From contig JAPLAE010000098.1 in NCBI GenBank assembly GCA_026393455.1, positions 1-41,205 of the forward strand: a stretch of DNA of 41,205 bases. Reading direction: 5' to 3'. Below the pieces are notes generated by a model that was not told where the DNA came from, searched no databases, and saw only the letters and a program-made list of their open reading frames with translations. Positions 1-41,205 of the stretch are shown piece by piece; position 1 is the first letter of the stretch; the number at the start of each line of letters is the position of its first letter. The translations under genes were made by a program, and so were the position numbers. The DNA is from Actinomycetota bacterium. GTDB taxonomy: Bacteria; Actinomycetota; Acidimicrobiia; Acidimicrobiales; Acidimicrobilacustridaceae.

Positions 1-1
1 T

Positions 2-910
2 GTTGCGCTTGAGCAGATGCTGGGTGGCATCGATGGGGCCGGTAAGCATCAAGATCGGATCGACGCCAACAAGGCCGGTGTCGACGATGCGGGCGATGGG
101 CGTGAGACCAAGTTCCTTGGCCTTCTCGGGAGTCATGAGAAGAACTGCACCAGCACCATCGGATATCTGTGAGGCGTTGCCGGCAGTGTGCACGCCGTCG
201 TCGCCAAACACTGGTTTGAGGCCGGCGAGGCTTTCAGCGGTGGTCTCGCGCAGGCCTTCGTCGCGAGCAACGTGGTGGGTTGTGCCGGTGGGCTTGCCGT
301 CTTCACCGAGGTCGGGCGCGTCGACCGGGATGATCTGTGTTGCGAAGCGATCTTCGGCCCACGCCTTTGCGCCGCGTTCTTGTGAAGCGAGACCAAGCGC
401 ATCGGTGTCTTCGCGAGTGATGTTCCACTTCTTTGCGATGCGTTCGGCGCCATCGAACTGAGAGGTGTATTCGTACTGCGGGAAGTACGACTTCGGGATG
501 GGTGATCCCATGTTCATTCCCTTGGCCACGTTGGAGCCGATCGGGACTTTGCTCATGACTTCAACGCCACCAGCCACGGCGCTATCGATGACGCCAGCAG
601 CAATGAGTGCATAGGCGATGTCGACGGCTTGTTGGCTCGAACCACACTGCGTGTCGACCGTGGTAGCGGCGACCTCGAGTGGGAGGCCGGCGGTGAGCCA
701 TGCGGTGCGGGTGATGTTGAACGCTTGCTGGCCGATTTGGCTCACGCAACCGCCGATGACCTGTCCGACCTCGGCCGGATCCATACCGGTTCGATCGAAC
801 AGCGCCTTCAGCGGCACGGCAAGAAGATCGGCCGAATGCATGGAGGACAAGGCCCCATTGCGACGACCAACAGGAGTACGGACGGCATCAACAATCACGA
901 CTTCACGCAT
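2..910 (-). CDS. Thiolase / acetyl-CoA acetyltransferase, C-terminus cut by window edge
   Basis: Minus-strand translation begins MREVVIVDAVRTPVGRRNGALSSMHSADLLAVPLKAL..., contains the active-site context TTVDTQCGSSQQAVDIA and GNASQISDGAGAVLLM; open to the window edge. Confidence 0.93.
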   Translation of the reverse strand, partial: MREVVIVDAVRTPVGRRNGALSSMHSADLLAVPLKALFDRTGMDPAEVGQVIGGCVSQIGQQAFNITRTAWLTAGLPLEVAATTVDTQCGSSQQAVDIAYALIAAGVIDSAVAGGVEVMSKVPIGSNVAKGMNMGSPIPKSYFPQYEYTSQFDGAERIAKKWNITREDTDALGLASQERGAKAWAEDRFATQIIPVDAPDLGEDGKPTGTTHHVARDEGLRETTAESLAGLKPVFGDDGVHTAGNASQISDGAGAVLLMTPEKAKELGLTPIARIVDTGLVGVDPILMLTGPIDATQHLLKRN

Positions 911-916
911 GAAGCG

Positions 917-922
917 ATCCTA
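917..922 (-). promoter_or_regulatory. Candidate -10 (TAGGAT) 6 nt upstream of thiolase ATG; leaderless-type
   Basis: Minus strand reads TAGGAT-cgcttc-ATG. Confidence 0.5.
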
Positions 923-1009
923 GGCCGAGAACGTGACAATTCGCCCGGGCACACCGCCAATGGATTGTTCTAATATCCGATTTTGTTGTCCGGGACCTTG
1001 GGGGGAACC

Positions 1010-2260
1010 ATGAACGCCGACCGTGATTTGGATTGCAACCACGACCATACGGAGCAATTGACTCGTCGAATCGACGAGTTGGCTCGAGAACTCGATGCCC
1101 TTCGGTCGGAACTCCAGCATGGTTCGCTGAGTGTCAACGGCGAACGACCGACGGCAGGTGTCGCGACCACCACTTCGCCCACAATTGCAGAATCGGTCAA
1201 CGGCGAAGTTGACGGAGGAGAGCAAGCCTCGATGTCGCGACGTCACGCATTGCGCGCCGCTGGTGTTCTCGCTGCTGGCGCAGTCGCTGGAGGCGCAGGG
1301 ATCATTGCGGCGGCATCTCCCGCTGCCGCTGCAACGGGAACTTTCAATGGCGGCAGTCCTGCCGTCATCGCAAATGGGGGAGGCGGATTGGGTTCGGTCG
1401 GCGTGGACGCTCAGGTCCAGGGTACGAACGGCATTGCCGTCGACGCAACCTCTTCAGGCACTGACGGCGTCGGCGTTCGCGGGAACGGCGACCTCTTCGG
1501 TGTCTACGGAATTTCGACCAATGGCGCTGGAGTCTCTGGCGAGACCATGGGTCAATTCGGCATCTATGGAAATTCCGTAGGAGGAACCAGCTCCGCGGGC
1601 GTTTATGGCCGATCCATGAACGGGAGGGGACTGAGTGGGTATGGGGACGTTGGGGTCTACGAGCAGAGTCTCAACGTGGGTGTATCCATCGATGCGGAGC
1701 AAACATCGCTGCGATTTAGCACCGCTGCAACCTCACCGCTTACCTCGGGGGGGACCTACCAAAAGCGTGACATCGTGGTTGATAGCGCGGGCGTGATGTG
1801 GTTCTGCGTAGCTGGTGGAACGCCGGGAACCTGGCGAATGCTTTCTGGCCCGTCGACTGCGGGAGCATTTACGCCGCTTACGCCCGGTCGCGTGTACGAC
1901 TCTCGTCTCAGCACCTACGCGCAACACGGCGTGCTAGGAAGCGGGCAGCGCCGGACACTTTCGATCGGGACTTCCTACGATGTAAACGGCGGAAGTCCGA
2001 CGGCAAACTTTGTGCCTGAGGGTGCGACGGCAGTTTTCGCAAACATCACTGTGGTCGACACTGTTGGGAGCGGATATTTAGCTGTGAATCCGGGAGGAAC
2101 CACCGTTGTCTCCGCTTCGAGCATCAATTGGAGCGCCGCCGGGCAAATCCTCGCCAATGGGATTTCGCTGACACTCAACTCGTCGCGACAGATCACGGTT
2201 ATTGCTGGTGGCGCTGGGTCGACGCAGTTCATCATCGACATACTCGGCTACTACCGCTGA
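1010..2260 (+). CDS. Tat-signal-containing surface protein with GVxG-type repeats and C-terminal actinobacterial surface domain
   Basis: ATG preceded by gggggaa; coiled-coil-like N-terminus, then MSRRHALRAAGVLAAGAVAGGAGIIAAASPAAAA (RR plus hydrophobic plus AxA), GVYGISTNGAGVSG repeats, C-terminus ...GYLAVNPGG...SSINWSAAGQILANG...ITVIAGGAGSTQFIIDILGYYR. Alternative ATG at 1232. Confidence 0.85.
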   Translation: MNADRDLDCNHDHTEQLTRRIDELARELDALRSELQHGSLSVNGERPTAGVATTTSPTIAESVNGEVDGGEQASMSRRHALRAAGVLAAGAVAGGAGIIAAASPAAAATGTFNGGSPAVIANGGGGLGSVGVDAQVQGTNGIAVDATSSGTDGVGVRGNGDLFGVYGISTNGAGVSGETMGQFGIYGNSVGGTSSAGVYGRSMNGRGLSGYGDVGVYEQSLNVGVSIDAEQTSLRFSTAATSPLTSGGTYQKRDIVVDSAGVMWFCVAGGTPGTWRMLSGPSTAGAFTPLTPGRVYDSRLSTYAQHGVLGSGQRRTLSIGTSYDVNGGSPTANFVPEGATAVFANITVVDTVGSGYLAVNPGGTTVVSASSINWSAAGQILANGISLTLNSSRQITVIAGGAGSTQFIIDILGYYR

Positions 2261-2263
2261 CCG

Positions 2264-2288
2264 CTGCGAAAAACGACTCAGGCCGCAG
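2264..2288. terminator. Weak stem (CTGCG/CGCAG) between convergent genes
   Basis: 5-bp perfect stem, 15-nt loop containing the minus-strand stop codon. Confidence 0.25.
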
Positions 2289-2478
2289 TTGCGTGGTGGT
2301 GCAGCTCGAGCGTTGCTGGCTCGGGCTCGTGGCCGGCTAGCGCTGCGGCGAGCGCAGCGCGGGCTAAGGCGATGCCCGCGAGGGCACGTTGGCGGGTGGT
2401 GTCATCGAGATGCCAAGAGGCAGGCCCCTCGGGGAGCCGATGAACACCGCTGGTGTGGATGGTGGGTGCTTTCTTCAT
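2278..2478 (-). CDS. Small hypothetical protein, Ala-rich helical
   Basis: MKKAPTIHTSGVHRLPEGPASWHLDDTTRQRALAGIALARAALAAALAGHEPEPATLELHHHATAA; fills the gap between genes, no clear RBS. Confidence 0.45.
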   Translation of the reverse strand: MKKAPTIHTSGVHRLPEGPASWHLDDTTRQRALAGIALARAALAAALAGHEPEPATLELHHHATAA

Positions 2479-2501
2479 GAGAGTCAGTGTGCCGAAGGGG
2501 T

Positions 2502-3323
2502 GTGACAGTGGAGGTAAAGGCCGCTGGCCCATCTACGCTCCGTGCGGTGGATGCAAAGGAATGGCTGGGACTCCAGCCCACACACAACCCCATGCGCTGG
2601 TATTTGCCCGTTACCGAGGGCATCTGCAGTGGTCTCGGAACCCTTTTCGGAGGCTGCGGCCTTGGGGCAGCGATCGATGCCCTTGAACGGGTAACCGAGC
2701 GCCCGGTGGTGTGGGCCTGTGCGCAGTACATCAACTACACGAAGCCACCATCGGTGGTTGATCTCGACATCCGAATCGACGCATCCGGCCGCACCACCAC
2801 ACAAGCTCGGGTCACCGGGCAGGTGGGTGATTCAACGATCTTCATTGTGAACGCGTCGCTGGGCAGCCGCGAGATGGCCGAGGAAGGCCAGTGGGTGAGC
2901 CCGCCGGAAGTTCCCCGTCCGGAGGATTGTCCACCGCGCCAACTTCGGTTCGATCCCGGCAACTCCATTTCCAGCCGTCTCGATATGCGCATGGCCATTG
3001 ACGAGCCCGGCACCGGGCACACCGCATTTTGGGTGCGCATGCCCGAGATTCTCGAGGCCTCTGCTGCATCGCTCGCAGTACTTGGCGATTTCGTTCCGAT
3101 GGGCCTCGGCATGGCAATGACTTCCGAGATCAACTCCAACAGTCTTGACAACACGATTCGTGTCATGAACATCGTGCCCACCAAATGGGTGCTCGCCGAC
3201 GTTCGTATCGAAGCCGTGGCGCGCGGTTTCGGCCATGGCCATATTTATTTGTGGGCCGAAGATGGCACGCTCATGGCAACGGCAAGTCAGTCGGCCATGA
3301 TCCGCCCATGGAAAGGCAACTGA
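2502..3323 (+). CDS. Thioesterase-superfamily (acyl-CoA thioesterase-like, double hotdog) protein
   Basis: Hotdog-like sequence GLGAAIDALERVTERPVVWACAQYINYTKPPSVVDLDIRIDASGRTTTQARVTGQVGDSTIFIVNASLGSRE. Exact start uncertain (2487 or 2502). Confidence 0.75.
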   Translation: MTVEVKAAGPSTLRAVDAKEWLGLQPTHNPMRWYLPVTEGICSGLGTLFGGCGLGAAIDALERVTERPVVWACAQYINYTKPPSVVDLDIRIDASGRTTTQARVTGQVGDSTIFIVNASLGSREMAEEGQWVSPPEVPRPEDCPPRQLRFDPGNSISSRLDMRMAIDEPGTGHTAFWVRMPEILEASAASLAVLGDFVPMGLGMAMTSEINSNSLDNTIRVMNIVPTKWVLADVRIEAVARGFGHGHIYLWAEDGTLMATASQSAMIRPWKGN

Positions 3324-4323
3324 TGGCTCCGTATCGTGGCTATGGCATCACCATTCCGTTCGACCGTGTCCCGTTGCACGCGCAGCAAGAGCGCATGTCC
3401 CGTTGCACGCGCAGCAAGAGCGCATTTCCGAACTCGCCGACTTGGGTTACACCGATGCCTGGTCGGCCGAAACCGATGGCACCGATGCATTCACTCCGCT
3501 TGTGCTGACTTCTCAGTGGGCGCCGTCATTGCGGCTCGGCACGGCGATTGTTCCCGTGTTTACTCGCGGCCCCGCGGTAATTGCGCAGAGCGCGTTGGCT
3601 ATGGCTCAAGCCGCGCCCGGAAGATTCGTACTGGGGCTTGGAACATCGTCCGATGTCATTGTTGGCCGCTGGAACGGAATCGCCTTCGACGAGCCCTATA
3701 AGCGGGTTCGTGACACCGTGCGGTTTGTGCGCGCCGCACTTACCGGCGAAAAGGTCACGGAAACCTATGACACGTTTTCTATTCGTGGTTTCAAACTGAA
3801 TGCCGCCGCGGAACAACCTGTTCCGATTCTCATTGCCGCATTGCGTGAAGGCATGTTGAATCTCGCTGGCCGTGAAGGCGACGGTGCAATTATCAATTGG
3901 CTTTCGGCCGACGATGTTGCTCGTGTTGCGCCAATCGTCACCGCCCATGGCGACGATAAGGAAATTGTTGCTCGAATCTTCGTCGTTCCATCGGAAGACG
4001 CCGAGACGGTGCGCGCGCAAGCGAAGTTTGCGATTGCGGCCTATCTCAATGTGCCCGTGTATGCGGCGTTCCACGAATGGTTAGGCCGTGGTCCCCAACT
4101 GCAGGGGATGTGGGATGCGTGGAAAGCCGGCGATCGGGCCGCTGCGTTAGAGGCAATCCCCGACGAGGTTGTCGATCAACTCATCGTGCATGGCTCCTAT
4201 GCACAGTGTCGTGCGCATATTCAGCGCTATATCGACAACGGCGTTACAACGCCTGCGCTCGCTGTGCTCGGTATGGCTGGTGTCGACACCGAAGAAGCTG
4301 TGCGAGAACTCACTCCTCGCTGA
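3323..4323 (+). pseudogene. LLM class F420-dependent oxidoreductase, frameshifted near N-terminus by a 29-bp tandem duplication
   Basis: ATG at 3323 overlaps the upstream stop (TGATG). MAPYRGYGITIPFDRVPLHAQQER reads into the wrong frame after copy 1; removing one 29-bp copy gives MAPYRGYGITIPFDRVPLHAQQERISELADLGYTDAWSAETDGTDAFTPL... in frame with the remaining ORF (3403-4323). Confidence 0.85.
3367..3425. repeat. Perfect tandem duplication, 29-bp unit x2
   Basis: gtcccgttgcacgcgcagcaagagcgcat at 3368-3396 and again at 3397-3425, identical; one extra shared t at 3367. Confidence 0.98.
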
Positions 4324-4348
4324 ATCTCGGTTGAGGTTTGCCGACTGC

Positions 4349-4663
4349 TCAGAGCAGCTTGAGTTGCTCGGTGCGTCCGGCCCAAGCCGAGAGCGGTATC
4401 CACATGACGCCGCCGCGGGGGCCACGTTCTTTCACTTCGACGGCGTCGATGGGCATGGCCCGCATGGCGCCTTTGGAATCGCAGACGCCAATGCTTCCGT
4501 CGGCTTCGCGGCGCGTGACGGTGCCGTCTTTCCAGCGCTCTGTGTCGCGGCGACGGAATCGGACCGCCGTACCTGGGGCAAGACCGATTTTGCTAAGCCC
4601 GTCGGCGGGAAACGGATCGATGGGTTCGGCCTTCTTGCCTTTGGGTCGACGAACTGGTGGCAT
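4349..4663 (-). CDS. Conserved-looking basic hypothetical protein
   Basis: MPPVRRPKGKKAEPIDPFPADGLSKIGLAPGTAVRFRRRDTERWKDGTVTRREADGSIGVCDSKGAMRAMPIDAVEV..., start 3 nt beyond the stop of the upstream gene (coupled). Confidence 0.7.
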   Translation of the reverse strand: MPPVRRPKGKKAEPIDPFPADGLSKIGLAPGTAVRFRRRDTERWKDGTVTRREADGSIGVCDSKGAMRAMPIDAVEVKERGPRGGVMWIPLSAWAGRTEQLKLL

Positions 4664-4665
4664 TT

Positions 4666-5661
4666 TTAAAACCGCCCCGCCGAAGCATTGATGGTGTCGG
4701 CAATGACATTCATGCGGTCTTGGCCCCAAGGCATCGGCATGACGATGGGGACTTCGACGCCGGCGTCGACATAGGCCTGCACGGTGGCGTGCACATGTGC
4801 AGCGTCGCCCAGAACATCGATGGCATCGACCATGCGATCAGAGACCGCTGCCAGGGCGGCTTCGCGATTGCCAACGGCATGACATTCGCGTACTTGTGCA
4901 ACTTCGTCGGCGAAACCGGCGCGAATGAAATTGTCGGCATAGGAATCAACCACGATGTAGGAGAAAAGATCTTTGCGGGCAGAATCGCGATGAGGCTCGG
5001 GATCGGTGACGCCAACATGTACGTAGCCGTAGACCTTTGCTTCGCCGCCAGCGCGTACTTGGTCGACCGACCACGGAACATGCGACGCGGGCAGATAGTT
5101 AAGTAGGACACCGTCGGCGAGTTCACCGGCCAGTTTCAACATGCGTGGATTGAGAGCGGCGAGGATAATTTTTGGTCGCTTCTCGCCAAGGCGAACGCCC
5201 AAACGGAAACCCTTGACGGTGTGGAAGTCGCCGGCAAAGTCGACTTTCTCTCCGCTGAGACACATCCGAAGCAACGTGAGTTCTTCACGCATCTGAGCCA
5301 GTGGGCGATCGCCGTATTCGGCACCGTGCCAGCGAGACACCACCGCGGGGGAGGACACGCCGATACCGAGGAAGATGTCGCGCTCAGGGTGGAGAGCTTG
5401 GAGCGTGGCCGCCCCCATGGCGGTCACCCCTGGAGTCCGAAGTTGGGTGGCGAGTACGCCGGTACCAAGACCGAGCGTGGGCTGAGCAGCGCCAATTGCG
5501 GCCAAGGTGGAGAATGCTTCGAGACCAGTGGTTTCGGCGACCCAGAACGAGGAATAGCCGGCACCTGCGGCCCAATCGGCAGCGGTGAACCCGGCGCTGG
5601 GGCCGAGTGCAGCGAAACTCGCGAAGGTGAGACCCAGTGGATGGGCAGGCGCAGCGCTCAT
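4666..5661 (-). CDS. LLM class F420-dependent oxidoreductase
   Basis: SFAALGPSAGFTAADWAAGAGYSSFWVAETTGLEAFSTLAAIGAAQPTLGLGTGVL...RDIFLGIGVSSPAVVSRWHGAEYGDRPLAQMREELTLLRMCLSGEKVDFAG. Confidence 0.9.
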   Translation of the reverse strand: MSAAPAHPLGLTFASFAALGPSAGFTAADWAAGAGYSSFWVAETTGLEAFSTLAAIGAAQPTLGLGTGVLATQLRTPGVTAMGAATLQALHPERDIFLGIGVSSPAVVSRWHGAEYGDRPLAQMREELTLLRMCLSGEKVDFAGDFHTVKGFRLGVRLGEKRPKIILAALNPRMLKLAGELADGVLLNYLPASHVPWSVDQVRAGGEAKVYGYVHVGVTDPEPHRDSARKDLFSYIVVDSYADNFIRAGFADEVAQVRECHAVGNREAALAAVSDRMVDAIDVLGDAAHVHATVQAYVDAGVEVPIVMPMPWGQDRMNVIADTINASAGRF

Positions 5662-5712
5662 GGCCGATGACGCTAGTGCGGGGGACTGACAGTGCCGAGC
5701 GTCTCTGATGGG

Positions 5713-5752
5713 TCAATTCGATGAAATTCTGACGCGTAATTCTCCGAATTGA
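5713..5752. promoter_or_regulatory. Nested inverted repeats in a 215-bp divergent intergenic region (possible operator)
   Basis: TCAATTCG (5713-5720) ... CGAATTGA (5745-5752); inner AATTC-TCC-GAATT (5738-5750). Confidence 0.35.
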
Positions 5753-5876
5753 CGCATGAATCGCACTCGCTGGCCTCTACGATGAGTTTGTAACCGCAGT
5801 GGCCCGTGAAGTACTGCTCCCCGAGGCTTCGGTCGAAGGAAGCAAATCTCAACCGCCAGCTAGGACAGGAGACACA

Positions 5877-6047
5877 ATGACTGAAACCCACGAGATGGAA
5901 GCACTGACCGAGGCACTGTCGATTATCGATCGTGCTCTGGGCGAGATGCTCCACCGCGAGTTGGTCAGCACAAATGAAGTTGCCGATCTCCTGCTCGACA
6001 TCCGTTCCCTAGTGGCATCAGAAGCCGCTGTACTCGTCCAGAGCTAA
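5877..6047 (+). CDS. Small hypothetical protein (56 aa), acidic helical
   Basis: MTETHEMEALTEALSIIDRALGEMLHRELVSTNEVADLLLDIRSLVASEAAVLVQS with upstream aggacagga RBS. Confidence 0.7.
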   Translation: MTETHEMEALTEALSIIDRALGEMLHRELVSTNEVADLLLDIRSLVASEAAVLVQS

Positions 6048-6089
6048 GTCACACCGAGCTTGGTGCTCGCTCTGAACAATCAATCGATG

Positions 6090-6117
6090 CGATGCGCGGC
6101 TTTCGGGCCGCGCATCG
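6090..6117. terminator. Strong GC-rich hairpin between convergent genes
   Basis: c-GATGCGCGGC-tttcgg-GCCGCGCATC-g, 11-bp perfect stem; no long U-tract. Confidence 0.65.
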
Positions 6118-6149
6118 TCGCGTTTGGCTGCCTTGTTGTTGCGAACGAT

Positions 6150-6749
6150 CTAACGATCGAGGCTCGTGTGCTTGAACTCGTTGAGCGAAGGCCAGCCGTC
6201 GAGCATGTCGACGATGCGTTCAACTGATCGGCGCGCGTCGGCAGCGTCGGTGGGTAAGTCCATAAGGCGAACAAATGCCGCTTGGCTCTCGGTCATAAAC
6301 GTGGGGACACCCCAGACGTCGAGGTCACGTGCTGCGGCGGTGTGCTCGTCGCGGATGATTGCGAGCGGTCGGCCGGTCGCAATCTCGATGAATACTGGGT
6401 CGGGGTCGATGCCGTTGGCATCAAGGAGTGAGCGAAGGACAGATTCCTCACGCAGTTGTGCGCCTTCAGCGTGGCGGGCTTCGAACAGCGCCCGATGGAC
6501 GACGGGGAACTGTCCGGGGTTGGTGTCACGAACAACGACGGCGGCCTGAAGAGCAAGGATGCCGGTGTCATCTTCGGGATGATCCCAAATGGGGGCATCG
6601 CCTTCTTCGATGTGCACCTGACCAAGTGAGAACGGCACAAACCGCACGTTCCAATCGGCACCATCGAGAAGACCTTCGACGATGTGGGCGTGAACGATGC
6701 GAGCAAAGGGGCATCGGTAGTCCCACGTAATGGCGAAATTGAGGGTCAT
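6150..6749 (-). CDS. DsbA-family oxidoreductase / HCCA-isomerase-like thioredoxin-fold protein
   Basis: MTLNFAITWDYRCPFARIVHAHIVEGLLDGADWNVRFVPFSLGQVHIEEGD...DLDVWGVPTFM. Confidence 0.85.
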   Translation of the reverse strand: MTLNFAITWDYRCPFARIVHAHIVEGLLDGADWNVRFVPFSLGQVHIEEGDAPIWDHPEDDTGILALQAAVVVRDTNPGQFPVVHRALFEARHAEGAQLREESVLRSLLDANGIDPDPVFIEIATGRPLAIIRDEHTAAARDLDVWGVPTFMTESQAAFVRLMDLPTDAADARRSVERIVDMLDGWPSLNEFKHTSLDR

Positions 6750-6799
6750 GGTGTGTACCTGCGATTCATGGTCGAGGTTGGATCGGAAATTGGGGTCGC

Positions 6800-7372
6800 T
6801 TAGCGGCGACGGCGATAAAGCGGGAAGACCGCGCGAGCAATCGCACCGAGGCCAAGACCGACAGCGAGGCCGCCGGCAACATCGGACGCGTGGTGGATGC
6901 GCACGTGGATACGACTCACCGCAACGAGGCCGCCAAGCCCGAAGAGGGCGACTTTCGTCGGCGTTGAAGATTTCTGCGCCAAAAGAACACCGGCAACCAT
7001 CGCGGTGCTCGAGTGCCCGCTGGGGAAACTGGTCGAAAGTGGGATACGGAGGCGGTGGGGTCGCGCTTCTTGGATGACAGGTCGCTCGCGCTTGAACTGT
7101 GTTTTCACGATTCCGTTGATGATGACCGACTCGGCGGCGAGTACCGCCATGAGGCGCCACGCCGCCCGACCGTCTTCTTCGGAGCGAAGTCCGCGAACGA
7201 AGGCGAGTAGTACCCAAATCAATCCGAAGTCACCGAGTTCGGTCAGGGCATAGATGATGCGGTCAGTGGGCTCGGTGCCGCGGAAACGATCGAAGAATTC
7301 ATCGACGCGTTCGTCGAAGCGGTCGATCACGCTCAACTCCTGGTGCGGTTCGGTCTCTTCGATGCTTGTCAC
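6800..7372 (-). CDS. PAP2-superfamily phosphatase, membrane
   Basis: KTQFKRERP, PSGHSSTAM and SRIHVRIHHASDVAGG match the three phosphatase motifs. Confidence 0.9.
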   Translation of the reverse strand: MTSIEETEPHQELSVIDRFDERVDEFFDRFRGTEPTDRIIYALTELGDFGLIWVLLAFVRGLRSEEDGRAAWRLMAVLAAESVIINGIVKTQFKRERPVIQEARPHRLRIPLSTSFPSGHSSTAMVAGVLLAQKSSTPTKVALFGLGGLVAVSRIHVRIHHASDVAGGLAVGLGLGAIARAVFPLYRRRR

Positions 7373-7408
7373 GGGTGACGATGCTAGGGGAGGAGCGAAC
7401 GGGCCCGT

Positions 7409-8266
7409 TCAGGGCTGGCGGAAACCGTTGGTGTGAACGGGACGGTCAGGGTCCTCGGCATAATTTGGAGCATCGTCGGGGTTCCCACCGAATTCGGGAC
7501 ACCACTGTTGGTACGAGCACCATGAGCAGAGCCTGGACTTCTTCGGACGGAAGTCCTCGCGCTCGCAGGCTGTTTCGATAGCCGACCAAATCGAGGTGAC
7601 CTTGCGCTCGATCTGTCGTGTTGATTGTTCGGTCGGGATGGTTTCGACGATTGTCGGCGATCCGCCAAGGAAAAGCAGTTGCACCTTTCCGGGACGCTCG
7701 CCGTAGATCTGTTCACACAGGTACGAATAGATGTGCACCCCGGTGAGCCGAGATTGTTGGTAACCCTCGGCAGGAGCCTTACCAGTTTTGTAATCGCTCA
7801 CGATGAGTTGGCCATTGGCATCGCGTTCAAGTCGGTCGATGATGCCGCGCAGCGTGACAGTTGAGCCTTCTTTGACAGTGAGTTCATGCTCGACGTGAAG
7901 TTCGAGACCGATTGGCTCGATGCTGGTTGGATCTTCGATGTCGAAATATTTGTGTACGAGCACATCTGCGTCGTGAAAGAACACGGCTTGCTCGTCGGCA
8001 TTGAGCGCAAGTTCTTGCCATTCCGGATCGGTGTCGAGCTCGACTGAAGCATCGTGAAGACATGCAATGGCGTTGTCGATGGTGCGATCGACTGCGTCGA
8101 GAGCGAGGAGACGCTCAAGCGCTGAATGCACCAGCGTCCCCTTAACGGTCGCGACGGTTGGAGGCTGTGGGATCTTGTTGATGGCGGAAAATCGGAACGA
8201 AAGTGCGCAGTCGGTAAAGGTCGAGACCTTCGAGGGCGAAAGCGAGGTGGGAAGTTTCAAGGCCAT
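7409..8266 (-). CDS. RecB-family PD-(D/E)XK nuclease with Cys cluster
   Basis: LSPSKVSTFTDCALSFRFSAI...GTLVHSALERLL...GIIDRLERDANGQLIVSDYKTGKAP...QIYGERPGKVQLLFLGG...KKSRLCSWCSYQQWCPEFGG. Confidence 0.9.
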   Translation of the reverse strand: MALKLPTSLSPSKVSTFTDCALSFRFSAINKIPQPPTVATVKGTLVHSALERLLALDAVDRTIDNAIACLHDASVELDTDPEWQELALNADEQAVFFHDADVLVHKYFDIEDPTSIEPIGLELHVEHELTVKEGSTVTLRGIIDRLERDANGQLIVSDYKTGKAPAEGYQQSRLTGVHIYSYLCEQIYGERPGKVQLLFLGGSPTIVETIPTEQSTRQIERKVTSIWSAIETACEREDFRPKKSRLCSWCSYQQWCPEFGGNPDDAPNYAEDPDRPVHTNGFRQP

Positions 8267-8273
8267 GTTGGGC

Positions 8274-8279
8274 AGGCTA
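8274..8279 (-). promoter_or_regulatory. Candidate -10 (TAGCCT) 7 nt upstream of nuclease ATG
   Basis: Minus strand TAGCCT-gcccaac-ATG. Confidence 0.5.
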
Positions 8280-8311
8280 CGCAGACCCAGAGACAGTTGC
8301 CGTGAGGAGCG

Positions 8312-9142
8312 TTAATTCACTTGAGAAAACGCCTCAAGAACTGATGTAGCGATAGTCGCAGGATCTTCTAGTGGTCCGAAGTGGGCGAGGTCGGGAAACG
8401 ATGCGATCGTTCCATGAGGCAGCGCTTCAGCGATCGGCCGCCCGAAGATTGCGGGGACGCCATCTTCGACGCCCATTGCGATAGTGACGGGGCACCTCAC
8501 GTCGTGAAGGGCGGCAAACGCATGATGCGACATGCCGTGGGCGTAGACCTCGGCTTCGTTTTCGGGCCGGCACTTGAGTGAAACGGTTCCATCGACATTC
8601 TGAGTGAAACCATGGTCGACGTAGACGCGCAGAACTTCTGGATGCAACGTATTGAACGGCGGCTTCGACGCGTAATTCTCATAGGCCGCGTCGAACGAGT
8701 CAAAGGTGTCGCGGCGTCGGCGGGCACCGTTCGAGAGTGGGTTGTCGGGATTGTGGCCAGTCACGTTGTCGGTTGGAACCACCACAGGTTCATAGAGGTA
8801 GAGCGCTGTGAATGTTCCAGGTCGTGCCTGTTCAGCGAGCAGTAGTGACGCTGCGCCTTTGGAGTGTCCAACGCCGTAGGGCCTCTCAAGCCCAATCCCG
8901 TCGATGACCGAAAGTACATCGTCGGCAAATCCGTACCATTCGAGGGGGCGATCCCGAGGCGCGTCCGAGTCGCCGTGTGCGCGCATGTCGATGGACCAGA
9001 GATGGAATCCAGTGAGGTGAGCAGCGAGTGGCTCCCAGACGCGGCCGTGGAATCCGGTGGCATGAGCAAGCACGAGTGGGGGGCCATCGCCGCCGAGGTC
9101 ATGAACCTCGATTTCGACACCATCGGTGGAAGTAACTCGCAT
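8312..9142 (-). CDS. Alpha/beta hydrolase
   Basis: GPPLVLAHATGFHGRVWEPLAAHLTGFHLWSIDMRAHGDSDAP..., nucleophile region YGVGHSKGAASLLL. Confidence 0.9.
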   Translation of the reverse strand: MRVTSTDGVEIEVHDLGGDGPPLVLAHATGFHGRVWEPLAAHLTGFHLWSIDMRAHGDSDAPRDRPLEWYGFADDVLSVIDGIGLERPYGVGHSKGAASLLLAEQARPGTFTALYLYEPVVVPTDNVTGHNPDNPLSNGARRRRDTFDSFDAAYENYASKPPFNTLHPEVLRVYVDHGFTQNVDGTVSLKCRPENEAEVYAHGMSHHAFAALHDVRCPVTIAMGVEDGVPAIFGRPIAEALPHGTIASFPDLAHFGPLEDPATIATSVLEAFSQVN

Positions 9143-9171
9143 CGCACCATCCTGCCTCTACGGTGTGCGGT

Positions 9172-9660
9172 GTGGCGCCAGATTCGACCAATTTCTCTGC
9201 GACAGGTGACGACCGGTGGCCCGATGACGAGGTTGTAGGTCCGGTAGATGCGGCAGTGCTTGAAGTGAATCGAGCTTTTTATGAATCGTTCGAAGCGTCG
9301 GATCTCAACGCGATGTCTGATCTTTGGGTGCATGACGATCGTGTGCTGTGTGTTCACCCTGGGTGGACAGCGTTACGGGGCTGGGCATCGATCGCAGCAA
9401 GTTGGGCCGTGATGTTCGACGGTCCTCAGCAGATTCAGTTCATCGTGACCGATGAACATGTTTCGGTGAATGGCGACGTGGCTTGGGTGTCATGCGACGA
9501 AAATCTTCTGACCATCGGTGCGAGCGCCACAGTCAACGCGCTCAATGTCTTCGAGCGCGTGAGCGACGGACAGTGGCGGATGGTGGCTCACCATGGTGCG
9601 CCAGTGATGATCGCGTCTGACGAAGAGTTCGACGAAGACTTCGACAACTACGAGGAGTAA
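9172..9660 (+). CDS. NTF2-like / SnoaL-like domain protein
   Basis: VLEVNRAFYESFEASDLNAMSDLWVHDDRVLCVHPGWTALRGWASIAASWAVMFDGPQQIQFIVTDEHVSVNGDVAWVSCDENLL. GTG start at 9172 favoured over 9163 because TACGGT lies 7 nt upstream. Confidence 0.85.
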   Translation: MAPDSTNFSATGDDRWPDDEVVGPVDAAVLEVNRAFYESFEASDLNAMSDLWVHDDRVLCVHPGWTALRGWASIAASWAVMFDGPQQIQFIVTDEHVSVNGDVAWVSCDENLLTIGASATVNALNVFERVSDGQWRMVAHHGAPVMIASDEEFDEDFDNYEE

Positions 9661-9666
9661 TTCCTC
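9652..9666. terminator. Small hairpin GAGGA-gtaat-TCCTC spanning a convergent gene junction
   Basis: Perfect 5-bp stem, loop contains the plus-strand TAA stop. Confidence 0.3.
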
Positions 9667-10567
9667 AGCTGTTGGACTTAAGGGTGTTGAGAATTTTCGA
9701 AAGTTCGCCGGTGTTGTCGTCGGGGACGATGTAACCCGTTTCGTCACGAATCGTGTCCCAGTTCGCGGCAATGTCTTCGGCCGTGAGGTTGGGGTTGAAA
9801 TAGCCCGGAGTGAGGCCAACGAAGAATCGGGAGATGACGCCGCCGGCCGCGGAGTAGACCTCACCGCTTGCCTCGCATGCTGAAGACGCAAGGTAGGCAA
9901 CGAGCGGGCTAACGAGCGCAGGATCCATTGCGTCCATGAGGCCGTCGAAAAGCCCTTCGGTCATGCGTGTCGCTGCAACCGGTGCGACGGCATTGGCTTT
10001 GACGTTGAACTTTCGTCCCTCAATGGCGAGCACACGAGTAAGGCCGACGAGACCCATCTTCGCGGCGCCATAATTCGCCTGACCAAAGTTGCCGAGGATG
10101 CCCGAGTTCGACGAAGTGGAAATGATGCGGCCGTAGCCCTTTTCCCGCATGATCACGTACGCGGGTTGCGTGACGTAGAACGCGCCGAGAAGGTGAACCT
10201 GAATCACGGCTTCGATCATTTGCTGGTCGAGATTGTGGAATGACTTGTCGCGCAGAATGCCTGCGTTGTTGACAACGATGTCGACAGTGCCGAACGTGTC
10301 GACAGCGGTCTTGACGATCGCCTTGCCACCGTCGGGAGTTGCGACGGAGTTGGTGTCGGCAACAGCTTCGCCGCCGAGATCAAGGATCTCTTGAACGACA
10401 GATTGCGCAGGTCCGACGTCGCCGCCATCGCCACTTACCGACCCGCCGAGATCGTTCACGACAATTCGAGCCCCACGACGGGCGAGTTCGAGTGCATGCT
10501 GGCGGCCGAGGCCACCACCTGCGCCAGTGATAATTGCGACCTGTCCGTCGAAGCCGATGTCAGTCAT
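9665..10567 (-). CDS. SDR-family oxidoreductase (multifunctional beta-oxidation hydroxyacyl-CoA dehydrogenase-like)
   Basis: MTDIGFDGQVAIITGAGGGLGRQHALELARRGARIVVNDLGGSVSGDGGD...NNAGILRDKSF...YGAAKMGLVGLTRVLAIEG. Confidence 0.92.
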   Translation of the reverse strand: MTDIGFDGQVAIITGAGGGLGRQHALELARRGARIVVNDLGGSVSGDGGDVGPAQSVVQEILDLGGEAVADTNSVATPDGGKAIVKTAVDTFGTVDIVVNNAGILRDKSFHNLDQQMIEAVIQVHLLGAFYVTQPAYVIMREKGYGRIISTSSNSGILGNFGQANYGAAKMGLVGLTRVLAIEGRKFNVKANAVAPVAATRMTEGLFDGLMDAMDPALVSPLVAYLASSACEASGEVYSAAGGVISRFFVGLTPGYFNPNLTAEDIAANWDTIRDETGYIVPDDNTGELSKILNTLKSNS

Positions 10568-10720
10568 GGGGATCCATCCTCTCCGCGTGGTGCACGCGGA
10601 CCGTCTAGTACGAACCGCTGGATCGTACTCAGAGGGGCCGGTGGGGCACCGCATCGCGTGTCTGGGGACCTTTCAGGACTCTCGTTAGCTCTGCGGTCGT
10701 CGGATGGGCCGGCGGTTCGG

Positions 10721-10726
10721 TAGCGT
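10721..10726 (+). promoter_or_regulatory. Candidate -10 (TAGCGT) 7 nt upstream of ATG at 10734
   Basis: TAGCGT-ggcactc-ATG. Confidence 0.5.
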
Positions 10727-10733
10727 GGCACTC

Positions 10734-11057
10734 ATGGCCCCGAAGATCAGTACCGAAAAGTTGTTCCGTCGTCTTCAGAAGGTTGTGGCTGCGGTTGATC
10801 TCCCCGGCGTTCCTGCTGGGACCTTCGGTAAAGTCTGGTTTGTGTCTGGCGTGACCTGGATCCGCTATCACGTGGCCTTCGAAAATGGCGCCGAGATCGC
10901 CAATGTCGATGGCGCGGAAATTACTGACCGGAAGGTTTGGCTCGCTGCGCAGGCTGTTCGTGACCAAGAGGCGCTTGAAATCGAACGAGCCGAGCGGCGC
11001 GAAGCTGCCCGCGCCGAAGCTTTGGCCAACTTGGCCACTGGTCCTGCTGCTCACTAA
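10734..11057 (+). CDS. Hypothetical protein
   Basis: MAPKISTEKLFRRLQKVVAAVDLPGVPAGTFGKVWFVSGVTWIRYHVAFENGAEIANVDGAEITDRKVWLAAQAV...; leaderless-type signal upstream. Confidence 0.75.
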   Translation: MAPKISTEKLFRRLQKVVAAVDLPGVPAGTFGKVWFVSGVTWIRYHVAFENGAEIANVDGAEITDRKVWLAAQAVRDQEALEIERAERREAARAEALANLATGPAAH

Positions 11058-11102
11058 TCGCAGTTTTTAGTTCCGCGTTGGCGGTATCGAAGGGACGTCC
11101 TC

Positions 11103-12134
11103 ATGAAGTTCGGCATGCAAATTGATTACGCGGGCGGTTTTGCTGAATCTGCCGCCAAGGTCGCGGACTATGAAAAAGCGGGCCTTGATATCGCGTGGGT
11201 GGCCGAGGCCTACGGGTTTGATGCCCCGACATTCATGGGTTATCTCGCAGCGAAGACCGAGTCCATAACAATCGGTGCTGGCATTCTCCCCATCTACACG
11301 CGCACGCCGACATTGATGGCGATGACGGCGGCCAGCATGGACATGCTCACCAACGGGCGTTTCATCCTTGGACTCGGTGCTTCGGGCCCGCAGGTCATTG
11401 AAGGCTTTCATGGCGTGAGGTACGACGCCCCGCTCGGACGCACGCGTGAGATCATCGATATCTGTCGAATTGTCTGGAAACGCGAACGCGTCACCTACGA
11501 CGGCAAGTATTACCAACTGCCATTGCCAGCCGGTGAAGGAACCGGCTTGGGTAAACCGCTCAAGATGATTGCCAAGCCAATTCGTGAAGACATTCCGGTA
11601 TGGATCGCGTCGCTCGGTCCGAAAAACGTCGAGATGACTGCCGAGATCGCCAACGGCTGGTTGCCAATCTTTTACATGCCCGAACGCGCCAACGATGTGT
11701 GGGGTGCCGACCTTGCCGCCGGCATGGCCAAGCGCGACCCAAATCTCGGTCCGCTTGAAATTTGTGCCGGCGGTTTAGTTGCTATTGGTGACGACAAGTC
11801 CGACATCGCAGAGCTGGCGCGACCGATGGTTGCTCTCTATGTGGGCGGCATGGGCGCAAAGGGGCGCAACTTCTACAACGACCTCATGTGCCGTTACGGC
11901 TATGAAGAGGAAGCGGAAAAGATTCAGGATCTCTACCTCGAGGGCAAGAAGGATGAAGCCGCAGCGCTTGTTCCTTCGGAGTTTCTAAAACTCACCAACC
12001 TGTGCGGGCCTGAAGGATTTGTACGCGAACGCATCGAGGCCTACGCCGCCGCGGGTGTGAATGTGCTCAACATCATCCCTGTGGGCGAGAACCCCACCGC
12101 GATGATTGAAAAGTTGAAGACCTGGGCTTCGTGA
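11103..12134 (+). CDS. LLM class F420-dependent oxidoreductase
   Basis: MKFGMQIDYAGGFAESAAKVADYEKAGLDIAWVAEAYGFDAPTFMGYLAAKTESITIGAGILPIYTRTPTLMAMTAASMDMLTNGRFILGLGASGPQVIEGFHGV. Confidence 0.95.
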   Translation: MKFGMQIDYAGGFAESAAKVADYEKAGLDIAWVAEAYGFDAPTFMGYLAAKTESITIGAGILPIYTRTPTLMAMTAASMDMLTNGRFILGLGASGPQVIEGFHGVRYDAPLGRTREIIDICRIVWKRERVTYDGKYYQLPLPAGEGTGLGKPLKMIAKPIREDIPVWIASLGPKNVEMTAEIANGWLPIFYMPERANDVWGADLAAGMAKRDPNLGPLEICAGGLVAIGDDKSDIAELARPMVALYVGGMGAKGRNFYNDLMCRYGYEEEAEKIQDLYLEGKKDEAAALVPSEFLKLTNLCGPEGFVRERIEAYAAAGVNVLNIIPVGENPTAMIEKLKTWAS

Positions 12135-12136
12135 AC

Positions 12137-12155
12137 GTCAGCGCAACGCGCTGAC
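12137..12155. terminator. Perfect hairpin GTCAGCGC-aac-GCGCTGAC at convergent junction
   Basis: 8-bp perfect stem, 3-nt loop, 3 nt after the LLM stop and covering the last codons of the minus-strand gene. Confidence 0.5.
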
Positions 12156-13100
12156 TCGCTCAATTACTGCTTCGGCCTCGGCCACGATCAAACGCACAAG
12201 CTCGCCCGCGGGTACGAGTTCATTGATGGCGCCCACGCCTTGGCCTGCAGGCCAAAACTCGCGTGATGGATCAACGTCAGTGCCGGGGCCAGCGCCGAGG
12301 TGATTAGCGCCGTCGTTCATTGATCGAATGAATTGAGCGGGGAAGGGCTCGATCTCGCTCGCGTGTTCTTCCCAGTACTGTGTGTAGTCGTTGCGGGCCA
12401 CGCGGCAGGTCTTTCCGGTGAAGCCCTTGGAAATGACGGTGTCATCCTCAGCCATGGAGAGAAGTTTCTCTTTATAACCCGGGGTTCCCCATGCTTCAGG
12501 GGTGGCGATGAATCGCGTGCCCATCCAGACACCTGCGGCACCGAGGCTGAGCGAAGCAGCAAGACCGCGACCATCAAACAGTCCGCCGGCAGCGACCACT
12601 GGGACCTTGCCTTCAACAACATCCACGATCTGTGGAACTAGCGCCATCGTCGCGATGGTGCCGGTATGGCCGCCGGCTTCGGTGCCTTGCGCAATCACGA
12701 GGTCGCAGCCTGCAGCGACAGCAGCGACGGCATGGCGAACCTTTCCGCACATGCTGGCGACGAGCACGTTGTTGTCGTGACACAACTGGACCACGTCGCG
12801 CGGAACGCCAAGGCCGGCGACAAAAACGCGTCCGCCGTTATCAATGATGGCTTGCACCTGTGCAGGCATATCGCCGGGGGCTGCGGTAAGTAGATCAACG
12901 CCGAATGGTTTGTTGGTCAGTTCGCGAACGCTCTGCATCTGTTGCACCATGCGGTCGAGGTTCATTGTTGATGCGCCCATGCAGCCGAAGCCGCCGGCCT
13001 CGCTCACCGCAGCAACCAGTTCGTAGTAACTGACGCCTCCCATTCCGGCGAGCATCACCGGATGCTCAATCTCGAGAAGGTCAGTGAGTTGAGTGCGCAT
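12138..13100 (-). CDS. Nitronate monooxygenase / 2-nitropropane dioxygenase-like flavoprotein
   Basis: MRTQLTDLLEIEHPVMLAGMGGVSYYELVAAVSEAGGFGCMGA...DLVIAQGTEAGGHTGTIATMALVPQIVD...VPVVAAGGLFDGRGLAASLSLGAAGVWMGTRFIAT. Confidence 0.94.
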   Translation of the reverse strand: MRTQLTDLLEIEHPVMLAGMGGVSYYELVAAVSEAGGFGCMGASTMNLDRMVQQMQSVRELTNKPFGVDLLTAAPGDMPAQVQAIIDNGGRVFVAGLGVPRDVVQLCHDNNVLVASMCGKVRHAVAAVAAGCDLVIAQGTEAGGHTGTIATMALVPQIVDVVEGKVPVVAAGGLFDGRGLAASLSLGAAGVWMGTRFIATPEAWGTPGYKEKLLSMAEDDTVISKGFTGKTCRVARNDYTQYWEEHASEIEPFPAQFIRSMNDGANHLGAGPGTDVDPSREFWPAGQGVGAINELVPAGELVRLIVAEAEAVIERVSALR

Positions 13101-14355
13101 GATCGCCACGGTACGCCCCCGGGCCGGTGAGCATCTTGCGTTGCCAGCGACGTGGGGTCAGGAGCAGCGCCCTGGGGTAGTCCTCAAAGAGCCATCGGGC
13201 GAAGTTGCGGCGGGTCCAGCCGCTGATGCCAGCGATTCGCACCGCGCCTCGGGCACCGCTCGGGCGCCGGAGGATGCGCATGAGTCGTTCGGCGAATCGA
13301 TGATCGACGCTGAGTTCTGTTTCTACTGAATGGGCGTAGGCGGACCTGCAGCCTTCAGGATTCTTCATGTTGGAGATGATCGCCTCGGCGGCCCATCTTC
13401 CGGTGAGGAGTGCTTGACCGATTCCCTCTCCCGTCATGGGATCAGTTGCGGCAGCGGCATCGCCAACAAAGAGGGTGCGTTCGTGCGAAAGCGCAATGCG
13501 GTCAACACGCGCGGGAATTGGCCACGCTCGATGAGGACCTTCCGCTTCTGCGTTGGGCCCGAGGAAGTCACGCACATGCGGTCGATTCAACAGTTCACGC
13601 CAGAGCGCTCCCATGTCGCCGACACTGTAGGAACTGTCGTCGCGCAGAATTCCGAAACCGACATTGGCAGTGCCGTCGGCCAATGGAAAGGACCATGCAT
13701 AACCGGGCAAAAGATCAGCTTCGAACCAGACCACGAGTTCGTGTGCAGCGCGTGGTGAGACGTTACGGAAGTACTGCCGGAAAGCGTGCCACTCGCCGCG
13801 ATAGCCCGGTTGAGCAAGATCGAGTGCTTTGCGAGTTGGCGACCACATTCCATCGGCGGCGATCACGTAGGTGGCACGAAACATTTCGCCAGTGTCCGTG
13901 GTGACGAGCGCGTCAGTATCGTTTTGTTGGATAGCAGTTAGAGCAAGGTTTTCTCGAACCTCTACGCCGGTTGATCGGGTAAGACCAACGAGTGCGGCAT
14001 CAAGATCGCGGCGACGACTCACGGCTGCGTAAACGCCGTTGTTTCTCGGCAGCGGGAATACGACTTCACGTCCACTGGGTGAGCGCACGATGACGTCTTC
14101 AACATTGATCCATGATGCAACCGATGTTGGATCAAGTCCGAGCGTGTCGAGTTCGCGAAGTGCTGATGTGGTGAGTCCGTCGCCGCAGATTTTGTCGCGA
14201 GGGAATGACGCCTTGTCGATGACCACGACACTTTTACCTGAGCGCTGCAATGTGATCGCTGCCGCGCATCCAGCAGGGCCGGCTCCCACGATGAGAACGT
14301 CGACTCGTCGTTCGGCGCCAGATTCAGATTCAGTAGGCGGGGGAGTGAGCGACAT
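13081..14355 (-). CDS. Geranylgeranyl reductase family FAD-dependent oxidoreductase
   Basis: RVDVLIVGAGPAGCAAAITLQRSGKSVVVIDKASFPRDKICGDGLTTSALREL...ADGMWSPTRKAL...LFVGDAAAATDPMTGEGIGQALLTGRWAAEAI. Overlaps the preceding gene by 20 nt. Confidence 0.92.
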   Translation of the reverse strand: MSLTPPPTESESGAERRVDVLIVGAGPAGCAAAITLQRSGKSVVVIDKASFPRDKICGDGLTTSALRELDTLGLDPTSVASWINVEDVIVRSPSGREVVFPLPRNNGVYAAVSRRRDLDAALVGLTRSTGVEVRENLALTAIQQNDTDALVTTDTGEMFRATYVIAADGMWSPTRKALDLAQPGYRGEWHAFRQYFRNVSPRAAHELVVWFEADLLPGYAWSFPLADGTANVGFGILRDDSSYSVGDMGALWRELLNRPHVRDFLGPNAEAEGPHRAWPIPARVDRIALSHERTLFVGDAAAATDPMTGEGIGQALLTGRWAAEAIISNMKNPEGCRSAYAHSVETELSVDHRFAERLMRILRRPSGARGAVRIAGISGWTRRNFARWLFEDYPRALLLTPRRWQRKMLTGPGAYRGDHAHSTH

Positions 14356-14362
14356 CGCTCGC

Positions 14363-14368
14363 AGGCTA
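14363..14368 (-). promoter_or_regulatory. Candidate -10 (TAGCCT) 7 nt upstream of reductase ATG
   Basis: Minus strand TAGCCT-gcgagcg-ATG. Confidence 0.5.
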
Positions 14369-14767
14369 GAGCGTCTCGGTATCTGGACCGAAGCCCGGGC
14401 GAACCTCTCCCGTTTCAAGTGGCCGCATCATGATGTCGATTGCAAGCCAAATGGTCTTTGAATATGGAAAGAACGCGAGTGGCAAGAGCCCTGCTGCCGC
14501 TATGGAAGCGATGATGATTGCGACGATCGGCGGGTCGGGCCAGAACGCCAAGAATCCGACGAGAAGCACGACGAGTAGTGCCCCGAAACTCACGATGGTG
14601 TTAATTCCGAGATCGCCAGTCCAATGACCTTCGATTCGTTCGAACTTGAGATTGCACTTTGGACAGCGCGGGAGCATGGTGAACCAGTGACGGAAAAGAT
14701 GGCCTTGTCCGCAGACAGCGCAGTGCTTCATACAGCCGCGTAGAAAGAGTCGCTTGTTCGGGGACAT
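14366..14767 (-). CDS. DUF983 membrane protein with zinc-ribbon-like Cys pairs (copy 1)
   Basis: LFLRGCMKHCAVCGQGHLFRHWFTMLPRCPKCNLKFERIEGHWTGDLGINTIVSF... plus two TM segments. Confidence 0.88.
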   Translation of the reverse strand: MSPNKRLFLRGCMKHCAVCGQGHLFRHWFTMLPRCPKCNLKFERIEGHWTGDLGINTIVSFGALLVVLLVGFLAFWPDPPIVAIIIASIAAAGLLPLAFFPYSKTIWLAIDIMMRPLETGEVRPGFGPDTETL

Positions 14768-14770
14768 CAG

Positions 14771-15289
14771 TTAGAACGTGATGCTGGGGTCGATATGGGT
14801 GATGTCGAGCGGTTCGGGTGGAATGGTTCCAGCGACGAGATCGGGAAGAAACTCACGTAACCGTCGAGGTAGGACCTGCGCGTCGGATTCCAAAAGTTCG
14901 TCGAGTCCCCACCAGTGGTGGCCGCCGAACGCCAGTGCTTCGAATGCTTCGAGGCCGCCGGGTTTACGCGTCGAGAGGTCGATCCGGTCCGTCCACGCGA
15001 CATGCACATGCTCGTGTTGATCAAACTTCCATCCAGCGAAGATGAACTTGGAATGTTGTGTCCAGACGCATGGGCCGATTTCCGCCTCAACGATTCCGGT
15101 CTCTTCGAAAAGTTCTCGACGAGCCGCTTCGGCGCTTGTTTCACCGTGCTCAATTCCGCCGCCGGGGATCTCCCACCACTGGCCCTTGGAGGCATCGGCA
15201 GGATCATGGGCTTCAAGGAGCAGGACGTGGCCATGTTGATCGAGAACAACCACGCGTGCGGCCGTTCGTTTGAGTACCCAATCAGCCAT
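14771..15289 (-). CDS. NUDIX hydrolase
   Basis: Nudix box GGGIEHGETSAEAARRELFEETGI. Confidence 0.93.
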   Translation of the reverse strand: MADWVLKRTAARVVVLDQHGHVLLLEAHDPADASKGQWWEIPGGGIEHGETSAEAARRELFEETGIVEAEIGPCVWTQHSKFIFAGWKFDQHEHVHVAWTDRIDLSTRKPGGLEAFEALAFGGHHWWGLDELLESDAQVLPRRLREFLPDLVAGTIPPEPLDITHIDPSITF

Positions 15290-16403
15290 GATTCTCCTCG
15301 AGCCAGTGAATCCATCGTCCATGGGGATGGGCGACAGCGAGAGCGGTTGTCGTGCAGTTCCCGCCCCTCCATGATCGCAGGCCGAGAAGGGTCGGTGTTC
15401 CTTCGCCTTCGTACTGGCCGAAGACCGATGGATCGAAGTCTGTGACCCACGGCGTGAAGCGGGGTTCTTCGAAGGTGATGAAGTCGAGATCGCGCTTGGC
15501 TCCCAATCGGTCAATGGTTTCGACTACAGCGTTCCTGCCGTTGGCGCCGATGTAAGCGAGCACCCAGGTTGAGAAGACAAGCAGATGGTCTTCGGCTGCA
15601 AACGGTGCGAGCGCTGAAGAAAGATCGGTTATCGCGTCGCCAGCGAGGAGATGCGGGGGTGACAGGCGCGCAACGTTGATTGCTGCGGCGAGTCGTTCGG
15701 GACGATCGGGGATGCCGGGCCACAGGCAAGCTTGGAGCCAACGGCATTCGGAATCGTTCATGACGTCAATGGGATTGGGGTCGAGGCCACGCCGCGAGAT
15801 GGGGGCGAAAACTTCAGTCGGAAATGGGGGAGTGATCGGACCACGCAGTTCGCACGCCAGTCGGACGGTTGCATTGTCTGGACCGCTAGCTACAACGAGA
15901 TTGCCGGTTCGAGTGAAGTCGATATGAAAGTGTTCAAGGTAAAGGTTGAGTCCGGCGCTTGGTCCGATCTCAAAGAGCACAGGTCGGGCACTGACATCGC
16001 GTTGAGCACGGCCGAATGCAACCGACAAGATCGCGCTTCGACCGACCTCGTTTGTCTGCACAGAACGGGTGCGCATGTTGTTGCGGACTTCGGCTGAATC
16101 GCGTTCTAGCAAGTCTCGAAGCAGTGGCATCGGATCAGCCTGAGATTCGCCGCGATAGATCGCGGCAAGTGGGCTTTCAGGATTGGCAAGAACTCGATCG
16201 TGTGTAGCAGCGAAAAAGAGAATCGGGATTCGTCCGCGTCGGGCATTTGGATTGGCTGCCGAAGCAATGAACTCCAAGAGCACTTGATCGGTGGCTACAG
16301 CGCGCGCGATCTGCTCATACAAGGGGGAGTACCCAGCGAAATCATTATCGGCGAGAAAGACGAAGAGGTCGGAGAGTTCCTCGATGGCGTCGCGCTCGCT
16401 CAT
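15282..16403 (-). CDS. DUF2332 family protein
   Basis: YSPLYEQIARAVATDQVLLEFIASA...ILFFAATHDRVL...PVLFEIGPSAGLNLYLEHFHIDF...DRLGAKRDLDFITFEEPRFTP. Confidence 0.85.
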   Translation of the reverse strand: MSERDAIEELSDLFVFLADNDFAGYSPLYEQIARAVATDQVLLEFIASAANPNARRGRIPILFFAATHDRVLANPESPLAAIYRGESQADPMPLLRDLLERDSAEVRNNMRTRSVQTNEVGRSAILSVAFGRAQRDVSARPVLFEIGPSAGLNLYLEHFHIDFTRTGNLVVASGPDNATVRLACELRGPITPPFPTEVFAPISRRGLDPNPIDVMNDSECRWLQACLWPGIPDRPERLAAAINVARLSPPHLLAGDAITDLSSALAPFAAEDHLLVFSTWVLAYIGANGRNAVVETIDRLGAKRDLDFITFEEPRFTPWVTDFDPSVFGQYEGEGTPTLLGLRSWRGGNCTTTALAVAHPHGRWIHWLEENHG

Positions 16404-16463
16404 GATGGCGAGGGTATCGCTCTGGGTACGACGTCGGCGGACGAATCACAGCACAATGGGAAG

Positions 16464-16913
16464 GTGAACGTGCCTGCCGGAACTTTGCTTCGTCGTGGAG
16501 CACGACGACGATGTCCGGTCTGTGGTCAAGGAAAACTCTTCCGCAACTGGGTGCGCATGGTGCCCGAGTGTCCGAGATGTGGGCTCGTCTTCGATCGTCT
16601 TCCCGGGCATTGGCTTGGCTCGTGGTTTCTCAACATCTGCGTCGTGCAGTTGGTTGTTGTCTTGATCCTTGCAATTGGGGTCGCTGCCACTTGGCCTGAG
16701 CCGCCGATGTGGATCATTGGCGGGGCAACTGCGCTATCGGCAGTATTGGTCCCACTTCTTTTCTTTCCGATATCACGAACGTTGTGGTGCGCGATTGACC
16801 TCGCGATGCGTCCACTTGATTACGACGACGGCGTCGCCCCGGGTTTCATGCTCAGCGAAGATCAGGAACGACTTGGAACAGAACGGTCTGCGTTACGCGA
16901 CGACGAAGAATGA
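16464..16913 (+). CDS. DUF983 membrane protein (copy 2)
   Basis: LLRRGARRRCPVCGQGKLFRNWVRMVPECPRCGLVFDRLPGHWLGSWFLNICVVQLVVV..., alignable by eye to the 14366-14767 product. Confidence 0.85.
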   Translation: MNVPAGTLLRRGARRRCPVCGQGKLFRNWVRMVPECPRCGLVFDRLPGHWLGSWFLNICVVQLVVVLILAIGVAATWPEPPMWIIGGATALSAVLVPLLFFPISRTLWCAIDLAMRPLDYDDGVAPGFMLSEDQERLGTERSALRDDEE

Positions 16914-16928
16914 ACGATGTTGATGCGC

Positions 16929-17516
16929 CTAGCGGGTAGTCGTTGGGGCTTCTGGAACGACCTGCACGACAAAGGTCAGCACTTTGTTTTCGGCTTGAGG
17001 CTGGCCGGCGATCTGGGTGTAACGGAACGAAAGAGTTGCTGGGCCGATCGACCGGCCGGCAAAAGAAATGATCTGGACGAGTGGAAGAACGGCGAGAGTC
17101 GTTGTTGTCGTAGTTGAACTCGCCGCCGCTGCGTTGAATCGAGTTGTCGGCGGTGTGGTTGTGGTTGTGGCGGTGGCCACTTCGGCCTTGGCGATCAATT
17201 CCGCATCGTCACTAAAACCCGAACCGAGTGCGATGAGGCGTGAGTTATCGATTGGAGCGAGTACCCATCGCCACCCCGATCCAGGATCGGCGGGCAGCAT
17301 GATCGCAAATTCCCGCCCCACCGCAGTCGAGATTGGGACAGCGGGATTGACGTAGGTGGGCGGATCAACGCGGCTGGGAATGCTGGTTTCCGTGGGGGCC
17401 TGGTCGGAACTCGATGATGTGCCACTCGAGCAACCGACAAGCAACGTGAGAAGTCCGATGGCGACAACAACCAAGTGGCGAAGACGGCTTGGTGACGCAA
17501 CGCAATTGTGAGTCAT
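16929..17516 (-). CDS. Secreted lipoprotein, chagasin-like (inhibitor I42-like) with Thr-rich insertion
   Basis: Lipobox LLTLLVGCSS; GREFAIMLPADPGSGWRWVLAP...ISFAGRSIGPATLSFRYTQIAGQPQAENKVLTFVVQVV; insert TATTTTTPPTTRFNAAAASSTTTTTT. Confidence 0.75.
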   Translation of the reverse strand: MTHNCVASPSRLRHLVVVAIGLLTLLVGCSSGTSSSSDQAPTETSIPSRVDPPTYVNPAVPISTAVGREFAIMLPADPGSGWRWVLAPIDNSRLIALGSGFSDDAELIAKAEVATATTTTTPPTTRFNAAAASSTTTTTTLAVLPLVQIISFAGRSIGPATLSFRYTQIAGQPQAENKVLTFVVQVVPEAPTTTR

Positions 17517-17617
17517 GCGAATCGGCGTGGGGTCGGAATCCATCCCCGTCAGACTACGGCCCTTCGTTGGAATGCTCAGTGCAACGGGGTGCTGTGACCC
17601 CATCTAGAGTCGCCATC

Positions 17618-18850
17618 GTGAACTTCGACGAATCCCTCGAAGAGGCTGAGATCCGGGCTGAGATCCGGACTTTCCTCGATGCAAACGCCACGCTCAAGAC
17701 TGGTACGGAAACTGATTGGTCCCGCGGGCCAGTAGATGATTCCGAAGAGGCAGCGCGTGCCTACATGGAGCGCTGTCGTTCGTGGCAGAAAGTGCTTCAT
17801 GAGAACGGCTGGGCGGGCATTACTTGGCCAAAGGCATTTGGTGGCCGGGGCGACAGTGCCGCAGTTTCGGTGTTGTTCGGTCAAGAGGCGTCGAAATATG
17901 ACGTGACCGCAGGTTTCATTGCGGCAGTGCAATCGCTCGTCGGACCGCCGATCATGCGTCACGGCACTGCCGAGCAACAGGCGCGCTTTTTGCCAGGACT
18001 TCTGGATGGTTCCGTTAACTGGTGCCAGTTGTTCTCTGAGCCCGGCGCCGGATCTGATCTCGCGGCGCTTTCGACTCGGGCCGTTCGTGATGGCGATTCC
18101 TTCATCGTCAATGGTCAGAAGGTATGGAACACCCAAGCGCAGTTTGCTGATTGGGGCATCCTCATTACTCGTTCGGACCCTGACGCTCCGAAGCACAAGG
18201 GCATTACGTTTCTTCTGGTCGATATGAAGACGCCGGGCATTGAAGTGCGGCCGCTGGTTCAAGCCACCGGCCAAGCCCATTTCAACGAAGTCTTCTTCAA
18301 CGATGTTGTGATTCCGGTGGAAAATGTTGTTGGAGAAATCAACGAGGGTTGGGCAGTTACTCGAACCGTTCTGAGCAGCGAGGCCGGAATGATTGGATCG
18401 GGTGCCGGCGGCTCGAATGGTTTCGAAGGAGTACTTGCGCTTGCTCGGAAATATGGGCGCACGAACGACCACGATATCCGTCTCCGACTCGCCGACGCCT
18501 ATGCACGCGAACGGATGCTGCAACTCCTTGGCCTCCGCATGCAGTCGTTCATCCTCAATGGTCGAGGCAATCCGCCCGATCCGTCGGTGATGAAGAACTT
18601 CATGGTGCAGGCTGCAGAGAAGCGTTACGACCTTGCTCTCGCGCTCGAAGGTGCCGATGGCATGCTCGACAAAGTTGACGCCCCGCAGAACGGTTTCTGG
18701 CAGTCAGTTCACATGGGTCAGTTCGGTTCACGCATCGGTGGCGGCACGAACGAGGTGCATCGCAACATGATCGCCGAGCGCGCGCTTGGTCTGCCGCGTG
18801 ACGTTCAGCCCGATAAAGGCCTTCCGTGGAAGGACATTCTGAAGGCTTAG
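17618..18850 (+). CDS. Acyl-CoA dehydrogenase
   Basis: GWAGITWPKAFGGRG...QLFSEPGAGSDLAALSTRAVRDGDSFIVNGQKVWNTQAQFADWGILITR...MIAERALGLPRD; GTG start with TAGAGT 7 nt upstream. Confidence 0.95.
   Translation: MNFDESLEEAEIRAEIRTFLDANATLKTGTETDWSRGPVDDSEEAARAYMERCRSWQKVLHENGWAGITWPKAFGGRGDSAAVSVLFGQEASKYDVTAGFIAAVQSLVGPPIMRHGTAEQQARFLPGLLDGSVNWCQLFSEPGAGSDLAALSTRAVRDGDSFIVNGQKVWNTQAQFADWGILITRSDPDAPKHKGITFLLVDMKTPGIEVRPLVQATGQAHFNEVFFNDVVIPVENVVGEINEGWAVTRTVLSSEAGMIGSGAGGSNGFEGVLALARKYGRTNDHDIRLRLADAYARERMLQLLGLRMQSFILNGRGNPPDPSVMKNFMVQAAEKRYDLALALEGADGMLDKVDAPQNGFWQSVHMGQFGSRIGGGTNEVHRNMIAERALGLPRDVQPDKGLPWKDILKA
17645..17668. repeat. In-frame 12-bp tandem duplication (gctgagatccgg x2)
   Basis: Directly visible; encodes AEIRAEIR at the acyl-CoA dehydrogenase N-terminus. 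Confidence 0.95.
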
Positions 18851-18858
18851 AGCTTCAG
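18839..18858. terminator. Hairpin CTGAAG-gcttagag-CTTCAG centred on overlapping stops of convergent genes
   Basis: 6-bp perfect stem; loop contains the TTAG shared by the plus TAG and minus TAA. Confidence 0.4.
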
Positions 18859-19710
18859 AACCTTCTTCGCATTCTCCCGAAGGAACTTGGGCCAGACCTC
18901 ATCTTTGAACGGAACCTTTGGGAGTTCTTCGAAGATGCGGTCGTAGCTGAGCCCGGCGGGGAAGTAGCCGGCATACATGACCTTGTCGGCGCCGCGACTG
19001 TTGGCGTAATCGATGATGGCCTTCGGGTAGTGCTTTGGGGCAAAGGCTGAGGTCGAGTAGTAGAGATTTGGCCACTTAAGCATCAGTTTCATAGCGAGTT
19101 CGGTCCACGGCTCTGCGCCATGACGCATGACGAAGGTGAGATCGGGGAAGTCGTACATGACCTCGTCGATAAGTTCGACGTGCTGCGGCGCAAACGGAAC
19201 GCGCGGGCCAGGAATGCCTACGCAACAGAACACGGGAAGGTCAAGTTCACACGCAAGTGAATAGAACGGGTACATCTTCTTGTCGTTCAGTGGCGTGCGG
19301 TAGCCGGCGGGAAACGTGCTGATTGCTCGAAGGTTGACGCCGCTAGCAGCAACTTCGCGGATCTTCTCGATTGCGGGCATGACGTCAGTGGGATCGAATT
19401 CGAAACAGGTGAAGAATCGATCTGGGTGTTCTTCGAGTGCACGAATGCAATCGGGGTTGTTCGGGTTATATCCGAGCATTGCCTTTTCGATGTTGTGACG
19501 ATCAAGATTGTCGAGCACAAGCGCAACAGGATCGACGCCTTCATCGGTGTCGGGCGGAACGTCTTTGAACATGTATTGGGCCGGGAATCGGAAGTCTTTG
19601 GATTCTTCGTCGCGCAAATGCGGCGCAAGGAACTTGTAGACCTCTCTACGGTCGCGGCTTGGCATGCCAACGAAGGTTTCGATGATCTTGACGTCGGTCG
19701 GGAATCCCAT
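18847..19710 (-). CDS. Amidohydrolase (amidohydrolase_2-like TIM barrel)
   Basis: VDPVALVLDNLDRHNIEKAMLGYNPNNPDCIRALEEHPDRFFTCFEFDPTD...PVFCCVGIPGPRVPF...VMRHGAEPWTELAMKLMLKWPNLYYSTSAFAPKHYPKAIIDYANSRGADKVMYAGYFPAGLSYDRIFEELP. Confidence 0.88.
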   Translation of the reverse strand: MGFPTDVKIIETFVGMPSRDRREVYKFLAPHLRDEESKDFRFPAQYMFKDVPPDTDEGVDPVALVLDNLDRHNIEKAMLGYNPNNPDCIRALEEHPDRFFTCFEFDPTDVMPAIEKIREVAASGVNLRAISTFPAGYRTPLNDKKMYPFYSLACELDLPVFCCVGIPGPRVPFAPQHVELIDEVMYDFPDLTFVMRHGAEPWTELAMKLMLKWPNLYYSTSAFAPKHYPKAIIDYANSRGADKVMYAGYFPAGLSYDRIFEELPKVPFKDEVWPKFLRENAKKVLKL

Positions 19711-19784
19711 GGGCTCGGTCGCTCCTCAAAGATGATGGACGGAGCGAATCTAGGACATTGAGCGCGACTCGATGTTCGTTGGTG

Positions 19785-19982
19785 TCAGGCCGCTAGTGGA
19801 GGGTCGATGGGGCGAATCCCGCAGCGAACCTCATGCACCCACAGTTCCAACTCGAGTTCGCATGCTCGGCGCTGGTAGGTCGAAGCGAGGACTGGATTGA
19901 GACTCGAGGATCGCGACCGGAGCGACTCGGCTCGACTTCGAAGGGCGTTGGTGGATGCGGTAGCGGACGCAGTGCGGTTCAT
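19785..19982 (-). CDS. Small hypothetical protein (65 aa)
   Basis: MNRTASATASTNALRSRAESLRSRSSSLNPVLASTYQRRACELELELWVHEVRCGIRPIDPPLAA with upstream gaaggagc RBS. Confidence 0.6.
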   Translation of the reverse strand: MNRTASATASTNALRSRAESLRSRSSSLNPVLASTYQRRACELELELWVHEVRCGIRPIDPPLAA

Positions 19983-20106
19983 GGTGTGCTCCTTCAATGA
20001 CTTCGGGTCGACGATGACGCATTTCAGGACGCTTCGAGTCCTTTCCTGTCATGTCGGCAGAAGTCGTCAATGTGTGAGCAATTTTTCCCGGGCCGGGAGT
20101 ATCGGC

Positions 20107-21186
20107 TCAGGTTGCCGGGTGAGTCTGAACTTCGTGCTCTGAACTAGGCCCCGCGTCGGGGGGCTCGGAGGTTCGGCCGTAGCGATGCTTGAAGAGGAAA
20201 TGGGCGCCGAGCCCAGCCGGTAGCGGCAACCAATACGAAGCGATCCGGTAGGCGAGTGTTGCCAGCAGAGCCTTGTCGCCAGGGACGCCAGAGAGCACCA
20301 GCATGGCCGTCAGCCCTGCCTCAACAAAACCAACTCCACCGGGTGTGATCGGGATCATGCCGAGAACTGCAGCGACTGCGTAGGCGAGCAGAACCAAACT
20401 CAGCCGTGGGTTGACTCCGCACGCTTTTAACGCGCAAACAAGGGCAAAATAATCAAGGAGCCAGTTTCCAACCGCGGCGAGAAGCGCAGCGCGCCATCGG
20501 GAACCCAGACTGCTGACCATCTGGTCGCGTTGGCGGACGATCCCCTCGACGGTGGGCCCGCCCGTTCGTCCTCGACGCCGATTGATCCAGGAAGCGATTG
20601 CAGTCACGAATTGACCGAACCATTGGATGGGCCGATCAAAACGTACGAGTGAGAACGCGAAGGCAAAGAGTGCAACGGCAAGTACTGCGCCGCCCCATGC
20701 GACATGGATCAAGCCATCGGGGATCGGGGCGCCCAAGATTGAAAGAATGAGCGCCCCCATCGGGAGGCATAACAAGATGCCATTGGAAATGATTGATGTT
20801 GCGGTGAGTGCCGCTCCGGCCGAGCCGCGATCGACTCCCGAGACCGACAACATTCGAAATCCCGTTGCAGCACCGATGGCCGCGCCGCCAGGAACGACTT
20901 TGGCTACAGCATTTGATGTGAGTTGCGCGGTGGAGGCAACGAACCACGTGACCTTCGGTAGCGCCACGCGAGTGAGTTCCCATGCACACGCGTACGAACC
21001 AACTTCACACAACAAAATTGCGAGAAACCAATAGATGCTGACGGTGCGCAGTTGCGGCACTTGGTCCCACATGTCGAGCAGTCGTGGGGCCAGTCCGTAA
21101 AAAGCAAAGGCCATGACCGCGAGGAAGAGAACGCGTCCAAGAATGCGCAGACGCGAGATTTGAAGCGTCGTCGCTGATCCCGCCAC
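20107..21186 (-). CDS. Lysylphosphatidylglycerol synthase TM region / flippase-like (UPF0104) membrane protein
   Basis: Multiple TM segments; PGGAAIGAATGFRML..., LLAYAVAAVLGMIPITPGGVGFVEAGLTAMLVLSGVPGDKALLATLAYRIASYWLPL. Confidence 0.9.
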   Translation of the reverse strand: MAGSATTLQISRLRILGRVLFLAVMAFAFYGLAPRLLDMWDQVPQLRTVSIYWFLAILLCEVGSYACAWELTRVALPKVTWFVASTAQLTSNAVAKVVPGGAAIGAATGFRMLSVSGVDRGSAGAALTATSIISNGILLCLPMGALILSILGAPIPDGLIHVAWGGAVLAVALFAFAFSLVRFDRPIQWFGQFVTAIASWINRRRGRTGGPTVEGIVRQRDQMVSSLGSRWRAALLAAVGNWLLDYFALVCALKACGVNPRLSLVLLAYAVAAVLGMIPITPGGVGFVEAGLTAMLVLSGVPGDKALLATLAYRIASYWLPLPAGLGAHFLFKHRYGRTSEPPDAGPSSEHEVQTHPAT

Positions 21187-21224
21187 CTCCGCAACGGGAG
21201 GCGAGAAAGGTTCTTGGCTGGAGT

Positions 21225-22454
21225 TCAGCCGAGAACGCCCTTTTCGTGAAGTTGGGCGATTCGATCAGCGTCGTAGCCGAGCAATTCGCTCAGGATTTCG
21301 TCGCTGTGCTGTCCGCATTCAGGGGCTTTTCGCGGAATCGGAAGTTCGCCGCCGATGATTTTGACCGGATTCGGCAACATGTCGGCTCCGAGGATCTCTT
21401 TGGGGATCCATTGCATGCGATCTTGAAACTGGGGATCGTTCTGCATCGATGATGGAGTGTTGACCGGCGCGAGCGGGGTGTTCCATTCGCCGCCGAAGTC
21501 CATCCATTGTTGTGAGGTCTTTGATTTGAAGATCTCTGTGAGGATGGCGAGAAGTTCGCGATTTCCGCGAGCGTGATCGGCATATTTGGAGCCGGGATAC
21601 TTTTCGAAGAGATCCTCGCGACCGATGCCCTTGCAGAAGTTCTTCCAGAACTCTTGTTCCGAGGCCATGAAGAGAATGTGCCCATCGGAGGTTTCGTACA
21701 TCTGATAGCGCACGCCCTCTTTCATTCCAGAGGTGCCTGGTGCCCGACGTTCGTAGTTATCGGCCTTGTTGCCTGTGACCTCTGACTGTGGCCGCTCGTA
21801 GGCCTTGAATGATTCGCTGCGGTACCAATCGAATGCGGCAGCCGCATCGGACTGGGCAATTTCCATGTAGCAACCCTCGCCAGTGGCTCGTGCCTTAATG
21901 ATGCCGGCCAAGATTCCGAGCGCTCCGTACATCGGTCCTGCGTTAATACCGATTGAGATGTGGGGAGGGATGTAGCAGTAGCCCTCTTCGTCATACGCTG
22001 GCTCGATGATGCCGGCCCATGTGTCGTACGCGATGCCATGGCTTGGGAGGTCGCGGTAGTGGCCAGTCATTCCGTAACCACTGATTGTCATGAAGACAAT
22101 CTTGGGGTTGATCGCCTTGAGGTCTTCATAGCCGAGACCGCGACGAGCGAGCGCGCCGGGACGCATTGCTTCGACAACAACGTCGGCATCGGCGGCGAGT
22201 TCCTTGAAAGCTTGAACGCCCTCTTCGGTTCGAAGATCAAGAACGATGGAGCGTTTCCCGCGGTTGCAATGGAGAAAGAGCAACGAAGTGTCTTCGACGA
22301 TGGGCCAAGTCATCTGGCGGCCATAGTCGCCACCAGGGGCTTCGACCTTGATGACGTCAGCGCCGAGTTCGGCGAGATTGGTGGTGACAGCGGCGGGTCC
22401 GAGCATCGAGGCTTCGATAATTCGGACCCCGGCGAGGGGTGCAATTTCAGTCAT
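21225..22454 (-). CDS. Family III CoA-transferase (CaiB/BaiF-like)
   Basis: PLAGVRIIEASMLGPAAVTTNLAELGADVIKVEAPGGDYGRQMTWP...NRGKRSIVLDLRTEEGVQAFKELAADADVVVEAMRPGALARRGLGYEDLKAINPKIVFMTISGYG. Confidence 0.95.
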   Translation of the reverse strand: MTEIAPLAGVRIIEASMLGPAAVTTNLAELGADVIKVEAPGGDYGRQMTWPIVEDTSLLFLHCNRGKRSIVLDLRTEEGVQAFKELAADADVVVEAMRPGALARRGLGYEDLKAINPKIVFMTISGYGMTGHYRDLPSHGIAYDTWAGIIEPAYDEEGYCYIPPHISIGINAGPMYGALGILAGIIKARATGEGCYMEIAQSDAAAAFDWYRSESFKAYERPQSEVTGNKADNYERRAPGTSGMKEGVRYQMYETSDGHILFMASEQEFWKNFCKGIGREDLFEKYPGSKYADHARGNRELLAILTEIFKSKTSQQWMDFGGEWNTPLAPVNTPSSMQNDPQFQDRMQWIPKEILGADMLPNPVKIIGGELPIPRKAPECGQHSDEILSELLGYDADRIAQLHEKGVLG

Positions 22455-22579
22455 GGCACCAATCTGCCACGTCACCCGACCCTTCGTCACCCCGGCATCG
22501 GCAGATGAGGCAAGATGGCACCTCGGAGGCAGCAGCCCCCGAGCTACCAAGTCACCAACACTCCGAGAAGGGGACCGTC

Positions 22580-22774
22580 ATGCGAATCGTGGTCGATTTC
22601 GATCTGTGTGAAAGCAACGCCGTCTGCATGGGCATCGCGCCGGAAATCTTCGAGGTCCGTGACGATGATTTTCTTTATGTGCTCAACGAGAATCCGCCTG
22701 AATCAATGCGGGCCAAGATGGAAGAGTCGGTGCAGCGCTGCCCGAAGCAGGCGATTTCGATCGCTGAGGACTGA
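22580..22774 (+). CDS. Small [Fe-S] ferredoxin with non-Cys (Asn) third ligand position
   Basis: MRIVVDFDLCESNAVCMGIAPEIFEVRDDDFLYVLNENPPESMRAKMEESVQRCPKQAISIAED; CxxNxxC...CP. Confidence 0.93.
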   Translation: MRIVVDFDLCESNAVCMGIAPEIFEVRDDDFLYVLNENPPESMRAKMEESVQRCPKQAISIAED

Positions 22775-22783
22775 GTCTCGTTT

Positions 22784-22800
22784 TGGCGCGTAATGCGCCA
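22784..22800. other. Intercistronic hairpin TGGCGC-gtaat-GCGCCA
   Basis: 6-bp perfect stem between ferredoxin and reductase genes. Confidence 0.5.
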
Positions 22801-22820
22801 GAGCCCTCAGCTGTTGTGTC

Positions 22821-24053
22821 ATGACTCCCACCACCGTCATCGTTGGCGCGTCGCTCGCTGGAATAAACGCTGCACGAACCCTGCGGCTTCAGGGTCAGCT
22901 TGGCCCCATCGTTGTCGTTGACGCAGATCCCGAGCGGCCTTACGACCGTCCGCCGCTTTCGAAGCAGATCCTCACCGGAGAATGGGAACCAGAAAAGATT
23001 CTTCTTCCGGCGGGGAAGGAAGATCTGAACCTCGATTTCCGTCTGGGAACTCGAGCGAAGGCACTCGACCTCGCTTCGCGCCAAATCATTCTTGAGGGTC
23101 CGACTGGAGCGTTGGAAACCTCGTCGTTCGACTCGTTGGTCATTGCGAGTGGTGCATCTGCACGTCGTTTACCCGATACTGCAGGAATCGCAGGTGTGCA
23201 CGTCGTGCGCACTTTGGCCGACAGCCTTGCGTTGCGCGCAGAACTCGATGCTGGACCATTTCGTGTTGTGGTCATTGGCGCAGGATTCATCGGTGCCGAG
23301 GTCGCATCAAGCTGCCGCAAGCGCGGTCTTGACGTGACGCTGGTGGAAGCGTTGCCATTGCCACTCGAACGCATCCTCGGAGCCGAGATGGGTCAAGTCT
23401 GTGCACAGGTGCACATCGAAAACGGCGTCGACCTCAGACTCGATACAGGCGTCTTACAGATTGAAACAAGCTCAGTCGATGGCGTCGAACGCGTTCGAGC
23501 TGTTGTGTTGAGCGATGGCACAGTCGTCGAGGCCGAAGTTGTCGTCGTCGGGATTGGCGTCACAGTCAACACTCAGTGGCTCGAAGGATCTGGAATCGCA
23601 CTCGACGACGGCGTTATGTGCGACAACACGCTGCTGGCGGCCCCTGACGTCGTGGCGGCTGGTGACATTGCTCGTTATCCCAGCGCGCGGTTCGGGCGCA
23701 CGCTCCGTGTCGAACATTGGGAAACCGCAATAGCTGGTGGAGAGGCTGCTGCTCGGAGGCTCTTGGCAGAAGCGAGTGGAGAAACGCCTGCAGTGTTTGA
23801 TCCCGTGCCGTGGTTCTGGAGTGATCAATACGATCGAAAGATCCAACTTGCAGGTCGACCGATGCCAACCGATGAATGTCGGATCGTGCACGGGACCACA
23901 GCGGAATTTCGATTCGTGGCTCTCTATGGCGATGGAGACCGACTCACGGGTGTGCTGGGAATGAACCGCCCTCGTCACGTTGTGCAGCTTCGAGCGCTCT
24001 TTGATGAAGGCGTGTCTTTTTCTGAGGCTTGCGAACGAGCGGCAGCCCTCTGA
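22821..24053 (+). CDS. NAD(P)/FAD-dependent ferredoxin reductase
   Basis: TVIVGASLAGINAARTLRLQG...RPYDRPPLSKQILTGEWEPEKILL...VVVIGAGFIGAEVASSCRKRGLDVTLVEALPLPLERILG...DVVAAGDIARYPSARFGRTLRVEHWETAIAGGEAAARRLL. Confidence 0.95.
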   Translation: MTPTTVIVGASLAGINAARTLRLQGQLGPIVVVDADPERPYDRPPLSKQILTGEWEPEKILLPAGKEDLNLDFRLGTRAKALDLASRQIILEGPTGALETSSFDSLVIASGASARRLPDTAGIAGVHVVRTLADSLALRAELDAGPFRVVVIGAGFIGAEVASSCRKRGLDVTLVEALPLPLERILGAEMGQVCAQVHIENGVDLRLDTGVLQIETSSVDGVERVRAVVLSDGTVVEAEVVVVGIGVTVNTQWLEGSGIALDDGVMCDNTLLAAPDVVAAGDIARYPSARFGRTLRVEHWETAIAGGEAAARRLLAEASGETPAVFDPVPWFWSDQYDRKIQLAGRPMPTDECRIVHGTTAEFRFVALYGDGDRLTGVLGMNRPRHVVQLRALFDEGVSFSEACERAAAL

Positions 24054-24559
24054 TGGCCGATGGCGCCGTAGATGAGGAACTCATCGATGAACTCGATGCG
24101 ATGGGGACGGTCATTGGCGAGGTGACTCGCGCTGAAATGCGTCGTGCAAATCTTCTGCACCGGTCGGTGTTCATCGTTGTGCGCAATGACGTCAGCGAAC
24201 TGTTGATTCATCGACGAGCGTCTTGGAAAGACCTTTGGCCTGACTCGTGGGATATCGCTGTGAGCGGCGTCGTCGCCGCCGGTGAGGCCTGGGAACTGGC
24301 GGCCGCTCGTGAACTTCTTGAAGAACTGGGAGTCTCAGCGGAACTTGCGTATCTCGGCGAGGGTTCGTACGAAGACGATGAAGTCCGTGAAGTGGCGCGT
24401 ATCTATCAGACGCGCTCGGAAGGACCATTTGACTTTGCCGACGATGAGATCGTCGAAGCGGTGTGGGTCCCCATAGATAATTTGCGTGAATGGCTAGACG
24501 GACGCCTCGTTTGCCCTGACAGCATGTCACTGGTGTTGCCAAGGCTCGACGCTCCGTGA
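24053..24559 (+). CDS. NUDIX hydrolase, IPP isomerase-like subgroup
   Basis: TRAEMRRANLLHRSVFIVVRNDVSELLIHRRASWKDLWPDSWDIAVSGVVAAGEAWELAAARELLEELGV; TGATG overlap with upstream gene. Confidence 0.92.
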   Translation: MADGAVDEELIDELDAMGTVIGEVTRAEMRRANLLHRSVFIVVRNDVSELLIHRRASWKDLWPDSWDIAVSGVVAAGEAWELAAARELLEELGVSAELAYLGEGSYEDDEVREVARIYQTRSEGPFDFADDEIVEAVWVPIDNLREWLDGRLVCPDSMSLVLPRLDAP

Positions 24560-24619
24560 GCAATCACTGCCAAATTTGGAGAGACCCTTGGACGTGCACT
24601 GCGCCGCTAGCCTCATTGG

Positions 24620-26278
24620 GTGCCTTCAACCTTGGAACGTGTCCGGACGGCGGTCACGACATCTCCAGAATTGCGCCGGCTTGCCGAACGTGGCCGAGCA
24701 ATTCTCCAGGGTCCTTCCGATGACCAACTGCGCCAGGAGCGAGACGAGTCGCACTGGCAGCCAACCACGATGTCGAGTTCACGTTGGTGGCAGGTCGCTC
24801 TCAGTGCCTGTAGCGGGCTTCTTGGCGCGACCGTTATTGCTGCATCGGCGCCGCAATGGCGTTTGGCCGTTCCAACATGGCGTCTGACAATCCCGGGAAT
24901 CGCGCATCCCGGAACCTCAACTCAGTCGACGTTCTGGTTTTTCATCGGTCTCGTATTGCTTGCGAGTGGCTGGCTTGGTCTTGTTCATTGCGCGGGACGC
25001 ATTACTGATCGTCGCCGAGCGGTCATCATCATTGGTGCCGTCATTGCACTCTGGGCGATTCCTGTTTCGTTGGGCCCACCCCTGCTTTCGAATGATGTTT
25101 ACAGCTATGTCGCTCAGGGCGAGATGGCGAGTCGAGGAATCGACCCAAGTTCTGTTGGCCCCGTAGAACTTGGGCGCAACGACTTCACCAGTGGAGCTGA
25201 TCCAGTATGGCGTTCGGCGCCCGCGCCCTATGGACCGGTCGCGGTGATTGCTGCATGGTCAGCAGTTCAATTCGCAGGGCATAATCAGGTAGCAGCGATC
25301 AACTTTTACCGGCTGATTGTTTGGATTGGCGTCATCATGGCGGCGATTGGGATCGGCATGATCGCGGTTGGCAATGGGCTTTCGGCGGCAGTTGCTATCG
25401 CCATTGGAATCGGAAATCCGATAATGATCGTGCATGTCGTTGGTGGGGTACACAACGACGCGCTCATGTTCGGTTTGCTAGCGCTCGGGCTTGCCGCGGC
25501 CCAGCGCGACCGGAAAAAACTTGCGGTTGCACTGATTACTGCAGCAACAGCCGTAAAACTCCCTGCAGCAATAGGTTTGCTCTACCTCGGTTGGTGTTGG
25601 CGCGGTGCAGTTGCCACGTGGAAGGAACGGGTTGTCTCGACAGTCGCAGTATTTACAGCGTCAGTAGTGGCGATCGTGTTGGGTTGCGTCGCAGTTGGAC
25701 TCGGCCCGGGGTGGATCACGGCGTTGAAAAGTACCGGAAAAGTCAACGACACGTATTCACCGACGACCAAAATCGGCTTCAGTATCGCTGAGGTTCTTAA
25801 CGCCCTCGGCCTTCATGTCGACGGCCAACTTCTTGCTTCGGGAGTCCGGGCGTTAGGCCTCCTCGCAACAGCAGTTGTTGCATTCGTGATGTTGATGCGA
25901 AGCCCACGTGTTGGAGTTATTAAAGCAACCGGAGTCATGCTCGTTGCGTACATCTTGCTTGGGCCAGTGATCTGGCCGTGGTACCTCGTCACCGGTTTCG
26001 CACTTTTGGCAGCCTGTGGCCTTGGTCGATATCGGCCCTCGTATCTTGTCGTGTGTGTCGCTGCGAGTTTCTTCGTGTGGCCAACCTCGGTGGTTTCGAT
26101 GGGCTCCCTCGGAAACAACTATCAACATCTGCGTGGTCTCGGTGTTGTGCTTGCTGTCATAGCGCTGGCTTGGGGCGCACAACGCTTCGCGAGCCGCTGG
26201 GAACGCCGCTACTACGGGATGAGTGACTTGGAGCGCGATCTAGCGGTGTCGAGCAGTCAGACGGGCGCTGGAGTATGA
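24620..26278 (+). CDS. Polyprenol-phosphomannose-dependent alpha-1,6-mannosyltransferase (MptB-like GT-C)
   Basis: Polytopic; PPLLSNDVYSYVAQGEMASRGIDPSSVGP...PVWRSAPAPYGPVAVIAAWS...GNPIMIVHVVGGVHNDALMFGLLALGLA...KLPAAIGLLYLGW; GTG start with TAGCCT 6 nt upstream. Confidence 0.85.
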   Translation: MPSTLERVRTAVTTSPELRRLAERGRAILQGPSDDQLRQERDESHWQPTTMSSSRWWQVALSACSGLLGATVIAASAPQWRLAVPTWRLTIPGIAHPGTSTQSTFWFFIGLVLLASGWLGLVHCAGRITDRRRAVIIIGAVIALWAIPVSLGPPLLSNDVYSYVAQGEMASRGIDPSSVGPVELGRNDFTSGADPVWRSAPAPYGPVAVIAAWSAVQFAGHNQVAAINFYRLIVWIGVIMAAIGIGMIAVGNGLSAAVAIAIGIGNPIMIVHVVGGVHNDALMFGLLALGLAAAQRDRKKLAVALITAATAVKLPAAIGLLYLGWCWRGAVATWKERVVSTVAVFTASVVAIVLGCVAVGLGPGWITALKSTGKVNDTYSPTTKIGFSIAEVLNALGLHVDGQLLASGVRALGLLATAVVAFVMLMRSPRVGVIKATGVMLVAYILLGPVIWPWYLVTGFALLAACGLGRYRPSYLVVCVAASFFVWPTSVVSMGSLGNNYQHLRGLGVVLAVIALAWGAQRFASRWERRYYGMSDLERDLAVSSSQTGAGV

Positions 26279-26335
26279 AAACTCTTAATTTTTGTTGCTA
26301 GCTGACGGCGCGGTCGAGGGAAACTGCTTCGGCTA

Positions 26336-28972
26336 TTACCTGTGAAGAAGTATTCGAGACAACCTCTGTGATTCTCGTTGACGGAGGGCGAGATTCACCT
26401 CGAGTCGTTCAAGATGCTGGGCAAGAATTTTGTCGCCTTGAGGAACTTCATGAGTCTCAAAAAATGCGAACACCTCTGCAGCGACACTTGGTTTCGACAG
26501 GCCGCGAATTCCCTCAAGAAAGCGAGCGATGGAATTTGATGGAAGTCGCGTTGTGATTGCATCCCACTCTGAACTGACGAAGGACCACGCAATCTCACCA
26601 GCGTCTCGATTCGAGAGCGCACGGCGAAGGAGAAGTGGAGCGTTTTGGCTTCTGACCTCGTCGGTGAGGGACATTCGGACAAGGCGAGCGATGAGGTCGG
26701 ATTGGGGGAAATCAGCGAGCGCTCCGAGGTAACGGAGTTCTTCCTGTGGCGTCGAGGCGGCCTTCATTCGTTTGATGAAGTCATCGAATTCCCCGGAGGA
26801 CCCTGTGGCTGCGACGATATTTACCGATGCTGCGACCAAGGCCGGGTCTGGTTCCAGGGCTTCGATCGTAAGAAGAACGCGTGCTCGTGACTGAACATCG
26901 AGATCGCCGCCGATAGTTCCAAGTGCTTCGAACAACACGCCACGTAACGCGCGGTCTCGGTCAGAGTCATCGGATTTTGGTTCCGCTCCGAGCCGTTCGT
27001 ATGCAGAACCGATGATGCCGCGAACACGCGTGCGAAGTGCTGAGCGGGCATCCCCATCTACAACACGATCAAGCGCGTTGAGGCCCGCAACGATTCGCTG
27101 CCACACGGAGAGATCGGTTTCATCGTTGAATGCTTCCGCCATTTCGAGAAAGTCGTGGGCTTCGAGGTCTCCGGCGAGTACCGAAGCCCAAATGTCATCG
27201 ACCAATCCATAGCGTTCAATCGCAGAGAGCTCGGTTTGGGCGTGGGCGATGAGCGCAGACCGGAGGTCAGGTGCGTACTTGGCCCGATAAAAGCCGGTGC
27301 CTTCGGTGTTGGCCAAAACCCACGTGGCCGGTTCGACGAGTTCGATGTCGATTGAGCGTTGGTCAAGTAAGACCTTTTCGAATGTGATGACGCCGTCGAT
27401 TGCGCTTCGCTGAGAAAAGATCAGCGGAACAATCCATAGAGCGGCGTCATCGTGAGTGGGAATGGTTGATTCGCCGTCGCCTAGATCTCCGGCATAACCA
27501 AAGCGATGTTGCGAGATCCGCAGCGTGCGCCCGTCGTTCACGGTTTCGATGGAAAGAACCGGGTAGCCGCCCTGGAAGATCCATGAATCCATGATTCGGC
27601 GCACAGGTTCACCAGTGGCCGATTCGATCGCATCCCAGAGATCGGTGGTCTCGGTGTTTCCGAACGCATGGTGGCTGAGGTACTGGCGGATACCTGATTG
27701 GAACTGTGCTTCGCCAAGATATTGCTCGAGCATGCGAACGACTGCTGCGCCCTTTTCGTAGGTGAGGATGTCAAACATCCCCTCCGCATCAGCCGGAGAG
27801 ATCACGGGGTATTCGATAGGTCGCGTGCTGGTAAGTGAATCGGTATCGAACGCAGCAGTGCGTGAAAGTCCGAATGTTGTCCAACGATCCCACTGCGGAC
27901 GGAATGCATCAGTTGCATGCATCTCCATGAATGTGGCAAAAGCTTCGTTGAGCCAAATGCCATTCCACCACTTCATGGTGACGAGGTCACCGAACCACAT
28001 GTGAGCGAGTTCGTGATTGATGACGTCAGTCACGTTGAGCAGTTCAGCTTGTGTCGTTGTTGCGGGATCAACAAGGAGGAGGATTTCGCGGAAGGTCACA
28101 CATCCGAGGTTCTCCATGGCTCCGAAGGCAAAGTCTGGAACTGCAACGAGGTCGAGTTTGTCGCCTGGATAGGCGATTCCGTAGTAGTTCGCGAAGTGTC
28201 GGAGGCAAAACTCTCCGACTTCTAATGCGTACGCGGTGAGGTGGCGCTTTCCCTTCGGAAAGATCACGCGCATCGGGATCCCATCGACGTCGACGGGATC
28301 AGTCGCTTCAAGCGGGCCGACAATGAACGCGACGAGGTACGTGGACATCACGATGGTTTCGGCAAACCGCACTATGTGCTTGCCGGGTCGATTGGGTACG
28401 GCTGTTCGAGAGATCTCGCGTGCGTTCGATACAGCAAAGAGTTCTTCATCGACGACGAGAGAGATGGCGAAGGATGCTTTGTGATCGGGTTCGTCCCAGC
28501 ATGGAAAAGCTCGGCGAGCATCGGTCGCTTCAAATTGCGTCGTAGCGATGACCTGTTCGATTCCGTCGGTGTCGGAGAATGTCGAGCGGTAAAAGCCGCG
28601 GAGTTTGTCGTTTAATGCCCCGGTAAATCGGATTCGGAGATGGGCCTCGCCGGCAGAAAGGGCTCGGCTTAGCGTGAAGGTGACTCGTTCCGTCTCAGGA
28701 TCAAGAGCAACCTGAGTGACGGCAATGGTGGGGGCGTCGTCGGCCAGCGAACCTTCGACGACCTCGGCAGCAAGGATGTCGAGATCGAGCGCGTTGCATG
28801 AGATTGTCTCGGTTGATGCAGAAATCAAGAGATCAATCGTCACCTCGCCGGCGAAGGTGGCCGTATCGAGATCGGGCTCCAGAGTCAGGTCATAACGAAC
28901 GGGACGAACTGGGCCAGGAAGTCTGAAAGGGTTGGCATCGTTGGAGAGGTGGGGGAGTTCAGTGTCGGTCAC
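26336..28972 (-). CDS. pepN: M1-family aminopeptidase N
   Basis: FGAMENLGCVTFRE and zinc motif VINHELAHMWFGDLVTMKWWNGIWLNEAFATFME; about 878 aa. Confidence 0.96.
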   Translation of the reverse strand: MTDTELPHLSNDANPFRLPGPVRPVRYDLTLEPDLDTATFAGEVTIDLLISASTETISCNALDLDILAAEVVEGSLADDAPTIAVTQVALDPETERVTFTLSRALSAGEAHLRIRFTGALNDKLRGFYRSTFSDTDGIEQVIATTQFEATDARRAFPCWDEPDHKASFAISLVVDEELFAVSNAREISRTAVPNRPGKHIVRFAETIVMSTYLVAFIVGPLEATDPVDVDGIPMRVIFPKGKRHLTAYALEVGEFCLRHFANYYGIAYPGDKLDLVAVPDFAFGAMENLGCVTFREILLLVDPATTTQAELLNVTDVINHELAHMWFGDLVTMKWWNGIWLNEAFATFMEMHATDAFRPQWDRWTTFGLSRTAAFDTDSLTSTRPIEYPVISPADAEGMFDILTYEKGAAVVRMLEQYLGEAQFQSGIRQYLSHHAFGNTETTDLWDAIESATGEPVRRIMDSWIFQGGYPVLSIETVNDGRTLRISQHRFGYAGDLGDGESTIPTHDDAALWIVPLIFSQRSAIDGVITFEKVLLDQRSIDIELVEPATWVLANTEGTGFYRAKYAPDLRSALIAHAQTELSAIERYGLVDDIWASVLAGDLEAHDFLEMAEAFNDETDLSVWQRIVAGLNALDRVVDGDARSALRTRVRGIIGSAYERLGAEPKSDDSDRDRALRGVLFEALGTIGGDLDVQSRARVLLTIEALEPDPALVAASVNIVAATGSSGEFDDFIKRMKAASTPQEELRYLGALADFPQSDLIARLVRMSLTDEVRSQNAPLLLRRALSNRDAGEIAWSFVSSEWDAITTRLPSNSIARFLEGIRGLSKPSVAAEVFAFFETHEVPQGDKILAQHLERLEVNLALRQRESQRLSRILLHR

Positions 28973-28996
28973 TTCGCCAGCGTAGGGTCGGTCGCC

Positions 28997-30013
28997 ATGA
29001 CTGCGCTTCTTCCTCCCTCAGACCGAGCCCTTGATGTTCTGTGTATTGGCAACGCCATTGTCGATGTACTGGCCACTACCGATGACGCCTTCTTGGAAGA
29101 CCACGGAATGGTGAAGGGCTCCATGCAAATCACCGATCCCGATCGTGCTCGAACCATCTATGCCGCTATGCCTCCAGCGGTCGAAATGTCTGGCGGTTCC
29201 GCTGCGAATACGGCTGCGGGTTTAGCGTCGCTCGGACTCTCTGCCGCTTTTATTGGCAAAGTAGCGGAGGACGAGCTCGGTGAAGTTTTTGCTCACGACA
29301 TCAGAGCCGCCGGCGTCGCCTTCCACGGGTTCGCAGCGTCGGGTGTCGACGCTGCTGCGGGAACTGCTCGCTGCTTGATCTGTGTGACTCCCGATGCCCA
29401 ACGCACGATGAATACCTCACTTGGTGTTGCGGGTCAGCTGACATCCGACGACGTAGATCTCTCTCTGGTCCCGACCGCTCGAGTTGTGTACCTCGAGGGT
29501 TATTTGTGGGATGAACCTGCTGCGAAGAGCGCGCTTCGAAACGTGATGGGTTGGGCAGCGGAGGCAGGAACTCGCGTAGCGTTTTCGCTCTCTGACGGGT
29601 TCTGTGTCGACCGACATCGAGCGGAGTTCCTCGAAATTGTTGAACACCACGTCGATATCTTGTTTGCTAATGAAGATGAGATCTGTTCGCTTTATGAGGT
29701 TTCAGATTTCGACGAAGCAGCTCGGAGAGTCGCCGGGCATTGCGCGATCGCGTGTCTGACACGAGGCGAAGCGGGATCAGTCATTATTTCGTCCTCGGGT
29801 GAGCGCTTTGACATTCCTGTGGTCGCTGCTGACCTCGTCGACACCACCGGCGCTGGAGATCTCTACGCCGCTGGCTTCCTTTCAGGATGGGTTTCCGGTG
29901 CCGATCTTGAAACATCAGGACGTACGGCGTCCATCGTTGCTGCCGAAGCAATCTCACACATGGGTGCGCGGCCACAGATCAATCTCACAGCCTTGGTGAA
30001 GGGTGCGTTATGA
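28997..30013 (+). CDS. PfkB-family carbohydrate/nucleoside kinase (adenosine kinase-like)
   Basis: LDVLCIGNAIVDVLATTDD...VEMSGGSAANTAAGLASLGLSAAFIGKVAEDELGEVF...DLVDTTGAGDLYAAGFLSGWVSG. Confidence 0.95.
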   Translation: MTALLPPSDRALDVLCIGNAIVDVLATTDDAFLEDHGMVKGSMQITDPDRARTIYAAMPPAVEMSGGSAANTAAGLASLGLSAAFIGKVAEDELGEVFAHDIRAAGVAFHGFAASGVDAAAGTARCLICVTPDAQRTMNTSLGVAGQLTSDDVDLSLVPTARVVYLEGYLWDEPAAKSALRNVMGWAAEAGTRVAFSLSDGFCVDRHRAEFLEIVEHHVDILFANEDEICSLYEVSDFDEAARRVAGHCAIACLTRGEAGSVIISSSGERFDIPVVAADLVDTTGAGDLYAAGFLSGWVSGADLETSGRTASIVAAEAISHMGARPQINLTALVKGAL

Positions 30014-30855
30014 GTGACAGCTGTTTCGATGTTGAGGTGACGAACAAGGTCGGCCATATCCGTCTGAATCGTCCCGACCAGCTCAATTCGATGGTGCGCG
30101 AGTTCTGGGTTGAACTTCCCGAAATTGTGCGAAGCCTCGATGCTCGTGGCGATGTTCGTGCAATCGTGGTTTCATCAACCGGCCGTCACTTTTGCGCCGG
30201 CATGGACCTTGGTGTCTTTACTTCTGGTGATACCGCAATCACTCCAGGTGATGCCGACGAAATGGGACGGGTTCGAGCCCGACTTCGCCAGACCGCGCTC
30301 ATGTTGCAAGAAAGTTTTACGGCATTCGAAAAAGCGCGTATGCCCGTTCTGGCAGCGATTCAAGGTGGGTGCATTGGTGGGGCGGTAGACATGGTCACTG
30401 CCGCAGATATGCGGTACGCGTCCGCCGATGCCTTCTTTGTGATCCAGGAGATCAATATTGGGATGACCGCCGATGTGGGCACATTGCAACGTCTCCCGAA
30501 GATCATCCCTGACGGTGTCGCACGTGAACTTGCTTACACAGGTCGTCGAATGTCAGCGCAACGCGCACTCGAGGTTGGGCTCGTGAATCAGGTATTCCCC
30601 ACTCACGAGGAACTCGTCGCTGGTGTGCTTGAGATCGCCAGCGAAATCGCTTCAAAGAGTCCGCTTGCGGTCTGGGGAACCAAAGAGATGTTGCTGTACT
30701 CGCGCGACCACAGTGTTGCCGACGGCCTTAATCACATTGCTACTTGGCAAACAGGAATGTTTCAGCCATCGGACATGGTTGAGTCATTTGCGGCGAAAGC
30801 AGAAGGCCGCGAGACGAATTTCCCCGACCTGCTGCCTGTGCCGAAAGAGTTCTAA
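30010..30855 (+). CDS. Enoyl-CoA hydratase/isomerase (crotonase)
   Basis: HIRLNRPDQLNSMVREFWVELPEIV...SSTGRHFCAGMDLGVF...AAIQGGCIGGAVDMVTAADMRYASADAFFVIQEINIGMTADVGTLQRLP; ATGA overlap with the upstream gene. Confidence 0.95.
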   Translation: MSDSCFDVEVTNKVGHIRLNRPDQLNSMVREFWVELPEIVRSLDARGDVRAIVVSSTGRHFCAGMDLGVFTSGDTAITPGDADEMGRVRARLRQTALMLQESFTAFEKARMPVLAAIQGGCIGGAVDMVTAADMRYASADAFFVIQEINIGMTADVGTLQRLPKIIPDGVARELAYTGRRMSAQRALEVGLVNQVFPTHEELVAGVLEIASEIASKSPLAVWGTKEMLLYSRDHSVADGLNHIATWQTGMFQPSDMVESFAAKAEGRETNFPDLLPVPKEF

Positions 30856-30867
30856 TTCAGCGGTTGG

Positions 30868-31390
30868 CTAGTCGTGCTGTTCGATCGCGGGAAGAAAATC
30901 CCACGCGAGGTCTCCAACCTTCACGAGGATCGACGAGATCCAACCGCCCATGGCTCCGAGGTTGCCATCAAGTCGAGCTCCATCCGCCAGCGTTTCTTCG
31001 TCGACTTCGTAACTTCCTTCGTAGCTCACTTCGATTGCGTACTCGGGGTCATCGAAGCGCAGCGATGAGTGCTGCGGGGTCAGGCGCTGATGACAACCGT
31101 TGAACACGCAGAACGAGTTCAATGTCGATACGTGGCGCTTCGTCAAAGGATTCACCGATGTACCACGAGCGGTAAGCGGTCTGTGCCCATGTTGGCCATG
31201 TGAGGGTGAGGTCGGCCTGAACCCGGGGCGGTATTCCTTCTCCCGGAAGTCCATAAGTGGTCTCCCAAGTCATGTCGCCTAGGAGCATGTCCATGTTGAA
31301 TCGCTCTTCGAACGCCTGTCGCTCAAGCATTGCGCCTTCGAACGCGTCGCGAAGGGCGCCGATGGCATCAGTAAACACATGGTCGAGCAC
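30868..31390 (-). pseudogene. Hypothetical protein gene split by a probable 1-nt frameshift
   Basis: Frame A (31390-31049): VLDHVFTDAIGALRDAFEGAMLERQAFEERFNMDMLLGDMTWETTYGLPGEG...APRIDIELVLRVQRLSSAPDP...; frame B continues ...SSLRFDDPEYAIEVSYEGSYEVDEETLADGARLDGNLGAMGGWISSILVKVGDLAWDFLPAIEQHD. A TAGGGT lies 6 nt upstream of the GTG start. Confidence 0.65.
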
Positions 31391-31568
31391 GGTTTGACCC
31401 TATCGGCCTTGTTGGTGTCGGGCCGAGTCTGCGGCGATGATAGTGATGTGGTCTGTCCCGAAATTGAATGGTCTCTGCGATAGTTTCAGCGCAGGTCATT
31501 CCTTGGAGATAGACCTACAACCGACGTTCGGTCCCTCCTAATTCTCCAGCCAACCGGGAAGCCCCTCC

Positions 31569-33005
31569 ATGCTTTTCCCTACCGTCGATTTTGCGGTCTT
31601 CTTCTTGGTGGTTTTCACCGGGAGTTGGCTGCTGCGACCGCACAAGATCGCATGGCGCTGGTTCATCCTTGCTTCAAGTTGCGTGTTCTATGGGTGGTGG
31701 GACTGGAACTACTTGATGCTCCTGTTTCTGAGCATTGGGATCAACTGGTTCTTGGGTCTGGCTGTTTTTCGGTCGCTCACCCCTGAAGGGGAGCGCACGA
31801 ATACAAGCAGGTGGCTCGTTCGAATCGCTGTCGTCGTCAATCTTGGGATTCTTGGCTATTTCAAGTACTTCGATTTCTTCGTGTCGACAATCGCCGACAA
31901 GATGCGCTCGATTGGTATTTCGGTTGATGCTCCCGTTCTGAACATCATTCTCCCGATTGGTATTTCGTTCTTTACCTTCCAAGCCATCAGTTATGTGATT
32001 GATATCGGGCGAGGACAATGGCGTAAACCGCTCACGATTCTTGATTTCGCTGTCTATCTGTCTTTTTTCGCTCATCTCGTGGCTGGCCCGATTGTTCGAG
32101 CAAGCGAGTTCGCGCCGCAACTCGATGAAGTACCCGATCCTCGATACGTGCGATCCGCCGAAGCATTCATGCTCATCTTCCGCGGCATGTTCAAGAAGGT
32201 TGTGATTTCCAGTTTTCTCGCGACACAGATTGTGGATCCGGTTTTTGCCAACCCCAATGCTTACGGACCGCTGGCAGTGCTGTGGGCGGTTTACGCCTAT
32301 GCCATCCAGATCTACGCGGACTTCAGTGGCTACACCGACATCGCAATCGGTGTGGCGTTACTCCTCGGTATTCGATTCCCGCAGAACTTTGATTCGCCCT
32401 ATATCGCTCTGTCATTGCAGGACTTCTGGAGTCGATGGCACATGACCTTGTCGCGGTGGCTGCGCGACTATCTCTACATACCGCTTGGCGGAAATCGTGG
32501 CTCGAAAGCCATGACCTACCGGAACTTGTTCCTCGTCATGATTATCGGTGGACTTTGGCATGGGGCGAACTGGACGTTCGTCGTCTGGGGTGCAATTCAC
32601 GGCTCCTATCTCGTGGCCGAACGAATTGTGAAGGCCAAGTGGAAGGGCCACGAATTAGGACTTCCTCCGTTGTTGGTGAAAGCGATGCAATGGTTCTTAG
32701 TCTTCAATGTCGTCTGTCTGGCGTGGGTGTTCTTTCGGGCAACGTCGGTTGATGAGGCCTTTACGTTGCTTGGGCGACTCTTTGCCTCCGCCGGTTCGAA
32801 CGCTGGAGTGAGTCTTCTCCTAATCTTCGTGATTGTCGCAAGTGTCGCTTCGCAGTTTGTTCCTCAACGATTCCCCCAGAAAGCCGAAGTCTGGTTTGCG
32901 ACCTGGGCGCCTGCCTTGCAACTCGCAGCTCTTGCCGGTGGACTTGTCCTTGTTGATGCGCTTGGTCCCGAGGGAATTGCGCCATTTATTTACTTCCAGT
33001 TCTGA
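31569..33005 (+). CDS. MBOAT-family membrane O-acyltransferase (AlgI-like)
   Basis: MLFPTVDFAVFFLVVFTGSWLLRPHKIAWRWFILASSCVFYGWWDWNYLMLLFLSIGINWFLG...FFTFQAISYVIDI...DFWSRWHMTLSRWLRDYLYIPLGGNRGSKAMTYRNLFLVMIIGGLWHGANWTFVVWGAIHG. Confidence 0.96.
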   Translation: MLFPTVDFAVFFLVVFTGSWLLRPHKIAWRWFILASSCVFYGWWDWNYLMLLFLSIGINWFLGLAVFRSLTPEGERTNTSRWLVRIAVVVNLGILGYFKYFDFFVSTIADKMRSIGISVDAPVLNIILPIGISFFTFQAISYVIDIGRGQWRKPLTILDFAVYLSFFAHLVAGPIVRASEFAPQLDEVPDPRYVRSAEAFMLIFRGMFKKVVISSFLATQIVDPVFANPNAYGPLAVLWAVYAYAIQIYADFSGYTDIAIGVALLLGIRFPQNFDSPYIALSLQDFWSRWHMTLSRWLRDYLYIPLGGNRGSKAMTYRNLFLVMIIGGLWHGANWTFVVWGAIHGSYLVAERIVKAKWKGHELGLPPLLVKAMQWFLVFNVVCLAWVFFRATSVDEAFTLLGRLFASAGSNAGVSLLLIFVIVASVASQFVPQRFPQKAEVWFATWAPALQLAALAGGLVLVDALGPEGIAPFIYFQF

Positions 33006-33018
33006 TGAGAAACCTCCT

Positions 33019-34179
33019 ATGACATCACCAGGGCGCAACCCGATGAAAGGCAATTCCGGCATTCCGTCCGGTGGTCGATCACCGTTCAATTGGCGGAGTC
33101 TCTTCGAGCCATTCCGGCCGCGCCGCGAGGGGACGATGCCTGCAGGGCTGATCATTGTCGTGATCGTGCTTGCGCTCTGTGTCGCCGGGCTTTTTGATGC
33201 CGATTCAACGCTTCGCAAAAGCAATGCAAAAGGTGATGGCTGGCGAAATGAGATTGCGAAGACGGTCGCCTCGGTGACCGACACGCTGCATATCAATTTT
33301 TTCCGCAATTCAATCGATGATGCGCTCGGCAAGAACCAAGGCACGAAGATTGATGTCGAGGAACTTCTCCGCCGGCAAGTCGAAGCAGAAAATGCTGCAT
33401 CAGCTGAGGCCGCAAAGAAGGTGCCAGTACTTCCAGCGCCGACCCCAGCGACTCCCATGAAGATTTGGGTCGGCGGTGACTCCATCACTCAGACGTTTGG
33501 TATCTCGTTCCAGCGCATTACGCAGTCCACCGGAATCTTCACCCCAACACTCGATTACCACGTCTCCACAGGCTTGTCTCGTCCCGATTATTACAACTGG
33601 CCCGAACACCTCGTGAAAGACGTGCTCCCTGCCAATCCATCGATTCTTGTGATCATGTTTGGCGCAAACGACGGTCAGAACATGATCGGTGCCGACGGCA
33701 AGGTGTTGGTGCGCGCGTCAGAACCTTGGATGGCCGAATATCGTCGTCGAGTTGCCGCAACGATGGACCTTCTGAAGTCGCCCGATAATCAACGCATAAC
33801 GATTTGGTGTGGACCGCCCCCGATGGGTCCTGGCACGAAGACCCGCGGCATGGACTTGATGAGTTACATCTATTGGAGCGAGGCGCAAAGCCGACCATGG
33901 ATCCAGTACTTCGATACGTGGCCATTTTTCTCAGATTCAAGTCTTGCCTTCTCGGCGAACCTGCCGAACGCTGATGGCGTCGTTCGCAGCATGCGTCAGA
34001 AGGACAATGTCCATTTCTCGACCGCGGGCGGAGATCGTCTTTCATGGGCTGTCATTGATCGCATCGGCAAACTTGTCAATCTCAAGGCTGGCAATGTCAC
34101 TCCGCCGGCTGCGCAAGCTCCACCGGCGAGTCTCGTTGAACGCACCGAAACCCCCCCGAGTATGCCGGGAGCCGAATAG
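33019..34179 (+). CDS. Membrane-anchored SGNH/GDSL-type hydrolase (DUF459-like), partner of MBOAT
   Basis: Single TM near N-terminus (GLIIVVIVLALCVAGLF); KIWVGGDSITQTFGISFQRI..., ILVIMFGANDGQNM, late KDNVHFSTAGGDRLSW (D/H block). Confidence 0.88.
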   Translation: MTSPGRNPMKGNSGIPSGGRSPFNWRSLFEPFRPRREGTMPAGLIIVVIVLALCVAGLFDADSTLRKSNAKGDGWRNEIAKTVASVTDTLHINFFRNSIDDALGKNQGTKIDVEELLRRQVEAENAASAEAAKKVPVLPAPTPATPMKIWVGGDSITQTFGISFQRITQSTGIFTPTLDYHVSTGLSRPDYYNWPEHLVKDVLPANPSILVIMFGANDGQNMIGADGKVLVRASEPWMAEYRRRVAATMDLLKSPDNQRITIWCGPPPMGPGTKTRGMDLMSYIYWSEAQSRPWIQYFDTWPFFSDSSLAFSANLPNADGVVRSMRQKDNVHFSTAGGDRLSWAVIDRIGKLVNLKAGNVTPPAAQAPPASLVERTETPPSMPGAE

Positions 34180-34191
34180 CTGCAGTTCGAT

Positions 34192-34542
34192 TTAGGGATG
34201 TGAGGCAGTCACGGTGGTGAGAATGCCACCGCGGACTTTCCAAATGGTTTCCACGGTCATCCGCCGCGGAGACAATGCCTGCACGAGATCATCAAGAATG
34301 GTGTTGGTAACGGCTTCGTGAAACGCGCCTTCGTCACGGAACGACCACACGTACATCTTGAGGCTCTTTAATTCGACGAGTAACTCATTTGGTACGTACG
34401 TGATGCGAACGGTCGCGAAATCCGGCTGACCCGTCACAGGGCAGAGGCATGTGAGCTCATCGGTTTCGCAGAGGATCTCGTAGTCACGACCCTTCTCAGG
34501 GTTCGGGACAGTAATGAGCTCCTTCGAGGGCTGGCTGAACAC
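34192..34542 (-). CDS. queF: NADPH-dependent 7-cyano-7-deazaguanine reductase (preQ1 synthase)
   Basis: [70 protein letters not shown]. Confidence 0.95.
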
Positions 34543-34563
34543 GGTCGTGAACGACGTGCAGAA

Positions 34564-34650
34564 TCAGCCGCGACCGGCGTTGGGCTTCGTGCCGTGATTC
34601 GCCGGTTTGCGACGGGCGTTCGTCTTGCGCTTCGAGGTTTTCTTCGACAT
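34564..34650 (-). CDS. Probable small ribosomal protein bL37 (28 aa); absent from the supplied ORF track
   Basis: Minus-strand ATG..TGA gives MSKKTSKRKTNARRKPANHGTKPNAGRG; strongly basic with C-terminal ANHGxxPNA-like motif. Confidence 0.72.
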   Translation of the reverse strand: MSKKTSKRKTNARRKPANHGTKPNAGRG

Positions 34651-34659
34651 AAGACCGAA

Positions 34660-34665
34660 ATCTTA
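34660..34665 (-). promoter_or_regulatory. Candidate -10 (TAAGAT) 9 nt upstream of bL37 candidate
   Basis: Minus strand TAAGAT-ttcggtctt-ATG. Confidence 0.5.
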
Positions 34666-34758
34666 GGCCGGAGGTGGCGAGATGGGCCAACTGAGAGCGT
34701 TCGCTTGGGTTTCGGTCATGTCATCGGCCGCCGACGGCACTACTAGCCTGCCACTCCC

Positions 34759-35835
34759 ATGGAAAAGTTCGGATTCGTCGGATTGCCAAACGCGGGGAAG
34801 TCCTCGCTGTTTAACGCGCTTGCTGGCGGCGGGGCCCTTGCCGCCCCGTATGCCTTCGCTACGAAAGACCCCAATGTCGGAGTGGCCAAAGTTCCCGACG
34901 ATCGGCTTGAACAACTCGCGGTCATGAGCAAGACCAAGTCGGTGATTCCGGCCAGCGTGCAGTTTGTCGACATCGGTGGTCTCGTCGAAGGTGCGAGCAC
35001 AGGTGAAGGCCTGGGAAACAAGTTTCTGGCCAACATTCGCGAATCTGATGCCATCGTTTTTGTTCTTCGTGCTTTTGTTGACCATGACGTTCCGGGTCCT
35101 TCCGATCCGCTTGAGCACCTTCGAATCGTCGAAACCGAATTGGCGCTCGCAGATTTGGAAACCGTCGAGAACCAAATCGACAAGCGTCGAAAAGCTGCCA
35201 AACAAGATCGCATGATCGCTGATGAAGTTGAAGCTCTCGGCAAGGCGCTTGAGATTCTTTCTGAAGGAACGCCGATTTATCGAAGCGGTCTCGATGTTGA
35301 ATCTCGCGATCTGATCAAGAGTTATTTCTTGCTGACGAACAAACCTGTCCTTGCGATTGTGAACGTCAGTGAAGACGGGTTGGAGCAGATCGATGAACTC
35401 ATCGCCCCCGTGGTCGAGGAATTTGGTGGCCACGGTGAAGTGATCGGTATGTGCGTGCAGCTTGAAGCCGAGGCAGCAATGCTCGACGCTGATGAACGCG
35501 TCGAGATGCTTGAAGGACTTGGCCTCGGAGAGGGAGCACTCCCGCGCTTTCTGCACGCTGCCTACCGAATGTTGGGACTGCGCACGTACTTCACGACGGG
35601 CGAAAAGGAAACCCGCGCCTGGACATTCCGCGTCGGCTACAAGGCTCCACAATGCGCTGGTGTGATTCATACGGATTTTGAGCGTGGTTTCATTCGGGCC
35701 GAAGTCATCCACTGGGATGAATTGCTCGAGGTCGGCGCCTGGTCGAAGGCTCGTGATGCCGGAATCCTGCGGGTTGAAGGCAAGGAGTACCAGCCCGTCG
35801 ATGGTGACGTCATGGAGTTCCGATTTAACGTTTGA
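34759..35835 (+). CDS. ychF: YchF/OLA1-family GTPase
   Basis: MEKFGFVGLPNAGKSSLFNALAGGGALAAPYAFATKDPNVGVAKVPDDRLEQLA...VDIGGLVEGASTGEGLGNKFLANIRESDAI. Confidence 0.97.
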   Translation: MEKFGFVGLPNAGKSSLFNALAGGGALAAPYAFATKDPNVGVAKVPDDRLEQLAVMSKTKSVIPASVQFVDIGGLVEGASTGEGLGNKFLANIRESDAIVFVLRAFVDHDVPGPSDPLEHLRIVETELALADLETVENQIDKRRKAAKQDRMIADEVEALGKALEILSEGTPIYRSGLDVESRDLIKSYFLLTNKPVLAIVNVSEDGLEQIDELIAPVVEEFGGHGEVIGMCVQLEAEAAMLDADERVEMLEGLGLGEGALPRFLHAAYRMLGLRTYFTTGEKETRAWTFRVGYKAPQCAGVIHTDFERGFIRAEVIHWDELLEVGAWSKARDAGILRVEGKEYQPVDGDVMEFRFNV

Positions 35836-35897
35836 CGCTGCACTCCCACTTGCGGGGTCGGAAACTGGATACTCGGGGCTGAAGTCCCGGTTGCTCC

Positions 35898-35903
35898 TAG
35901 CAT
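35898..35903 (+). promoter_or_regulatory. Candidate -10 (TAGCAT) 6 nt upstream of DUF192 ATG
   Basis: TAGCAT-ctcgct-ATG. Confidence 0.5.
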
Positions 35904-35909
35904 CTCGCT

Positions 35910-36257
35910 ATGTCCACTGCGTCCCCAAGCGGGAACTGGCTGGTTCGCGATGATCGTGTCCTTGCCACGTTGGAAATTGCGGCTACGCGACGCGATCGCC
36001 GTCGAGGGTTGCTCGGCCGCGATGGAATTGAAGGCGCGATGATGCTTGCACCCGCTCGTTCAGTGCATACCTTTGGAATGAAGTTTGCGATCGACGTCGC
36101 ACATCTTGATGCGCACGGAGTTGTTCTTCGAATGACCACAATGAAGCCAAATCGACTTGGAGCATTCGTTGCTCGATCTCGCTCGGTGATCGAAACTGAA
36201 GCGGGCGCGCTCGCTCGCTGGGGTGTTGCCGCTGGTGATGTCTTGGAGGCCCGGTGA
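35910..36257 (+). CDS. DUF192 family protein
   Basis: RRDRRRGLLGRDGIEGAMMLAPARSVHTFGMKFAIDVAHLDAHGVVLRMTTMKPNRLG. Confidence 0.92.
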   Translation: MSTASPSGNWLVRDDRVLATLEIAATRRDRRRGLLGRDGIEGAMMLAPARSVHTFGMKFAIDVAHLDAHGVVLRMTTMKPNRLGAFVARSRSVIETEAGALARWGVAAGDVLEAR

Positions 36258-37090
36258 CCAACGGCCGCCTTGTCCTCGTAGGAACTCCCATCGGCAACCT
36301 CGGTGATATCTCGCCACGAGCGGTTGAGGCACTCACGCAGGCAGCCGCTGTCGCGTGCGAGGACACTCGTCGCACGGGACGTTTGCTTTCGCACTTGGGG
36401 ATCCCTTCACCGACCTACATCGTGGTCAACGAGCACACCGAGGGTGATGCCGCTGAGCGTGTTATCGGGCATGTTCAACGCGGCGAGATCGTGGCGTTGG
36501 TAAGTGATGCAGGTATGCCCGGTGTTTCTGATCCGGGCGAATTCCTCGTTGCCAAGGCAGTCGAGGCCGGGATCGACATTGAAGTTGTACCTGGCCCATC
36601 AGCAGTGCTTCACGCGCTGGTTGTTAGTGGTCTTGCAACATCGCGCTTTGTGTTTGAGGGGTTTATCCCTCGAAAAGGATCGTCGCGAACGAGTCGATTG
36701 CGCGAAATCGCGGAGGAACAACGCACCGTCGTGTTGTTTGAGGCTCCTCATCGACTTGAACGTACGCTCAGCGATCTTCGGGGCATGTGTGGAGCCGATC
36801 GGCGTGTCGTGCTTGCCCGTGAACTCACCAAGATGCATGAAGAGATTTGGCGAGGTTCGCTCGCCGAAGCATTGACGCGCTGCGGCGAGGTCGATCCTCG
36901 AGGCGAGTATGTCCTCGTGCTTGATGGCGCTGCCCCAAGGGCCGATGCGACTGACGATGAACTTCGTGAAGCTGTGCGCGAGTCACTGGCCAAGGGAGCG
37001 TCGAAACGGGACGCAGCCGCTGGCGTTGCTGATGCATTCGCTGTGTCACGAAAGCGCGTCTACGACCTTGCGATCACGCTGCAGGTTTGA
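36254..37090 (+). CDS. rsmI: 16S rRNA (cytidine(1402)-2'-O)-methyltransferase
   Basis: GRLVLVGTPIGNLGDISPRAVEALTQAAAVACEDTRRTGRLLSHLGI...VALVSDAGMPGVSDPGEFLVAKAVEAGIDIEVVPGPSAVLHALVVSGL...FEGFIPRKGSSR. Confidence 0.97.
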   Translation: MTNGRLVLVGTPIGNLGDISPRAVEALTQAAAVACEDTRRTGRLLSHLGIPSPTYIVVNEHTEGDAAERVIGHVQRGEIVALVSDAGMPGVSDPGEFLVAKAVEAGIDIEVVPGPSAVLHALVVSGLATSRFVFEGFIPRKGSSRTSRLREIAEEQRTVVLFEAPHRLERTLSDLRGMCGADRRVVLARELTKMHEEIWRGSLAEALTRCGEVDPRGEYVLVLDGAAPRADATDDELREAVRESLAKGASKRDAAAGVADAFAVSRKRVYDLAITLQV

Positions 37091-37925
37091 GCGGTATGTT
37101 TGAAATCGGGGCAAAACCGATCTGGAATGCCTTGATGTCGTCACTCGAATTGGTCGCTGTTGACGCGCAATCGGGGACATTGAGATAACCCTCGGTGGTG
37201 GTGGCAAGTGGAACATCGGCCGGACCACGAACTGAGCCAGATGGGCAGGTGGGGATGTTCATGTTGAACACCGTGGCCTTCGTGATCGTGCCATCGGTGA
37301 TGGCTGAGCGGTTCTTCGTGAACCAAGCCATCACCTGCTCGACGCCTGCTTTGAAGTTGAACTTGTTGTCAGTGATTCCTTGACTCGTCGCGATTGACGC
37401 GACGCCACGCGAGGTGGCTGCTCGGGCGGCGCCAACGGTGCCGGATAAGTCGATGACGGGTCCCATGTTCTGACCTGCGTTAATCCCGGAGACAACGAAA
37501 TCCGGCTTGAACGAGATGCCACCCTGGTCGAGCGCCCAAATCATCGAATCAGCTGGAGTTCCTGAGACTGCCTTTGCGGGGTAACCACTCTTGGTCTTCA
37601 CATCCGCGGCCGTGAGTGTTCCGCCGGTGACGGTGCCGCCCTTTCCGCTTTGGTTCGTCGCTGGTGCAACAACGGTGACAGCGACGTTGGGTGTAGCTCT
37701 GAGGGCCTCAACGATTGCGTCGATGCCATCGGCGTCATACCCATCGTCATTGGTGACGAGGACCTGTAGCGACTTTGCTGGCGCAGTCGTCGTTGCGTCT
37801 CGTTGCGAGGCACTTGAATCGCTCGACGATTCGCTGCAGGCCGTTGCGACGAGGCTTAGAGCGCTGAATGCGAGAGTGACAGTTGCAAATCCACAACGTC
37901 GTGCAAGCGATGATGAGATCTTCAT
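37074..37925 (-). CDS. SurE-like 5'/3'-nucleotidase with N-terminal lipoprotein-type signal peptide
   Basis: Signal MKISSSLARRCGFATVTLAFSALSLVATACSESSSDSS, then LQVLVTNDDGYDADGIDAIVEAL...VTVVAPATNQSGKGG...PDFVVSGINAGQNMGPVIDLSGTVGAARAATSRGVASIATS. Confidence 0.93.
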   Translation of the reverse strand: MKISSSLARRCGFATVTLAFSALSLVATACSESSSDSSASQRDATTTAPAKSLQVLVTNDDGYDADGIDAIVEALRATPNVAVTVVAPATNQSGKGGTVTGGTLTAADVKTKSGYPAKAVSGTPADSMIWALDQGGISFKPDFVVSGINAGQNMGPVIDLSGTVGAARAATSRGVASIATSQGITDNKFNFKAGVEQVMAWFTKNRSAITDGTITKATVFNMNIPTCPSGSVRGPADVPLATTTEGYLNVPDCASTATNSSDDIKAFQIGFAPISNIPLKPAA

Positions 37926-38010
37926 GTTTCCTCCGAAGTAGTCCTGATGAACGCAAGGTAGGTGTCGAAGTTTGACGCTCGGTCAACGGAAAGTGGACAG
38001 GAACTATCGC

Positions 38011-39045
38011 TTAGGAGAATGCCGGGATGACTTCGCGCCCAAACAGGCGAATCATCGCGGCGATGTCGTCGAAGGAACCCAGCGACGCCTGGCCGGTGTC
38101 GGCGGGCAGACCAGCACCAAATGCCGTGTGCACATGAGCACACTGTGTGGAAGCTTCGTAGTCGCGGATCTGCCCGATCACACGTTCGGGGTCGCCCCAA
38201 AGCAAGCGATCGGCGGCGATGTCTTCGGCGGTGATGTTCTCGCCGGCATCGATGCGAGCGAAGAGTTCCTTCTCTTCTTTTTCTTCGGCGGATTCGCGCC
38301 AGTGGATCATCAGCCCGTCGACGTACACCGGAAGGACTTCGGTGCGGACTTGCTCGTCGCTCTCTCCGACCCACGCGTAACGGCGCAAGATCCAGTCGGC
38401 GGGTTTATTGAGTGCCGCGCAGGCTGGCCGGTAGATGTCGAGACACCGCAGAGCGGCAGCGAGAGATTGCACCGGACCACAGATCCATTCATCGCCCAAT
38501 CGGGCTGCGCGATCGACGGCGGCCGGGGCCACGCCTGCTACCCACAGCGGGGGATTGGGCGATTGCAACGGGCGTGGATGCACAGTGAGTTCGGGGAACG
38601 AGTGAAAGCGACCTTCGAAGGAGGTGTTCTCGTTCTGCCAAACCAATCGCAGAATCGTGAGCGCTTCTTCCATTCGTGCGCCGCGTTCTTTGAAGTTTGA
38701 GCCGTGCACGTCGTATTCGAGTGGCCACCAGCCCATTCCGACGCCGAGGGTGACGCGACCGCCAGAAATCTGATCGATAGTTGCGACCTGTTCAGCGACG
38801 CGCACTGGGTTGTGGATTGGTAATTGAAAGATGCCAGTGCCGACTCGGACCGTTGAGGTTCGAGCAGCAACGGCGGCCAAGAACGTGAGCGGATCGCTCA
38901 AGTTGCCGGGCATGAAGTGGTGATGGCCGATCGTGACGGTGTCGAAACCAGACTCCTCGGCAATGCGAGCGAGATCGAAGGTTTCGCGAAACGGATCAGG
39001 CGAAGAGAAATCTTTCAGCAGCGGAAGTGAGAGTGAAAACTTCAC
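38011..39045 (-). CDS. LLM class F420-dependent oxidoreductase
   Basis: FDLARIAEESGFDTVTIGHHHFMPGNLSDPLTFLAAVAARTSTVRVGTGIFQLPIHNPVRVAEQVATIDQISGGRVTLGVGMGWWPLEY. Confidence 0.95.
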   Translation of the reverse strand: MKFSLSLPLLKDFSSPDPFRETFDLARIAEESGFDTVTIGHHHFMPGNLSDPLTFLAAVAARTSTVRVGTGIFQLPIHNPVRVAEQVATIDQISGGRVTLGVGMGWWPLEYDVHGSNFKERGARMEEALTILRLVWQNENTSFEGRFHSFPELTVHPRPLQSPNPPLWVAGVAPAAVDRAARLGDEWICGPVQSLAAALRCLDIYRPACAALNKPADWILRRYAWVGESDEQVRTEVLPVYVDGLMIHWRESAEEKEEKELFARIDAGENITAEDIAADRLLWGDPERVIGQIRDYEASTQCAHVHTAFGAGLPADTGQASLGSFDDIAAMIRLFGREVIPAFS

Positions 39046-39929
39046 AGCTCGAATGGTCCTTTGCCCATTTGGTCGCGAACAGTGACGACCTCGGGTTGGG
39101 TGAGCGAACGTCGCTGCCAGTTCGCTCCGTCGACGACAAGGGTGTGGCCACTAATGAATCGGGCATAGGGCGAGGCAAGGAATGTTGCGGCCCATCCGAG
39201 TTCACGCGGACGGCCAACCCGCAATGCGGGCTGACACGCGTCTTTGTCATTGGTCCGTGCGAGGTTGCCCTTGATGTCATCGGTCATGTCCTCATGAGGC
39301 ATGAGTCCGGGAACTAAGCCGTTGACTTGGATGCCGTACGGGCCCCATTCCACAGCCAAGGTTTCGACCATGTTTTTGACGCCGGCCTTTGCGGCTGCGG
39401 AATGAGCAAACCCGGGACCGCCCGTCCATGCATAGGTGGCCCCGATGTTGATGATGGAACCTGGTGTATTGGCATCGATATGACGACGGGCGAATTCCCG
39501 GGCGCAGAAGTACGTGCCGTTAAGCGTGATGTCGATGACAGTGCGCCACGCGTTTGCCGACATATCTTCCGCCGGAACGGGAAAGTTGGCAGCGGCGTTG
39601 TTGACGAGAATGTCGGGAAGGCCAAACCTTGAAACCGCTGCATCGAATGCGGCCGCGATCGAATCAGGCTCGCGAATGTCGCACTGCACGGTGAGCGCCG
39701 GTGCGCCGAGAGCAGCCATTGCTTCATCGGCCTGCTCAAGATGCTCAGGCTTACGACTCGCCACAACGATGCTTGCGCCAAGTCGCGCGAATTCAGTGGC
39801 AACGGCGCGTCCGAGACCAGTTCCGCCGCCGGTGACGAAAACAACTTTCCCGTCGTAAGTGCCGGCGGGGAGTGCTTGGGCGCCAAGTTCTGGTGCGTCA
39901 GGAAGTCCAATGGGTTCAGAGGTGGACAT
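39042..39929 (-). CDS. SDR-family oxidoreductase (2,4-dienoyl-CoA reductase-like)
   Basis: GKVVFVTGGGTGLGRAVATEFARLGASIVVASRKPEHLEQADEAM...NNAAANFPVPAEDMSANAWRTVIDITLNGTYFCAREFARR. Confidence 0.94.
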   Translation of the reverse strand: MSTSEPIGLPDAPELGAQALPAGTYDGKVVFVTGGGTGLGRAVATEFARLGASIVVASRKPEHLEQADEAMAALGAPALTVQCDIREPDSIAAAFDAAVSRFGLPDILVNNAAANFPVPAEDMSANAWRTVIDITLNGTYFCAREFARRHIDANTPGSIINIGATYAWTGGPGFAHSAAAKAGVKNMVETLAVEWGPYGIQVNGLVPGLMPHEDMTDDIKGNLARTNDKDACQPALRVGRPRELGWAATFLASPYARFISGHTLVVDGANWQRRSLTQPEVVTVRDQMGKGPFEL

Positions 39930-39930
39930 G

Positions 39931-40710
39931 TCAGCTCCCGCGGTAGTTCGGTGTGCGATCTTCGGCGCGAGCAGCGCGGAATTCGGTGTAGTCCTCGGAC
40001 TTATTGAGGAAGGTTTGGTAAATCAGTTCATCAGCCATCGATGTCGTAATTTCGGGCTGAGCAAGATGCTGGATGACGCGGCGGGCCAACTTGATCGTGA
40101 CCGCAGGTGCTGCGGCGATCTTGAGCGCCATCTCCATTGCTGTGTTGTCGAGTTCTTCACGAGTCACGATGCGCGACACGATGCCAAGAGCGAGTGCTTC
40201 CTGCGCATTGAGCGAACGACCTGTGAGCACCATGTCGCTTACGACGCCGTGGCCACACATTTGAAAGAGGCGACCAACGCCGCCAGTGTCGGGAATGACC
40301 CCGTGGCCCGCTTCAGGAAGCATGAACTTTGCATCTTCAGCAGCGATGCGAATATCGCAAAGAAGTGCACGCTGAAAGGAACCGCCAATCGCCCATCCTT
40401 GGATGGGGACGATGACAGGAGCCTCGAGATCGAACAGTTGTTGGATGCCCTTGTGGCCACGGGTCATCAATTCGTGGTGGGTGAGGCCGGTGGTGTCGTT
40501 GCCGATGGATCCAACATCTCGACCTGAAGACCACGAGTGGCCTTCGCCTCGCCAGATAACTGCTCGGACGGCAGGCGTGGCACGCAGTTCGCCGAGAATG
40601 TCGAACAACTGCTTGTCCATATCGTCAGAGAAGGCATTTCGCTTCTCTTGGTTGTCGTTGGTGATGACGGCGATTGGGCCGTCGATCTCGAGTCGGACCT
40701 GTCCACTCAT
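39931..40710 (-). CDS. Enoyl-CoA hydratase/isomerase (crotonase)
   Basis: MSGQVRLEIDGPIAVITNDNQEKRNAFSDDMDKQLFDIL...GHSWSSGRDVGSIG...VIVPIQGWAIGGSFQRALLCDIRIAAEDAKFMLPEAGHGVIPDTGGVGRL; upstream gggaacc RBS. Confidence 0.94.
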   Translation of the reverse strand: MSGQVRLEIDGPIAVITNDNQEKRNAFSDDMDKQLFDILGELRATPAVRAVIWRGEGHSWSSGRDVGSIGNDTTGLTHHELMTRGHKGIQQLFDLEAPVIVPIQGWAIGGSFQRALLCDIRIAAEDAKFMLPEAGHGVIPDTGGVGRLFQMCGHGVVSDMVLTGRSLNAQEALALGIVSRIVTREELDNTAMEMALKIAAAPAVTIKLARRVIQHLAQPEITTSMADELIYQTFLNKSEDYTEFRAARAEDRTPNYRGS

Positions 40711-40825
40711 GGTTCCCCCTGGCAGCATGCGAGTTGTCGCAGTCTTGCCGACTCCGCCGATCCGGGCGAACAAGTCGAAACCTTTGGCGGAGTGAGCCAC
40801 ACTTGAGCCAAACATAAGGGGAGCT

Positions 40826-41205
40826 ATGCGCTGGAAAATCGGTGAAGTCACTGTCACGAAGGTTGTGGAACTCGAACAAGAGCTGCCGCTAAAGGGATTG
40901 CTTCCTGCTGCGACCGAGGAGGCGCTTGCGCCGCACCTTTCTTGGCTCATGCCCCATTTCATTGATGATGAGGGAAACACCGACCTCTCGATTCACGCGT
41001 TTGTGGTTGAAAGCGATGGGCTTCGAATCATTGTTGACACGTGTGTAGGCGATCGAGACATGGCGGGTCTCCCAGGCTTTACTGGCGACCCTGCGTTTCC
41101 GAAGCGGCTCGCCGCAGCCGGTTTCCCTGTTGAGTCGATCGACATCGTGTGTTGCACGCACCTGCATTTCGATCATGTGGGATGGAACACTCGTCTTGAG
41201 GACGG
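40826..41205 (+). CDS. MBL-fold metallo-hydrolase, truncated by window end
   Basis: MRWKIGEVTVTKVVELEQELPLKGLLPAATEEALAPHLSWL...DGLRIIVDTCVGD...VESIDIVCCTHLHFDHVGWNT (HxHxDH). Confidence 0.93.
   Translation, partial: MRWKIGEVTVTKVVELEQELPLKGLLPAATEEALAPHLSWLMPHFIDDEGNTDLSIHAFVVESDGLRIIVDTCVGDRDMAGLPGFTGDPAFPKRLAAAGFPVESIDIVCCTHLHFDHVGWNTRLED

Follow-up and report, generated by a model that had tools for sequence, protein, structure and literature searches.

The window analysed here, 41,205 bp long, is the entire contig C22 of a draft actinobacterial genome that comprises 2.28 Mb in 152 contigs and is 82.86% complete. On its forward strand, an acyl-CoA thioesterase-like gene (2487-3323, domain match to 4HBT_3C) overlaps the start of a gene for an LLM-class F420-dependent oxidoreductase, the stop codon of the first and the ATG of the second (3323) sharing the sequence TGATG. 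Beginning 45 bases inside the oxidoreductase gene, the 29-bp unit GTCCCGTTGCACGCGCAGCAAGAGCGCAT is present as a perfect tandem pair, with copy 1 at 3368-3396 and copy 2 directly adjoining it at 3397-3425, both on the forward strand and with 0 mismatches between them. A match of this length is not expected by chance (0 in 100 shuffles of the sequence), and the pair is the top tandem array of the window, with a TRF score of 119 vs 46-50 for the other three. The ends of the unit share an imperfect 5-bp match, TGTCC/TTTCC, while the exact flanking homology at the site is 1 bp.

The duplication breaks the oxidoreductase gene. The frame from the conserved start codon runs from 3323 to 3508 on the forward strand, is out of frame past copy 1 and encodes 61 residues. 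The rest of the gene is open to 4323 and, read from a TTG at 3403 within copy 2, encodes 306 residues (3403-4323, forward strand) that match TIGR03841 and PF00296; the use of this TTG as a restart codon is possible on paper only. The two copies, the early stop, the intact remainder and the position of the TTG had all been described in a first-pass annotation, and each is borne out here.

The naming of the gene in that annotation as an F420-dependent LLM oxidoreductase is likewise upheld. The protein scores 278.9 bits against TIGR03841 (F420_Rv3093c), for which the curated cut-off is 213.65, and passes it even without the N-terminus, and it matches PF00296 with an E value of 1.9e-55. Distant matches in the PDB are methylenetetrahydromethanopterin reductases and F420-dependent glucose-6-phosphate dehydrogenases, and the binding of F420 is predicted from the family. 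The enzyme is unremarkable within this known family, and the window gene belongs to the F420_Rv3093c subfamily itself, from which it differs in its broken frame and in nothing else. A scan of a viral collection with the protein has returned no relative.

The site is covered in 16 of the 20 other genomes of the genus. In all 16, the 29-bp unit occurs once, without the extra copy found here, and the reading frame, of 323 or 324 residues from the same start, is intact. Across ~7 kb surrounding the site, this genome has no large extra piece relative to its close relatives other than the 29-bp insert. The extra copy is therefore specific to this genome, which is what the comparison with sister genomes proposed in the first-pass annotation would be expected to give for either a mutation or an artefact. 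Comparison of the gene past the repeat with its four closest relatives gives dN/dS ratios of 0.025-0.048, and this remainder is under strong purifying selection with no sign of decay. Relaxed selection has been rejected because dN/dS stays low. With the gene under purifying selection, the extra copy must be spurious or of very recent origin, and a genuine duplication of so recent a date would likewise show no decay.

Three readings of the pair had been offered in the first-pass annotation, namely a recent mutation, a reversible slippage switch and an artefact of assembly or sequencing, and the comparison with relatives leaves the second of these without support. In such a switch, resembling phase variation, the oxidoreductase would be turned on and off by the gain and loss of a 29-bp copy. 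A direct repeat of 29 bp can in principle recombine to one copy and, as in the slipping tandem repeats of phase-variable genes, the unit lies within a reading frame and is not a multiple of three. Those systems differ from the present case, which has two copies only, no variation in copy number among relatives (none of the 16 has more than one), a unit of ordinary coding sequence rather than of low complexity, and an atypical target, since the product is a cytosolic-type oxidoreductase and the gene is neither a surface nor a restriction gene. Taken with the location of the remaining duplications of the genome, described below, in housekeeping genes, these differences make a switch extremely improbable.

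The 29-bp pair is not isolated. Perfect tandem duplications have been scanned in 884 kb of this genome, in sampled stretches, and in 952 kb from five relatives. Six perfect duplications of exactly two copies, with units of 19, 29, 43, 50, 60 and 72 bp, are found in the 884 kb, so that there are at least five beyond that of the window; this count leaves out two in-frame repeats of low complexity as well as a 22-bp repeat near a glutamine synthetase gene, which is shared with a relative. The 50-bp duplication (G000:C1, L101:3688-3787) affects the end of a thiolase-family gene, changing the C-terminus of the product. The 72-bp duplication (G000:C9, L109:2948-3093) adds 24 residues near the start of folK, and the 43-bp duplication (G000:C38, L159:16083-16169) splits sdhB. 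The 19-bp duplication (G000:C73, L174:5885-5922) is located just upstream of the gene for cytochrome oxidase subunit I, and the 60-bp duplication (G000:C79, L180:540-659) in an MFS transporter gene. All five are missing from the aligned relatives, where a gap exactly as long as the unit occupies the corresponding position; L225, one of the five relatives aligned at the thiolase-family site, is aligned only from copy 2 onward. Three of the six duplications break the frame within a gene, and the sequences hit are unrelated and irrespective of gene function. Among the six distances to contig ends, no clear enrichment of duplications near the ends is seen.

The 952 kb from relatives hold one comparable case, with a period of 25 bp, and the remainder of their repeats are mostly in-frame and of low complexity. 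The comparable case, in G016, is an exact tandem duplication (L218:8156-8207) at the end of queA that overlaps the stop codon. The contrast in counts is modest (6 vs 1, P about 0.05); for periods of at least 28 bp it is 5 vs 0 with P 0.026, a cut-off that was picked after the data had been seen. The glutamine synthetase gene has the 22-bp repeat at its end in this genome and in G016 alike (L255:16545-16595 and L211:4458-4517), and the repeat looks genuine.

These counts bear on the possibility of a genuine recent tandem duplication in the population, arising by slippage or end joining, that would either inactivate the oxidoreductase or leave a restart at TTG 3403 and an enzyme lacking the first barrel strand. 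The identity of the copies, the intact and conserved frame downstream and the short imperfect match at the unit ends are in keeping with such an event, and the single copy in all sisters is what a new mutation predicts. Against it, the five further events in 884 kb would likewise need to be both real and abundant. In searches of the genome, sdhB is found at one locus only, the one split by the 43-bp duplication, and folK once only, in the form extended by the 72-bp duplication, and a viable population would hardly be expected to carry such damage in its consensus. The homology left by slippage is usually longer than that seen here. The overhang of identity past the two copies is 0, 0, 0, 1, 1 and 2 bp at the six sites, approximately the chance level, and a homology-driven cause has been rejected on these grounds. 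We therefore regard a genuine duplication as unlikely. A further possibility is a mutator lineage in which exact tandem duplications of 19-72 bp arise without flanking homology, for instance through staggered breaks that are filled in and then end-joined, and are tolerated in core genes; this we consider very unlikely.

Evidence on the assembly itself comes from the sole internal run of N in the sample. This run has 48 N (G000:C56, L267:4783-4830) where four relatives have 2 bp, which shows that the assembly is a scaffolded one and that, in this single example, the size of the gap is overestimated by 46 bp. The excess of 46 bp falls in the size range of the duplications, 19 to 72 bp. Two of the six duplication sites also have a second, related contig in the draft. 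Contig C78 (G000:C78:1-288) carries a 96% match that stops 12 bp before the 60-bp duplication, and contig C128 (G000:C128:7471-7909) carries a 91% match in which the 19-bp unit stands only once. These second contigs point to mixed strains or contamination in the draft genome, and the assembly may have been interrupted at such sites by the presence of related populations in the sample. A cross-species join has been considered for the window and is not indicated, since identity to relatives is much alike to the left and to the right of the join.

Based on these observations, the second 29-bp copy is very probably an artefact of scaffolding or gap filling, neither a mutation nor a switch. This reading accounts for how many cases there are, for their occurrence regardless of gene function, for the missing homology and for the oversized gap; among the three readings offered at first, the five further duplications and the 46-bp excess speak for the artefact. 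In the proposed sequence of events, two contig ends that truly abut or overlap would be joined by the scaffolder with an oversized gap, and reads would then be used to close this gap from its two edges, or the ends would be joined untrimmed, so that a short stretch is written twice. The filling of oversized gaps would give rise to the duplications in general, with the 29-bp site among such cases. The gap-filling step is one that we infer. The organism itself probably carries an ordinary single-copy gene for an LLM-class F420 oxidoreductase, as all the relatives do, and this gene would be translationally coupled to the upstream thioesterase gene.

Errors of a related kind have been described in metagenome assemblies, in which Ns are inserted despite overlapping flanks with duplication of sequence, and in which the numbers of local repeats are wrong (PMC7111523, Chen et al. 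2020). Such errors carry incorrect gene sequences into databases (PMC7111523). The present case resembles these local errors in that a short stretch is doubled at a join, protein-coding genes are made wrong and the draft is scaffolded. It differs in that no Ns stand between the copies, so that gap filling or an untrimmed join must be assumed. A literature search for this exact gap-filling artefact has returned only these related errors (PMC7111523).

The 29-bp duplication is thus most likely no real feature of the organism. If it is an artefact, frame-broken genes in this and similar drafts should not be taken for pseudogenes or switches until the reads have been checked, and a cheap test for the artefact is an extra copy that is absent from relatives and recurs across unrelated genes of one assembly. 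If the duplications are real, a bacterium that produces exact tandem duplications without homology merits study.

Some observations concern the surroundings of the gene and its relatives. The 41-kb contig carries three luciferase-like (PF00296) oxidoreductase genes, at 3403-4323, 4666-5661 (reverse strand) and 11103-12134, and two of the three are TIGR03841 neighbours in facing orientation. A block of ~320 bp at 911-1230 of the window has no aligned counterpart in the closest relatives G015/G016 and G013, while both of its flanks have one; the block spans the start of an open reading frame (983-2260) that has no Pfam match. Relatives in public records are mostly metagenome drafts of actinobacteria from freshwater and similar sources, including Acidimicrobiales and Microthrixaceae. 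Several drafts titled 'Bifidobacterium breve' (L021, L022, L035 and others) carry close relatives of this actinobacterial gene within this genus, and their titles look misnamed.
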